Below are positions 1 to 49,348 of a stretch of DNA of 49,348 nucleotides, in pieces. The notes beneath the pieces are model-generated. The model made no database searches and was not told the origin of the DNA. It worked only from the letters and a program-made list of their open reading frames with translations. Location of the stretch: assembly GCA_028699155.1 (NCBI GenBank), contig JAQVVD010000008.1, positions 1-49,348 on the forward strand. Direction: 5' to 3'. The position numbers and the translations under genes were made by a program. Each line of letters opens with the position of its first letter. Positions within the stretch are counted from its first letter, which is position 1. Origin of the DNA: Candidatus Peribacteraceae bacterium. GTDB taxonomy: Bacteria; Patescibacteriota; Gracilibacteria; Peribacterales; Peribacteraceae.

Positions 1-158
1 GTATTTGTGTGCGCCTGCCGCACCGCAGGAAAGACAGAAAATTGTTCTTGCAGACATAATCGGGAGGAAATGGCTTATAGAAGCCTACCTCACAATTATT
101 ACCAACTCATATCTGGTCTACTGCCGCTCCTGCGAATATGGCATCAGTAAGGCACGTA

Positions 159-983
159 TCATCTCTGCCATGCCTTCTCCTGTTCCAGGATATCCAGATT
201 CTCGATTCCCGGCACGTCGACGACTCTGAGTCCGGCAATCAGAATGCGCCTGTTCTTCTCTATCGCATTCTGCCGTTTCTCTGCGATCTGCATGAGTTTC
301 TCGTACGGTTTCAGGATGTCATCCGTCTGTTCCTCCTTCGTTTCGATTGTGGTTAAGTCGGCTTTGAGCGTTACCAGTTCCTCCTGCTTCGAACTTGCGA
401 ATTCATAATTTTCCTCTTTGATTGCTTTCTGAATGGCACGTTCCAGATCATCAACGATGTTCTTCTGCTCTTTGCGCTGAGAGCGCAATTCTTCCTGCAG
501 CGTATTCAGTTCCTTCATTTTACGGTTTGCGAGCTCCATGATGTTCACGAGAGACCGCGTGTAGAGCTCCAGCGTCTCTTCCCGATCTCCGCTCCTGTTG
601 AGAGAATCGACAATATCCACCTGCAGGATCGATCCGAATTCCCTGAGGAGAGCGAATGTCTCGCTGGTTTCCGGCTGCGTCTGCCCCAGCCACATGTGCT
701 GTTGCGCCGTAATGCCCAGCATTGCTGCCTGCACAGGCAGAAACGCCCCGTGTGCCAGGTACATGCTCGTGTAGATGCCCAGCGTATGGCTCGGGCGCAC
801 GCCGCCTACGTTCCTGGTCGGCACATTCAGCAACAGCGTAGAGAAGGCTCCTGCCTTTGCCCCGCTCGTTTCAGGCGGTATCTGAATTGTCGCCCCATCT
901 TCTACTGGAACTTCCCCGGCGCATGCTGTCGCCAGGAGAGAGCAGAGGAATACCGCAGATAGGAACGTTGTGTATCGCCTCAT
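159..983 (-). CDS. Secreted coiled-coil lipoprotein, hypothetical
   Basis: About 274 residues. The N-terminus (MRRYTTFLSAVFLCSLLATAC) is a signal peptide ending in a Cys, which suggests a lipoprotein although Ala rather than Leu occupies the -3 position. Residues ~125-245 are charged, Glu/Lys/Gln-rich heptads predicted to form a coiled coil, interrupted by one stretch (EENYEFASSKQEEL) that superficially resembles a UVR motif. The start at 983 is preferred over the longer frame from 1022 because a promoter TTGTGT (1013-1018), 17 nt, TACAAT (990-995) lies only 6 nt upstream of this ATG, implying a leaderless transcript. No family recognised. Divergent from argS. Confidence 0.75.
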   Translation of the reverse strand: MRRYTTFLSAVFLCSLLATACAGEVPVEDGATIQIPPETSGAKAGAFSTLLLNVPTRNVGGVRPSHTLGIYTSMYLAHGAFLPVQAAMLGITAQQHMWLGQTQPETSETFALLREFGSILQVDIVDSLNRSGDREETLELYTRSLVNIMELANRKMKELNTLQEELRSQRKEQKNIVDDLERAIQKAIKEENYEFASSKQEELVTLKADLTTIETKEEQTDDILKPYEKLMQIAEKRQNAIEKNRRILIAGLRVVDVPGIENLDILEQEKAWQR

Positions 984-989
984 CGTGTT

Positions 990-1018
990 ATTGTACAAGA
1001 AAGGGGGATGACACACAA
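990..1018 (-). promoter_or_regulatory. Promoter of the coiled-coil lipoprotein gene
   Basis: On the minus strand TTGTGT, a 17-nt spacer and TACAAT, with only 6 nt between the -10 box and the ATG at 983. The same TTGTGT/17/TACAAT combination recurs at 9619-9647. Confidence 0.6.
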
Positions 1019-1236
1019 TCATACAATGGTTTTTACTGATTGATGAGAGCGATTCCTTGTTATGAGAATACGGAATTAGTTCAGGTGTCTCTCATTGGTT
1101 TTTTGTATACAATTTGTGTTCTAAACATGAGAACAATTTTTGAGCAACATTAATTTGATATGGTGGCTCGTCATGTATGATTTTACTGCTATATTTGCAG
1201 CTATACTTTGAATATATCTTTTGTTCAATTGAGGGT
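1019..1236. other. AT-rich intergenic region upstream of argS
   Basis: About 220 bases without a convincing gene, much richer in A/T than its surroundings. It holds a 10-base palindrome TTGTATACAA (1103-1112) and several possible -10 hexamers such as TATACT near 1202. No Arg-codon leader peptide or T-box-like structure could be made out. Confidence 0.5.
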
Positions 1237-2937
1237 ATGAAAGATGAGCTGACAGCGGCGGCGCAACGAGCCATTCAGAAGGCAACCTCTCTTCCGGGCG
1301 TTTCTGTTGCGTGGGGGCTCCCTCAGCAGGCTGCGCATGGAGACCTTTCCACGCAGGTCGCCCTGCAGATTGCGAAAGAGGCGAACATGTCGCCCAAGGA
1401 GATTGCGCAGGCGATTGCGGCGCAACTGTGCAAGGTACCGGGGGTTGAGAACGCGGAGGTAGCGGGTCCCGGGTACGTGAATGTGTGGTTACAGTCTTCT
1501 GTGCTGCTCGCAGAGCTTTCTGCGACGCAGAATGCGTGCCATCCGCAGGAGTCGCGTACAGGGGCGCCGGTCATCATCGATTACTGCGGTCCGAACATTG
1601 CCAAGCCTCTCGGGGTGCATCATCTGGGATCGCATATCATCGGGCAGGCGATTGTGAATCTCTCCAAGCATATGGGGTATCAGACGCTCGGTTGGAGCTA
1701 TCCCGGCGACTGGGGCACCCAGTTCGGCAAGCTGGCAGTAGCGTATGAGCAGTGGGGCGGCGAGAAACCGCCGAAAGACTGTACGACTGAGGAACTGCTC
1801 GCGCTCTACGTGCGCTTTCACCAGGAGGCCGAGCAGGATCCGGAGCTGGAAGACCGTGCGCGCGCAACATTCCGCAGGATGGAGGAAGGGGATGCGGATC
1901 TCCGTGCATTCTGGAAGGATGTCGTTGCAGTGAGCCAGCGCTCGCTGGAGGCGCTCTACGAACGGCTGCATATTTCTATCGATATTGTCACCGGGGAGAG
2001 TTTCTACGAGGAGAAGATGCAGCCCATTCTCGAGGAGGGGATCAAGAAGGGCGTATTCAGAGAAGGAGAAGGAGGATCGCTCATTGTGGAATTTCCGGAG
2101 GAGAGCGGTTTGCCGCCATTCCTGGTGCGGAAGAGCGATGGTTCCACGCTCTACTCGACGCGCGATCTGGCTATGATCCGTTACCGCCTGGATACGTATC
2201 ATCCGCAGGCGCTCTACTACGTCGTGGATGTCGCGCAGAGCCTGCACTTCAAGCAGCTCGAGGCGACGTGCCGGCAGCTCCAGTGGGATTTGCCGGAGTT
2301 CGAACATACCGTCTTCGGGCGCATGCGGTTCAAGGATGCTTCCATGAGTACCAGGAAGGGGAATGTCCTGCGGCTTGAGGAGGTGTTGGATGAGGCAGTG
2401 GTGCGCGCCGCTGCCGTGATCAAGGAGCATGGAGACCAGGTGCAGGCAGAGGACCCCGATGCACTGGCGGAGATGATGGGCATTGGCGCTGTTGCGTACG
2501 GTATTTTGAGCCAGAACAGGAAGCAGGACATCGTGTTTGACTGGGCGAAGATGCTTAGTTTCGATGGGAACAGCGCCCCGTATCTGCAGTACACGCATGC
2601 GCGTGCGCGCTCCGTGCTGCGCAAAGCAGGGAGTGCCGCAGGCGTTCCAATGCCTGCGGATGTGGCAGAACTCTCTGTACATGAGCGCACGCTGATCAAC
2701 ACGCTCCTGCAGTTCCCACGTGTGCTTCAGGATGCTTGTGCACAGCGTATGCCGCACCTCCTGACGAACTACCTCTTCTCGCTCTGCCAGGAGTACAACT
2801 CGTTCTACAACACCGAATCCATTCTGCAGGCAGAGGAACCGCAACGCTCGTTGCGGCTTGCTCTGACTGCGCACGTTTCCTCTGTACTCAAATCAGGTGC
2901 GGAACTCCTCACCATCCGCGTCCCTGATTTCATGTAA
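1237..2937 (+). CDS. argS: Arginyl-tRNA synthetase
   Basis: Class I aminoacyl-tRNA synthetase that charges tRNA-Arg, 566 residues, close to the usual length. An N-terminal additional domain (about residues 1-95) precedes the Rossmann catalytic core. The HIGH-type motif appears as GVHHLGSH (the family has H-x-G-H/S here) after DYCGPNIAKPLG. The KMSKS equivalent is MSTRKGN near residue 370, the relaxed form common in ArgS. The C-terminal DALR anticodon-binding helix bundle is visible from QYTHARARSVLRKAG onward. The start at 1237 (MKDEL) is chosen because the 20 upstream residues of the open frame are hydrophobic and unlike the family. A following lipoprotein gene starts 22 bases after its stop, so the two may be cotranscribed. 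Confidence 0.96.
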   Translation: MKDELTAAAQRAIQKATSLPGVSVAWGLPQQAAHGDLSTQVALQIAKEANMSPKEIAQAIAAQLCKVPGVENAEVAGPGYVNVWLQSSVLLAELSATQNACHPQESRTGAPVIIDYCGPNIAKPLGVHHLGSHIIGQAIVNLSKHMGYQTLGWSYPGDWGTQFGKLAVAYEQWGGEKPPKDCTTEELLALYVRFHQEAEQDPELEDRARATFRRMEEGDADLRAFWKDVVAVSQRSLEALYERLHISIDIVTGESFYEEKMQPILEEGIKKGVFREGEGGSLIVEFPEESGLPPFLVRKSDGSTLYSTRDLAMIRYRLDTYHPQALYYVVDVAQSLHFKQLEATCRQLQWDLPEFEHTVFGRMRFKDASMSTRKGNVLRLEEVLDEAVVRAAAVIKEHGDQVQAEDPDALAEMMGIGAVAYGILSQNRKQDIVFDWAKMLSFDGNSAPYLQYTHARARSVLRKAGSAAGVPMPADVAELSVHERTLINTLLQFPRVLQDACAQRMPHLLTNYLFSLCQEYNSFYNTESILQAEEPQRSLRLALTAHVSSVLKSGAELLTIRVPDFM

Positions 2938-2959
2938 TTCCACCATTCCCCACTCTGTT

Positions 2960-4405
2960 ATGGCACGCCCGTACCACATCCGTCGGCACAGCACCGCGAC
3001 TCTGCGTCCGCTCGTCGCTTTCCTCCTCATAGCGTCATTCGGCATCCTCTTTGCGGGTTGCACCGATGCACGGCCGGTCGAGGAGGCGGCGGAGGAAGAA
3101 TTCACGTTCACTGCCGAGGATCTCGCCAGATTCCGGGAACTGGCGCGCAATGCGCAGGAGGAAGTGGAGCAGAGAACCGGAACCGGTACGTTCGTGCCCC
3201 GACTCGGCGAGGAACAGCAGGCGCAGGAAACAACCGGCGCCGTGCCCGTGCTCGACCTCTCGAACGTGAAGGCGTACAACGAACTGCGGCAGGGACCGGG
3301 TGCGACGGGGGGGAACCTCTACAAGGTGACCAATGAGTTCCTGAATGTTCGCAGTATGCCCAATGTGACTGCTGCAGCCGTGGGGCGTTTGGTCAAGGGC
3401 GACTCCCTCGAGGTGCTCGATTTTGCAGATGCGGCATGGGCGCATGTGCGCCTGCCTGCCGGCGGCGCTGAGGGGTACGTATCAACCCGTTACATTGCAA
3501 AGCTTGTTTCTGAGGAGAATCTGGCGCAGGAGAAGGCTGCGTTCGACGGCATGTACTTCGTGAATTTCGGCTTCCTCAATGTCCGCAAATCTCCCGATAC
3601 GGGGAGCGAGAAGATCGGCGAATTGCCTGGGCAGGCGATTCTGAAGCCTATCAGCATGGATGATGTGTGGGCGCGCGTTTCCTTCCAGGGGAAGGAGGGC
3701 TACGCAGCCCGCGAATACCTGGTGCCGTTCCTTCCGAATTTCCTCGTGCGGCAGGAGCGATACACGTTGCCTATTCTCCACTACCGCCTCGCACAGGAAT
3801 CTCTCACGACCGGACTGGCGGAGCATATCGATCGTTTGCGTGCAGCAGGGTACACGTTCACGACGCTGCATGATTTCTACAACGTGGTGCTCTCTCAGGA
3901 GGAACGTGATGTTCGCCTGGAGCCCAAGCGAGTCATTCTGGCATTCTCTGATGTGACGCCCGAGGCTCTCCAGGACGTTTCTTCCATTCTCCTTGCGAGC
4001 AAAGCGCCTGCTACGCTCTTCATTCCCAGCAAGCATCTTGGGCTGGGCGGCATCACGGAGAAACAGGTGCTCACGCTGCTCGCAAACGGATTTGATTTGC
4101 AGTCCGGGGCGCACTCCGGCGATGACCTGCGCGCCATGACGAATGCGCAGGTGGAGCTGGAATTGCAGCAGAGCAGGAAGTTGCTTGAAGATATGACGAA
4201 ACGGCCGGTGGCCGCCGTTGCGTATCCGTGGGGAGGGGTGAATGATCGTGTCATGGCAAAGGCAGCGGAATTGGGCTATCTCTTCGGCGTCGGCGTTGCG
4301 CCGAAATCGCAGTTCACACGCGCAGAGTTCCTGCAGCTCCCCAGCCTGCTTGTGAGCGGCGGCATGACCGGAGAGGATGTCTTGCTGCTCGTGCAGGGCG
4401 AGTGA
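2960..4405 (+). CDS. Lipoprotein with two SH3b domains and a degenerate NodB deacetylase domain
   Basis: About 481 residues. The signal peptide ends LLIASFGILFAGC, a lipobox variant with Phe at -3. Two bacterial SH3 domains follow (about residues 120-185 with FLNVRSMPN, and 195-255 with FLNVRKSPD), the type that binds cell-wall peptides. The C-terminal ~220 residues resemble the polysaccharide deacetylase (NodB) fold. The usual metal-binding motifs are eroded: the first Asp-Asp motif reads AFSDVTPE, and the H-x3-H motif reads GAHSGDD with the second His lost; AYPWGG matches the third motif. It may be a non-catalytic or altered peptidoglycan-acting protein at the cell surface. Family placement is by pattern recognition only. 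Start at MARPYHIRR puts the signal peptide at the N-terminus. Confidence 0.8.
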   Translation: MARPYHIRRHSTATLRPLVAFLLIASFGILFAGCTDARPVEEAAEEEFTFTAEDLARFRELARNAQEEVEQRTGTGTFVPRLGEEQQAQETTGAVPVLDLSNVKAYNELRQGPGATGGNLYKVTNEFLNVRSMPNVTAAAVGRLVKGDSLEVLDFADAAWAHVRLPAGGAEGYVSTRYIAKLVSEENLAQEKAAFDGMYFVNFGFLNVRKSPDTGSEKIGELPGQAILKPISMDDVWARVSFQGKEGYAAREYLVPFLPNFLVRQERYTLPILHYRLAQESLTTGLAEHIDRLRAAGYTFTTLHDFYNVVLSQEERDVRLEPKRVILAFSDVTPEALQDVSSILLASKAPATLFIPSKHLGLGGITEKQVLTLLANGFDLQSGAHSGDDLRAMTNAQVELELQQSRKLLEDMTKRPVAAVAYPWGGVNDRVMAKAAELGYLFGVGVAPKSQFTRAEFLQLPSLLVSGGMTGEDVLLLVQGE

Positions 4406-4412
4406 GTTCTTC

Positions 4413-5306
4413 TTAGCGCAGCGTGCCTTCCAGGCGCACCCGGATGAAGTCGAAGATTTCCTGCGGGACGTCGATGCCGGTCGCTTCCTCAAACCCTTCG
4501 AAGTACGGCGCGGAATTGACCTCGCAGATACGGAAACCCCCGCCGTCAAAGAGCAGGTCTACGCCTGCGATATCCAGCCCCACGAGTCGTGCCGATTCCA
4601 GCGCCAGCCACTCTGCCTCTGGCGTCGTTTCGAAGCGCTGCACATTGCCTCCGGTAGAGTAGTTCGCTTTGAATGTTCCCTCGTTCGCCGTTCGGAGCAT
4701 TGAACCGATCACGCGACCACCCACGACGAAGACGCGCACGTCTCTGCCGAGACTGTTTACGATACACTCCTGAATGATGACGTTCGCCGATGTCTTGATG
4801 AGTTCTGCGATGTCTCGCAGCTGGGCCCTGTTTTCGCAGAGCACGATCCCTTTGCCCTCCGAGCCCGAGATCTTCTTGATGAGGACAGGGTAGGAGAATT
4901 GTTTTTCGATCAGGTCCAGATCCAATGGGAACTTCGCCAGGATCGTATTGGGGATGGGCAGCGCATTCATCGCGAGCGTCTGCACGGTCGCCAGTTTGTC
5001 TTTCGCAATTTCTATGCTCCTGCTCCCATTGAGCACGTGCACGCCCAGATGCTCGAACTGTCGGATGACCGCGGAGGTGAAGTACGTCGTACCCGAGCCG
5101 GTTCGCGGGATCACGCAGTCTGGGAACTCCGTAATTTCCTCTCCGCAGAGGAGGATGCTCTTGCGTCCGCCGTGCGTCGCCAGGATTTCGCAGTCATCCG
5201 GCGCAACCAGCGTCAGGCGTATGCCCATGCGTTCAGCAACCTGCCGGAACCGAACGTTCTCGTAGTTCTCAAAATTCTCCCGTTTGGCGAGCAACCATAT
5301 GTGCAT
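4413..5306 (-). CDS. RimK-like ATP-grasp ligase
   Basis: 297 residues with the layout of the RimK/glutathione-synthetase branch of ATP-grasp enzymes, which form amide bonds between a carboxylate and an amine using ATP. Visible landmarks: an N-terminal pre-ATP-grasp domain beginning MHIWLLAKRE, the ATP-binding lysine region PVLIKKISGSEGKGI, the DVRVFVVGGRVIGSMLR strand, and the metal-ligand pattern ICEVNSAPYFEGFEEATGID typical of RimK-like C-termini. The acceptor cannot be deduced; candidates are a ribosomal or other protein C-terminus, or a small amino acid conjugate. A TACAAT box (5319-5324) lies 12 nt upstream of this ATG. The small membrane protein gene upstream on the same strand ends 59 bases away, so cotranscription is possible. 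Confidence 0.88.
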   Translation of the reverse strand: MHIWLLAKRENFENYENVRFRQVAERMGIRLTLVAPDDCEILATHGGRKSILLCGEEITEFPDCVIPRTGSGTTYFTSAVIRQFEHLGVHVLNGSRSIEIAKDKLATVQTLAMNALPIPNTILAKFPLDLDLIEKQFSYPVLIKKISGSEGKGIVLCENRAQLRDIAELIKTSANVIIQECIVNSLGRDVRVFVVGGRVIGSMLRTANEGTFKANYSTGGNVQRFETTPEAEWLALESARLVGLDIAGVDLLFDGGGFRICEVNSAPYFEGFEEATGIDVPQEIFDFIRVRLEGTLR

Positions 5307-5365
5307 TTTTGCTGCGCCATTGTAAGGAGGCATTTGCAGAATACAACTGGTTTTCTCCAGTGTTT

Positions 5366-5671
5366 TCAGCGCCTCAGCTGATTGAGAAGCGAGTCGAGAT
5401 CCAGGCCATCCACCAGGCTTCCGGGGTTCACTCTCACGACGTTCGAAGCCTGTCTTGCCGCTGCCTCCGCTATTTTCTCCAGAAGCTGATCTCCATACAC
5501 GTACACGTACCAGATGCTCAGCAGGAAGAGGATGGTGGGGATGAGCCCCAGCAGCGCACGGAAGAAGCCGCCCCACATGCGCAGGCGGTCGCGGTGATTC
5601 AGCTTGCGCAGGTAGTCGATGATGACATCGAGTTTCTGGTCTGTGGTGTTTGGTGCAGGTGCTTTTACCAT
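5366..5671 (-). CDS. Small membrane protein, hypothetical
   Basis: 101 residues: a charged cytoplasmic N-terminus with an amphipathic segment (KLDVIIDYLRKLNHRDRLR), one strong membrane helix around residues 37-58 (ALLGLIPTILFLLSIWYVYV), and a soluble tail ending DLDSLLNQLRR. No family recognised. A TACAAT box (5680-5685) lies 8 nt before the ATG, so it probably heads its own short, leaderless transcript. It sits between a FemX-type gene and the ATP-grasp ligase on the same strand, but its function cannot be inferred from that. Confidence 0.7.
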   Translation of the reverse strand: MVKAPAPNTTDQKLDVIIDYLRKLNHRDRLRMWGGFFRALLGLIPTILFLLSIWYVYVYGDQLLEKIAEAAARQASNVVRVNPGSLVDGLDLDSLLNQLRR

Positions 5672-5690
5672 CGTGATTGATTGTAGCTTC

Positions 5691-6728
5691 TTAGAATCCC
5701 CGTCGCCACTTGCGCATGGTCTCGAATGCCCGTGTGGCGTAGTACTTCTTTGCGACCGGGATATCCATGCAGTGAGTCAGTTCCAGCAGTTCCCCTCCGA
5801 ATCCGCGCTTGAAGAGCGTCACGCCGGCGAACGGGTGCCTGGTCACTCCCTCCGGGGCGATGCCCCAGAAACTGTAGGTATGGTCTCCGCGTTCCATCGC
5901 ATCGCAGATTGCGGTCCATTGCAGGAGGTAGCTTGCGGGGATCTTGGGATGCGCATGCGTGCTTGCTCCGTGGTGATAGCTCGTCTCGCCGCCCATGTGC
6001 ATGTGGATGGCAGCAGCGATCACTTCTCCCTGGTAGCGCGCAAGGTAGAGAGTGCATTCTTTGCGGGATGAGAAATGCCGCACCTGCGCTGCGAAGAATG
6101 CATTGGTGTACGGCGTGAAGTGGTGGCGTTTGCGCGTTTCTTCATGGAGCAGTATGAAGTGAGGCAGATCACGAATCGGATCCTCCGAATGTGTTATTGC
6201 CACTCCCTCCCGTTTGGCTCTTCGGATCAGGTTGCGCGTGTTCTGCCGCATCTCTTTGAGCAGGGTTTCCTGAGTTCTCGCGGTTCCTACCTCCTTCTCC
6301 TGCCAGGGAGTTCCTTCCCTGAGCGGCAGATGCCAGATGTGCTCTGCCAGGAGGTGGAGCGGCGCCGGCACCGCCTTAGACACATCGATTCGTTCCTCAA
6401 TCGGCCAGAAAGGGCTCACCCGAATGAAGAGGCAGCGCTGTTCTCTGGCAATGTGTTCCAGATGCTGCACTATTCCTGCGGGAGAAACCCCTTTCGCAAT
6501 GACCGGACCGTACGGCACGGCGAGGTGCTTGCCCCTGCGTGCGGGGACGATGATTGCCATGCAGATTCCTCTCACTTCTCCTCCTTCGCGTACTTCCAGC
6601 CTGATTGGCTCCTGACCGGTTTCCCGGTACACCTCACCCATGGTCCAACTCTGCAGGAACGGGGAGAACCGTTGGCGCATGAGGAAGTCATCCCACTGCT
6701 GCTGATTCGTCGCTTCCTGGATGGTCAT
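5691..6728 (-). CDS. FemX/FemAB-type peptidoglycan aminoacyltransferase
   Basis: 345 residues of the FemABX family (double GNAT fold), which transfers amino acids from aminoacyl-tRNA to the peptidoglycan stem peptide to build interpeptide bridges. Supporting features: QSWTMGEVYRETG near the N-terminus, the characteristic MRQNTRNLIRRAKREGV helix in the middle (family pattern R.N.R.AI.KA...G), ARYQGEVIAAAIHMHMG in the second GNAT domain, and the closing pattern LFKRGFGGE (family F..GFG.......G..D). The start at 6728 overlaps the stop of the upstream aminotransferase gene as ATGA, indicating translational coupling. The third gene of an operon after MurF and a DegT-type enzyme, which supports a cell-wall role. 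The transferred amino acid is unknown. Confidence 0.88.
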   Translation of the reverse strand: MTIQEATNQQQWDDFLMRQRFSPFLQSWTMGEVYRETGQEPIRLEVREGGEVRGICMAIIVPARRGKHLAVPYGPVIAKGVSPAGIVQHLEHIAREQRCLFIRVSPFWPIEERIDVSKAVPAPLHLLAEHIWHLPLREGTPWQEKEVGTARTQETLLKEMRQNTRNLIRRAKREGVAITHSEDPIRDLPHFILLHEETRKRHHFTPYTNAFFAAQVRHFSSRKECTLYLARYQGEVIAAAIHMHMGGETSYHHGASTHAHPKIPASYLLQWTAICDAMERGDHTYSFWGIAPEGVTRHPFAGVTLFKRGFGGELLELTHCMDIPVAKKYYATRAFETMRKWRRGF

Positions 6729-8011
6729 GTACCCGTAGTATGCAGCATTTTCCCGAGCACATCGAGGAGAGTCTCTGCTTGTTTTCGCGTCATCGTGGGG
6801 TGGGTGGGGAGCGTGAGGATTCTCTGGCTCACATCCTCTGCGTTCGGGCAGGATCCCGCGCAGTACCCGACGGCGCGCTCGTTCACCGTACGCGGGTTGA
6901 CGACTGCGCCGCACCATCCGTCATCCAGATAGATCTGCCTGCTCTTCAGCTTCTGCCGGACCGATTCTGCGTTCTTCACGAAGAGCGGGAATTTCTGGAG
7001 CGCCGGCGATAGGAGTGCTCCCTTGGGACTCTCCCAGTGTTCCTGTTGGGCGACGGCGCCATAGAGCTGTGCTATGGAACGGCGATGAGCGTTGATGGTT
7101 GTCAGTGACCGCAGTTGCTCCAGCGTGAGGATGGCACACGCATTCGGCATTCTGAAGAGCTCCGTTTCTGCTCTGCCGGCTTTCTCCTGTTTGCGGAGAA
7201 CCGGCGGGAGCAGGCGCAACAAGCGGAGCCCATGTAAGTACGCTTTCGCGAGGCGCAGCGGCCACATCATTTTTGCGCATGCGTAGCGCAGCGGGTACCC
7301 GACCAGATTGAGGATGTGCCAGGAGGAGCGTCGCAGCGCGCGGGCTTCCATTTCGCACAGGCGTTTTGCGATCAGTGCGTGCCGCGTCACGATCGCACCT
7401 CCCGATACGCCTGATACGGCTTTATCTCGCCCGAAGCTCAGGAGGATTGCGTCTCCGTGCATGCCGATCTTCCCGTTCTCTCCGTCCGGAATGACGTGGG
7501 CACAATCTTCGATGAGCGCGATGTCTTTCTCGTTGCAGATCAGGCGCAGCGCGCTCGTATCTGCCGGGATGCCGAAGGTATGTTGGCAGATGATTGCGCG
7601 TGTGCGGCGCGTGACTGCCGCCCGCACGAGCGCGGGGTCGAGCGCGAGCGTCTTCTGGTGTATGTCCACGTACACCGGCTTTCCGCCTGCCGCGATGATC
7701 GCGTTCGGAACGACTGCGCAGGTGAATCCCTGCAGAATGACTTCGTCCCCCTCTGCCAGTTCCAGTGCTCTCAGGAGCGCGAGGAGTGCGCCGCGTCCCG
7801 TGTCGAACAGGCTCACCTGGCCGGCAGGGAAGAGCCTTGCGAGTTCTTCTTTGAGTTCCTGCAGCTCTTTTCCATCGTGCCATTTCCATGGTTGGAATTG
7901 CAGCAAGAATGCCTGCAGCAGTTGAGCGCGCGTGGCCAGGGGGCCGAATGTATGGTGGATGGGGCGGATAGAGGGGTGGAAGAGGATACGAGAAGGGAAA
8001 TCCTTATGCAT
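6725..8011 (-). CDS. DegT/DnrJ/EryC1/StrS-family PLP aminotransferase
   Basis: 428 residues, fold-type I PLP enzyme of the sugar aminotransferase (SAT) family. The Schiff-base lysine is Lys197 in SFGRDKAVSGVSGG, the PLP-ring Asp is in ALIEDCAHV (Asp169), and the phosphate-binding loop is FDTGRGALLALL near residue 70. Such enzymes usually aminate a keto-sugar nucleotide, although some act on other substrates or have lost catalysis. Here it lies between a MurF-like ligase and a FemX-type transferase, overlapping both (8 and 4 bases), so a role in an envelope precursor or a linked glycan is likely but not proven. No sugar-nucleotide dehydratase or epimerase is nearby to define a substrate. Confidence 0.9.
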   Translation of the reverse strand: MHKDFPSRILFHPSIRPIHHTFGPLATRAQLLQAFLLQFQPWKWHDGKELQELKEELARLFPAGQVSLFDTGRGALLALLRALELAEGDEVILQGFTCAVVPNAIIAAGGKPVYVDIHQKTLALDPALVRAAVTRRTRAIICQHTFGIPADTSALRLICNEKDIALIEDCAHVIPDGENGKIGMHGDAILLSFGRDKAVSGVSGGAIVTRHALIAKRLCEMEARALRRSSWHILNLVGYPLRYACAKMMWPLRLAKAYLHGLRLLRLLPPVLRKQEKAGRAETELFRMPNACAILTLEQLRSLTTINAHRRSIAQLYGAVAQQEHWESPKGALLSPALQKFPLFVKNAESVRQKLKSRQIYLDDGWCGAVVNPRTVNERAVGYCAGSCPNAEDVSQRILTLPTHPTMTRKQAETLLDVLGKMLHTTGT

Positions 8012-9548
8012 TCGGAGGGAGCAGGCGCCGCACCGTTTCTTCGCTCATGCGCCCGATGCAGACGAGCAGCGCAGAATGGGGGACAGGGGGGGTGCGACCG
8101 CTGAGCAATTCTACCTCCCTTCCGAATCCTCTGCGGAAGGGTTTGGCGCTCTGTCCGGAGAGGAAGATCACCCGATCGAACACGGGTGCTGCCATCGTGC
8201 CGAGTTCCATGTGCGTCCTGTCCTGTTCTTCGCCAAGTTCAATGAGCCCGCTTGTGAGCAGCACTCTCTGTTCCGCCGGTTGTGACCGTGCCCACTGTAT
8301 TGCTGCCTCGAAGCTCGCCGGGCTGGCATTGTGCGTATCATCGAGGATAGTGACATCGCATTCCGTTCGTACGTCGAACGTGTGCGCGGGAGGCTTGAAG
8401 CTCTGCAGGCGGAGGGCGATTTCCTGCGGAGCTCTGCCGAGCGATTGCGCCACGGCAATGGCGAGGAGCACGTTCGTGACGTTGTGCGTTCCGTGGATCG
8501 GTACGTCGTAGGTCGTGTTCTCCACGCGAAAGCGAATGCCACACGTCGTCTCTTCTACCTCGAATGCTTCAATGTCCGCCCGCCCGCCAGTCCCGACGGT
8601 CGTCACGGGACACCGGGCGCGGGCGGCAAGGGCGCTGCAGCGTGCGTTATCTGCGTTCAGGAACGCATGCCCTGTGCCCGGCAGCATTGCAATGAGTTCT
8701 CCTTTTGCTCTACAGAGTGCTTCCTGTGAGCCGAACAATGCGATGTGTTGCGAGCCGACATACGTCACGACGCCTATGGTCGGTTGCACGATGCTGCAGA
8801 GGAGCGCGATTTCTCCCATTCGGTACGCACCCATCTCCACAATGAGTATGGATGGAGTTTCCCCTTCTTTCCTCAGTTCTCGTACGAGCCACTGTGCCAC
8901 GCCCACTTCGGTGTTCATGTGTGTGGGTGTTGTGAGGGGGGAGTGTTGCTCCAGCACGTGTGCGAGCAGCTCCTTGGTCGTCGTTTTGCCTGCGCTGCCG
9001 GTAATGCCGATCACCGTCATGTCTCTGAGAGACGAGCGCAGGCGGATTGCTCTGCGGAAGATGCGGTACTTCAGTACGGTATCGACGGGCAGGAACAGTA
9101 CCCACGTAAGCGCAAGCACTGCCGGTTGCAGCAGGACGACTGCCGGCAGGATAGCGGGATTGCCGCGTACGGTTGCAAGCAAGGCGATCCCGATGGTGAG
9201 GAGTACTGTGGCGGCAACGAGCACTCTTGCTTTGGCTGTCCAGACGGGTTTCGGTTGTTTGCGCAGCGTCATCTGTATGCCGGCGATTGCCGCAAAGATT
9301 CCCAGTAGAATTGTCGTGAGTATTTGTATGTCGAGTTTCGTTCCTAGTGCGAGCAGAAGGAAGGAAAACGCAGCGACTGGCCGCACAATGCCGAAGAGTT
9401 GCCGGAAGAAGCCCTCTGCGCGCAGATGCTCACGCAGGCGGTCTAATCGCCACTCCTTTACCTGCCACAGATGCACAAACGTGAGGAGCGGCGCGGCACT
9501 TCCTGCCGCTGTCAGTCCAATGAGGATGGCGTACTGCACGATGTGCAT
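8004..9548 (-). CDS. murF: MurF-type Mur ligase with an N-terminal membrane domain
   Basis: 514 residues. About the first 155 residues form five or so membrane helices, absent from E. coli MurF. From residue 178 a complete Mur ligase follows: P-loop GITGSAGKTTTK (181-192), THMNTEVGVAQW, the central VEMGAYRMGEI motif diagnostic of MurF (family E.G....GEI), GTHNVTNVLLAIAVA, and the C-terminal LDDTHNASPASF corresponding to the family's D.YNANP.S. MurF adds D-Ala-D-Ala to the UDP-MurNAc tripeptide using ATP. The fusion would place the last cytoplasmic Mur step at the membrane. It heads an overlapping operon with an aminotransferase and a FemX-like transferase. I know of similar membrane-fused MurF proteins in CPR bacteria; the identity of the added residue is inferred. 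Confidence 0.85.
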   Translation of the reverse strand: MHIVQYAILIGLTAAGSAAPLLTFVHLWQVKEWRLDRLREHLRAEGFFRQLFGIVRPVAAFSFLLLALGTKLDIQILTTILLGIFAAIAGIQMTLRKQPKPVWTAKARVLVAATVLLTIGIALLATVRGNPAILPAVVLLQPAVLALTWVLFLPVDTVLKYRIFRRAIRLRSSLRDMTVIGITGSAGKTTTKELLAHVLEQHSPLTTPTHMNTEVGVAQWLVRELRKEGETPSILIVEMGAYRMGEIALLCSIVQPTIGVVTYVGSQHIALFGSQEALCRAKGELIAMLPGTGHAFLNADNARCSALAARARCPVTTVGTGGRADIEAFEVEETTCGIRFRVENTTYDVPIHGTHNVTNVLLAIAVAQSLGRAPQEIALRLQSFKPPAHTFDVRTECDVTILDDTHNASPASFEAAIQWARSQPAEQRVLLTSGLIELGEEQDRTHMELGTMAAPVFDRVIFLSGQSAKPFRRGFGREVELLSGRTPPVPHSALLVCIGRMSEETVRRLLPPNA

Positions 9549-9618
9549 AGCTTACCGTGATGGTGCGTATTCTCCCATTGTTCTCCCGTCGCTTTTGTTG
9601 GGAGCGATCTCCGGTTTC

Positions 9619-9647
9619 TTGTGTATTGTATGCGAATCTGTTACAAT
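9619..9647 (+). promoter_or_regulatory. Promoter upstream of the small secreted protein gene
   Basis: TTGTGT at 9619-9624, a 17-nt spacer and TACAAT at 9642-9647, 27 nt before the ATG at 9675. It matches the promoter at 990-1018 in both hexamers and in spacing. Confidence 0.6.
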
Positions 9648-9674
9648 AATCTCGTAATTTTCACAAAAACACAC

Positions 9675-9914
9675 ATGCAACATCTCCATGCTTCGGTTCC
9701 ACGCGATGTCTCACTCGGCGTGCTGCTCGCTACGCTCCTTGCGTGCACATTCGCCGTGGTTCTCCCGAGCTTGTATGCCATCAGGTCTATGCCGGGTCAC
9801 TACTACAACCTGCTGCCGGTTGCGCAGGCGGGTGATACCGACCGCGACGGGATTCCGGATCACATGGATGCATCGTACGGCATGCGCATGCATGCGGCGC
9901 CGTCTGTGCGGTAG
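9675..9914 (+). CDS. Small secreted or membrane-anchored protein with an Asp-rich motif
   Basis: 79 residues. Residues ~12-35 form one hydrophobic helix (signal peptide or anchor), and the C-terminus carries DTDRDGIPDHMDA, which matches the thrombospondin type-3/dockerin-like calcium-binding pattern DxDxDGxxDxxD. The remainder is unlike anything I recognise. It has its own promoter and is divergent from the murF operon. The start at 9675 is favoured over the upstream Met because it puts the hydrophobic helix near the N-terminus and lies downstream of the predicted promoter. Confidence 0.55.
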   Translation: MQHLHASVPRDVSLGVLLATLLACTFAVVLPSLYAIRSMPGHYYNLLPVAQAGDTDRDGIPDHMDASYGMRMHAAPSVR

Positions 9915-9943
9915 CCTGCCGGAGGATTTTCCCTTTCTGCGGA

Positions 9944-10690
9944 TTACGCGTTTGTATCTTTGGACAGTGCAATGCGCACGCTTTTTCCTATTGCTTCCGC
10001 TCTCTCACGGTGTACGCGATGGCGGATGCCCGGGAATGTAATGAGCGTGCTCCCCTTGATGCGTTCATGCATCAGTCTGCCGTCGGAGAGCGGAGTCATG
10101 GCGTCCTCTTCCCCCCAGAAGATGCTGGTGGGCAGCGTGATGTGTTCCAGTAGGGGGCGCAGATCCTCCTGCGAGACGCGTACGAGGGTTTGGCGCATTG
10201 TTTCAGAGGCGTTCTCATAATCGTGCACGCGCAGGATCTTGTAGAGCATGCGTTTTCCGGCTGCCTGCAGCGGAGCGAAACCTGGCACTGAGAGCAGCGA
10301 TTTCCCCGCTTTCGCCAGCGTGAGGCCGATGATTCGCCTGATGTGCCTGGGATGCCTGATCCCCGCTGCGGCGCACAGGAACAGATGCGTTGGTTGCGGC
10401 AGTTCCTGTCTGCCCTGTGCCAGGCGTGCGGCGAGCTTGATGGCGATGCGCCCGCCGTGCGAATGCCCGAGGAGCGCATACGCCCCTTTCACATTCTCCC
10501 GGATGTACGCTGTCACCCAATCTGCGTACGCATCCGTGTCCCACGGTTCCGGCGGTTCCGGCTCTCCGCCGAAGCCGGGGAGGTCCGGAGCCAGTACCGT
10601 TATGCCGGTCCCTGCGAGCGCTTCGCGGAGTTCTGTGAAGGATGCTCCGGAGCCGCCCCACCCATGGAGACAAAGGAGTGTCTTCTGCAT
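9944..10690 (-). CDS. Alpha/beta hydrolase
   Basis: 248 residues with the full alpha/beta-hydrolase pattern: oxyanion motif LCLHGWGGSG near residue 9, nucleophile elbow GHSHGG with Ser77, acid Asp196 in WGEEDAMTP, and a catalytic His near residue 224 in GIRHRVHRE. Cytoplasmic, with no signal peptide. BioH/MenH-like carboxylesterases share this layout, but the substrate cannot be named. The start at 10690 is chosen because TATACT (10699-10704) lies 8 nt upstream, and the extra N-terminal residues of the longer frame are not family-like. Divergent from the AMMECR1-fusion lipoprotein gene. Confidence 0.88.
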   Translation of the reverse strand: MQKTLLCLHGWGGSGASFTELREALAGTGITVLAPDLPGFGGEPEPPEPWDTDAYADWVTAYIRENVKGAYALLGHSHGGRIAIKLAARLAQGRQELPQPTHLFLCAAAGIRHPRHIRRIIGLTLAKAGKSLLSVPGFAPLQAAGKRMLYKILRVHDYENASETMRQTLVRVSQEDLRPLLEHITLPTSIFWGEEDAMTPLSDGRLMHERIKGSTLITFPGIRHRVHRERAEAIGKSVRIALSKDTNA

Positions 10691-10801
10691 GTGTGCGCAG
10701 TATAGGCGCAATGACCTCCTCCAGTGGAGGGAGAATGTGCGCTTTCGTGGAGTGGCATGCTCTTGTAGCATGGGAGATACTTCGTTTCTCCGCTCTGCGC
10801 C

Positions 10802-12565
10802 ATGCGGTTTTCCTGCCGATTACCATGCTCTCTCCTCGCCTGTTCCTGCGTGGCTGTTCTCTCTTCTGGATGCAGTCCGCACAATGCATCGCTCATTCCT
10901 GTATCGGTCAACGGACTCTCTTCCGTGCAGGAGCAGGCGATTGCACGCAGGGCTTACGCAGCGCTTGATGCGCACTTTTCAGGAGAAGGAATAAGGGAAG
11001 AGTTCGCGCTCTCACTCACTGATACGTACCACAAATTATTCATTACCGTACTGCGTAACAATGCCACGCGCTGCTGCATGAGCGGCCAGGCCGGTGCAGA
11101 TGTCCCTGACCGCCTGACGGAAGACATCGATCAGGCAGTGGAGCGTTGCATCAATGATGAGCGCTACGGCGGCGTTCTGCGCGCAGAGGAGACGCAGGAT
11201 GCGGAGCTCATCTTCACTTTCCTCTTGGACAATCCCCGTCAGCTGGAAGGAGATCTGCATGCGATGGAGAAGCAGGTCGAGCTTGGCATTCATTCGCTCG
11301 AGGTCGTGCGTGGGTCCAAGAATGCCTATTTCAAGGAGTCCGTGCCTATCAGCAGTAACTACAATTTCCAGAAAACGCTCGACCGCCTCTGCAAGAAAGC
11401 TGGATTAGAGGCTCGTTGCTACGACGATCCGGAAACGCAGGTACTCGCGTACGATACGCGCACGTTCAAGGCGGGAAGGGACGGTTCTGTCACCGAGCTC
11501 TACCGCTACAACATCCCGCTCCCCGAGGAGATCGATAGGCCATTTTTGCTTGATCGCCTTCGGCTTGCCGAGCAGTGGTTTGCAGCGACCGTCCATCCCA
11601 ACCGTGGATTGCTGGAGTACATGTACTATCCCAGCAGCGATTCCTATTCTACGGAGAATAATGATGTCCGGCAGCTTGCGACGCTTTGGGCGATGGTGGA
11701 GCTGGAGAACTTCCTGCAATCAGACCGCCTGGATACGGTTATTCGCAATACGTTTACCTCCTCCATGTCCATGCTGGTCTGCGGGGAGCAGTCATGCTAC
11801 GTGAATATCGATGGTTCGACGAAGATCGCGTACAACGCTTTCCTCATCCTCGCCCTTCTTGGGCGTTCCGATTTCTCCGCGGATACAGCTGCAAAGCTGG
11901 CGCAGGCGCTGCTGGATCAGCAGCAGCCCGACGGCTCCTACAGGACGGATTTCACCTCCCCGGCCATTTCCGGCATCGACTACTATCCCGGCGAGGCGAT
12001 GTTGGCTCTCATGCGCTTCTATGAGAGGACACACGACCCGCGGTACCTCGATTCCGTGCGCAGGGCTTTCCCTTATTACAGTGCTTATTGGAGAGGGAAT
12101 AAGAATACGGCTTTCTTCCCTTGGCAGGCACAGGTGTATTACCTTTTTTACAAGGCAGAGCCGAATCCGACAGTTGCCGAATTTGTCTTTGAGATGGCGG
12201 ACTGGATGGTCGATACGCACCAGATTGCAGAGAGCCCATACAGGGATCTCCCCGGCGCATTTACCCGCGGAAATCCGCGGAATTCCACTTCTGTGTATAT
12301 GGAAGGCATGAATGACGCATACGCACTTGCTCTCTTGGTGGGGGATATCGAACGCATCGAAAAATACAAGCGATCCATCCAAGAGGGAATGCGGTTCTCT
12401 TTGCTTACGCAATACACGCCGGAAGGCGCTTTCTACATCGGGAATCCCACGCGTGCAATCGGCGGGTTCCGCGCATCACTTACAGATAATTCCCAGCGCA
12501 TCGATTATACGCAGCATGCCGTCTTCGCGCTGCTCAAGTCGTTGCAGCATGCTGTTTTCGAGTAG
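10802..12565 (+). CDS. Lipoprotein: AMMECR1-like domain fused to an alpha/alpha-toroid domain
   Basis: 587 residues. The signal peptide runs to VAVLSSGC (lipobox-like, residues ~16-24). Residues ~45-225 resemble the AMMECR1 domain: the family's (R)GCIG segment appears as RCCMSGQAG, and the later signature segments are LGIHSLEVVRGSKNAYF and TLDRLCKKAGL. AMMECR1 is normally a cytoplasmic protein of unknown activity. From ~245 to the end, repeated helical hairpins (AYNAFLILALLG, DYYPGEAMLALMRFYE, PWQAQVYYLFYK) suggest an (alpha/alpha)6 toroid of the kind seen in glycosidases and terpene cyclases, with an LDQQQPDGSYRTDF turn. It would be anchored outside the membrane. Neither enzymatic activity nor substrate can be assigned. 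Confidence 0.82.
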   Translation: MRFSCRLPCSLLACSCVAVLSSGCSPHNASLIPVSVNGLSSVQEQAIARRAYAALDAHFSGEGIREEFALSLTDTYHKLFITVLRNNATRCCMSGQAGADVPDRLTEDIDQAVERCINDERYGGVLRAEETQDAELIFTFLLDNPRQLEGDLHAMEKQVELGIHSLEVVRGSKNAYFKESVPISSNYNFQKTLDRLCKKAGLEARCYDDPETQVLAYDTRTFKAGRDGSVTELYRYNIPLPEEIDRPFLLDRLRLAEQWFAATVHPNRGLLEYMYYPSSDSYSTENNDVRQLATLWAMVELENFLQSDRLDTVIRNTFTSSMSMLVCGEQSCYVNIDGSTKIAYNAFLILALLGRSDFSADTAAKLAQALLDQQQPDGSYRTDFTSPAISGIDYYPGEAMLALMRFYERTHDPRYLDSVRRAFPYYSAYWRGNKNTAFFPWQAQVYYLFYKAEPNPTVAEFVFEMADWMVDTHQIAESPYRDLPGAFTRGNPRNSTSVYMEGMNDAYALALLVGDIERIEKYKRSIQEGMRFSLLTQYTPEGAFYIGNPTRAIGGFRASLTDNSQRIDYTQHAVFALLKSLQHAVFE

Positions 12566-12790
12566 GGGCGGGATCTTGTTTGATCGTTGGGGTGTGTGCA
12601 GTGTGCAAGTTGCTGGTTCAAGTTCGTACCTCGTACTTTGCCCTCCTGTTGCATGCTTCGTGCCGCTCAGTGGGTGATGGCTTGCCATGAGCCCGAAGGT
12701 CGAATGGTAGTACGGGGGATTATCCTTACTACGTTGTAACAGTACGGAGATAAGTTGGAGTAGTAAGGCGAATGAAGTTTGAAGAGCGGT
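12566..12790. other. Gene-free stretch downstream of the AMMECR1-fusion gene
   Basis: No credible CDS. It contains a 9-bp inverted repeat, CCTTACTAC (12724-12732) with GTAGTAAGG (12760-12768), and the segment CTTGCCATGAG (12681-12691), which differs by one base from CTCGCCATGAG found beside tRNA-Ile at 26341. The AT-rich GNAT/GIY-YIG segment starts immediately to the right. Confidence 0.4.
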
Positions 12791-13237
12791 TCAAAACAGG
12801 AGCTTATAGGTAACGCCTTCTTTCCATTCAGGATTCTCCCACTCTGCAAAGCCAAACTTGCTACAGAGTTTCTGCATAGGAAGATTGTTGAATGCGGTTT
12901 CGGTAACAATACCTTTCGTTCCATGCTTTTGTGCATGAGCAATGCAGCGTTGCACAAACTCACTTCCGATACCTTGTCTATGCAATCTCGGTTCTACATA
13001 GATTTCTCTCAAAAACAAGAAGCCTTTTTCCCACCAATCAGAATCAATGGAACAAAACCCTGCAAAAGCATTATTTTCTTTCGCGATGAGATACAAGCTA
13101 TTTTTAGTATGAAGATGATCTTTGAGGTACTGAATAGTTTCATTGTCATACTGAATGTTCAGAGTGCGATATTGAGCAGTTTTTCCATGTAGTACATCTA
13201 TTTCTTCGGGTTTTGTGATAGTGAAATACTCGATCAT
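12791..13237 (-). CDS. GNAT-family N-acetyltransferase
   Basis: 148 residues. The acetyl-CoA-binding motif A of the GNAT fold reads LREIYVEPRLHRQGIGSEFV (R/Q-x-x-G-x-G/A as RQGIGS), followed by AHAQKHGTKGIVTETAFNN and the motif-B-like KLCSKFGFAEWE. The substrate is unknown. TACAAT (13244-13249) lies 6 nt upstream of the ATG. The gene and the adjacent GIY-YIG gene are clearly richer in A/T than their neighbours, suggesting recent acquisition. They lie on the same strand, 33 bases apart. Confidence 0.88.
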   Translation of the reverse strand: MIEYFTITKPEEIDVLHGKTAQYRTLNIQYDNETIQYLKDHLHTKNSLYLIAKENNAFAGFCSIDSDWWEKGFLFLREIYVEPRLHRQGIGSEFVQRCIAHAQKHGTKGIVTETAFNNLPMQKLCSKFGFAEWENPEWKEGVTYKLLF

Positions 13238-13270
13238 AGAGTCATTGTAGATTATTTTACTTTCCTTTAA

Positions 13271-13525
13271 TCAGTTTTCATTCAAATAGTGATTGATCTG
13301 TTTCTTGAGAAACTTTCTACCCGACCCACTCTTCAAAAACTTCTCTCTCCCAAGTGCATCCATCTTGTTCACATATGATTCACAGTAGATGAGTCTCCAC
13401 TGTCCTTTCGCAGTGGAGATATTCTTGTGATTATTATGTTCTGCGAGCCTGCGTTTCACATTAGCAGTATAACCGATGTACCACTTGTGGCTCTGTATTT
13501 CTTCAATGAGATAGACATGGTGCAT
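13271..13525 (-). CDS. GIY-YIG domain protein (UPF0213-like putative endonuclease)
   Basis: 84 residues, a stand-alone GIY-YIG domain: the motif is present as VYLIEEI...KWYIGYTANVKRRLAEHN (VYL for GIY, YIG intact, Arg of KRRL, His/Asn after it), followed by the conserved GREKFLKSGSGRKFL segment of the YhbQ/UPF0213 group. The family is nuclease-like, but the cellular role is unknown. TATAAT (13534-13539) sits 8 nt before the ATG, within a 14-base stretch (AATCGTACGCTATG) identical to that of the second GIY-YIG gene at 42331. It lies downstream of tRNA-Met on the same strand and in AT-rich DNA. Confidence 0.88.
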   Translation of the reverse strand: MHHVYLIEEIQSHKWYIGYTANVKRRLAEHNNHKNISTAKGQWRLIYCESYVNKMDALGREKFLKSGSGRKFLKKQINHYLNEN

Positions 13526-13605
13526 AGCGTACGATTATATTCATTATTGAATGGCAGCGCCACGTGACTGCGCGCAGGGACGTAAAGCCGCTGCGCGACC
13601 ACGTC

Positions 13606-13650
13606 CCACGTAAAACAGCTGCTCGCTTCGCTGCGCGCAGTTTTACGTGG
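13606..13650. repeat. Inverted repeat overlapping the CCA end of tRNA-Met
   Basis: Arms CCACGTAAAAC (13606-13616) and GTTTTACGTGG (13640-13650) are perfectly complementary over 11 bp. The right arm includes the encoded CCA of tRNA-Met, so the tRNA 3' end and its trailer could form one hairpin. There is no T-tract. Confidence 0.6.
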
Positions 13651-13723
13651 TGCCACGGGCCGGGATTGAACCGGCGACCCCGGGCTTATGAGTCCCGTGC
13701 TCTACCAACTGAGCTACCGTGGC
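13648..13723 (-). tRNA. tRNA-Met (CAU)
   Basis: A 76-nt cloverleaf with encoded CCA: acceptor GCCACGG/CCGTGGC with discriminator A, D-arm GCTC/GAGC, anticodon loop CTCATAA, variable loop GGGTC, and T-arm GCCGG/CCGGC around TTCAATC. The anticodon stem CGGGA/GCCCG has an A-G mismatch next to the loop. Elongator Met is most likely because the D-arm and the GGGTC variable loop resemble E. coli elongator tRNA-Met. A lysidine-modified tRNA-Ile2 reading AUA also has CAU and cannot be excluded by eye. Confidence 0.88.
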
Positions 13724-13784
13724 ATACAGCATGAAAGACAAACCTGCGGTTTTTCTTTCATGAACTATCTTTTCCCTAAGCGGT

Positions 13785-13818
13785 GTGCCTCCAGGCAAGC
13801 GGAGCTTGCCTTCGGCAC
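13785..13818. repeat. Strong hairpin between the exchanger gene and tRNA-Met
   Basis: GTGCC-(3)-AGGCAAGC, a 3-nt loop, then GCTTGCCT-(2)-GGCAC: 13 paired bases with a small internal loop. A second, weaker inverted repeat (ATGAAAGA...TCTTTCAT) lies at 13731-13761. Either may end transcription from the exchanger gene, although neither has a T-tract. Confidence 0.5.
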
Positions 13819-13897
13819 GGCATCAAAGAGCAGTTCCCCCGAATTATGCAGCAACTCTCTGCGAGAGAGAAGATGTTTGCATCATTTTCCTTCTCTT

Positions 13898-14911
13898 TCA
13901 GAGGACTTCACGCGTAATGAGCATGCCGATGTATCCTGCGTACAGGAGGAGCATCGTCACGCCTTCCCACCTATGTAAGATGTGCCCTTTTTTCATCCTC
14001 CAGAAGAGCAGGCGTTGTTGGAGGTGACCGGTTTGAATGAAGAGGAACAGGACGAGTACGGCGCCGATCATGACGAGCAGGTCGGTATTGATGGCAGGTG
14101 CGAAGGGGAGCGGGCGTATGAGTGCGCTTACTCCTAATATCCAGAAGATGTTGAAGATGTTGCTTCCCACAATGTTTCCTATGGAGATATCCGGTTTGTT
14201 CTTCATTGCTGCGATAACCGATGTCATGAGCTCCGGCAACGACGTACCTACTGCGACAATCGTGAGGCCGATGAGCGATTCACTCACGCCGAGGAGCGTG
14301 GCCACCTGCACTGCGCCGCGTACCGCAAATTCTCCTCCCGCCATGAGGGCAATGAGCCCTCCTCCGACCATCGTACTTGCGAGCCAGATGCTCCGTGTTT
14401 CTTCCGTGTGTTCTTCTTTGCTATCGTCTGCGTTTCCTTTCCGAATGCCGAATGTGTAGTAGAGGAAGATGATGAAGAATCCGATGAATGCCATCCCGTC
14501 CCCGCGACCGATTTCCGATGTCGTATACCCGTCGATCAGGCGGTCGTTTGCCATCACGAATAGAATGAGTGAAGCCAAGAGGCAGAAGGGTATCTCCTTG
14601 AAGACCGTGCTCTGCTGCACTCTGATCGGGATGATCATGGCGGCAATTCCCAGGATCAGGAGCACGTTCGCGATGTTGCTCCCGATAATGTTGCCAATCG
14701 CAATATCCGCATTGCCTTTCAGGCTTGCGAAGATATTCACGACCAGTTCCGGCGCCGATGTTCCGAATGAGACGATCGTGAGCCCGATCACCAGATCGGA
14801 AATTCGCAGCCGCCTCGCGATGGAGGATGCGCCTTCCACAAGCCAATCCGCTCCTTTGATTAGCAGTGCGAAACCGATGGCGATGAAGAAGATCGGCAGC
14901 ACGTACGTCAT
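13898..14911 (-). CDS. CaCA-family Na+/Ca2+ exchanger (YrbG-like)
   Basis: 337 residues, about ten membrane helices in two homologous halves. Each half has the alpha-repeat signature of the cation/Ca2+ antiporter superfamily: VSFGTSAPELVVNIFAS (residues ~47-63) and AVGTSLPELMTSVIA in the second half, with the paired GNIIGSNIANVLLILG and GNIVGSNIFNIFWILG helices. The acidic residues of both repeats (Glu in APEL and PEL) that bind the cation are intact. It would exchange Na+ or H+ for Ca2+ at the membrane. TACAGT (14919-14924) lies 7 nt before the ATG. Divergent from grpE across 55 bases. Confidence 0.94.
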   Translation of the reverse strand: MTYVLPIFFIAIGFALLIKGADWLVEGASSIARRLRISDLVIGLTIVSFGTSAPELVVNIFASLKGNADIAIGNIIGSNIANVLLILGIAAMIIPIRVQQSTVFKEIPFCLLASLILFVMANDRLIDGYTTSEIGRGDGMAFIGFFIIFLYYTFGIRKGNADDSKEEHTEETRSIWLASTMVGGGLIALMAGGEFAVRGAVQVATLLGVSESLIGLTIVAVGTSLPELMTSVIAAMKNKPDISIGNIVGSNIFNIFWILGVSALIRPLPFAPAINTDLLVMIGAVLVLFLFIQTGHLQQRLLFWRMKKGHILHRWEGVTMLLLYAGYIGMLITREVL

Positions 14912-14931
14912 GGCGCGTACTGTAGCAGCAC

Positions 14932-14960
14932 TTGGTCGTTCCTGCGAGTTTTGGTATCAT
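14932..14960 (+). promoter_or_regulatory. grpE promoter
   Basis: TTGGTC at 14932-14937, a 17-nt spacer and TATCAT at 14955-14960; the grpE ATG follows after 6 nt, implying a leaderless mRNA. The opposite strand holds the exchanger's TACAGT box (14919-14924). Confidence 0.65.
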
Positions 14961-14966
14961 GCAGCC

Positions 14967-15473
14967 ATGAATCCCGGAAAGAAACAGCCGAAGAAGAAGG
15001 CAGACAAGACCAAGACCGTTCAGGAACTTGAGCAGGAGGTTGCGCGCTTAAAAGAAATGGCTGCACGTGCGCAGGCGGATCTGCAGAATGCCAAAGATCG
15101 CATGGAGCGCGATGCGCGCGAGATTCGCGCATTCGCGGCAGCCGGCATCGTCTCCAATCTCCTTCCTACGCTCGATAATTTTCAGCGGGCGTTCCAGCAC
15201 TTGCCGGATGAACTAAAAAACCATGAGTGGATTAAGGGCGTGCAGGCGATGGAGCAGGAGCTCCTCAAGAAGCTCACCGATGCGGGCTTACAGAAGATTG
15301 ATTGCATCGGGCAAAATATCGATCCGCATATGCACGAAGTGCTCATGGCCGGCCCGGGACCGAAGGATACGATCCTGCAGGTCTTCGAGGACGGGTACAC
15401 ATTCAATGGCAAGGTGATCCGTCCCGCGAAGGTGAAAGTGGGGGATGGGACGGTAGAAATGGAAAATGAATAA
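14967..15473 (+). CDS. grpE: GrpE nucleotide-exchange factor
   Basis: 168 residues. Lys-rich N-terminus (MNPGKKQPKKKADKTK), then a long dimerising coiled coil (residues ~18-65, VQELEQEVARLKEMAARAQA), then the four-helix and beta-wing regions with LLPTLDNFQRAF and the C-terminal GrpE signature around DTILQVFEDGYTFNGKVIRPAKV. It releases ADP from DnaK. No dnaK or dnaJ lies in the window. The start at 14967 is set by the coiled-coil layout and the TATCAT box 6 nt upstream; the longer open frame upstream is antisense to the exchanger gene. The stop codon lies inside an inverted repeat shared with the end of murD. Confidence 0.94.
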   Translation: MNPGKKQPKKKADKTKTVQELEQEVARLKEMAARAQADLQNAKDRMERDAREIRAFAAAGIVSNLLPTLDNFQRAFQHLPDELKNHEWIKGVQAMEQELLKKLTDAGLQKIDCIGQNIDPHMHEVLMAGPGPKDTILQVFEDGYTFNGKVIRPAKVKVGDGTVEMENE

Positions 15474-15545
15474 TTGATAATGGAAAATGAATTGCTGCTA
15501 AAAGAGCTACAGTATCAATTTTCCATTATCCATTTTCCATTTCTA
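15454..15545. repeat. Inverted repeat spanning the convergent ends of grpE and murD
   Basis: The left arm starts at 15454 (TAGAAATGGAAAATG, then ATAATGGAAAAT) and the right arm ends at 15545; the right arm lacks about 10 bases present on the left. The grpE TAA (15471-15473) and the murD TAG (complement of 15543-15545) both lie within it. It could form a long A/T-rich hairpin that ends both transcripts. Confidence 0.6.
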
Positions 15546-16841
15546 CGAAAGAATCGCTTCCAGAAATGCCGTACCACGTTCTTCAAAGTTCTTGAACATT
15601 CCGTAGCTTGGCGATGCGGGGGAGAGGAGGCAGATCGGGACTTGGGACTTGGGACTTGGGACTTGGGTGTGGGTTCTTGCGAGAGATACTGCTTCTTTCA
15701 TCGAAGCTGCTTCGTAGATGTTTACCAGTGCGGTGGCGCGTTCGAGCACAACTCGAATGCGCTGCCCGCTTTCTCCCGTAAGGATTACTGTCCCAATGCT
15801 TGAGCGTGCGATGCGGTCGGCCAGTTCCGAGAAGTCGTTCCCGCGGTCCTGCCCGCCGAGGATGAGCGTTGCGACGTTCTTCCCCAATGCATCCAGCGCT
15901 GCAATCGTCGATTCCGGCGTTGTGGAAATGGCATCATCCACCCACTCGATCCCGTGGTGTTCGCCGCACGGTTGCAGGCGATGAGGAAGGCTCTTAAATT
16001 CCCGAATCGTGTTCTTGCTCACGTCATCGGGAATTCCCAGATGTTTCCCCACGAGGAACGCCGCTGCGATGTTCCCGAGGTTGTGTGCGCCGATCAGTTT
16101 GGTCTCCGTCAGTCCGATGGGAGCGTCTTCCAGTGTGAACCCGCACTTCTCACCTTTTCCCTCCTTCGCGATGGCACGGGCCCCTTCCGATTGGGCGTTG
16201 AAGAACACAATGTCTCCTTCCTTCTGGAATCTCGTGATGTTGGTTTTTGCATCACGGTACGCCTCCAGGGATCCGTGGTAGTTGAGGTGCTCCGGGAAGA
16301 ACGCGGTGACCACTGCAATCCTCGGGCTCGATGTGAGATCCATCAGTTGGTAACTGCTCATTTCCTGAACAAAAAATTTGTTCGGATTTGCCTCTTTCAC
16401 ATGGCTGATCGCCGGTTCTCCTATGTTGCCGACGAGTGAAACATCCTTCTCTCCCGTTCTGAGGATCGCATAGATCAGGCTGGCCGTCGTACTCTTTCCT
16501 TTGGAGCCCGTAACACCGATGACAGTTGCTCCTTTTGCGATGGCTTCCTCCAGAAAGATCTGCGTGGAGTTCGTTATGCGATCCTGCACGGCCTTCAGTT
16601 CTTTGCAGGGGAAGATGCCGGGGGAGCGGATGATGACATCGAAGTGATCGAGATTCCTGAGGTAATCAGGACCAGTTTGTAGTTTGTAGTTTGTAGTTTG
16701 TAGCTCAGTTTGTGGGTTCTGATCTGCAACAGTCATTGCACAATCAATTCCTGCACGCTCGATTGCGCCCAGCATTGCCTGCCCCTCCCGGCCGTAGCCC
16801 AGGATGCACACGTTCTTGCCGGCGAGGTCTGCAAGCTTCAT
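15543..16841 (-). CDS. murD: MurD-type UDP-MurNAc-L-Ala:glutamate ligase
   Basis: 432 residues. N-terminal Rossmann domain beginning KNVCILGYGREG, ATP-binding loop GVTGSKGKSTT (residues 109-119), central VQEMSSYQL (family E.SS.QL, specific to MurD), and C-terminal DDAISTTPESTIAAL, LILGGQDRG and a closing LLSPASPSYGMFKNFEERG, all MurD hallmarks. It adds glutamate to UDP-MurNAc-L-Ala. Its start overlaps the stop of murL (ATGA), so the pair is translationally coupled. With MurL as partner the substrate is probably L-Glu rather than D-Glu (MurD2-like); this is inference from known MurD2-MurL systems. Two heptanucleotide tandem repeats encode residues ~47-56 and ~392-402. Confidence 0.93.
   Translation of the reverse strand: MKLADLAGKNVCILGYGREGQAMLGAIERAGIDCAMTVADQNPQTELQTTNYKLQTGPDYLRNLDHFDVIIRSPGIFPCKELKAVQDRITNSTQIFLEEAIAKGATVIGVTGSKGKSTTASLIYAILRTGEKDVSLVGNIGEPAISHVKEANPNKFFVQEMSSYQLMDLTSSPRIAVVTAFFPEHLNYHGSLEAYRDAKTNITRFQKEGDIVFFNAQSEGARAIAKEGKGEKCGFTLEDAPIGLTETKLIGAHNLGNIAAAFLVGKHLGIPDDVSKNTIREFKSLPHRLQPCGEHHGIEWVDDAISTTPESTIAALDALGKNVATLILGGQDRGNDFSELADRIARSSIGTVILTGESGQRIRVVLERATALVNIYEAASMKEAVSLARTHTQVPSPKSQVPICLLSPASPSYGMFKNFEERGTAFLEAILS
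15637..15667. repeat. Heptanucleotide tandem repeat inside murD (GGGACTT x4)
   Basis: Four perfect copies of GGGACTT plus GGG, encoding part of the C-terminal domain (around THTQVPSPKSQVP). A gain or loss of one unit would shift the reading frame. Confidence 0.9.
16674..16703. repeat. Heptanucleotide tandem repeat inside murD (AGTTTGT x4)
   Basis: Four perfect copies of AGTTTGT plus AG, with a fifth copy at 16707-16713 after 3 further bases. On the coding strand it encodes the QTELQTTNYKLQTG region of the N-terminal domain. Confidence 0.9.
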
Positions 16842-18172
16842 TTCGTTGAGAGGTAGAGCTGCATGGCAGGAGTGTCTTCATACGCTCCCTGCTCATGCGC
16901 GAGCCGGAAAGCTTCCTGCGTTTCCTCCGCTGTGCCGATGCATTCGAAAGGTTTGCATCCTTCGATTCCGAGGAGTTCCCTGTAGAGAGGGAGGAGCCCC
17001 GCATCTGCAAAGAGGTTCTTCCTGAACATCTTCTCCACAGTATCTTTCGGCAGATGTGCTGCGAAGAGTGCGAAGACGAATGCGCACTTGGGGCAGTCGC
17101 CGCACCATGCGCCACCCGCGCCTCCGGCGTTCGGTTTCGTGGCGGCGCCTCTGCCTTCTTTTTCCTTCAGGATCTTCCAGTTCTTGTTGCAGCTGGTTAT
17201 CAGCGGGAAGTAGCGGGGATATCCGGTGAATTCTTTCGCGATTTCCAGTTCTGTCATGTCTCGCAGTGGGTTTTCATACCGGATGCTTTTCGTCACGAAA
17301 CGCTTCAGGTACTCTCGGAACATCGTTTCAAATTCTTTGCCCTTGCTCCACTGGTGGTTGATCTCCTCGCCCATGTACTCGGTATTCCCTTCACTCGCGC
17401 TCTTCTCGTTACTCATTGCAACCGCATCGAATCCGTAGAGCTCGCTGATCACGATCGTAAGTGCGGAAAGGTAGCCGGTAATCGGCACATGCCCGTTGAG
17501 GGCTCCTTCCTCGTTTAAGGCGAAGAGTTTCTGCGAGAGCTGGCGCCTGACCGTGAGGAGCGGCAGATCTGCCGTTTTGGCAATCTGGTCGATGATGGGG
17601 TGGCTGCCCATGCGAAAGAGCGTCATAGTCCTGCCTTCTTTTTTCAGTTTCTCGACGGTCACGACTGAATCTTTGCCGCCGCCGACGGGCACGAGCGTTC
17701 CGGCTGTTCCGTTCTTCTCCGTTGCTGCGATGGCGGATGATTCTTCCGAGGTCGCTGGGAAATTGATGAGCCCCCGGAAATCCACCTTATTTTCAAAGAA
17801 GAATTGTCCCAACCCCTTCGTATACACGGTATTCCAGAATGCCGCCTGTTCTTTGGTGAGTGTTCCCGAACGTACTTCGATTGTCTTGGGGCAACAGGTT
17901 TTAAAGTAGCTGATGCCGCCGAAGAGATGGAGCAGGAAGAGCGCGCGGTCCAGCGCATCTTCATCGCCTGCGTATTCTATCGGTTCCGGGAGCGTGAGCG
18001 TTTCTGTAAAACGCACTTCATCATCCAGCGCGTAGTGCAGCTCCACCTTCCCGCTGCTGCGGTCGAAGGCATACGAATCGAAGATGAAAGAGTGGTACTG
18101 CTTCACGCGAGCCAGAAGTGTAGCGCAAGTGCTTTGAGCGGCAGAGCGAAAGCGGTAGGATTTCTCTAGCAT
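16838..18172 (-). CDS. murL: UDP-MurNAc-L-Ala-L-Glu epimerase
   Basis: 444 residues. From memory of the Xanthomonas enzyme, the match runs the length of the protein: LLHLFGGISYFK (residues ~81-91), the ATP-loop-like VPVGGGKDSVV (162-171), LFALNEEGALNGHVPIT, SNEKSAS, INHQWSKGKEFE (271-282), SCNKNW, WCGDCPKCAFVF (356-367) and KPFECIGT. MurL epimerises the terminal L-Glu of UDP-MurNAc-L-Ala-L-Glu to D-Glu with ATP, replacing glutamate racemase. It lies directly upstream of murD and overlaps it by ATGA, mirroring known murD2/murL pairs. The Cys pairs in WCGDCPKC may bind metal. The start at 18172 is preferred to 18208 because the longer N-terminus would extend into the tRNA-Leu gene. Confidence 0.9.
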   Translation of the reverse strand: MLEKSYRFRSAAQSTCATLLARVKQYHSFIFDSYAFDRSSGKVELHYALDDEVRFTETLTLPEPIEYAGDEDALDRALFLLHLFGGISYFKTCCPKTIEVRSGTLTKEQAAFWNTVYTKGLGQFFFENKVDFRGLINFPATSEESSAIAATEKNGTAGTLVPVGGGKDSVVTVEKLKKEGRTMTLFRMGSHPIIDQIAKTADLPLLTVRRQLSQKLFALNEEGALNGHVPITGYLSALTIVISELYGFDAVAMSNEKSASEGNTEYMGEEINHQWSKGKEFETMFREYLKRFVTKSIRYENPLRDMTELEIAKEFTGYPRYFPLITSCNKNWKILKEKEGRGAATKPNAGGAGGAWCGDCPKCAFVFALFAAHLPKDTVEKMFRKNLFADAGLLPLYRELLGIEGCKPFECIGTAEETQEAFRLAHEQGAYEDTPAMQLYLSTK

Positions 18173-18178
18173 CGATAT

Positions 18179-18265
18179 GCCATGGTGGCGGAACTGGTAT
18201 ACGCGCACGACTCAAAATCGTGTTCCCGTAAGGGATTGTGGGTTCAAGTCCCACCCATGGCACCA
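18179..18265 (+). tRNA. tRNA-Leu (CAA)
   Basis: An 87-nt class II tRNA with encoded CCA. Acceptor GCCATGG/CCATGGC, discriminator A, anticodon stem CACGA/TCGTG around the loop CTCAAAA (anticodon CAA), long variable arm with the CCC..GGG hairpin, and T-arm GTGGG/CCCAC around TTCAAGT. It lies between the divergent murL start and a convergent lipoprotein gene. Confidence 0.95.
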
Positions 18266-18277
18266 GGAATACAGTCG

Positions 18278-18736
18278 TTAGAATTGCGGCAGCACCCACT
18301 GTGCTGCCGGGTTCGCGTTGCATGCCATTTGTTCGTAGGGGGCGACTTCCGGCGTAATGGGGGATCCTCCCGAGTTATACGCCCACATGATTGTTTCCAT
18401 GATCGTGTCTGCGGTTCCACGGCATCCTCCTACCTCCGTGTACGGGCATGCATCCTTGCTGAAGGTGCCGCCTCCTCCGCCTGTCCCCTCACAATTGAGG
18501 CGCATGAACTCCTCGTTCTGCCAGTAGGAGCCAATGTAATCCAGGCAGTGGCTGCTGCTTGCAATCACATTGCAGCTCCCATGCACTTTATGCTTCTCTG
18601 GAGTCGTTTCTGTGATGATTGCTTCGACATCCTCGTATTCTACTCGTTCTTCCGGCGGCAGGTCTTCGTTGCACCCGATCAGTAGGGCACAGAGGCTGCA
18701 GAGCGAGATGATTCCCATCGTTTTGGCGGTACGCAT
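18278..18736 (-). CDS. Cysteine-rich lipoprotein, hypothetical
   Basis: 152 residues. A clear lipoprotein signal peptide ends in CALLIGC (lipobox L-I-G-C, Cys at ~22). The mature part has seven further Cys residues, a GTGGGGGTF glycine run and a CNANPAAQWVLPQF C-terminus, suggesting a small disulphide-bonded extracellular domain. No family recognised. The second lipoprotein gene lies upstream on the same strand with a 37-base gap, so the pair may be cotranscribed. Confidence 0.75.
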   Translation of the reverse strand: MRTAKTMGIISLCSLCALLIGCNEDLPPEERVEYEDVEAIITETTPEKHKVHGSCNVIASSSHCLDYIGSYWQNEEFMRLNCEGTGGGGGTFSKDACPYTEVGGCRGTADTIMETIMWAYNSGGSPITPEVAPYEQMACNANPAAQWVLPQF

Positions 18737-18773
18737 ATCGTGGATCAGGAAGGAATTTCTTATGACGCAGCGT

Positions 18774-19406
18774 TCATATGGTCCACTCGTCGTGGATCAG
18801 CCCGACGAGGCGCCATTCGCTGTTAAATTTTTCCAGGACCAGGCGGAGGCTGGACCAGTCCATTCCCTCGTACTGCGGGTCGAATCCCGGGAAGTGGTAT
18901 TCCACGATCTGTGCATCTGGGTACACATCTCTCGCATTATCCAGGATGTTTCCGCGCGCCGATGGTTCGTTCCATGTCTGGACGGGAGCCTGCGTGTAAT
19001 CATAGTTCCATATGTATCGTGCGTAGTAGTTCCCGAACGTCAGGATGAGCGGCTCGCCGGTCCCGTCCCGAACGCCCCAGTTGCGCATGGCTTCATCGCT
19101 CAATGCCTGCGTGAAATCCGAGGGGCTGAGCACTTCGTCGGAGTCGATCTTCACGTACGTGTACGGCGTGAACCGCACGCCGTTTTCCGGGTGGACATAG
19201 GAGGCGAATCCTTGCCAATTTTGTGATTTGAGCGTCGCGAGGATATTCTGTGCAGTTTCTTTTACGGCACGCGATGTCTCATTCTCTGGAGTGTCTTCTG
19301 TTGCCGAGCTGTGCAAATCCGGCTGCACAGCACTCTCTTTCTGCACATTCGTGCTGCAGGCGCTCAGCAGGAGCAGGCATGCCGTGAGTACGATGACGCG
19401 TTTCAT
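18774..19406 (-). CDS. Lipoprotein, hypothetical (possibly NTF2-like)
   Basis: 210 residues. The signal peptide ends in LLLLSAC (lipobox L-S-A-C, Cys ~17), followed by a Ser/Thr/Glu-rich linker to about residue 48. The soluble domain begins RAVKETAQNILATLKSQNWQ and contains YVHPENGVRFTPY and a closing EWRLVGLIHDEW. The helix-then-cone layout with a Trp near the end resembles NTF2/SnoaL-like domains, but this is only an impression from the pattern. Function unknown. Confidence 0.75.
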   Translation of the reverse strand: MKRVIVLTACLLLLSACSTNVQKESAVQPDLHSSATEDTPENETSRAVKETAQNILATLKSQNWQGFASYVHPENGVRFTPYTYVKIDSDEVLSPSDFTQALSDEAMRNWGVRDGTGEPLILTFGNYYARYIWNYDYTQAPVQTWNEPSARGNILDNARDVYPDAQIVEYHFPGFDPQYEGMDWSSLRLVLEKFNSEWRLVGLIHDEWTI

Positions 19407-19451
19407 GCCGCTATGGTGTGCTCTTCTGCCGGGGGGTGCAAGGTTCCCCCT

Positions 19452-19724
19452 CTATCCTTTCGCCTGTACCACCATGTGGCTGACCGCTGTTTTTTCGATT
19501 GCAATTCCTTCCCTGCTCCCGTCAAGGAGCGCGAAAATCGCTCCGCTTGTCGCATGTTCCATGTGCAGAACGGTGCCTGCCGACAGTATGCGTTTCTCTG
19601 CCCTCTGCCCTATCCATGTTTCACCTATTTCGCCTTTTCGCGTGGCAACGATTGGAACCGTGCAATCTTCGGCGAGGGTGTGCGTACCAAACCAGTCTGC
19701 TCCCGTAAGTTGTCGAGTCGTCAT
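19452..19724 (-). CDS. Small beta-rich protein, possibly FeoA-like
   Basis: 90 residues, no signal peptide. The second half (LSAGTVLHMEHATSG, then DGSREGIAIEKTAVSHMVV) has the spacing of a FeoA/SH3-like barrel: a Gly-turn, alternating hydrophobic strands, and a short helix followed by a terminal strand. No feoB lies nearby. The start at 19724 (MTTRQLTG) is chosen because the upstream extension is rich in Arg/Cys/Pro and reads as non-coding. The assignment is weak; a free-standing hypothetical protein is the safe reading. Confidence 0.5.
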   Translation of the reverse strand: MTTRQLTGADWFGTHTLAEDCTVPIVATRKGEIGETWIGQRAEKRILSAGTVLHMEHATSGAIFALLDGSREGIAIEKTAVSHMVVQAKG

Positions 19725-19914
19725 GGCGGTTGGGTGAATGGGAATACAATTGAAAATTATGCTACAGCGTCCACGAATCGTGCATACGGGAATGCCCGGT
19801 GAAGTGCCGTAAGGCGCTTTTCTCTTCGTTTCTGTGCGGCTGCTCACGGATCCATGATCTCACATGTGGTATGATTTTGACTCTCTTTCCATTCCTCTCT
19901 ACTCTTTTGAACGC

Positions 19915-20838
19915 ATGTACGACGTTCTGATCATCGGGCTTGGCTGTGCCGGATACACGGCTGCGATCTATACCGCTCGTTACAAACTCAAGACATTCAT
20001 TATTGGCGCGGAGGAAGGGGGTATGGGTATGACTGCTGCGGAAGTAGGCAACTGGCCGGGCGACATCGAAGTGAGAGGTCCCGATCTCATGGAGAGATTT
20101 AAGAAGCACGCGCTCAGTTTCACGGATTTGGTCACGCACAAAATCACACGGGTGGAGAAAGCGGAGCAGGCGGATGGCGGATTCCGCCTGACGCTCCAGG
20201 GCGGAGAGACCGTAGAAGGCAGAACGCTCATCTTTGCCATGGGGTCCAATAAACGGCGTCTGGATGTGCCGGGCGAGGCGGAGTTCTCCGGTAAGGGCGT
20301 CACGTACTGCGCCACCTGCGATGCGTTCTTCTACCGCGGTAGAGACGTTGCGGTGATCGGAGGAGGGGACAGCGCGGTGGAGGGTGCCGCCATTGCCGCC
20401 CAGGTTGCGCGGAAGGTCTATCTGGTCCATCGCAGGAATGAATTCCGCGCAGAGCCCTACTGGGTGGATGAGATGAAGAAACGCGAGAATATCGTCTTCG
20501 TGCTCGAGCGCAACGTGGTGGAAATTCTGGGTGACCAGAAAGTGACGGGCGTGCAGCTGGATAAGGAGTTCGAAGGTTCACCGGAGCTCAGGGTCGACGG
20601 CGTGTTCATCGAGGTCGGTTCCCTGCCGGCGACTGCGCTGGCAAAGAAGATGGGGTGCGCGCTGGATGATCGCGGTTTCCTCAGGGTAGATGAGGCTATG
20701 CGCGCCGGCATTCCGGGCGTCTTCGGCGCGGGTGACGTGACGAGCGGATCCAATCGCTTCGCGCAGTTTGCGACTGCCGCAGGGGAGGGTGCTGTTGCCG
20801 CGAACAGCGTCTTCAATTATCTGCAAACCGGAGCGTGA
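19915..20838 (+). CDS. trxB: Thioredoxin reductase (NAD(P)H:FAD pyridine nucleotide-disulphide oxidoreductase)
   Basis: 307 residues. FAD-binding motif VLIIGLGCAGYTAA at the N-terminus (third Gly of GxGxxG replaced by Ala), NAD(P)H-binding motif VIGGGDSAVEGA near residue 147, redox pair Cys132-x-x-Cys135 in YCATCDAFF, and the C-terminal FAD motif PGVFGAGDV. It reduces thioredoxin or a related disulphide carrier in the cytoplasm. The start at 19915 puts the Rossmann strand at the N-terminus; a TACTCT box (19900-19905) lies 9 nt upstream. No thioredoxin gene is in the window. The DMT permease gene follows after 40 bases but has its own -10 box. Confidence 0.94.
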   Translation: MYDVLIIGLGCAGYTAAIYTARYKLKTFIIGAEEGGMGMTAAEVGNWPGDIEVRGPDLMERFKKHALSFTDLVTHKITRVEKAEQADGGFRLTLQGGETVEGRTLIFAMGSNKRRLDVPGEAEFSGKGVTYCATCDAFFYRGRDVAVIGGGDSAVEGAAIAAQVARKVYLVHRRNEFRAEPYWVDEMKKRENIVFVLERNVVEILGDQKVTGVQLDKEFEGSPELRVDGVFIEVGSLPATALAKKMGCALDDRGFLRVDEAMRAGIPGVFGAGDVTSGSNRFAQFATAAGEGAVAANSVFNYLQTGA

Positions 20839-20878
20839 TCTGATAGGGTGAGAGGAAGGTGCGCGCTACACTGCATCT

Positions 20879-21769
20879 ATGTGGCTGGTGCATATTCTTC
20901 TTTCGGTGCTCGGATTTGCCGGATCGAACGTGCTCGATTCCGTACTCGTTCAACACTACGAGAAGCATCCGGTCGTGCTCATGTGGGCGCAGAGTTTCTT
21001 CGGGCTTCTGGCGCTCTGTGCTTTGGCAGTAGTTATCCGTGTTCCATACCATTCCTGGGCGCTTCCATTCTTCTTCTTCGGCTGCATTGTGTATCTTGGC
21101 GATCTGCTCTACTTCCGTGCTCTGGATTGCACCGATGTCTCTGTTTCCAATATTGCCTGGGTCTTCCTCTCCGTCCTGCTCACGATTCTCGGGGTTTTGT
21201 TTTTAGGTGACACGTGGTCCCTGTGGCAGGGTGTGGGGATTCTCCTCATTCTCCTTGCTGTTGCATACCTCTCACTTGCACATCAGCACGTCACGTTGTC
21301 CGTTCTCTTCATGCTCGCTGCCATCGCATTCCTGTACGTGCCGTACTACTTCTTCCAGAAGGTGGTGCTGCTCCGGGGATACGGCGTCCTCACTGTTGTG
21401 TTCTGGGCGATGTTCGGGCGTGAGTGCATGGCGTTTCTCTCCCCGTGGCTGATACCCGGTTTTCGCCGGCGAATCCGGTCACTCTCGCGGCGTGTTGATA
21501 GAATGTTCTTCTTCCTTTGCGCTCTCATTATCGCCTGTTTCATGTTCGGCGTGTTTTTTGGCATGCTGGCGTACCAGCAAGGTCTGCTTTCCCTCGTCTC
21601 TATTGCCTCCAATGTTCAGCCGTTCTTTGTGATGGCGTTGGCATGGCTCCTGTGGCGACTCAAACCTGCCTACGCTTCCCGCGAGCTCTTTACCTGGCAG
21701 ACTGTTCGCGTGAAGCTGCTGAGTTTTGCCATTGTTTTTGTTGGGTTGGCGCTCCTTGCCACTTCCTAG
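20879..21769 (+). CDS. EamA/DMT-superfamily permease
   Basis: 296 residues with about ten membrane helices arranged as two five-helix repeats, the EamA layout; there is a charged loop between the halves (RRRIRSLSRRVDR, near residue 198). Typical segments include FGCIVYLGDLLYFRALDCTDVSVSNIAWVF and the later LLSLVSIASNVQPFFVMALAWL, where DMT carriers have the conserved Pro. Substrate unknown. TACACT (20867-20872) lies 6 nt before the ATG. Confidence 0.85.
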   Translation: MWLVHILLSVLGFAGSNVLDSVLVQHYEKHPVVLMWAQSFFGLLALCALAVVIRVPYHSWALPFFFFGCIVYLGDLLYFRALDCTDVSVSNIAWVFLSVLLTILGVLFLGDTWSLWQGVGILLILLAVAYLSLAHQHVTLSVLFMLAAIAFLYVPYYFFQKVVLLRGYGVLTVVFWAMFGRECMAFLSPWLIPGFRRRIRSLSRRVDRMFFFLCALIIACFMFGVFFGMLAYQQGLLSLVSIASNVQPFFVMALAWLLWRLKPAYASRELFTWQTVRVKLLSFAIVFVGLALLATS

Positions 21770-21778
21770 AGCTTTTCC

Positions 21779-21806
21779 TTGCATTTTTGCGTGGTGCCCG
21801 TATCCT
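21779..21806 (+). promoter_or_regulatory. rpmG promoter
   Basis: TTGCAT (21779-21784), a 16-nt spacer and TATCCT (21801-21806), 9 nt upstream of the rpmG ATG. The predicted leader is only a few nucleotides long. Confidence 0.55.
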
Positions 21807-21815
21807 TTCGCCGTT

Positions 21816-22004
21816 ATGCCACGCGGAAAGCGCACCGTCTTCGCTGTTTTTTGTACCGACTGTAAGAGTCGTACCGCCACTGTGCGTCTGCACAAGCAGA
21901 ATTCCAAAGGCGTTGCCTGGAAGGATTTCTCCTCCAAGAAATACTGTGCTTCCTGCAAGAAGCGCGTGGATATGAAGCTGAAGGAAGAGCGGCATTCCAA
22001 ATAG
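21816..22004 (+). CDS. rpmG: 50S ribosomal protein L33
   Basis: 62 residues, basic. The family pattern of two metal-binding CxxC pairs is present (FCTDCKSR near the N-terminus and KKYCASCKKRVDMKLKEE near the C-terminus), the latter matching L33's KYCP.C...T.HKE. It is slightly longer than the usual 49-55 residues, at both ends. The zinc-binding (C+) form is implied by four Cys residues. A dedicated promoter lies just upstream, and the Nudix gene follows after 70 bases with its own -10 box. Confidence 0.85.
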   Translation: MPRGKRTVFAVFCTDCKSRTATVRLHKQNSKGVAWKDFSSKKYCASCKKRVDMKLKEERHSK

Positions 22005-22074
22005 AGGTGAGAGGAGATGCTGAGGGAACATCATTCCTCATTCTTCTCTGTGTTTTCCTGTACTATGTTCGTAC

Positions 22075-22539
22075 ATGCAGGAACGCGATGTCTATCGTCA
22101 GTGTGCTTCCATTCTTGTTTTCCGCCCTGCAGAGGGCGGGGGCTATGAATTCCTCCTGCTCCATAAGCCGCGCAAGAACGACGTGTGGCAATTGCCCCAG
22201 GGCGGGCGTGAGGGGGGAGAGACAGTTGAAGAGGCTGCAGTGCGCGAGCTGAAAGAAGAGGCAGGTATTACGGCGGATGTGCTGGGCAGGAGTACCCTGG
22301 CGTATCAGTACGATTTTCCCGCCTCCTACCGCCGTTTTCGACCGGATAATGTCTGTGGCCAGTGCGTACACTTCATCGTTGCGCGCCTGGGCGAGGGGCA
22401 GGAAGTACGGGTGGATCGCAAGGAGATCGATGCGCATGCGTGGGTCCGTGCCACCGATCTTAGCCGGTACATCAAGCGGGCAGAGTACCTTGATATTGTG
22501 CAGCGTTTAGTTACTGAAGGCATGCTCCTTCTCCCATAG
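22075..22539 (+). CDS. Nudix hydrolase, RppH-like
   Basis: 154 residues. The Nudix box GGREGGETVEEAAVRELKEE(AGI) fits GX5EX7REUXEEXGU exactly, and it is preceded by WQLPQG, the signature of the RppH/Ap4A-hydrolase branch (E. coli RppH has WQFPQGG). RppH removes pyrophosphate from the 5' end of mRNA to trigger decay; diadenosine polyphosphate hydrolysis is the alternative. TACTAT (22061-22066) lies 8 nt before the ATG. The stop is 4 bases before recF, so the two are probably cotranscribed. Confidence 0.9.
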   Translation: MQERDVYRQCASILVFRPAEGGGYEFLLLHKPRKNDVWQLPQGGREGGETVEEAAVRELKEEAGITADVLGRSTLAYQYDFPASYRRFRPDNVCGQCVHFIVARLGEGQEVRVDRKEIDAHAWVRATDLSRYIKRAEYLDIVQRLVTEGMLLLP

Positions 22540-22543
22540 ATGC

Positions 22544-23683
22544 ATGCGGGTTACTCGTCTCCATCTTGAGCAGTTCCGTTCGTACGAAGCGTTGGAGCTT
22601 CTGCTCTCTTCCACAGAGAGTGTCCATGTGCTCATTGGCCCGAACGCAGCTGGAAAAACGAATATTCTCGAAGCGCTTGGCGTACTCTCCCTCACCAAGT
22701 CCTGCCAGGGCGTGGACGAGGAGGACATGGTGCGTTGGGGGGCGCAGCACTACCGGGTTCGCGCATCGGTGCTCTGTGATGACGGGACGGAATCCACGCT
22801 GGAGGTCGCGAGCCAGTTCGCGCCGCGGCGCCGCAAGGCGTGTTTCCGCAACGACGTGCAGATTCCCATGGGGGAGATGGTCGGCATGTTGCCCGCAGTG
22901 TTCTTTCTCCCGCAGCAGCTCACCCTCTTCACGGGGTCTCCCCAGCAGCGCCGCCAGTTCCTGGATCAGTTGCTCTGCCAGGTCTCGTATGCATACCTGC
23001 AGAAACTGACGCAGTACCTGCGGATTCTTAAGCAGCGTAACAGCCTCCTCAAGAATATTGCCCGAGGCGGGGTCGCTGTTTCCAGTCTCGCGTTATGGAA
23101 TGAGCAGCTTGCGGAGGTCGGTGCGTATGTCACCCTCAAGCGGCTCGAGCTCATCGAGATGCTCCAGTGTACGTTGGGCGAAGAACTCTCCTCCTTCGGG
23201 GAAGCGGGGGAATCCGCGGTACTGGTCTATGAACGCAAGGGGGAGGAGCGCGAGTTGCCTGCCATGCAGAGAGAGTTGCTTCGTCGCCTGGAGCACTCTA
23301 GAGAACGCGATGTGCAGTTGCAGGCCACGAGCGTTGGACCGCATCGCGAGGATTGGCGGCTGGATATCGGGGGCAGGAGCCTGCCGACATTCGCTTCCCG
23401 CGGGCAGCAGCGCGCCGCGGTCGTTGCGCTGCTCTTTCTCCAGGTGTCGTACCTGGAACTCCGTCGCGGAGAGAAGCCGATTGTCCTGCTCGATGACGTG
23501 TTCTCCGAGCTTGATGATATGCACCAGGAGGCACTGCTGCGCAGCTTCGATGGATACCAGGTATTCGTGACTGCGACACATGTTCCGCCCGAGTTGCACG
23601 GTGCCCATGTATGGGAAGTGGGCGGCGGTGTCGTGGTCCAGCGCCAGCAGCACCCAGAGCCTGCCTTCACCCCGGTGCCGTAA
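22544..23683 (+). CDS. recF: RecF recombination mediator
   Basis: 379 residues, near the usual length. The SMC-like ATPase features are all present: N-terminal VTRLHLEQFRSYE, Walker A LIGPNAAGKTN (residues 31-41), signature region FASRGQQRAAV (RecF has S.GQ.R), and Walker B LLDDVFSELD. RecF loads RecA on gapped DNA with RecO and RecR. In many genomes it follows dnaA-dnaN; here it follows a Nudix gene and is about 20 kb from dnaA. It converges with ruvC, whose stop lies 5 bases away. Confidence 0.95.
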   Translation: MRVTRLHLEQFRSYEALELLLSSTESVHVLIGPNAAGKTNILEALGVLSLTKSCQGVDEEDMVRWGAQHYRVRASVLCDDGTESTLEVASQFAPRRRKACFRNDVQIPMGEMVGMLPAVFFLPQQLTLFTGSPQQRRQFLDQLLCQVSYAYLQKLTQYLRILKQRNSLLKNIARGGVAVSSLALWNEQLAEVGAYVTLKRLELIEMLQCTLGEELSSFGEAGESAVLVYERKGEERELPAMQRELLRRLEHSRERDVQLQATSVGPHREDWRLDIGGRSLPTFASRGQQRAAVVALLFLQVSYLELRRGEKPIVLLDDVFSELDDMHQEALLRSFDGYQVFVTATHVPPELHGAHVWEVGGGVVVQRQQHPEPAFTPVP

Positions 23684-23688
23684 TTTCC

Positions 23689-24165
23689 TCAGAATGTGTG
23701 CACCAATGCCCCGTATACCGCTAGAGCGAGCGCATCGGCTGCGTCATCAGGTTTTGGTATTTCCTGCAGGTGGAGCGTGCGTGCGAGCATATCCTGTACC
23801 TGTCGCTTGTCTGCTCTGCCGTCTCCGGTAATCACGGATTTCATCTGTACTGGCGTTGGCTCGACGATGGGAATGCCGTGCTCGGCAAGCAGTTGCAGGA
23901 TCACGCCCCGCGCCTGCGCTACATCCAGCGCGCTCTTCTCATTCGCTGCAAAGAACAGTTTCTCCACCACTGCGATGTCTGGCGCGGTTTCGTTGAGCAG
24001 TGCCGAGAGGTCCTGTGCGATTTCTGCCAGGCGATGCGCCGCCCCTCCTCCAGCCTTCGTTTCGATTGTCAGCCAGTCTATGGCACGAATATCGTGTTTG
24101 GAGGATGCCTCGATACGTCCGATGCCTACAGTTGCCAGGCCGGGATCAATGCCGAGGAACTTCAT
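23689..24165 (-). CDS. ruvC: RuvC Holliday-junction resolvase
   Basis: 158 residues. RNase H-like fold with catalytic Asp7 (FLGIDPGLATVG), Glu68 (VVEKLFFAAN) and the C-terminal Asp pair 140/141 and Asp144 in KPDDAADALALA. It cleaves Holliday junctions with RuvAB; ruvAB are not in the window. TACCAT (24172-24177) lies 6 nt before the ATG on the minus strand, another apparently leaderless start. Confidence 0.95.
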   Translation of the reverse strand: MKFLGIDPGLATVGIGRIEASSKHDIRAIDWLTIETKAGGGAAHRLAEIAQDLSALLNETAPDIAVVEKLFFAANEKSALDVAQARGVILQLLAEHGIPIVEPTPVQMKSVITGDGRADKRQVQDMLARTLHLQEIPKPDDAADALALAVYGALVHTF

Positions 24166-24220
24166 GTGCGTATGGTACGGCGGAAGGAGGGAGAGGGGAA
24201 TCGGATTGCTCCTGCGTCAA

Positions 24221-24249
24221 TTGATAGAAATCCTGTTTTCTGCTATCCT
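24221..24249 (+). promoter_or_regulatory. Promoter of the FecR-like secreted protein gene
   Basis: TTGATA (24221-24226), a 17-nt spacer and TATCCT (24244-24249), 18 nt upstream of the ATG at 24268. One of the best sigma70-type matches in the window. Confidence 0.7.
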
Positions 24250-24267
24250 AAAAGGAAAACAAAAACT

Positions 24268-25893
24268 ATGGACTTTGCCCGACAGCGTACTCATCGGCAT
24301 TTCCTGGCGGCGCCCCTGTTCCTCTTTGCTATTCTGCTTCCTGTTTCCCTCAGTGCACTGCCTGGATCCCTCCTCGGGAGTTCCGCGGCGCTTGAGCAGG
24401 AGAGGCCTGTCCCATCTCTCAGTGGGACATCTGTGCAGAGCATGCCGGACGGCGTGCAGGTTCTCCTCTTCGAGGATGCGGTGCTGGATACGGCAAGTAC
24501 GGTACTTGCTGTCCGTGAAGGATCGATCCTTGTTTCAGCCGAAGGCATTGCGCGCGTTTCCGTCTCGTCTTCTATGGAGGCAATCGCTTTCAACGGGCTC
24601 TTCCATGTCAGCCGGTACGGTGATCGCGTCACTGTCGCCGCTCTTACGTCGCCTGTTCTGCTCTCGCAGAATGGCAGGAAGATGCTCATCCCCGCCGGAC
24701 GCCTCTGGCGTTCCGGCGGGATGGTTCTCCCGTCTCTGGCCGGTGGGTTGGAGCTCTGGATCGGCGCACGTAGTACCGATGCCGTTCCGCGATCGTTCCT
24801 GCGGGATCAGCTGCGCAGCAGCGCGCTGCTCCCTCCCGCATCGGATGCGTGGCTCCCTCCCTCCCGCGTTCGTGCACCGCTCCTCACATCCTCTGCCGTG
24901 CCGCGGTTCCCCGCGGCGGCGCAGCGTTTCCTGCAGGAACAGGAGGAGATTGCCCTTGGCCTCCTTCGGCATGCCGTCGAGGAGCGGGATGGATTCGCGG
25001 TGGGTCGCTTGCTTCAACAGCCTGAGTACGGCGAAGTATTCGCTGCCGATAGGGCTCAACGTGCGATCTTGCTCTTCCTTTCACGCTCCGCAGAGTTCTC
25101 CCCCGTCGCATTGCCGCTGCTCACGCACCTTTCGGCTACATCCGATCTCTGGTTGCTCTTCAGCATCCATCCACGCGTGAATACCGCTGCATGGGCGCTC
25201 ATAGAGCCGGAACTTTCTAAGGAAGATGAATTGCTGTGCTGGATGACGCTGCCCGAGGCGGATTTTCAGCCGGTTGCTTTCGATGATGTCATCCTGCGTC
25301 GTTGGATTGAACGGCTTTCTGCTTACAGCGACCTGTTGGAAGATTCGCAGGCGTTCCTCTCCCTGTTCATTCGACATACGGATGCGGCAGTTGCGCGCAT
25401 GGATGCTTCCCACTATCCGGAGCGCGCAGAGAGGCTGATTGCCGCTGTCCATGATTTCGTCCAGCCATTCCTGCCGATGCTCCCGCAGCAGTCACAAGAT
25501 ACTGTTCGTGGGTGGGAACAGCGCGGGAAGGTGCCACTGCTCTCTGTTACCTTCGGGGAGGAGGCGCAGCCCGCTTCCTCTGCGCAGACCAGAGAGCATG
25601 CACCGCAGCAATCGCCTCAGCCCGCCTCTGTACCGTCGGAGCAGGTGGAGGCGCAAGCAAAGGCGCTGCTTGCCGATGCAGGCGCGCTCTTCACCTTGCG
25701 AACGCAGGTTGCCCACGCAGGCGGTTCTCTCGTGCAGGTTCGCGGTCTTGTATTCAGCACGTCCCTGCGGGATCGCGTATTCGATTTTCTGCTGGATACC
25801 GAGCGTGGAGAAGTGCGCGGCATTTCAGAAGGGGTGCAAGCGTATCCATACGCATTGCCCTTCCAGCAGTTCGTGGCATGGGCAAGCCGTTAA
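24268..25893 (+). CDS. Secreted protein with a FecR-like N-terminal domain, hypothetical
   Basis: 541 residues. A signal peptide or anchor (HFLAAPLFLFAILLPVSLSA) is followed by a beta-rich segment at ~55-150 (VLAVREGSILVSAEG...GDRVTVAAL...KMLIPAGRLW) with the rhythm of FecR/sugar-barrel domains. Residues ~200-420 are largely helical and ~425-465 are a Gln/Pro/Ser-rich linker. A C-terminal domain (VQVRGLVFSTSLRDRVFDFLLD) follows. Nothing links it to iron signalling: there is no sigma factor or TonB receptor nearby. The chosen start follows a strong promoter; the much longer open frame upstream is antisense to ruvC. Function unknown. Confidence 0.75.
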   Translation: MDFARQRTHRHFLAAPLFLFAILLPVSLSALPGSLLGSSAALEQERPVPSLSGTSVQSMPDGVQVLLFEDAVLDTASTVLAVREGSILVSAEGIARVSVSSSMEAIAFNGLFHVSRYGDRVTVAALTSPVLLSQNGRKMLIPAGRLWRSGGMVLPSLAGGLELWIGARSTDAVPRSFLRDQLRSSALLPPASDAWLPPSRVRAPLLTSSAVPRFPAAAQRFLQEQEEIALGLLRHAVEERDGFAVGRLLQQPEYGEVFAADRAQRAILLFLSRSAEFSPVALPLLTHLSATSDLWLLFSIHPRVNTAAWALIEPELSKEDELLCWMTLPEADFQPVAFDDVILRRWIERLSAYSDLLEDSQAFLSLFIRHTDAAVARMDASHYPERAERLIAAVHDFVQPFLPMLPQQSQDTVRGWEQRGKVPLLSVTFGEEAQPASSAQTREHAPQQSPQPASVPSEQVEAQAKALLADAGALFTLRTQVAHAGGSLVQVRGLVFSTSLRDRVFDFLLDTERGEVRGISEGVQAYPYALPFQQFVAWASR

Positions 25894-26241
25894 TTACACC
25901 TTCTTCTTGCTGCTGAACGCAACTGTGAGGAGCACGAGTGCAACGATCGCATGCAGCACGTTTTCCGGTTGGCTTGTCGCGTAGTACCTGAAGATGGTTC
26001 CCTGGGCGAAGCCGAGAATTGCCAGTATGCCGAAGAGCAGGCTCGCGAGGATCAGGAACCAGCGTGCTTTGGCGTAGGAGCCGGATGCGTTGATACCGAA
26101 TATGCCGACCAGGATGTAGAGGACGTTCCCGACAGGATTCGTTTCTATGCCTATGATGTCGCTCACGAAGAATCCGGCGACGCCAGCGATGATGCCGATG
26201 GCGCTGAAAACGATAACGAGCGGTTTGAGGAGGAGGGTCAT
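25894..26241 (-). CDS. Small four-helix membrane protein (DUF4383-like)
   Basis: 115 residues with four predicted membrane helices and a basic SSKKKV tail. The segment NPVGNVLYILVGIFGINAS resembles the conserved N-x-x-HN-x-x-H-x-x-x-G-x-x-G core of DUF4383 membrane proteins, though the His residues are missing. Function unknown. It ends directly against the stop of the convergent FecR-like gene. Confidence 0.75.
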   Translation of the reverse strand: MTLLLKPLVIVFSAIGIIAGVAGFFVSDIIGIETNPVGNVLYILVGIFGINASGSYAKARWFLILASLLFGILAILGFAQGTIFRYYATSQPENVLHAIVALVLLTVAFSSKKKV

Positions 26242-26367
26242 AGTGAGTGGAGAGGAGTGAGTACGCGTATTCTACGGCTTATCTTTCCGATATTCGCTTG
26301 AATCCCCGGACGTTTCGCATTGCTGTGATTGTTTTTGTGGCTCGCCATGAGGAACTGTCGTGACGAA

Positions 26368-26444
26368 TGGTGGGCGATGGAGGACTTGAACCTCCGACCT
26401 CGACATTATCAGTGTCGCGCTCTAACCAGCTGAGCTAATCGCCC
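26368..26444 (-). tRNA. tRNA-Ile (GAU)
   Basis: A 77-nt cloverleaf with encoded CCA: acceptor GGGCGAT/ATCGCCC with discriminator A, anticodon stem CGACA/TGTCG around CTGATAA (anticodon GAU), variable loop AGGTC, and T-arm GGAGG/CCTCC around TTCAAGT. Not part of an rRNA operon here. Confidence 0.95.
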
Positions 26445-26501
26445 GCTCCCCCTATCTTACGAATTGCATAGAGACAGTCAATTTAATGCTCTACTTCCAG
26501 C

Positions 26502-26531
26502 AAAAAGGGGCGGCATTCGCCGCCCCTTTTT
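26502..26531. terminator. Bidirectional Rho-independent terminator
   Basis: AAAAAGGGGCGGC, a 4-nt loop, then GCCGCCCCTTTTT: a perfect G/C-rich stem with T-tracts on both strands. It ends the minus-strand gene at 26552; no plus-strand gene reads into it directly. Confidence 0.9.
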
Positions 26532-26551
26532 GCTTCTATGATTCTTGCAGC

Positions 26552-27214
26552 TTACTCGGCACTTTCACTGGAACTCGAGGAAGAGCTTGCACTGCTTTCT
26601 TCACTGGAACTTTCTGAAGAGGAGCTTCCACTCGTATCTTCTTCCTCTTCTTCTGCCTCTTCTTCTATGTCCTCCCACCAAGGGCTGAATTGAATGCGAT
26701 CTTCCTGGTTTTGACGAAGAAGCCGTCGTCTCTCTTCCCGTTGCAACACGGCGTTCTGCCTGGAAATTCTGGAGGCGCTCCTCTGGTTCTCTAGCAGTGT
26801 CGCCCGTTGTGTGCGTACCTGTTCAAGGAATGCGCGCTGTTCCTCCCGCCTTTGTTCCATGATGGAGCGACGTTGTGTTTGCGCCGCCCTGACTGCTGTC
26901 TGGCGTTCCTCCGCCGATGTCGCATTCTGGAGAGCTTCTTGCGTTGTTCCCTGCAACGCTTCACGGCTCTTGCGCCACTGTGCTCTGAGTTGGGAGTACG
27001 TCATCTGCTGCTCTTCCTGCGTTGTGCGGCGTGCCGCACGGTACTCTGTCTGCAGGCTCTGTCTCTGCATTCTGGATGCTTTATCCAGGCAGCGCGCCTG
27101 TTCGCGTTCCGGCAACCCGACGCACAGGTCGTTGGTTTCTGCTGCCACTGCGGGCGCAGCCATGAAGAGAATTGATGATGCAGCGATTGCTGCAGAGAGG
27201 ACTTTCATGCGCAT
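26552..27214 (-). CDS. Secreted coiled-coil protein with a Ser/Glu-rich tail
   Basis: About 220 residues. A standard signal peptide is cleaved near PAVAA-ETND. The mature N-terminus has two Cys (LCVGLPEREQARCLDK). Residues ~50-155 are a continuous Arg/Gln/Glu-rich helix predicted to be a coiled coil. The C-terminus is an acidic stretch (about 12 of 15 residues Glu) and a long Ser/Glu run of ~30 residues. The composition suggests an extracytoplasmic, possibly wall-associated spacer. Start at MRMKVLSAA; MKV two codons later is equally possible. A strong terminator follows. Confidence 0.72.
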   Translation of the reverse strand: MRMKVLSAAIAASSILFMAAPAVAAETNDLCVGLPEREQARCLDKASRMQRQSLQTEYRAARRTTQEEQQMTYSQLRAQWRKSREALQGTTQEALQNATSAEERQTAVRAAQTQRRSIMEQRREEQRAFLEQVRTQRATLLENQRSASRISRQNAVLQREERRRLLRQNQEDRIQFSPWWEDIEEEAEEEEEDTSGSSSSESSSEESSASSSSSSSESAE

Positions 27215-27288
27215 ACGATGATGGGGAAAGGGTGCGAGTCTGCATTCTAGCAGTCGCATTCGGCAATCTGTCTTGCTTGCTCCGGTAA

Positions 27289-28221
27289 CTATTTCTTCTT
27301 GTAAATTTCCGTCACGCTCTCTCCGCGCTCGATGTGGTTGATCACTTCCGCGAGCATGGGGGCAATCGGCAGGACGGTGAGAGCCGTGAGCGCCTTCGCA
27401 TTCAGAGGGGTGCTGTCTGTGACCACCACTTCCGTGAAGGCGGCTTTCTGCAGGTTTTCTATCGCATTGCCAGAGAAGACAGCGTGCGTTGCCGCCGCGT
27501 ACATCTCCTCATTCGCACCGTGTTGCATGAGGACGTTCTTCGAGGAGAGCAGACTGCCGGCGGTGTCGATCATGTCATCGAACAGAATGCAGATCTTTCC
27601 CTCGATTTCTCCTACGATTTCCATGGTTTCCACTTCCTGGTGTTTCGGTCGCGTCTTATTCAGGATTGCGAGCTCTGCGCCGATCATGTCTGCGAACTTC
27701 TTGGCGCGTTTTGCTCCTCCTGCATCGGGCGAGACCACTATGGGATTCTTCAGCTTCTTCTTCAGGAAGTATTCCGCGAAGATGGCGCGGGCATCCAGCA
27801 CATCCACCGGGATGGAGAAGAACCCCTGGATCTGGCTGGAGTGCAGGTCCAGCGTGATGACGTGGTTCGCTCCCGCTTCCTCCAGCAGGTGTGCGACGAG
27901 TTTGGCGGAAATGGGTTCGCGCGGTTCCGCTACCCTGTCCTGGCGCGCGTAAGGGAAGTGCGGGATTATCACGTGTATCGACTGCGCGAAACTCAGCTTT
28001 GCCGCCTGGCAGATCAGGAAGAGTTGCATGAGGTCCTTATCCGGTTCCTGCGTGGATGTTTGCAGGATAAAGACGGATTTTCCACGGATGGATTCTCCGA
28101 ACTTCGCGTACTGCTCTCCGCAGCTGAACTGCTTGAGCAGCAGCTTGCCAAGGGAGACGTTCAGCACTTTCGCAAGCGACTGTGCGAGCGCCGGGTGGGA
28201 TGATCCTGCGAAAAGTTGCAT
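27289..28221 (-). CDS. prs: Ribose-phosphate pyrophosphokinase (PRPP synthetase)
   Basis: 310 residues, normal length. Makes PRPP from ribose 5-phosphate and ATP for nucleotide, His and Trp synthesis. Visible motifs: LFAGSSHPALAQ at the N-terminus, HFPYARQDR (flexible loop, Arg-x-Asp-Arg), ITLDLHSSQIQGFF, VVSPDAGGAKRAKKFA and the PRPP-binding loop ILFDDMIDTAGSL. The start at 28221 fits the family N-terminus and lies 7 nt from a TATAGT box. It shares a palindromic promoter element with the divergent PRC-barrel gene. Confidence 0.95.
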   Translation of the reverse strand: MQLFAGSSHPALAQSLAKVLNVSLGKLLLKQFSCGEQYAKFGESIRGKSVFILQTSTQEPDKDLMQLFLICQAAKLSFAQSIHVIIPHFPYARQDRVAEPREPISAKLVAHLLEEAGANHVITLDLHSSQIQGFFSIPVDVLDARAIFAEYFLKKKLKNPIVVSPDAGGAKRAKKFADMIGAELAILNKTRPKHQEVETMEIVGEIEGKICILFDDMIDTAGSLLSSKNVLMQHGANEEMYAAATHAVFSGNAIENLQKAAFTEVVVTDSTPLNAKALTALTVLPIAPMLAEVINHIERGESVTEIYKKK

Positions 28222-28243
28222 CTTCTGTACTATAGTGTAGCAG
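28222..28243. promoter_or_regulatory. Symmetric divergent promoter for prs and the PRC-barrel gene
   Basis: The 22 bases between two divergent ATGs centre on the perfect palindrome ACTATAGT (28229-28236). Read on either strand it gives a TATAGT -10 box exactly 7 nt from the ATG of that strand's gene. No good -35 hexamer is visible on either side. Confidence 0.65.
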
Positions 28244-28801
28244 ATGCGGGTCCGTTTCTCTACTTCCAAAGGCATGAATGTCGTATGCGATAGCACGAGC
28301 GAGATCCTCGGTCAGATTGCCGGCATCCTCATTCACCCGGATACGGGGGGCGTGGAGGGGTTCTTCCTTGCGACAGTTGTGCCAATGTCCGGTACGCCTT
28401 TCCTCTCTGCCCTCGATATCATCCGGTGGGGGACGCACGTGCACGTACGCGATGCAGACGCCGTGTTTCCTGCGGAAGAGCGCATACGCCTGCAGCCGCT
28501 CCTGGAAGACCGCCGTACTGTGCTGAACCAGCGCGTACGTACGGAGGGCGGACGCTCGCTTGGCGTATGCCGGGACGTGCAGTTCCACTCCGATTCTATG
28601 CGGTGCGAGTGGCTGTTCCCGCGCCGCTGGTGGCGTTGGGCTGTGCCCCTGCCGTTCTCCGACGTGGTGGAAGTGCGGCCGGATGCCATCATCGTGCGCG
28701 ATCCCAAGCCGCCGGTACAGGAAACAGTGCAGGAGCCTCAGGAGAATTCCATCGATCTCCTCCAGCCGGTTCCGGGGATCGGCGGCGTACCCGAGAGCTA
28801 A
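28244..28801 (+). CDS. PRC-barrel domain protein
   Basis: 185 residues. Two PRC-barrel-like halves, each starting with a strand, a Gly turn and an I/V-x-x-V/I-x-x-D/H pattern: STSEILGQIAGILIHPDTG (residues ~17-35) and TEGGRSLGVCRDVQFHSDS (~98-116). A Gln/Pro/Glu-rich tail follows. PRC barrels bind RNA or protein partners in ribosome maturation (RimM), photosynthetic reaction centres and stress proteins; no specific partner can be named. The ATG lies 7 nt after TATAGT. A terminator directly follows the stop. Confidence 0.82.
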   Translation: MRVRFSTSKGMNVVCDSTSEILGQIAGILIHPDTGGVEGFFLATVVPMSGTPFLSALDIIRWGTHVHVRDADAVFPAEERIRLQPLLEDRRTVLNQRVRTEGGRSLGVCRDVQFHSDSMRCEWLFPRRWWRWAVPLPFSDVVEVRPDAIIVRDPKPPVQETVQEPQENSIDLLQPVPGIGGVPES

Positions 28802-28828
28802 AAAACCCTTCTCCATGAGAAGGGTTTT
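28802..28828. terminator. Bidirectional Rho-independent terminator
   Basis: AAAACCCTTCTC, a 3-nt loop, then GAGAAGGGTTTT, a 12-bp stem ending in Ts on both strands. It separates the converging PRC-barrel and pilin-like genes. Confidence 0.9.
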
Positions 28829-28854
28829 TAAGAACGAATTGAAGGAGCTTCTTC

Positions 28855-29205
28855 TTAATTGCCGAAGTTGTCGGCGACCCAGTTCACGATTGCTCCCGCA
28901 AGGAGGATGACAATCAGACCGATGACGGCGTAGAGGATCGCGTTCCTCGCCTTCTCACGCTGACCTTCGTCTGCGCCGCCGACGATCAGGCGGATGCCTG
29001 CGATCACAATGACGAGCACCGCGATGATGCCGAGGAAGGTCAGGATATTCTCGATCACGCTGGCGAGAGCTTCGTGAATGTCGCCACCGCCGCCTGTGTC
29101 CGGGATTTCACCCAAGTCGACAGCGAGGGCATTCTGTACGCTGATAATAGAGAGAAGCACGCCGTTCGACAGCCATGCGGCGCATCGTGTGAGAGAAGGT
29201 TTCAT
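28855..29205 (-). CDS. VirB2/TrbC-like T4SS pilin-family protein
   Basis: 116 residues. N-terminal signal helix, a Gly-rich linker (DTGGGGDIHEA), then two hydrophobic helices (~55-75 and ~90-110) separated by a short positive loop GADEGQREKARN, ending GAIVNWVADNFGN. This is the layout of VirB2/TrbC pilins and of the T4SS-pilin family that I know from CPR genomes. No VirB4/VirD4 or other conjugation gene is in the window, so a role in secretion or uptake is only possible. The upstream gene encodes another membrane protein, with a 149-base gap. Confidence 0.75.
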   Translation of the reverse strand: MKPSLTRCAAWLSNGVLLSIISVQNALAVDLGEIPDTGGGGDIHEALASVIENILTFLGIIAVLVIVIAGIRLIVGGADEGQREKARNAILYAVIGLIVILLAGAIVNWVADNFGN

Positions 29206-29354
29206 AGAAGAGTGGGCGAAAAATTCAATCCCTATTGTTACGCGTACCGTTCATTGTTTGCAAGCTGCTCTCCTTCCTGTCGGCACATTGGAACTTGACT
29301 GATAAAATAAATCATATCCTTCTTCTATAAAATGCGCCGTTTTATCGATGGCAT

Positions 29355-29918
29355 CTACTCTCTGCCTCCGTTGCTCACGATGCCGACACCAATCAATAGG
29401 AGGGCGGGCAGGACGAACCACAGGTTCTGGTACAGGATCATGATCTGCATCAGATTGCTCTGTTGGATGATGGGAGAGAGGATTGCTGCCTGTGCCAGCT
29501 GGGCATCGAGCAACGGGGCGCCGGCGATGAATGTGATGAGCGTCGTGAGCAGCAGCCCCGCGGTGGCGAAGCCGAATACGCCGGTCAGCACCGTGTTCAC
29601 CAGGTTGTTATCGTCGTTCCCGTACTCTACGTCGAATCCGCCCCGGATGGCGAGCAGGATGATGGTTGCGATGAAGATCACGAGCTTGGTGCTGTCGAGA
29701 ATGGAGATATCAATGGAGAGGCCGAAGGACGAAAGGAGCGACGCCGAACTATCAGACAGTTGTTCCAGGAGGTTCCCCGCCGCCATGCCTGCGACGATTG
29801 CAATGTAGGTGAAGACGATGATTTTGACCGCCTCGTGTTTGCCGATGATGAAGCTGTAGCTCATCACGATGCCGAAGAAGACGATCACGAAGAGATCCCA
29901 GCTTAAGGTGAGGTCCAT
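29355..29918 (-). CDS. Polytopic membrane protein, hypothetical
   Basis: 187 residues with five or so membrane helices (DLFVIVFFGIVMSYSFIIG, IVFTYIAIVAGMAAGNLL, LVIFIATIILLAIRGG, VLTGVFGFATAGLLLTTLI, LWFVLPALLLIGVGI). The arrangement recalls CvpA/colicin V-production-like proteins but without a firm motif. The start at 29918 (MDLTLSW) is preferred to 29930 because TATGCT lies 7 nt upstream. The same-strand neighbour downstream is the pilin-like gene, so they may act together; that is inference. Confidence 0.7.
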   Translation of the reverse strand: MDLTLSWDLFVIVFFGIVMSYSFIIGKHEAVKIIVFTYIAIVAGMAAGNLLEQLSDSSASLLSSFGLSIDISILDSTKLVIFIATIILLAIRGGFDVEYGNDDNNLVNTVLTGVFGFATAGLLLTTLITFIAGAPLLDAQLAQAAILSPIIQQSNLMQIMILYQNLWFVLPALLLIGVGIVSNGGRE

Positions 29919-29993
29919 GGCGGGAAGCATACTACAGGAATTCGTTTTTGGAGTGTTTCCCCCATGGCGTTGTTGGATTGTTATATTGTTTAA

Positions 29994-30021
29994 TTGTTCT
30001 CTTATTCCATTTTGCTACAGT
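29994..30021 (+). promoter_or_regulatory. truB promoter
   Basis: TTGTTC (29994-29999), a 16-nt spacer and TACAGT (30016-30021), 6 nt before the GTG start of truB. Confidence 0.55.
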
Positions 30022-30027
30022 GGTGCC

Positions 30028-30888
30028 GTGAAACACGGTTTCCTCCTCATTGATAAGCCCGTCGGCGTGACGAGCCATGATGTTGTGGCGCAGGTGCGTC
30101 GGGTGCTCTCCGAACGGAAGATCGGGCACCTGGGCACGCTGGATCCCGCAGCTTCCGGCCTGCTAGTGCTCGCAGTGGGCGTGAAGGCGCTCAAGGTCGT
30201 GGAATTCTTCCATGACCTTTCCAAGGAGTACGTGGCGACGGTGCGATTTGGCGCAATCAGTACCACGTATGATCGGGAGGGCGTGGTGGAGGAGGTGGTC
30301 CCAAAGCCGGGGTGGGTCGTTCCTGACGCTGTGCAGGTTGCGAATCTGCTCCGTTCCCATTTCATCGGCGAGATACAGCAGGTGCCTCCTGCGTACTCTG
30401 CCGTGCACGTTGGGGGAGAGCGCGCGTACGACCGCGCGCGCAGGGGGCAGCCGGTAGTGCTGCAGCCTCGCACGGTGCAGATCACCGAATGCGAGATCCT
30501 CTCTTACGAGTACCCTTCTCTTTCCCTGGGAGTTTCCTGCAGCAGCGGCACATACATTCGTTCGCTGGCGCACGACCTGGGGCAGAAGCTCCGTTGCGGC
30601 GCGTACCTGGAGGCGTTGCGCCGTACCAAGGTAGGGGAGTGGTCCGTGGATTTCGCCGTGCCGCCGGATGCGGCGGGGTGGTCGTTCGTCGTTCCGCTCA
30701 AAGAGGCGATGGCAATATTCGACAGCGTAGAGCTCACGCCCGAGGAGGCGGAGAACGTGCGACATGGTCGTAATATCCAACGCGAAGTGAAACCCGATAC
30801 CTTCGGGTGGTTCAACGGCGCGCCGCTCGCCGTGCTCGTTCCCGCCAGGGACGGCACGCGTATGGCGCATGCGAGAAAGGTGCTGTAA
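30028..30888 (+). CDS. truB: tRNA pseudouridine-55 synthase
   Basis: 286 residues. Makes pseudouridine 55 in the T-loop of tRNAs. Motif I is HGFLLIDKPVGVTSHDV; the catalytic Asp is in KIGHLGTLDPAASGLL; further family segments are KEYVATVRFG, PPAYSAVHVGGERAYDRAR and CSSGTYIRSLAHDLG. The C-terminal PUA-like part (ELTPEEAENVRHGRNI) is present. The start is GTG at 30028: it matches the family N-terminus, no ATG lies in frame nearby, and TACAGT sits 6 nt upstream. Confidence 0.95.
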   Translation: MKHGFLLIDKPVGVTSHDVVAQVRRVLSERKIGHLGTLDPAASGLLVLAVGVKALKVVEFFHDLSKEYVATVRFGAISTTYDREGVVEEVVPKPGWVVPDAVQVANLLRSHFIGEIQQVPPAYSAVHVGGERAYDRARRGQPVVLQPRTVQITECEILSYEYPSLSLGVSCSSGTYIRSLAHDLGQKLRCGAYLEALRRTKVGEWSVDFAVPPDAAGWSFVVPLKEAMAIFDSVELTPEEAENVRHGRNIQREVKPDTFGWFNGAPLAVLVPARDGTRMAHARKVL

Positions 30889-30932
30889 CTTTCTTGGCAT
30901 GCTGCGGCGGGGTGAGTAAGATTCCCGTACTT

Positions 30933-31007
30933 GGGTCAGTAGCTCAGTGGTAGAGCAGGAGACTCTTAATCTCTTGGCCGTGGGTTCGATCCCCACCTGA
31001 CCCACCA
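30933..31007 (+). tRNA. tRNA-Lys (CUU)
   Basis: A 75-nt cloverleaf with encoded CCA: acceptor GGGTCAG/CTGACCC with discriminator A, anticodon stem GGAGA/TCTCT with one G-U pair, loop CTCTTAA (anticodon CUU), and T-arm GTGGG/CCCAC around TTCGATC. Confidence 0.95.
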
Positions 31008-31127
31008 TCCGTTTCCGTTAGCCGCGGCTGACTACGCCGCGATTGGTGGTTCCTCATGGCGAGTCGGTTGACTCGCACACGGTTGGTGCTAGCATCCATC
31101 TCCTTTTTGCCTTTCCAACATCTTCTC

Positions 31128-31343
31128 ATGAAGCAGTCTCTCTCCCTCGGAGGTTCCTGTCCGCTGGATTTGCCGGTTGGCAACGTCACACGAGCTATTC
31201 AGGCGAAAACAGGAGAAGAGGTGACTATCAAAGCGGTTGACGGGCAGTGCCATGTATCCGGGTATGTTGCAGAGCGGCACATCTCTTCCATACGCGCCTG
31301 CTTAGAAGAATCGGGTGTTATTTTTCCGGTGGAAGAGTCCTAA
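31128..31343 (+). CDS. Small protein, hypothetical
   Basis: 71 residues, no signal peptide. The sequence is balanced, with GNVTRAIQAKTGEEVTIKAVD and a helix AERHISSIRACLEESG near the C-terminus, so it may fold as a small alpha/beta domain. No family recognised and no clear ribosome binding site or -10 box. It lies just downstream of tRNA-Lys and converges with the half-glycosyltransferase gene. Confidence 0.45.
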   Translation: MKQSLSLGGSCPLDLPVGNVTRAIQAKTGEEVTIKAVDGQCHVSGYVAERHISSIRACLEESGVIFPVEES

Positions 31344-31369
31344 GAAGGAGCACCACATATTCCATGCTC

Positions 31370-31981
31370 CTACTCGATCACTTCCTCCATGCAGTGGCGT
31401 TGGATCGTGCGCCAGTCGAAGGGGAAGTTGAATGTTTCCAGTGCGCGTACGAGTGCGCCGAAACAGTGCCATTTCGTCGGTGCGTCGTACAGGAATGCGT
31501 TCCCGCTCTCCTGTACGGGATTGTAGTTCTGGAGCGATTGCGTGCGCGGTGCAATGGGCACGACGCCATAGTGCATGCAGTTTGTTCTCTCCGGCAGCTC
31601 TGTTGGATCCGTGAGGAAGAGCGCCATGTCCGCCGCCGCATACATCTTTCTGCACTGCGTGTCGTCGTCTTTCAGAATGGCGATCCTGTGCCCCTTCTCC
31701 TTCGTGAGTTTGGTGAAGAGCGCGCCGTACTCGTCCTCTCCCTTTCCAAGGATGATTATCTCCATGCCCAGCGTGAGGATGCCGGGGAGAACGTCCTTGA
31801 GCAGTTGCCCCCCCAGCGTCTCCGTCATGCCGGTGGGGATGCAGATCAGAGGCATCCTCTTCTCCGGAGGCCACCCGAGCTCTTTCTGCAGCGCGAGTTT
31901 ATTCTCTGCCTTGTGTTCCAGCGTCTTCACGCTGTATTTGCGCTCGATTTTATTATCGTAAGATGGAGAGAGTTCCTGCAT
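31370..31981 (-). CDS. Stand-alone C-terminal half of a GT5 starch/glycogen synthase-like glycosyltransferase
   Basis: 203 residues, about 40% of a normal GlgA. It begins where the C-terminal Rossmann domain of GT-B enzymes starts: ENKLALQKELGWP, then LICIPTGMTETLGGQLLKDVLPGILTLG, IIILGKGEDEY and AAADMALFLTD, followed by a diverged acceptor (PTELPERTNCMHYGVVPIA) where GlgA has the E-x7-E motif around PCGLTQLYAMRYG. The N-terminal acceptor domain with the KTGGL motif is absent, and no partner frame lies upstream. It could be a decayed synthase or a repurposed domain. The reading frame is intact, which argues for use. Confidence 0.72.
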   Translation of the reverse strand: MQELSPSYDNKIERKYSVKTLEHKAENKLALQKELGWPPEKRMPLICIPTGMTETLGGQLLKDVLPGILTLGMEIIILGKGEDEYGALFTKLTKEKGHRIAILKDDDTQCRKMYAAADMALFLTDPTELPERTNCMHYGVVPIAPRTQSLQNYNPVQESGNAFLYDAPTKWHCFGALVRALETFNFPFDWRTIQRHCMEEVIE

Positions 31982-32126
31982 TGGTATTTGGTGTTATCGT
32001 CTTATTGTAGCGCAAAAACGGGTATCCGAGAAGGCGTGTGAACTTGTCACAGGCTTCGTTTGGTTCTCTCGTTCTATTTTTCAGATTCCTTGTCGTTTCC
32101 GTATGGAGGAGGCACTCTGTGTGCAG
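31982..32126. other. Intergenic region before the exonuclease gene
   Basis: No credible gene. TACAAT on the minus strand near 32007 lies 22 nt before the half-glycosyltransferase start and may be its -10 box. The right edge abuts the duplicated start of the exonuclease gene. Confidence 0.4.
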
Positions 32127-32253
32127 ATGGATCACCTCGTCCTGATTGACGGCCATCACCCTTCTTCGCACCTCGCTGCGCTCGTTGCTCCGGGGGGCGA
32201 GACTCAGTCACACTTCTTTGCGCCATGGATCACCTCGTCCTGATTGACGGCCA
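32127..32253. repeat. 29-bp direct repeat duplicating the exonuclease start
   Basis: The 29 bases from the ATG (through GACGGCCA) occur at 32127-32155 and again at 32225-32253, bracketing a 69-bp insert. Translation from the first copy would reach a stop after about 38 codons in the same frame-offset region; only the second copy opens the full gene. Confidence 0.85.
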
Positions 32254-33187
32254 CCATATGATGTACCGGGCGTACTGGGCTATTCCCCGTACGCTCAAAA
32301 CGAGCGCTGGCGAACAGGTGAATACGGTCTTCGGTATGGCATCCATGCTGCTTGCCATCTTCGCCAAGGAACAGCCGAGCCACCTGCTCTTCTGTTTCGA
32401 CGAGGGCGACCAGACATTCCGTCATCAGGAACATGAAGAGTACAAAGCGGGTCGCGCCGAAACTCCGGATGATTTCTACGCGCAGATTCCCCGCGTGTTT
32501 GAGCTCATCGATACCTTCGGATTGCCGCGCGTTTCCGATCCGCGCTACGAGGCGGATGATTTCCTGGGAGCGTACGCGCGCCGCGGCGAAGAGGCGGGCA
32601 TGCGCGTGACCATCGTGAGCGGCGACAGGGATGTGCTGCAGCTCGTGAGCGATCGCATTACTGTTTCCATTCCGCACAAAGGGTACCAAGCTGCGGAGTA
32701 TTTGGATCCTGTGAGTGTGGTGAAGAAGTACGGCATCACTCCCGGGCAGGTCCCTGCGTACAAGGGATTGTGCGGCGATGCGTCCGATAATTTGCCGGGC
32801 GTGCATGGTATCGGTCCCAAGACAGCTGCGCAGCTGATCCAGCAGTTCGGCACGCTCCGGAGCATCTACGATCACCTCCCGGATATCCGGCCTGCACTCG
32901 CGGAGAAGTTGCAGAGCGGTAAGGAACAGGCGTTCTTCTGTGAGAAGATGGCTGAGCTGCATACCGATATACCCTTGCCGATTCCTCTCGAGCACGTACA
33001 GACGAAAGACTTGTCTGTAGCGCAAGTGTTCACGCTCTTCTCTGAACTGGAATTCTCTCTCCTTGTAAAACGTTTCCAGTCTCTACTGAACGGCGTGTAC
33101 GGTGCGCATTTTCGCAGAGATGAATTCCCGCAGACCCTTTCTGCAGTTCCCTCGATACAAGAGAAGAAACAGCTTTCGCTCTTCTAG
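32225..33187 (+). CDS. Stand-alone 5'-3' exonuclease (Pol I N-terminal/FEN type)
   Basis: 320 residues covering only the 5' nuclease domain of DNA polymerase I. Metal-ligand motifs are present: VLIDGHHMMYRAYWA, LFCFDEGDQTFRHQEHEEYKAGR, DPRYEADDFLGAYAR, TIVSGDRDVLQLVSDR, and the helix-hairpin-helix GLCGDASDNLPGVHGIGPKTA. It removes RNA primers and flaps. No 3'-5' exonuclease or polymerase domain follows; the frame ends with EKKQLSLF, reminiscent of the PIP-like tails that bind the beta clamp (QLSLF), which would suit a free-standing flap nuclease. A 29-bp copy of its 5' end lies 98 bases upstream. Confidence 0.92.
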   Translation: MDHLVLIDGHHMMYRAYWAIPRTLKTSAGEQVNTVFGMASMLLAIFAKEQPSHLLFCFDEGDQTFRHQEHEEYKAGRAETPDDFYAQIPRVFELIDTFGLPRVSDPRYEADDFLGAYARRGEEAGMRVTIVSGDRDVLQLVSDRITVSIPHKGYQAAEYLDPVSVVKKYGITPGQVPAYKGLCGDASDNLPGVHGIGPKTAAQLIQQFGTLRSIYDHLPDIRPALAEKLQSGKEQAFFCEKMAELHTDIPLPIPLEHVQTKDLSVAQVFTLFSELEFSLLVKRFQSLLNGVYGAHFRRDEFPQTLSAVPSIQEKKQLSLF

Positions 33188-33450
33188 TTTTGCGTGTGCA
33201 GGACGACTGCATGAGCCGATTCCTTGTATACTTTTGCTACTCAGCCTGTTTTCCTGTGTTTTATCAATGAGTACTAATTTTGTTTCTTCCCTTCGTAGAG
33301 AGAAAGTATTTGAATAAATATAGTACTCAATTCACAGAGATCTGTATACCAAAGATGAACAGAACGCTCTTGCGAGCGGAATCTCTGCCGACGTAGACTG
33401 CGATCCGTTCGCTCGTTTTTTGTTTATCTAAAAATTTCCGTCCTCTACCT
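33188..33450. other. ftsA upstream region with a possible attenuator hairpin
   Basis: 263 bases without a gene. TATACT (33227-33232) is a possible -10 box. CGAGCG (33373-33378) can pair with CGCTCG (33410-33415), followed by TTTTTT (33416-33421): a terminator-like structure ending 29 bases before the ftsA ATG. It could end exonuclease transcription or attenuate ftsAZ. Confidence 0.5.
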
Positions 33451-34683
33451 ATGCCAAAGGAGCGCGTTCTAGCCAGCTTGGATATCGGGAGTGCGAAGAT
33501 CCGGACCATCGTTGCCGTTGCAGACGGCAAGAGCGATCAGGATGTTCCCAATGTGATCGGCGTCGGCATCTCACCCTCGCTGGGCATTCGCAAGGGGCAT
33601 GTCATTGATGTGGAGGAGCTCATCCATAATATCATCTCTTCTCTCGAAGATGCGGAGCGCATGGCGGGGGTGCCGGTCAACCACGTGTACGTCGGCGTGA
33701 GTGGTTCGCACATCGAGTCGTTCGACAGCCGTGGCGTCATTGCGATCTCCGGCGCGGAGATTACGGTGGATGACGTGGCGCGTGTGTTGGAGGCTGCGCA
33801 GGCGGTCAGCATTCCTGCGAACCGGCGTATCCTGCACATCGAGCCGAAGGCGTACGCAGTGGATGAACAGAAGGGCATCAAGAATCCCGTGGGCATGACG
33901 GGCATCCGCCTGGAAGTCGAAGCGCACATTGTGACGGGGCACGTGCAGCACGTGAAGAATCTGGAGAAGTGCGTCGACCAGGCGGGCGTGGATATCGATG
34001 AGATCGTCCCCGCGACGATCGCCGCTTCCGAGGCGGTGCTTACCAAACGCCAGAAAGAACTGGGCTCCGTCGTGATCGATGTCGGAGCCGGCTGCACGAG
34101 CATCGCCGTCTTTGAGGAGGGGACGATCCTGCACTCGATCACGCTCCCCGTCGGGGGCGAGAGTGTCACGAATGACATTGCCATCGGTCTGCGCACGTCC
34201 ATCGATACCGCAGAGAAGATCAAGATCGAATTCGGGTCCGTTCTCCCCGAGGAGATCGCGGAGCGCGAGATGATCGACCTCTCTTCCGTGAGCAAGGTGG
34301 ATACCCAGACCGTCAGCAAGCGGTACATGGCGGAGATCATGCAGGCCCGGTACTACGAGATCTTCTCTCTTGTGAAAGGAGAGCTGGCGCACATCGGCCG
34401 CAGCGGCATGCTCCCGGCTGGGGCATTGCTCACGGGCGCCGCGGTGAAGGCGCCCGGCGTACTCGATCTGGCGCGCGATGTGCTGGGGCTGCCGGTGCAG
34501 ATGGGATTTCCCGTGGACATCGGCGGCGTCGTGGAGAAGGTGGATGACCCTGCGTACGCGACTGCGCTCGGTACGTTGGTGTGGGGCATGCGTGAAGGCG
34601 GCCAGATGAAGGGCGTGGGCTCGTTCCAGTTCGGGCGGGCTGCACAGCATGTTGGCACCTGGTTTAAGAGTCTTCTCCCCTGA
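33451..34683 (+). CDS. ftsA: Cell division protein FtsA
   Basis: 410 residues, actin-fold ATPase that tethers FtsZ to the membrane. Phosphate 1 motif VLASLDIGSAKIRTIVA at the N-terminus, the FtsA-specific 1C subdomain with VNHVYVGVSGSHIES, phosphate 2 motif VVIDVGAGCTSIAVFE, adenosine motif LLTGAAVKAPGV. The C-terminal amphipathic targeting helix is short (HVGTWFKSLLP). It sits 26 bases before ftsZ, the usual order. Reading starts at ATG 33451 after a leader with a terminator-like hairpin. Confidence 0.96.
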   Translation: MPKERVLASLDIGSAKIRTIVAVADGKSDQDVPNVIGVGISPSLGIRKGHVIDVEELIHNIISSLEDAERMAGVPVNHVYVGVSGSHIESFDSRGVIAISGAEITVDDVARVLEAAQAVSIPANRRILHIEPKAYAVDEQKGIKNPVGMTGIRLEVEAHIVTGHVQHVKNLEKCVDQAGVDIDEIVPATIAASEAVLTKRQKELGSVVIDVGAGCTSIAVFEEGTILHSITLPVGGESVTNDIAIGLRTSIDTAEKIKIEFGSVLPEEIAEREMIDLSSVSKVDTQTVSKRYMAEIMQARYYEIFSLVKGELAHIGRSGMLPAGALLTGAAVKAPGVLDLARDVLGLPVQMGFPVDIGGVVEKVDDPAYATALGTLVWGMREGGQMKGVGSFQFGRAAQHVGTWFKSLLP

Positions 34684-34709
34684 TTTGTTTCCTTTTTCCC
34701 CTCTAGGTC

Positions 34710-35960
34710 ATGTCCGACACACTTCGTACTCTCTTCAGTGGCTCACGGTCCTCAGGCGGCCAGCCGGCATCGTTTGGCGATGATCCGCGCGCGGTCTCCA
34801 AGGAGATACGCCCCGATGTTACGCCCGGCGCCACCATCCGCGTCTTCGGTCTTGGCGGCGGCGGTTCCAATGCGGTCAAGCGCATGGTGGAAGCCAAGGT
34901 TCAGAGCGTTGATTTCGCGGCCGTGAACACCGATATCCAGGCGCTCTACCACAATCCGGCGCCCACGAAGATTACCGTGGGGCGCGGAACGACGCGCGGC
35001 CTCGGGGCTGGCGCGAACCCGGATGTCGGCAAGAAGGCGGCGGAGGAGAGCACGGAGGAACTCAAGGCCGCGCTCGACGGTTCGGATATGGTGTTCCTCA
35101 CTGCGGGATTGGGCGGCGGAACGGGGAGCGGCGCAATCGGCGTTGTGGCCGACCTTGCGCGCAGCATGGGCATTCTCACGGTCGCAGTCGTGACCAAACC
35201 GTTTAGTTTCGAAGGGGAGAAGCGCCGGCGCCAGGCGGAGGAAGCGCTGGAGGGGTTGCATGAGAAAGTGGATACGCTCGTCACGATTCCGAACGACAAA
35301 ATTCTCTCGCTCATCGACAAGACAACGCCGCTCACAGAGGCGTTCCAGGTGGTGGATGAAGTGCTGCAGCATGCGATTGAAGGCATCTCCAACATCATCA
35401 CGGTGCACGGCCTCGTGAACGTCGACTTCGCGGACGTGAAGACGATCATGCAGGACGCGGGGACGGCGCTCATGGGCATTGGGTACGGCACGGGCGACAG
35501 CCGCGCCGCGGAGGCTGCGCGTGCGGCAATCGACAGCCCGCTTCTGGAACTCTCCATCGATGGCGCGAAGGGTATTCTCTTCAACATTACCGGTGGCACC
35601 GATCTCTCCATGTTCGAGGTGGATGAAGCGGCGCGCATCATCACGGAGGCGGCTGATCCGGAGGCGAACATCATCTTCGGAGCGGTCATTGACGAGAACT
35701 TCACGGGAGAAGTGAAGTGCACGGTCATCGCAACGGGATTCGAGCCGCAGGACATTGCGAACAAGTCGCACTTCGTCCTGCCCGCCAAGCGGCCTCTCGC
35801 AGAGGCGCTGGCATCGTCACCCAGGCGCGCTTCTTTTCAGGAGCAGGCTGCCCCTCAGGGCACGAATGCTTCTTCTGCCTCTCAGTTCGATGAAGAGGAG
35901 CTGGAAGTTCCCGCATTCATGCGCAAGAAGGTGAGCGGCGCGCGGACGATGGATGATTGA
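34710..35960 (+). CDS. ftsZ: Cell division protein FtsZ
   Basis: 416 residues, tubulin-like GTPase that forms the division ring. N-terminal extension of ~45 residues, then RVFGLGGGGSNAVKRMVE, the GTP signature GLGGGTGSGAIGVVADLAR (Ser where most have Thr in GGGTGTG), IPNDKIL, and the T7 catalytic loop VNVDFADVKTIM. The linker is short, and the C-terminal FtsA-binding peptide reads LEVPAFMRKK (consensus D.PAF.RR). It ends in TGA and is followed at once by a composite terminator. Confidence 0.97.
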   Translation: MSDTLRTLFSGSRSSGGQPASFGDDPRAVSKEIRPDVTPGATIRVFGLGGGGSNAVKRMVEAKVQSVDFAAVNTDIQALYHNPAPTKITVGRGTTRGLGAGANPDVGKKAAEESTEELKAALDGSDMVFLTAGLGGGTGSGAIGVVADLARSMGILTVAVVTKPFSFEGEKRRRQAEEALEGLHEKVDTLVTIPNDKILSLIDKTTPLTEAFQVVDEVLQHAIEGISNIITVHGLVNVDFADVKTIMQDAGTALMGIGYGTGDSRAAEAARAAIDSPLLELSIDGAKGILFNITGGTDLSMFEVDEAARIITEAADPEANIIFGAVIDENFTGEVKCTVIATGFEPQDIANKSHFVLPAKRPLAEALASSPRRASFQEQAAPQGTNASSASQFDEEELEVPAFMRKKVSGARTMDD

Positions 35961-36030
35961 GGAGACCAAAGAGACCGAAGAGACTGTGCTCTTCGGTCTC
36001 TTTTTTTTGTCCTCGGTCTCTTTGGTCTCC
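35961..36030. terminator. Composite bidirectional terminator between ftsZ and dut
   Basis: Hairpin A: AAAGAGACCGAAGAG (35968-35982) pairs with 35989-36003 and runs into eight Ts (36001-36008). Hairpin B: 35961-35978 pairs perfectly over 18 bp with 36013-36030. The two share the left arm and exclude each other. Confidence 0.85.
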
Positions 36031-36040
36031 TTGAGCTCTT

Positions 36041-36469
36041 TTACCCCGTTGATCCGAACCCGCCGCGTGTCTGCGCGCCGTGCCCGTCCACTTCCTGCCA
36101 CTGCGCCTGTTCCACTTTTACAAAGAGCCCCTGCGCGATGCGCTCGCCGCGTTCCACGGTCACCGGCTCCGTGCCGATGTTGCGCACCTGCACGAGGATT
36201 TCATCCTCCGGCCCGTGGTAGTCCTGGTCGATGATGCCGATGGAGTGCGGGCAGACGAGTGCCTTCTTGCGGGGCAGAGAGGAGCGCGGCGTAATGAGCA
36301 GCGCGTATCCCGGCGGCACCTGCACGATCACATTGCCGGGTACGAGCGCGATTGCGCCGGGCTGGATGGTCGTCGTTTCCCGCGTGATCAGGTCGAATCC
36401 CACCGCTCCTGCAGATTCGTAGCGGGGGAGCGGGAGCGACGTGTCGATGCGTTGAATGGCAACGTGCAT
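36041..36469 (-). CDS. dut: dUTP diphosphatase
   Basis: 142 residues, trimeric dUTPase that hydrolyses dUTP to dUMP. All five motifs are visible: AGAVGFDL (1), PRSSLPRKK (2), GIIDQDYHGPEDEI (3, with a two-residue insertion compared with the usual DYRGEI), RGERIAQGLF (4) and RGGFGSTG (5, at the very end). It converges with ftsZ across the composite terminator. Confidence 0.95.
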   Translation of the reverse strand: MHVAIQRIDTSLPLPRYESAGAVGFDLITRETTTIQPGAIALVPGNVIVQVPPGYALLITPRSSLPRKKALVCPHSIGIIDQDYHGPEDEILVQVRNIGTEPVTVERGERIAQGLFVKVEQAQWQEVDGHGAQTRGGFGSTG

Positions 36470-36541
36470 GTACGGAGATCATGGATGATCCTCCGTGAAG
36501 CTGCAAGTGTATACGGTTCCTGCAGGCTTCTCCTCCGTAGA

Positions 36542-39500
36542 TCACTTTGCCATTGCGTGCCGGACGCTCTCCTTCGTCATCTCCTCTCCCTCCTGTATGA
36601 GAGCATTTCTTCCCTCGGTGTGTCTGCGCAGCACGTTCTTGAATATCTCGGGATTCCCTTCGATCACTCCCAGCAGCTTTCGCTGGAAGATCATTGTTGC
36701 ATCGAAGAGTTTCTGTTTCTCCTCCTTGCTGGTGATTGTCTTCTTCTCCCGCAGCGATCCCAGGTAGTCTTTGATGGAAACCATGGTTGGTTTTCCATCT
36801 TTGTCTTTCCCCACTTCTACCTCTGTAATTCCGTATGCTTTGAACATATCTTCAACCAATGCGCCCATCGGATTGCGGAACTCACTGGGCGTACGTTTGT
36901 TTCCCGATGGCATCGTCTCGTTCTCAATCTGCTCCCACGTGACGCTCTGGCGGTTCTTCCCGTCGTTTGCCGCCTGCAGGACGATGTTATCGAAGTGAAC
37001 GAACGCCATGAGCGATCGTCCAAGGTGCAGCGCATCGTTCTTGGTGAAGCGGGCTACGCCGTCGCTCTCCAGCTCCGCTGCCCGTGCGTACGTTTTGAAG
37101 AGCGTATTGAATCCGACGTAGGAGTTCTTCACTGCCTCCTGCGTCATGCGTTGCTTCTGTCCTCCCATTGGTTGCAGCATTTGCTCGATTCCTCCGTAGT
37201 CCAGGAATGCCATGAGCATCGGCGCGTCTTCATGGTCGATCTTATCGCCGCCGCTGCCGATGATTTTGATCACGCGGGAACGCGTGGATTCATCGCGTGC
37301 GACTGCCAGTTCCAGGAAGAGCGTCGTCTTCATTCCCGGATGGAATGCGTTCTCTGGCTCTGTTAGTTTTGCTGCGAGCGCCTTCACTTCCGGCAACGAG
37401 TTATTCTGGTTGGCGAAGTAGTCAATGAATGGGAACGTTCCCAGCACCTGGTTGTTGATAATATTGAGGCGCTCGAGCGGCAACAGCCCCTCTGCGATGC
37501 CCTTGATGAGGAAGAAGAACTTCTGTTCCATGCTCATCTTTCCCTTCATCATGGCGAATTCGATGATTTTCTCGTAGAGGTGCGGGTTCACGTCCTGCGG
37601 AGGCGTCTCACCGGAATCCTTGCATCTTTTGTAGATTCTGAGAATGCGTTCCAGTTCCGCGCTCATTGCACCCGCGTTCTGTGAGAGCGTGTCCACGAAG
37701 TCATTGAACTTGTCGCGGTTGCTGGTGAAGTTATTGTCGTTCGTCGTCCTCCAGTCCAGGAAGAGGTCTTTGTCATCCCAGATTTCCTGGATGATCTTAT
37801 TCAGCCAGTTATTGCGCAGAATGATATCGCGCCGGCACTGCTCTGCGGGCATGTTGAAGCTCGAGTGCTTGCTCAGGACATGCCAGATGCGCTCATCGCC
37901 CCAGTTGATGCGCCCTTTCTCCGCCAGCAGGTACATGATCGCTTTCACCTGGTCCTTGTTGTGGCTGATACCCGACATGATCTCAATTAGCTGGTAGGCG
38001 TCTTTGTTCTTCAGACCTTCCTTCCAGACGTTCACTTCTTCATCTTCCGCTTCCTGCTCACGTTTCTCATTCTCTTTCGCCAGTCGTCCGAGGTAGCGGA
38101 GTCCTGCAATTTCATTCTCCGGTATCCACCCGAAGAGGCCCTGCGCGACGGCTGCGCGGTTCTGTTTGCTGCGCCGCTGCCACATGCGTTTGACGTCTTC
38201 CATCGAATCCTGGAACATCAAGTAGATGTCCAGAGGGCTTAAGAAGTGGATATTTTTGAAGAACGCTCTGTAACCGGTGAGTCCGGTCGGTTGCTCCTCC
38301 GAGAGATCATGCATCTTGTTGCTGATGTTCTGAATTTGCTTGTAGATGCTTTCCAGGTTGCTCGAGAGATCAGTAACCTGCTTCGTAAACTCCGGGTTCT
38401 CTTCCGGATGCGGGTGTGGTTTTCCATCGAGCATTTGTGTTTGGAATACGCGCATGAGCGTGTCATGGCTTTCCTGGTACAGAGGGAGCGCTTCTTTCAG
38501 TTCGCCCTGGTACGCCGGATGCGCTACTGCGAACTCATGAATTTTCTGTATGATCGCCTGGCACCCTTCCAATTTTGCCCGTACGTTCATCGGCGGACCT
38601 TGTGTTTCTGCTCCACTCGATTCACTCCTCTCTGCGGGTACATTGGTCAGGAAGCCTCCGCTCGCGTTCTCTGCTGTTGGGACCTGCATTTCTTCCTCTG
38701 TCGCCGTTCCCGATTCAAAGAGCCGGATTGGCTGTATGTCTGCGCGCGTCCTCTCGTTGCGCATGACGAGTTCGCGTCCCTGCATGTGTTCCAAGAGTTG
38801 CGCGCGTCCGATGGTTGAGAAGAGCTGTCGTTCCTGTGCAGTCGGTTCCCGCAGGCGGCCATGTTTCCAGTCTACGTACCGGTTGAGGAGTTCCTCCGTG
38901 AGCAGTTCCTGGAAGATTGCTTGTGCTTCCTGCTCGTTCTTCGTGCTCCTGCGGATTTGTTCCAGCTGCCCCGCGAGTCCCCAGGCTTTCGCCTGCTCAA
39001 TGAGCTGCCCCGTGAACTGCTCGTCTCCTTCTGCCAGCACTTCGTAGGCGGCGCGGTGCAGGAAGGGGAAGACGCCTGACCGGCGCGTGAGGATATCCTG
39101 GACTGCGTGTTCCTTCTCGTGTTCGATCTCCTGGGCGATATCGCGATCTTCTCTGTGGCAGCGTTCCTCGTTTATCAGAATCTCCGCCGTCGCGTAGTCG
39201 TACGCGGCGTACATGTCTGCTCCCGTGCGCGCCACGAACTCCTCCGAGGAGAGGAGGACTGCCTGCTCCGTTTCCAAATTCTTTAGCATGCGTGCTGCCG
39301 TGGAGAGTTTCTCCACTTCCACCTGCACATCCGCAACCGTGGCGTGCGCCTGTTTGCCGGGCTGCACGATGGTGCGGAGCGTGTTATCGAGCGTGAGCTG
39401 CCGCTGCCGCACATGCCTGGGAACGCCGATCGTTTCGGCGATTCCCCGGTTGAGCGCCGGCAGCGCAACCAGGTCGCCGACTGTTGTATCCAGCTTCTGG

Positions 39501-41068
39501 CGCGTCTGCTCCACCATGTCCATGACCGTGAGGTTCTCATTCGCCTTCGGCGCCTGCATCGCGAGCTCCCGCTGCGCCTGTACTGCGTCAACAATGCGTT
39601 GCTCGCGCAGGCTGCGCACCAATACCAGGAGGTTCTGCCGCCTGCGTGCGGGGTAGTAGTACCCGTTCACGCCGCGGGGGTTTGCATCGCTCGGAGTCAG
39701 GTCTCCTCGTATTCTGCCGAGTTCGCCGAAGAGGTCCTCTACGCCGAAGAGCGTCTCGATCGGTCGGCGTTCTTTCTCTGTCGGATACTGTTCCCTGAGG
39801 ATGGTATCCAGTTCGCCGCGCATCTCCTCCGCCCAGGCTTCCGCTGCGCGTTGTTCGTTTGCGGGTCCGGTGACGATCGCGCGGCCCTGTCTGCTGCCGG
39901 GGAATTCCCGCATGTCGTGCAGGTGTTCGCAGAGCGTTGCAGCGTCTACGATCTTCTCTATGCTGGCATCGTTGCCGGTTCCTTCTGCGAGTGCGATGGC
40001 GGCTTCCGATTGCTCGATCTCACGCGCGAGCGCGTGAGCACTCACGCCGTGCCGCTGCAGGAACAGCGCATCTGTTGCGTTTTCCACTTCCTCGTGGTTC
40101 TGCAGCGTCACGTTCGGTACGTCTTTCTCGTACTTCTTCCTCTCCCCATCCAGCCATCTGCGCGTTTTAGCAGCCTCCTCACGCATCTGTTCGCGGATGA
40201 TCTCTGCGAGGACGGGCAGCACTTCACGCGTCTCTTCGTAGAGTTCCTGCTGGATGCCCGAGATGCTGCGCCCTTCCGCGAGCATCTTGCGCAGCTGCGC
40301 ATTCCGGTCGATTGCCGGCATGTTCCAGTTCTCCAGCAGGCGCCGCGTTTCCAGGTATGTCCTGATACGCGTGAGCAGCACTCCGTGCTGGCTTGTCGGC
40401 ATGTGCGGGATGCGGAGCGCACTGCACACTTCCTCCGTACTCGCCGTGCGCAGCCAGGAATCAATCGTCACGCCTCGCAGCACCAGTTCCTGCTCCAGCT
40501 GATCGATGCGGTCCACCGGGATGTCCTGCTTCTTCGCGATCAGTCGCTCCGCCTTCGCGCGCAGTTCCTCATACTGCGACAGTTTCTGCCTGATCATGTT
40601 TTCCAGTTGTTTGGCTATGCGTACGTCGCTCTCTCCTTTCCGGAAGATGCTCGCCAGTATCGTCTCGATATTCTCCAGCTTCATCAGATCGGCGCCGGAT
40701 GTTCCCGCTGCACCTGTCACTTCCTTCGCCACCGTGCGCAGCTCGCGTTCCGGGAGGATGCTTAAGAGCGTGTCTGTGAGGTAGAATGCGCCCAGCGTGT
40801 ACTTGGAGAGCAGCGTGGACGGTACGTGCATGAGGATGCGCTTGCGGCGTTCCGCCGTGAGCTCCTCGATTTCGTTCCGCTTCTTCTGCGCATTCGGTTT
40901 CTGTGGAGCTTCCGGTTTTTCCACTGCTGCATCCCCGCCGAGTTCTGGGGTTGTTCCTGCATTCACCTTCTTGTCGTCCCGGGAATTCTTTCCCCAAATC
41001 AAACGGCGCTCCCCGTTTGGGGCTGGATCAGATGCTGCCGGTTGGAGGCTCATCAGGTGGTCCAGCAT
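36542..41068 (-). CDS. 1508-residue cytoplasmic protein with a putative zincin motif
   Basis: No signal peptide or membrane helix is visible. The N-terminus is low-complexity (residues 1-65), followed by a very long, mainly helical body. At residues 650-654 (codons 39107-39121) lies HEKEH, within EIEHEKEHAVQDIL. It follows a strand-like EILINEE, and LAEGDEQFTG at ~678-687 supplies a Glu 26 residues later. This HExxH-x26-EG arrangement is the metal-binding pattern of gluzincin peptidases, although the charged Lys-Glu between the His residues is unusual. Residues ~800-830 are a Ser/Glu/Ala-rich linker. No other domain is recognised. The gene starts 2 bases after the stop of a small membrane protein gene, so the two form an operon. 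Its size is exceptional for this compact genome. Confidence 0.85.
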   Translation of the reverse strand: MLDHLMSLQPAASDPAPNGERRLIWGKNSRDDKKVNAGTTPELGGDAAVEKPEAPQKPNAQKKRNEIEELTAERRKRILMHVPSTLLSKYTLGAFYLTDTLLSILPERELRTVAKEVTGAAGTSGADLMKLENIETILASIFRKGESDVRIAKQLENMIRQKLSQYEELRAKAERLIAKKQDIPVDRIDQLEQELVLRGVTIDSWLRTASTEEVCSALRIPHMPTSQHGVLLTRIRTYLETRRLLENWNMPAIDRNAQLRKMLAEGRSISGIQQELYEETREVLPVLAEIIREQMREEAAKTRRWLDGERKKYEKDVPNVTLQNHEEVENATDALFLQRHGVSAHALAREIEQSEAAIALAEGTGNDASIEKIVDAATLCEHLHDMREFPGSRQGRAIVTGPANEQRAAEAWAEEMRGELDTILREQYPTEKERRPIETLFGVEDLFGELGRIRGDLTPSDANPRGVNGYYYPARRRQNLLVLVRSLREQRIVDAVQAQRELAMQAPKANENLTVMDMVEQTRQKLDTTVGDLVALPALNRGIAETIGVPRHVRQRQLTLDNTLRTIVQPGKQAHATVADVQVEVEKLSTAARMLKNLETEQAVLLSSEEFVARTGADMYAAYDYATAEILINEERCHREDRDIAQEIEHEKEHAVQDILTRRSGVFPFLHRAAYEVLAEGDEQFTGQLIEQAKAWGLAGQLEQIRRSTKNEQEAQAIFQELLTEELLNRYVDWKHGRLREPTAQERQLFSTIGRAQLLEHMQGRELVMRNERTRADIQPIRLFESGTATEEEMQVPTAENASGGFLTNVPAERSESSGAETQGPPMNVRAKLEGCQAIIQKIHEFAVAHPAYQGELKEALPLYQESHDTLMRVFQTQMLDGKPHPHPEENPEFTKQVTDLSSNLESIYKQIQNISNKMHDLSEEQPTGLTGYRAFFKNIHFLSPLDIYLMFQDSMEDVKRMWQRRSKQNRAAVAQGLFGWIPENEIAGLRYLGRLAKENEKREQEAEDEEVNVWKEGLKNKDAYQLIEIMSGISHNKDQVKAIMYLLAEKGRINWGDERIWHVLSKHSSFNMPAEQCRRDIILRNNWLNKIIQEIWDDKDLFLDWRTTNDNNFTSNRDKFNDFVDTLSQNAGAMSAELERILRIYKRCKDSGETPPQDVNPHLYEKIIEFAMMKGKMSMEQKFFFLIKGIAEGLLPLERLNIINNQVLGTFPFIDYFANQNNSLPEVKALAAKLTEPENAFHPGMKTTLFLELAVARDESTRSRVIKIIGSGGDKIDHEDAPMLMAFLDYGGIEQMLQPMGGQKQRMTQEAVKNSYVGFNTLFKTYARAAELESDGVARFTKNDALHLGRSLMAFVHFDNIVLQAANDGKNRQSVTWEQIENETMPSGNKRTPSEFRNPMGALVEDMFKAYGITEVEVGKDKDGKPTMVSIKDYLGSLREKKTITSKEEKQKLFDATMIFQRKLLGVIEGNPEIFKNVLRRHTEGRNALIQEGEEMTKESVRHAMAK

Positions 41069-41070
41069 TG

Positions 41071-41559
41071 TTATATTTTGAGTAATCTTGATATTGTGTC
41101 AAGTGGTCGTTCGATCCGATCGGTGAATTCGTTCGTGTACGCCGAGAGAACGGCGCGAATATCCTGGATATTCGTTTGCCCTACCAGGATTTTGGTGGAA
41201 CGCGGTTTCCCTCTGCTGCGCTCAAAATGGAGCTCTACGTAGTTCTCCCCCTGGAGCAGCCAGTACCCGGCGCACTCATTCCATCCCATGACATCCGTTC
41301 CCAGCTGTACGCCGTACTCGCCGATGCTGATCGTCTTCGTCGGTATCGCCCTACGCATCGACCAGCCGTAGATGATGGCAATGAGCACGATGAGCAGCGT
41401 GAATGTCCATGCCTGCGTCCAGACGCTGTAGAGCAGCAGGAGTCCCGTCACGCTCGCCGCGACCGTGTACCAACGCCATGTTCTCTGCACGGCGTGCTGT
41501 ATCGGTGCCGACCAGGTGAGGAAGATTTGCCCGGGCATTTGCTGTGTGTTTATTCGCAT
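41071..41559 (-). CDS. Membrane protein with two N-terminal helices, partner of the giant protein
   Basis: 162 residues from this start. Two adjacent membrane helices (residues ~30-70: YTVAASVTGLLLLYSVW and FTLLIVLIAIIYGW) are followed by a beta-rich cytoplasmic domain (KTISIGEYGVQLGTDVMGWNE, NYVELHFERS, KILVG) resembling bacterial PH-like/YdbS modules. An upstream in-frame ATG at 41568 is possible, but TATAAT (41572-41577) is only 3 nt from it and 12 nt from 41559. It sits 2 bases ahead of the 1508-residue gene. A membrane-recruiting role for that protein is inference. Confidence 0.75.
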   Translation of the reverse strand: MRINTQQMPGQIFLTWSAPIQHAVQRTWRWYTVAASVTGLLLLYSVWTQAWTFTLLIVLIAIIYGWSMRRAIPTKTISIGEYGVQLGTDVMGWNECAGYWLLQGENYVELHFERSRGKPRSTKILVGQTNIQDIRAVLSAYTNEFTDRIERPLDTISRLLKI

Positions 41560-41696
41560 GGAAATCATGTAATTATAGCGCAAAATGGAATGTTCTCCCA
41601 TTCGCAGAGATTGACGAATATTCAGATAATGTTTCTAAATATATCTTTAGTGCGAGGCGTTCTTGTTCCGGAAAGAACGGAATGTGCAGTGGGAGC

Positions 41697-41767
41697 TATT
41701 CATGTTCTTGATGGCGTGCCACGCGAAGCGCCCTGGAATGGCGCGAAGTGTGGTGGGCAGTAGTGGA
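41697..41767. repeat. Direct repeat, left copy (tRNA-Val 3' end plus trailer)
   Basis: 71 bases identical at 67 positions to 42460-42530. Its right edge (TGGTGGGCAGTA, plus 5 more bases) is the complement of the last 17 nt of tRNA-Val including CCA. It looks like an att-type remnant at the far end of the AT-rich island. The intervening bases 41602-41696 hold no gene. Confidence 0.85.
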
Positions 41768-41772
41768 AAAAA

Positions 41773-42123
41773 TCAGGACAACGACCATCCCAAGAATGCT
41801 AGTATTGTGACGATGGCTGCGATGAGATAGATAGGCTGTGTAACGATCTCCCACAGCTTTTTGTACGGAGGCATTGCTGGGTCTTTCTTTTGCTCATTGG
41901 CTTCGTACATTTGCATAGCAGTATTTTGCACTTTTTCTCGCAATGTTATCCGACTTCCGTACTGGATTCCGTCAATTATCTTAATCTGCTCAGCTGTGAG
42001 TTTACTTCGTATTTCCTGTGATAGGAATTCCTGGCTATTCTTCAAAGTGGAAGCAGTATATAGAAAAACTAAGAGATCCACATACAATGAATTTTCAGAT
42101 AAGTCTTTTATTCCTGAACGCAA
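41773..42123 (-). CDS. Small C-terminally anchored protein, hypothetical
   Basis: 116 residues. A helical soluble N-terminal part (LVFLYTASTLKNSQEFLSQ, IRSKLTAEQIKIIDGIQYG, LREKVQNTAMQMYEANEQ) is followed by a single membrane helix at the C-terminus (IYLIAAIVTILAFLGW). Its base composition is AT-rich like the adjacent GIY-YIG gene, whose 3' end it overlaps by 29 bases, suggesting coexpression. No family recognised; the start is uncertain because a later Met is absent and no ribosome binding site is clear. Confidence 0.6.
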   Translation of the reverse strand: MRSGIKDLSENSLYVDLLVFLYTASTLKNSQEFLSQEIRSKLTAEQIKIIDGIQYGSRITLREKVQNTAMQMYEANEQKKDPAMPPYKKLWEIVTQPIYLIAAIVTILAFLGWSLS

Positions 42124-42331
42124 ATCCAGAAGAACTCTTCAAATATCTCTCAAAATCCAGTGCTTTCTCCTTTGATTTAAACGCAGCAAAGAAGATCAAT
42201 TCTTCTAGTTCGATGCGTGATGTAGTAGGTGATGAATGATTCTTGTGCCTCGTGAGCCTCTTTTCTAGGTTTCGTGTGAATCCGGTGTAGTGCTGCCCGT
42301 TTTTGAGTTTGAGGATATAGACGTAAAACAT
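42095..42331 (-). CDS. GIY-YIG domain protein (putative endonuclease)
   Basis: 78 residues. GIY-YIG motif as FYVYILKLKNGQHYTGFTRN (VYI for GIY, YTG for YIG), then LEKRLTRHKN, and the conserved SKEKALDFERYLKSSSGFAFRN with its Glu. It belongs to the same small UPF0213-like group as the gene at 13271, but is not closely identical. TACAAT (42340-42345) lies 8 nt before the ATG inside the 14-base sequence shared with the other copy. The gene is in the AT-rich island downstream of tRNA-Val. Confidence 0.87.
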   Translation of the reverse strand: MFYVYILKLKNGQHYTGFTRNLEKRLTRHKNHSSPTTSRIELEELIFFAAFKSKEKALDFERYLKSSSGFAFRNKRLI

Positions 42332-42459
42332 AGCGTACGATTGTAACAGAAAAAGCCCCACTTCGCTCTGCGAAGAATTGCTGCTGGTTCCATGGCATCT
42401 GTGATAGTTTCTATTTGAGTTTGGGCAGAGCTACGCGGGGCACACTTCGCGGTGGCAGT

Positions 42460-42530
42460 TATTCATGTTCTTGATGGCGTGCCACGCGAAGCGCCCTGAC
42501 AGGGCGCGAAGTGTGGTGGGCAGTACTGGA
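42460..42530. repeat. Direct repeat, right copy (overlaps the tRNA-Val 3' end)
   Basis: The counterpart of 41697-41767. It includes 17 nt of the tRNA-Val gene and 54 nt of trailer, in which GCGCCCT-GAC-AGGGCGC forms a perfect 7-bp hairpin; the left copy keeps a shorter 5-bp version of that hairpin despite three changes. Confidence 0.85.
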
Positions 42531-42590
42531 TTCGAACCAGTGACCTCCGCGATGTCAACGCGACGCTCTAACCAACTGAGCTAACTGCCC
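42514..42590 (-). tRNA. tRNA-Val (GAC)
   Basis: A 77-nt cloverleaf with encoded CCA: acceptor GGGCAGT/ACTGCCC with discriminator A, anticodon stem TCGCG/CGCGG (one G-U pair) around TTGACAT (anticodon GAC), variable loop AGGTC, and T-arm ACTGG/CCAGT around TTCGAAT. Its 3' end is duplicated at 41751-41767 and its 5' half at 42640-42737. Confidence 0.95.
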
Positions 42591-42639
42591 GATAGTGTGA
42601 ATAAGTGCAGTGTATGCAGTTGCGCAGATGGTAGCAATC

Positions 42640-42737
42640 GTGACCTCCGTCCGCCGCGGCGGATCAACGCGACGCTCCCCGCCCGACCGAACGGTGTTCG
42701 GTCGTTCGGGCGGGTAACCAACTGAGCTAACTGCTCG
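42640..42737 (-). pseudogene. Partial tRNA-Val copy interrupted by palindromic inserts
   Basis: Flanks match the acceptor 5' strand, D-arm and anticodon arm of tRNA-Val. Two insertions break it: TCCGCCGCGGCGGA (42650-42663, a perfect 14-bp palindrome) replaces part of the anticodon region, and 38 bases at 42677-42714 (arms CCCGCCCGA/TCGGGCGGG around CCGAAC-GGT-GTTCGG) split the D-arm region. The T-arm and 3' half are missing. Confidence 0.75.
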
Positions 42738-42791
42738 TTCGCCGCAGGAATGTAGCAAGTCCTCTTCCTTTTGGGAAGCAGGATTGCCAGA

Positions 42792-43442
42792 ATGATTCCT
42801 ATGGCTTTCTCTCCGCTGGATTTCGTTTTCCCAAAGCGCTCCCTCACGGGGGCGGGGGAGGGAATGTTCTTCACAGAGGAAGACGTGCGTGTCCTGCGGC
42901 CGGATCCTGTGTGCGAGGAGTGCGATGCGCTGCGCCGGCGCGGACTCCATGCCATTGATTGCATCCGAGCCGCGATGCCGTACCATGCCTCGTTGCTCGT
43001 GAAGAAGGCCGTGCATACGCTCAAGTATCGGCGTATCCCCGGGGTCGCAGAACATCTTGGCGGATTGCTTGTGGAGGGATGCTCTTCTTCTCTTCCTCCT
43101 TCTTGTGTCCTCTGCCCCGTGCCGCTCCACTGGACGCGGCGTTTCTGGCGCGGATTCAACCAGGCGGAGCTCCTTGCCGCCGTGGTGGGCGAACGTACGG
43201 GGCTCCCGGTGCAGCGCCTCCTCCGCCGCGCGCGACCCACGGGGTCGCAGGCGCGGCGCAACCGCTGCGAGCGCCTCACGGCGCTCGCAGGGGCATTCCG
43301 TGTCTGTGCCGTTCCGTTGCCACGATGCGTCGTGCTGATCGACGATCTCGCGACGACAGGCGCGACGCTCGATGCTTGCGCAGTGGTACTCAAAGAGGCG
43401 GGTGTGCAACGTGTGGAAGGATGGGTCATTGCGCACGGATAA
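42792..43442 (+). CDS. comF: ComF-family phosphoribosyltransferase-like protein
   Basis: 216 residues. N-terminal zinc-ribbon remnant with Cys residues (DPVCEECDAL), then LVKKAVHTLKYRR, LCPVPLHWTRRFWRGFNQAELLA, the central QARRNRCERL, and the PRPP-binding loop VVLIDDLATTGATL. ComF/GntX proteins act in DNA uptake, at the cytoplasmic side, in competent bacteria; the ligand is uncertain. The first Cys pair of the usual four-Cys ribbon is missing, unlike typical ComFC. The start may instead be 42801 (MAFSPLDF). The upstream region contains the partial tRNA copy. Confidence 0.88.
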   Translation: MIPMAFSPLDFVFPKRSLTGAGEGMFFTEEDVRVLRPDPVCEECDALRRRGLHAIDCIRAAMPYHASLLVKKAVHTLKYRRIPGVAEHLGGLLVEGCSSSLPPSCVLCPVPLHWTRRFWRGFNQAELLAAVVGERTGLPVQRLLRRARPTGSQARRNRCERLTALAGAFRVCAVPLPRCVVLIDDLATTGATLDACAVVLKEAGVQRVEGWVIAHG

Positions 43443-43583
43443 AGGGGAAAGGGAAACAGGAAAAGGAATGGCGGCATCTCCCCATTTTCACCCTTTCTCT
43501 CTCCTTTTCCTCATTCCATGTCGTCTTTTCTCGACGAAAGCACACATGGATTCGAAGCAGCTGCCGGTGCAAGCCGAAGTTGA

Positions 43584-43609
43584 TGTGGAAAACTTTTTTG
43601 TTTTCCACA
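43584..43609. promoter_or_regulatory. Inverted pair of DnaA-box-like sequences
   Basis: TGTGGAAAAC (43584-43593), TTTTTT, then GTTTTCCACA (43600-43609): a perfect 10-bp inverted repeat whose arms each contain TTTTCCACA, matching the relaxed DnaA box TTWTNCACA. It lies 37 bases ahead of rseP-dnaA and could be a DnaA autoregulatory site or simply a hairpin. Confidence 0.45.
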
Positions 43610-43646
43610 GAGACGCTACGATCACAACCTTCTCTCCGCGTTTCCT

Positions 43647-44765
43647 ATGGCATTTTTCTTCTCTGCGCTGGCATTCCTCCTGCTCCTGAGCGTCCTCATT
43701 CTCATCCATGAGTGGGGTCACTACATGGCGGCGAAGATGACGGGAGTCGTCGTGGAGGAGTTCGGGGCGGGTCTCCCTCCCCGGATTCTGCACCTCTTCA
43801 CCCGCAAGGGCACGCAGTTCACGCTGAACTGGATTCCCTTCGGCGGATTCGTGCGTCTGAAGGGGGAGAATGCCATCGATCTTGCGCAGAGCCGTGCGCC
43901 GGGGAGTTTCGGCGCCGCTTCCATTCCCTCGCGTATCCTCATTCTCTGTGCCGGCGTCTTCATGAATTTCCTGCTCGCGCTCAGCATTCTCACAGTGGGA
44001 TTCTCTGTGGGAAAGTGGGTGCCGCTCTCCGTGTACACGTCTCTTGAACGCCTGGAGTCTGCGGCGGAGCGGGGCATCATTGATCTCCAGCTTGCCGTGC
44101 GCATCGAGGATGTCCTGAGCGGCGGCGGCGCGGCGAAGATCGGTGTCCCCGAGGGGGGCATTCTCGCCCGTATCGACGGAGAGCCCGTCCTCATGCCCGA
44201 AGATGTCATGCGTATGCAGGAGGGGAAATGGCGCGTGCAGTACACCGTGCTCACAGGGGAGGAGTATGCCGAGGAACAGACGTTCAACGTTGTGCTCGCC
44301 GATGGAGAAGCCGGTGTGAGCGTTTCACTCTTCCCGCTGCGTCTGGCCGGCCTGCCCCACTCGCTCCCGCGCGCGTTCGTGCTTGCGCTGGAGGAATCCT
44401 GGCATCTCATGGTGCAGACGACCTACGGGATCGGTCAGCTCTTCCTCTCGCTCGCGCAGCACGGCACCGTCCCTGAGGGCATTTCCGGCATTGTCGGAAT
44501 CGCGCAGTACACGCATATTTCCGTACAGGAGGGGCTCGGGGCGTACCTCCGGCTGGTCGCTCTCCTCAGCCTGAGTCTCGCGGCGCTCAACATCCTGCCG
44601 TTCCCTGCGCTGGATGGTGGCAGGCTCATCTTTGTCATTGCTGAACTGGTGCATCGCAGACCCATTAATCGCAAGGTGGAGATTGTCACGAATGGCATCG
44701 GATTCATCATGCTCATCCTCCTCCTGCTCCTCATCACGTACCATGACATCCTCACCCTCTTCTAG
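43647..44765 (+). CDS. rseP: RseP-type site-2 intramembrane metalloprotease
   Basis: 372 residues, M50 family. Zinc motif HEWGH at residues 21-25 in the first membrane helix, GGFVRLKGE in the beta-hairpin, a central PDZ domain (~residues 130-215, with GGAAKIGVPEGGILARIDG), and the third ligand motif NILPFPALDGGRLIF near residue 325. It cleaves membrane-spanning substrates such as anti-sigma factors or cleaved signal peptides. No anti-sigma gene is nearby. The 3' end overlaps the proposed dnaA start by 23 bases. Confidence 0.95.
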   Translation: MAFFFSALAFLLLLSVLILIHEWGHYMAAKMTGVVVEEFGAGLPPRILHLFTRKGTQFTLNWIPFGGFVRLKGENAIDLAQSRAPGSFGAASIPSRILILCAGVFMNFLLALSILTVGFSVGKWVPLSVYTSLERLESAAERGIIDLQLAVRIEDVLSGGGAAKIGVPEGGILARIDGEPVLMPEDVMRMQEGKWRVQYTVLTGEEYAEEQTFNVVLADGEAGVSVSLFPLRLAGLPHSLPRAFVLALEESWHLMVQTTYGIGQLFLSLAQHGTVPEGISGIVGIAQYTHISVQEGLGAYLRLVALLSLSLAALNILPFPALDGGRLIFVIAELVHRRPINRKVEIVTNGIGFIMLILLLLLITYHDILTLF

Positions 44766-46227
44766 CGCCGTTCTCGTGCCGGCGGTCGTCCTTCGGGACA
44801 AGGGGGATTCTTCCTCGCCCCAGGACCTCTGGCTCGCGATCCTCAAGCAGATCGAGCCAAAGCTGCCGCGCGGTCAGTTCATTACATGGTTCAAAGATAC
44901 CGCACTTCTCTCGCGCGATGGCGGAACGGTCGTAGTCGGTCTGCCTCTTCCCATGGCGCTCAACTGGCACATGGAGAACTACCGCGCCATGACGATTGAG
45001 GCGGCACGATCCTGTGATGCCACTATCGAGAAGATTGCGTACAAGGTGGATGGCGGGCTCAAGGATAATCGTGAGAGGTCCTTTGATTTGCTGGAGCATT
45101 TTCCGGAGAAGAAGCGCCGCAAACTGCCCGGGCGCCAGGAAGTGAAAATGGCGGAGGGCATTGTCAGCAAGATTCTGAATCCCCACTACTCACTGGAGAG
45201 TTTCGTGGTGGGTTCCAACTCACGCCTCGCACACGCCGCATGCCAGGCGGTTGCGGCGCATCCGGGCGACAAGTACAACCCACTCTTCATCTACGGAGGG
45301 GTGGGACTCGGCAAAACGCATCTGCTGCAGGCGACCGGCAACGCGATCTTGAAGCAGATGCCCAAGGCAACTGTGGTCTACACGACAACCGAAGACTTCA
45401 CTAATCAGGTGATTGAGGCGATCCGTTCCCAGAAGATGGAGCAGCTCCGTCGGCGCTATCGCTGCGTGGATGTGCTCATTATTGATGACGTGCAGTTCCT
45501 TGCGAACAAGGAGCGCACGCAGGAGGAGTTCTTCCACACGTTCAATGCGCTCTACGAAGACTGCAAGCAGGTGATTCTCTCGGCGGACCGCCCCCCGCAG
45601 GAACTGCAGCTGGAAGATCGCCTGACATCGCGATTCGAACGCGGGATGATTGCGGACGTCTCTCCGCCGGACTACGAGACGCGGCTCGCGATTCTCGCGG
45701 AGAAGGCCAGGGAGTACGAGCTCTTCATCGACATGTCCGTCCTGCAGTTCATCGCGGAACACACGACGCGCAACGTGCGCGAGCTGGAGGGGATCCTCAT
45801 GCAGGCATTCGCGCAGTATGAGCTCGAACAACGCATGCCGACGGTCAAGAGCATCGCGGAGATTATGCGTAAGCTCAGTAAGGATCCGTACGAGGAGGAA
45901 GAAGTCGTCGGGTTCCAGGTTCCGCCCAAGCGCGCCGCGACGTTCCAGGATGTCCTGGAGGAGGTGAGCCGCTACTACTCCGTCTCGGTCAATGACATGA
46001 TCGGGGCTTCGCGCGTACGCGAGGTTCTGCTGCCGCGGCAGATTGCCATGTACCTCGGCAAAACGTACTTGCGGATGAGCTACGTGCGACTCGGACAAAT
46101 GTTCAGTAACCGCGACCACACGACGGTGATGAATGCGATGAGCAAGATCGAGAAGAAGATGCAGGATGATCCGCAGCTTCTCAGAGAAGTGCGGGCTATT
46201 GAGCAGGAGTTGGGTTTTGGGCGGTAG
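44743..46227 (+). CDS. dnaA: Chromosomal replication initiator DnaA
   Basis: 494 residues from this ATG. Domain I (DLWLAILKQIEPKLPRGQFITWFKD) is followed by a short linker and the AAA+ core: Walker A YGGVGLGKTHLLQ, Walker B VLIIDDVQFLANKERTQEEFF, sensor/box VII regions and LTSRFERGMIADV. Domain IV binds DnaA boxes and ends with the family signature YLGKTYLRMSYVRLGQMFSNRDHTTVMNA. It opens oriC. The start overlaps the end of rseP; a GTG at 44776 is an alternative because the first residues are Ser-rich and poorly conserved. A pair of DnaA-box-like repeats lies upstream of rseP. Confidence 0.95.
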   Translation: MTSSPSSSAVLVPAVVLRDKGDSSSPQDLWLAILKQIEPKLPRGQFITWFKDTALLSRDGGTVVVGLPLPMALNWHMENYRAMTIEAARSCDATIEKIAYKVDGGLKDNRERSFDLLEHFPEKKRRKLPGRQEVKMAEGIVSKILNPHYSLESFVVGSNSRLAHAACQAVAAHPGDKYNPLFIYGGVGLGKTHLLQATGNAILKQMPKATVVYTTTEDFTNQVIEAIRSQKMEQLRRRYRCVDVLIIDDVQFLANKERTQEEFFHTFNALYEDCKQVILSADRPPQELQLEDRLTSRFERGMIADVSPPDYETRLAILAEKAREYELFIDMSVLQFIAEHTTRNVRELEGILMQAFAQYELEQRMPTVKSIAEIMRKLSKDPYEEEEVVGFQVPPKRAATFQDVLEEVSRYYSVSVNDMIGASRVREVLLPRQIAMYLGKTYLRMSYVRLGQMFSNRDHTTVMNAMSKIEKKMQDDPQLLREVRAIEQELGFGR

Positions 46228-46279
46228 GAGGCAGCCGGAATCTCTTGCTTCAGAGGTGTATCACTCCTACACTCTTCTT

Positions 46280-46342
46280 GTGATTTCTTTGCGCACTCCC
46301 ACCACTACGACGACTACCTTCCTCCAGAAGGGGAGCTGTTAG
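46280..46342 (+). CDS. Threonine-rich leader peptide of thrS
   Basis: 20 codons from a GTG start to TAG. Codons 6 and 8-13 are Thr (ACT, then ACC ACT ACG ACG ACT ACC), seven in an eight-codon window, using three different Thr codons. An in-frame GTG at 46256 is an alternative start. Ribosome binding is unclear: AGAGGTG lies 22 nt upstream of the first choice. The arrangement before an attenuator hairpin and thrS matches leader peptides that sense charged tRNA-Thr. Confidence 0.7.
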   Translation: MISLRTPTTTTTTFLQKGSC

Positions 46343-46406
46343 TGGATCATGCGTGCCAGACGTACCGAGAACAGTTTGCCCCTTCCAGAGACCGGAAGGG
46401 TTTTTT
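46322..46406 (+). promoter_or_regulatory. Attenuator of thrS: antiterminator and terminator
   Basis: Terminator: CCCTTCC (46380-46386), a 7-nt loop, GGAAGGG (46394-46400), then TTTTTT (46401-46406). Antiterminator: 46322-46333, within the leader's last codons, pairs with 46379-46390 at 10 of 12 positions, taking up the terminator's left arm. A ribosome stalled on the Thr codons leaves 46322-46333 free; one reaching the leader stop covers it. Confidence 0.75.
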
Positions 46407-46444
46407 GAAATCTTGTTCCTCTGCTACTGTTCACCCGTATCCCT

Positions 46445-48229
46445 ATGGCACATTCCCATCCATCAAAAGAACTCGAGAGCATTCGCCACAGCGCGGCGCA
46501 CGTTCTCGCACAGGCGGTCCAGAAGCTCTACCCGGATACGCAGATCACCATCGGGCCGCCGATCGACTACGGGTGCTACTACGATTTCCTCTTCAAGAAG
46601 CCGATTTCTGATGAGGATTTCCCGAAGATAGAGAAGGAGATGCGTGCGATCATCAACCAGGGGCAGACGTTCGAGGTGGAGTCGCTTGCGATCAAGGATG
46701 CCATCGCATACTGGAAGAAGAAGGGGCAGACGTTCAAAGTGGAACTCATCAAAGATCTGGAGAAGGAGGGCGTGAAAGAAGTGACGCTCTACAGGAACAT
46801 CGGGAGAGACGGCAAGGAAACATTCGTCGATCTCTGCCGCGGCGGCCACGTGCAGAGTACGAAGGACATCCCCGCCGACGGATTCAAAATTCTCAGCCTC
46901 GCCGGCGCCTACTGGCGCGGCGATGAGAAGAATGCGCAACTCACGCGCATCTACGTTGCAGTTTTTCCTTCCAAGGAGGAACTCAAGGCGCATTTGTCCA
47001 TGGTCGAGGAGGCGAAGAAACGCGACCACCGCAAGCTGGGGAAAGAGCTGGATCTCTTTAGTTTGCATGAAGAAGGGCAGGGGTTCCCGTTCTGGCATCC
47101 GCACGGGACGGAACTGTTCGTTGCACTGCAGCAGTGTCTGCGCGAAAAGAATCGCGCGCATGGGTACACGGAAATCATGACGCCCATGATTCTCAACCGT
47201 CAGCTCTGGGAGCAATCCGGGCACTGGGATAAGTTCCGCGAGCACATGTACTTCACGGATATTGACGATGTAGTTCATGCGGTAAAACCCATGAACTGCC
47301 CCGGCGGGCTGGTCATTTTCCGCAATGAGCAGCATTCCTATCGTGATCTGCCCATTCGGCGTGCGGAATTCGGGTACGTGCATCGCCATGAGAAGTCCGG
47401 CGTGCTGTACGGTCTCTTCCGCGTGCGTGCGTTCACGCAGGATGATGCGCATGTGTTCTGTACTGCTGAGCAGCTCAATACAGAGATCACCGATATGGTC
47501 GATTATGCCATGGAGGTGTATAGCCAGTGTGGGTTTCATGAGTATGAAATCTTCATTGCCACGCGCCCAGAACAGTTCATTGGCGAGGAGAAGGATTGGG
47601 AGCGTGCGCAACAGGCGCTGGAGCATGCGCTGTGGCAGAAGGGTCTTGCCTTCGGTGTCAAGGAAGGTGAGGGGGCGTTCTACGGACCGAAGATCGAATT
47701 CAACATTCGTGATTGCATCGGGCGTAACTGGCAGTGCGGTACGATACAGGTGGATTTCTCGATGCCGAAACGCTTGGGTGCGGTGTTCATTGATGACCAG
47801 AATTCCAAGCGAACGCCCATTATGCTGCATCGCGCAATTGTTGGTTCTCTCGAACGGTTCATTGGCATTCTCATCGAACATTTTGCCGGGCTCTTCCCGC
47901 TCTGGCTGGCGCCCGTGCAGGCGGCGGTCCTGCCGCTCGCCGCGGCGCACGCGGAGTACGCGCAGTCCGTTTTTGCAGCACTCAAGGAGCAGGGGATGCG
48001 CGTGCAGTACATGGATCCGGAGGAATCGCTCGGCAAGCGCATCCGCGAAGGAGAGAAGATGAAGATTCCGTACCTGCTCGTGCTCGGCGACCAGGAGGTG
48101 AAGGATACGTCCGTTTCCGTCCGTAACGTGAAGACCAAGCAGCAGGTCACGGTGCCGCTCCAGGAATTCATCGGGAAGACGGTGGCGGATATCAGGGGGC
48201 GCATGCTGGAGGCTTCGATTGGCTCATAG
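46445..48229 (+). CDS. thrS: Threonyl-tRNA synthetase lacking the TGS domain
   Basis: 594 residues; E. coli ThrS has about 640. The N-terminal TGS domain is absent: the protein starts in the editing (N2) domain with IRHSAAHVLAQAV (HxxxH) and continues to its CRGGHVQST motif. The class II catalytic core follows, with zinc ligands in MNCPGG (Cys) and downstream His residues; motif 2 is FRVRAFTQDDAHVFC, and motif 3 is around PIMLHRAIVGSLERFIGIL. The C-terminal anticodon-binding domain is complete (GKRIREGEKMKIPYLLVLGDQE). Charges tRNA-Thr and clears Ser mischarging. Transcription seems to be attenuated by the upstream Thr leader. Confidence 0.96.
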   Translation: MAHSHPSKELESIRHSAAHVLAQAVQKLYPDTQITIGPPIDYGCYYDFLFKKPISDEDFPKIEKEMRAIINQGQTFEVESLAIKDAIAYWKKKGQTFKVELIKDLEKEGVKEVTLYRNIGRDGKETFVDLCRGGHVQSTKDIPADGFKILSLAGAYWRGDEKNAQLTRIYVAVFPSKEELKAHLSMVEEAKKRDHRKLGKELDLFSLHEEGQGFPFWHPHGTELFVALQQCLREKNRAHGYTEIMTPMILNRQLWEQSGHWDKFREHMYFTDIDDVVHAVKPMNCPGGLVIFRNEQHSYRDLPIRRAEFGYVHRHEKSGVLYGLFRVRAFTQDDAHVFCTAEQLNTEITDMVDYAMEVYSQCGFHEYEIFIATRPEQFIGEEKDWERAQQALEHALWQKGLAFGVKEGEGAFYGPKIEFNIRDCIGRNWQCGTIQVDFSMPKRLGAVFIDDQNSKRTPIMLHRAIVGSLERFIGILIEHFAGLFPLWLAPVQAAVLPLAAAHAEYAQSVFAALKEQGMRVQYMDPEESLGKRIREGEKMKIPYLLVLGDQEVKDTSVSVRNVKTKQQVTVPLQEFIGKTVADIRGRMLEASIGS

Positions 48230-48233
48230 TTTT

Positions 48234-48284
48234 GAGATAGGAGTCATGTGTTGAAGAGTGCTCGTCACTCACGACTCCTATCTC
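48234..48284. repeat. Two-part hairpin between thrS and the lgt-like gene
   Basis: GAGATAGGAGTC (48234-48245) pairs perfectly over 12 bp with 48273-48284; within the loop GAGTG/CACTC forms an inner stem. No T-tract follows. It may be an mRNA-end structure or a small repeat element. Confidence 0.65.
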
Positions 48285-48332
48285 GTGGCAGAGCAGTGGC
48301 ACTACGCACCTCTTCCCTGTACGATTGGTCCG

Positions 48333-49256
48333 ATGTTTGAGGCATTCTCCGCCGGTCCGTTCATCATCTGGACGCGCACGATCTTCCTCCTACTGGGGAT
48401 TTGGCTCTCGTTTGAGTTCTTCCTGCGGCTTGCCAAGAGCGCGCACCTCTCTCTGCAGCACTTCCGCGATCGTGCGTGGATGTACGCTCTCGCGTTCCTC
48501 CTCGGAGGGCGCCTCATTGCGATGCTGCTGGATTACCAGGTGTACAAAAAGGATCTGCTGCGCATGTTCGTGGTGTGGGATGGGGGATTCAGTTACCTGG
48601 GCGGCGCGATCGGAATCGGCATCATGCTCTACTGGATTACGCGCCAGCACCGTACGACGTTCCTGCAGTGGCTGGATGTGCTGCTGCCTGCTGCGAGTTT
48701 CGGTTTGGTATTCGACTGGCTCGGCAAGTTTACTGCCGGGCAATCGTACGGGCACCTCACGGATATGTTCTGGGGCGTGACGTACGAAGCGATGCACGTG
48801 CGATACGTCGCGCCGGTGCAACCGGTGCAGCTCTTCTACGCCCTCTTCTTCCTCCTGCTCACGTTCCTCCTCCTGGTTATCCGGAAGAATGCGCATCGTG
48901 CCGGTTCCGAGACGCTCTTCGGCATCGTGCTCGCCTCCGTTGCGACGTTCTTCCTGGAGTACCTGCGCGGGGATTTCAGTATTCCGGTCTATGCCACTCA
49001 GCTCGATTTCGTCGTCCTCTTCCTGCTCTTTGCCAGCCTTGGCATCTTCGCTGCAGTGGAATTGCGGCTCTCGCAACTGCAGGTGTACCTCTACGAACTT
49101 CTGCTCGTCCTCTTCGTGATCGGGTACATGCTGCTGCGGTCCTGGCTCGAGTTTCCGACAATGGAGTTGCGTTTCAGCCAGTTCCTCTCCGTACTCGCAT
49201 TGCTTGGGACTGTCGTGTACGTTATTGTTCATCGCCGAAAGTACCCCCATCTCTAA
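48333..49256 (+). CDS. Lgt-like prolipoprotein diacylglyceryl transferase (divergent)
   Basis: 307 residues with eight or so membrane helices. The Lgt pattern is present in order: an early helix, LLGGRLIAMLLDYQVYKKD, WDGGFSYLGGAIGIGI, a diverged signature DWLGKFTAGQSYGH where Lgt has GRIGNF.NGE.YG, APVQPVQLFYALFFLLL (Lgt has PSQLYE) and FLEYLRGD. The key HGG (His103 in E. coli) reads YLGG and the signature Arg and Asn are replaced by Trp-Leu and Lys, so activity is uncertain. The window's many lipoproteins need this step, and I see no other candidate here. TACGAT lies 7 nt before the ATG. The start at 48333 matches the family N-terminus. Confidence 0.72.
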   Translation: MFEAFSAGPFIIWTRTIFLLLGIWLSFEFFLRLAKSAHLSLQHFRDRAWMYALAFLLGGRLIAMLLDYQVYKKDLLRMFVVWDGGFSYLGGAIGIGIMLYWITRQHRTTFLQWLDVLLPAASFGLVFDWLGKFTAGQSYGHLTDMFWGVTYEAMHVRYVAPVQPVQLFYALFFLLLTFLLLVIRKNAHRAGSETLFGIVLASVATFFLEYLRGDFSIPVYATQLDFVVLFLLFASLGIFAAVELRLSQLQVYLYELLLVLFVIGYMLLRSWLEFPTMELRFSQFLSVLALLGTVVYVIVHRRKYPHL

Positions 49257-49257
49257 T

Positions 49258-49348
49258 ATGCAACAGCTCACCGAAACCATTCAATCTCTCCTGGAGCCTT
49301 GGCTCCTCTTCCTCGCGGATGACCCGATGCTCCGTCTCCTGCAGGGCA
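49258..49348 (+). CDS. Start of a gene cut by the window end
   Basis: The frame opens with ATG two bases after the lgt-like stop and runs off the window: 30 complete codons read MQQLTETIQSLLEPW and a Leu-rich remainder. Hydrophobic, possibly the first helix of a membrane protein. No family can be named from this fragment. The close spacing suggests cotranscription with the lgt-like gene. Confidence 0.45.
   Translation, partial: MQQLTETIQSLLEPWLLFLADDPMLRLLQG

Follow-up and report, generated by a model that had tools for sequence, protein, structure and literature searches.

A threonine-rich reading frame between dnaA and thrS

The window, that is, the whole stretch of 49,348 nucleotides analyzed here, carries dnaA, which ends at 46227, directly upstream of a leader region followed by thrS. 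The features recognized at this locus are as follows.

46245..46273, + strand: putative promoter P1, with TTGCTT (46245-46250), a 17-nt spacer and TACACT (46268-46273)
46280..46342, + strand: leader ORF MISLRTPTTTTTTFLQKGSC, read from the sequence, with a GTG start at 46280 and TAG at 46340-46342
46295..46318, + strand: regulatory codons, seven Thr in eight (ACT CCC ACC ACT ACG ACG ACT ACC)
46322..46333, + strand: antiterminator 5' arm (segment 2), with the core GAAGGGG (46327-46333) inside the last leader codons
46379..46390, + strand: antiterminator 3' arm (segment 3), overlapping the terminator left arm
46380..46406, + strand: intrinsic terminator (segments 3:4), stem 46380-46400 (-10.8 kcal/mol), T6 at 46401-46406
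46422..46430, + strand: candidate second promoter P2, with an extended -10, TGCTACTGT, lying 14 nt 5' of the thrS ATG
46445..48229, + strand: thrS, the regulated gene, encoding threonyl-tRNA synthetase; matches PF00587 and is 93% identical to thrS of a Candidatus Peribacteria MAG

Direct reading of the sequence agreed with the original prediction as to the seven Thr codons in eight and the short frame ending in TAG. The start of this frame, initially set at 46256, was replaced by the likely GTG at 46280, because TACACT ends 6 nt earlier and the nearest relative, G033 (thrS 93% identical), keeps the same layout, TACACT-N6-GTG, before its leader MIFLCTTTTTTTTFLRKGSC. According to a whole-genome count, the run of six ACN codons at 46301-46317 is the sole occurrence in the 1.18-Mb genome. 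Since simple base counts give an expectation of about 0.14 such runs per genome, the weight of the argument rests on comparative evidence. Among the window's other short ORFs that lie 5' of a terminator-like site, none had seven identical residues in eight; the runner-up had six of eight (Ser), and its frame runs antisense to a longer one. Comparable leaders were absent before the serS-, glyS-, valS-, ileS-, metG- and pheS-like loci in the window's genome.

Threonine synthase was not found above the cut-off in this genome, which gave one weak partial match. This suggests that the bacterium is probably unable to make threonine and imports it, in which case a switch before thrS would bear on charging, not biosynthesis. 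Two further ORFs in the window were noted by eye: a small one at 42095-42361 on the - strand (FYVYILKLKNGQHYTGFTRNLEKRL) resembles a GIY-YIG nuclease, and one at 42771-43442 on the + strand, whose start codon is uncertain, is like a ComF-type phosphoribosyltransferase.

Mutually exclusive hairpins in the leaders

The thrS upstream regions were sampled at 149 loci of the class, at 60 loci of other Patescibacteria and at 79 non-CPR loci. A Thr leader, in each case followed by a terminator, was found before thrS at 42 of the 149 class loci, in ten families (given here as anonymous labels, f1, f2, f5, etc.). It was carried by 16/49 loci in f1, 12/17 in f6, 4/9 in f14, 2/2 in f10, 2/3 in f15 and 2/8 in f22, and by a single locus each in f2, f5, f16 and f29. 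Families f10, f14 and f22 include genomes reading TGA as an amino acid, with in-frame TGA in thrS. Outside the class, the leader was found in none of the 60 other Patescibacteria, and there was one weak match among the 79 non-CPR loci. The original prediction suggested a comparison with relatives. These retain the terminator, the run of Thr codons and the exclusive pairing, but 33 of the 49 f1 loci have no leader. On a thrS tree of 45 sequences, leader presence in f1 required at least nine changes, and its clustering was not significant, although in one genus each of the three members sampled (G028, G194 and G207) has the leader.

In the window, the predicted Rho-independent terminator before thrS was recovered both in the sequence and by a terminator scan. 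Its hairpin, CCCTTCC-AGAGACC-GGAAGGG, has seven pairs and was the top terminator-like site of the region. The pairing proposed between 46322-46333 and 46379-46390 does hold at 10 of 12 positions. The two hairpins are mutually exclusive, as had been claimed, and relatives keep the pairing with covariation. In all 18 leaders first collected, a segment lying 3' of the last Thr codons and 5' of the terminator pairs with the left arm of the latter, and this segment 2:3 duplex is more stable than the hairpin of the terminator. Covariation was tested in two independent sets of leaders by comparing each leader's own arms with arms swapped between genomes in 10,000 permutations. The 2:3 arms of the 18 leaders gave on average -18.3 kcal/mol when paired with their own partners and -13.4 ± 0.74 kcal/mol when swapped; for the 24 independent leaders, these values were -15.0 and -8.9 ± 0.6, and in neither set did any of the 10,000 permutations reach the observed value. 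The antiterminator pairing covaries across the 42 leaders. Not every leader was significant by itself: L049 was indistinguishable from shuffles, and in the second set L233 had no antiterminator and L238 showed no switching.

We then placed a ribosome at different positions and folded the uncovered part of the RNA, using an equilibrium model with an assumed ribosome footprint. Folding of the RNA had been proposed as a check, and in this form it yielded the expected switch. The mean terminator probability was 0.25 with the ribosome stalled at Thr codons and 0.93 with the ribosome at the stop codon, the latter being higher in 18/18 leaders; the second set gave 0.30 and 0.95, with 24/24 leaders in the expected direction. 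When the stretch between ribosome and terminator was shuffled, the stalled probability rose from 0.12 to 0.80; therefore, the switching is not a trivial effect of a shorter RNA. In the window itself, the terminator probability was 0.99 with the ribosome at the stop codon and 0.00-0.03 with the ribosome stalled at any of the first four Thr codons. It was 0.55-0.87 for stalls at the last three Thr codons, where the assumed footprint begins to cover segment 2. Attenuators typically, though not universally, have a 1:2 pause hairpin that synchronizes polymerase and ribosome. The window RNA folds a small CCUUC/GAAGG hairpin, which could be a candidate for it.

Putative promoters of the leader and of thrS

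The -35 element of P1 is weak and was missed by a consensus scan. Of the 18 leaders first collected, 14 have a TANNNT motif 5-9 nt 5' of their start (2.0 ± 1.3 in shuffles), and of the 24 leaders of the second set, 14 have it too (5.0 ± 1.9 shuffled). In f6, TTGACA or TTGACT is found at several loci, roughly 16-17 nt farther upstream. Shine-Dalgarno-like 4-mers are nearly absent (1/18 and 1/24 leaders). Because its GTG follows the -10 element by 6 nt, the window leader ORF is probably leaderless. A leaderless leader mRNA is the simplest reading for f1, f6, f2 and f15, and the leader ORF looks leaderless in most families. In f14, the TANNNT element was not seen, and the start is preceded by AAGGACAT in one leader and by AAAGACAT, AAGTACAT or AAGCACAT in the others; these leaders may for this reason rely on ribosome-binding sites. 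In this TGA-recoded family, the Thr leader has been kept (L202, L220, L238 and L247), with a purine-rich stretch before the start, and the N termini of these four leaders are related (MSLAQL, MRLAQL, MRLALL and MSFTQL).

The original prediction had held that a promoter of thrS downstream of 46406 would refute attenuation. On this point the outcome is ambiguous: a -10-like element recurs there. In all 14 attenuator genomes tested from the window's family, TANNNT occurs 5-15 nt before thrS and 3' of the terminator (3.1 ± 1.6 in shuffles), and 9 of the 14, the window included, have the extended -10 TGNTANNNT (0.14 in shuffles); the nearest relative, G033, has TGCTACTCT at the P2 site. Part of thrS transcription may therefore bypass the switch. 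It could even be that most thrS mRNA comes from P2 and that the attenuator tunes a minor upstream transcript only, and the leader-less f1 relatives fit this idea, with TANNNT 5-9 nt before thrS in 28 of 33 (4.1 in shuffles), in what looks like a normal leaderless thrS promoter. However, when the attenuator is present, the element stands farther from the ATG and at a less constant distance (7-15 nt), the fifth base of the window's P2 is changed (TACTGT versus TACTCT in the nearest relative), and a minor role would not obviously keep covarying arms in ten families. We consider such a dominant P2 possible but rather unlikely. Instead, we propose dual control, in which the attenuator is combined with P2 as a basal promoter, because transcription from P2 would escape attenuation.

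In Peribacteria, an extended -10 of the form TGNTAC(T/C)CT is found repeatedly 5-14 nt 5' of thrS (the window, L036, L034, L039, L057 and leader-less f1 loci). It may be the standard leaderless promoter of the lineage, usable for genome-wide promoter mapping.

Probable control of thrS by attenuation, and other systems

T-boxes and ThrRS-binding operators are both known controls of thrS, and some members of the class carry T-boxes. The leader RNA could accordingly act as a T-box, or as an operator of the E. coli type, in which ThrRS binds a tRNA-Thr-like leader, and not as a translated attenuator. We find this highly improbable: region 45900-46700 matched no Rfam family at E values up to 1, the T-box motif is absent from the window leader, and the conserved features are the Thr reading frame and the 2:3/3:4 pairing. 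As RF00230 was among the families without a match, a T-box in the window was rejected. In the class, no T-box reached the Rfam gathering score, but seven thrS loci gave lower-scoring matches over the full model (E values of 4e-8 to 0.012), and the T-box core motif was found upstream of thrS at 14 loci. Some class thrS loci have a T-box instead of the leader, and many have neither. T-boxes at thrS elsewhere in the class indicate that charge-sensing control acts on this gene in the clade. The T-box-like thrS leaders L172, L176, L186, L194, L198, L204 and L226 score 25.7-47.1 bits, far under the gathering threshold of 93 bits despite matching the full model, and routine Rfam scans would therefore miss them.

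That the hairpin merely terminates dnaA, the gene directly upstream, while the Thr run reflects chance, at the low expectation given above, or an unrelated small protein, is scarcely credible and was rejected, being contradicted by the class-wide statistics: among short upstream ORFs with at least five of eight codons for one residue, that residue was Thr at 35 class loci and any other residue at no more than 2, no such Thr ORF was found in the 60 other Patescibacteria or at the 79 non-CPR loci, and Thr leaders also occur where dnaA is not directly upstream and are tied to covarying antiterminators.

The locus combines a regulatory codon run, an intrinsic terminator, an exclusive antiterminator and a gene for the same amino acid, thrS. 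It is very probably a ribosome-mediated transcription attenuator that senses tRNA-Thr charging and controls thrS. From these features, we infer the following course of events. The P1 transcript would begin at or beside the leader start codon, and ribosomes would enter at its 5' end. With ample Thr-tRNA, a ribosome at the stop codon would cover segment 2, the 3:4 terminator would form, and transcription would end before thrS. If Thr-tRNA runs short, the ribosome would stall on the Thr codons, leaving segment 2 free to pair with segment 3; the terminator would then not form, and thrS would be transcribed. P2, which lies 3' of the terminator, may provide basal transcription of thrS. The threonine attenuator originally predicted before thrS is thus supported by conservation, covariation and folding, with the qualifications that P2 exists as a candidate, that the leader is patchy and that there are precedents elsewhere.

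In E. coli, thrABC is controlled by an attenuator with Thr and Ile codons in its leader, and pheST by one with Phe codons. Both likewise have a codon-rich leader peptide, an intrinsic terminator and an exclusive antiterminator, and pheST, like the window system, is a synthetase operon. Unlike these two, the window leader has no Rfam match, has Thr as its only regulatory codons, controls thrS, is probably leaderless and belongs to a different phylum. Lopatovskaya et al. (2010, cited in PMC4833913) reportedly surveyed attenuation at amino acid and aminoacyl-tRNA operons, and their survey may include an earlier thrS case. Leader-peptide attenuation of synthetase genes is known for pheST in gamma-proteobacteria and for trpS and leuS in Streptomyces (PMC1262725). 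The Streptomyces leuS, trpE and ilvB attenuators, several of them transcribed leaderless (PMC8079986, PMC1262725), have a leader ORF and a terminator before amino acid or synthetase genes, as in the window, but they concern other amino acids and are found in Actinobacteria. The predicted thrL of Streptomyces lividans, located at thrS, is leaderless, has only two Thr codons (MKRVRPFLETTPGFVPAR) and lacks an obvious intrinsic terminator (PMC8079986). Like the probably leaderless leader peptide of the window, it lies 5' of thrS, but the two may be unrelated, and it is a weak precedent. The T-box riboswitch at thrS (RF00230), present in other families of the class, has the same output, thrS expression following tRNA-Thr charging, but it reads the tRNA directly, whereas the sensor in the window would be the translating ribosome. 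Exchange between a T-box and a leader peptide at one gene has been described for hisS (PMC2965389).

The original prediction knew of no such example in the CPR lineage. We found no report of leader-peptide attenuation in CPR bacteria in the literature searched, while attenuation of synthetase genes is known outside this lineage, including the predicted S. lividans thrS leader (PMC8079986). The mechanism is classical; the host lineage, the class-wide spread and the probably leaderless leader are new.

Little is known, to our knowledge, of gene regulation in the Candidate Phyla Radiation. A class-wide covarying attenuator implies coupled transcription-translation and charge-sensing control in reduced, probably auxotrophic cells. 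If the attenuator reading is true, Thr-tRNA shortage should raise thrS expression. The leader offers a ready reporter for leaderless translation, and the 42 leaders supply short peptides that annotation pipelines have likely missed. With them, thrS joins genes such as hisS (PMC2965389), at which a T-box and a leader peptide replace one another as the sensor. On balance, we favor the view that the leaderless Thr-peptide attenuator is an old and widespread control of thrS in the class, which may have been exchanged with T-boxes and plain promoters between families and, in the family of the window, joined to an internal promoter of the extended -10 type. Such a control would tie the amount of synthetase to tRNA charging in cells that are probably unable to make threonine.
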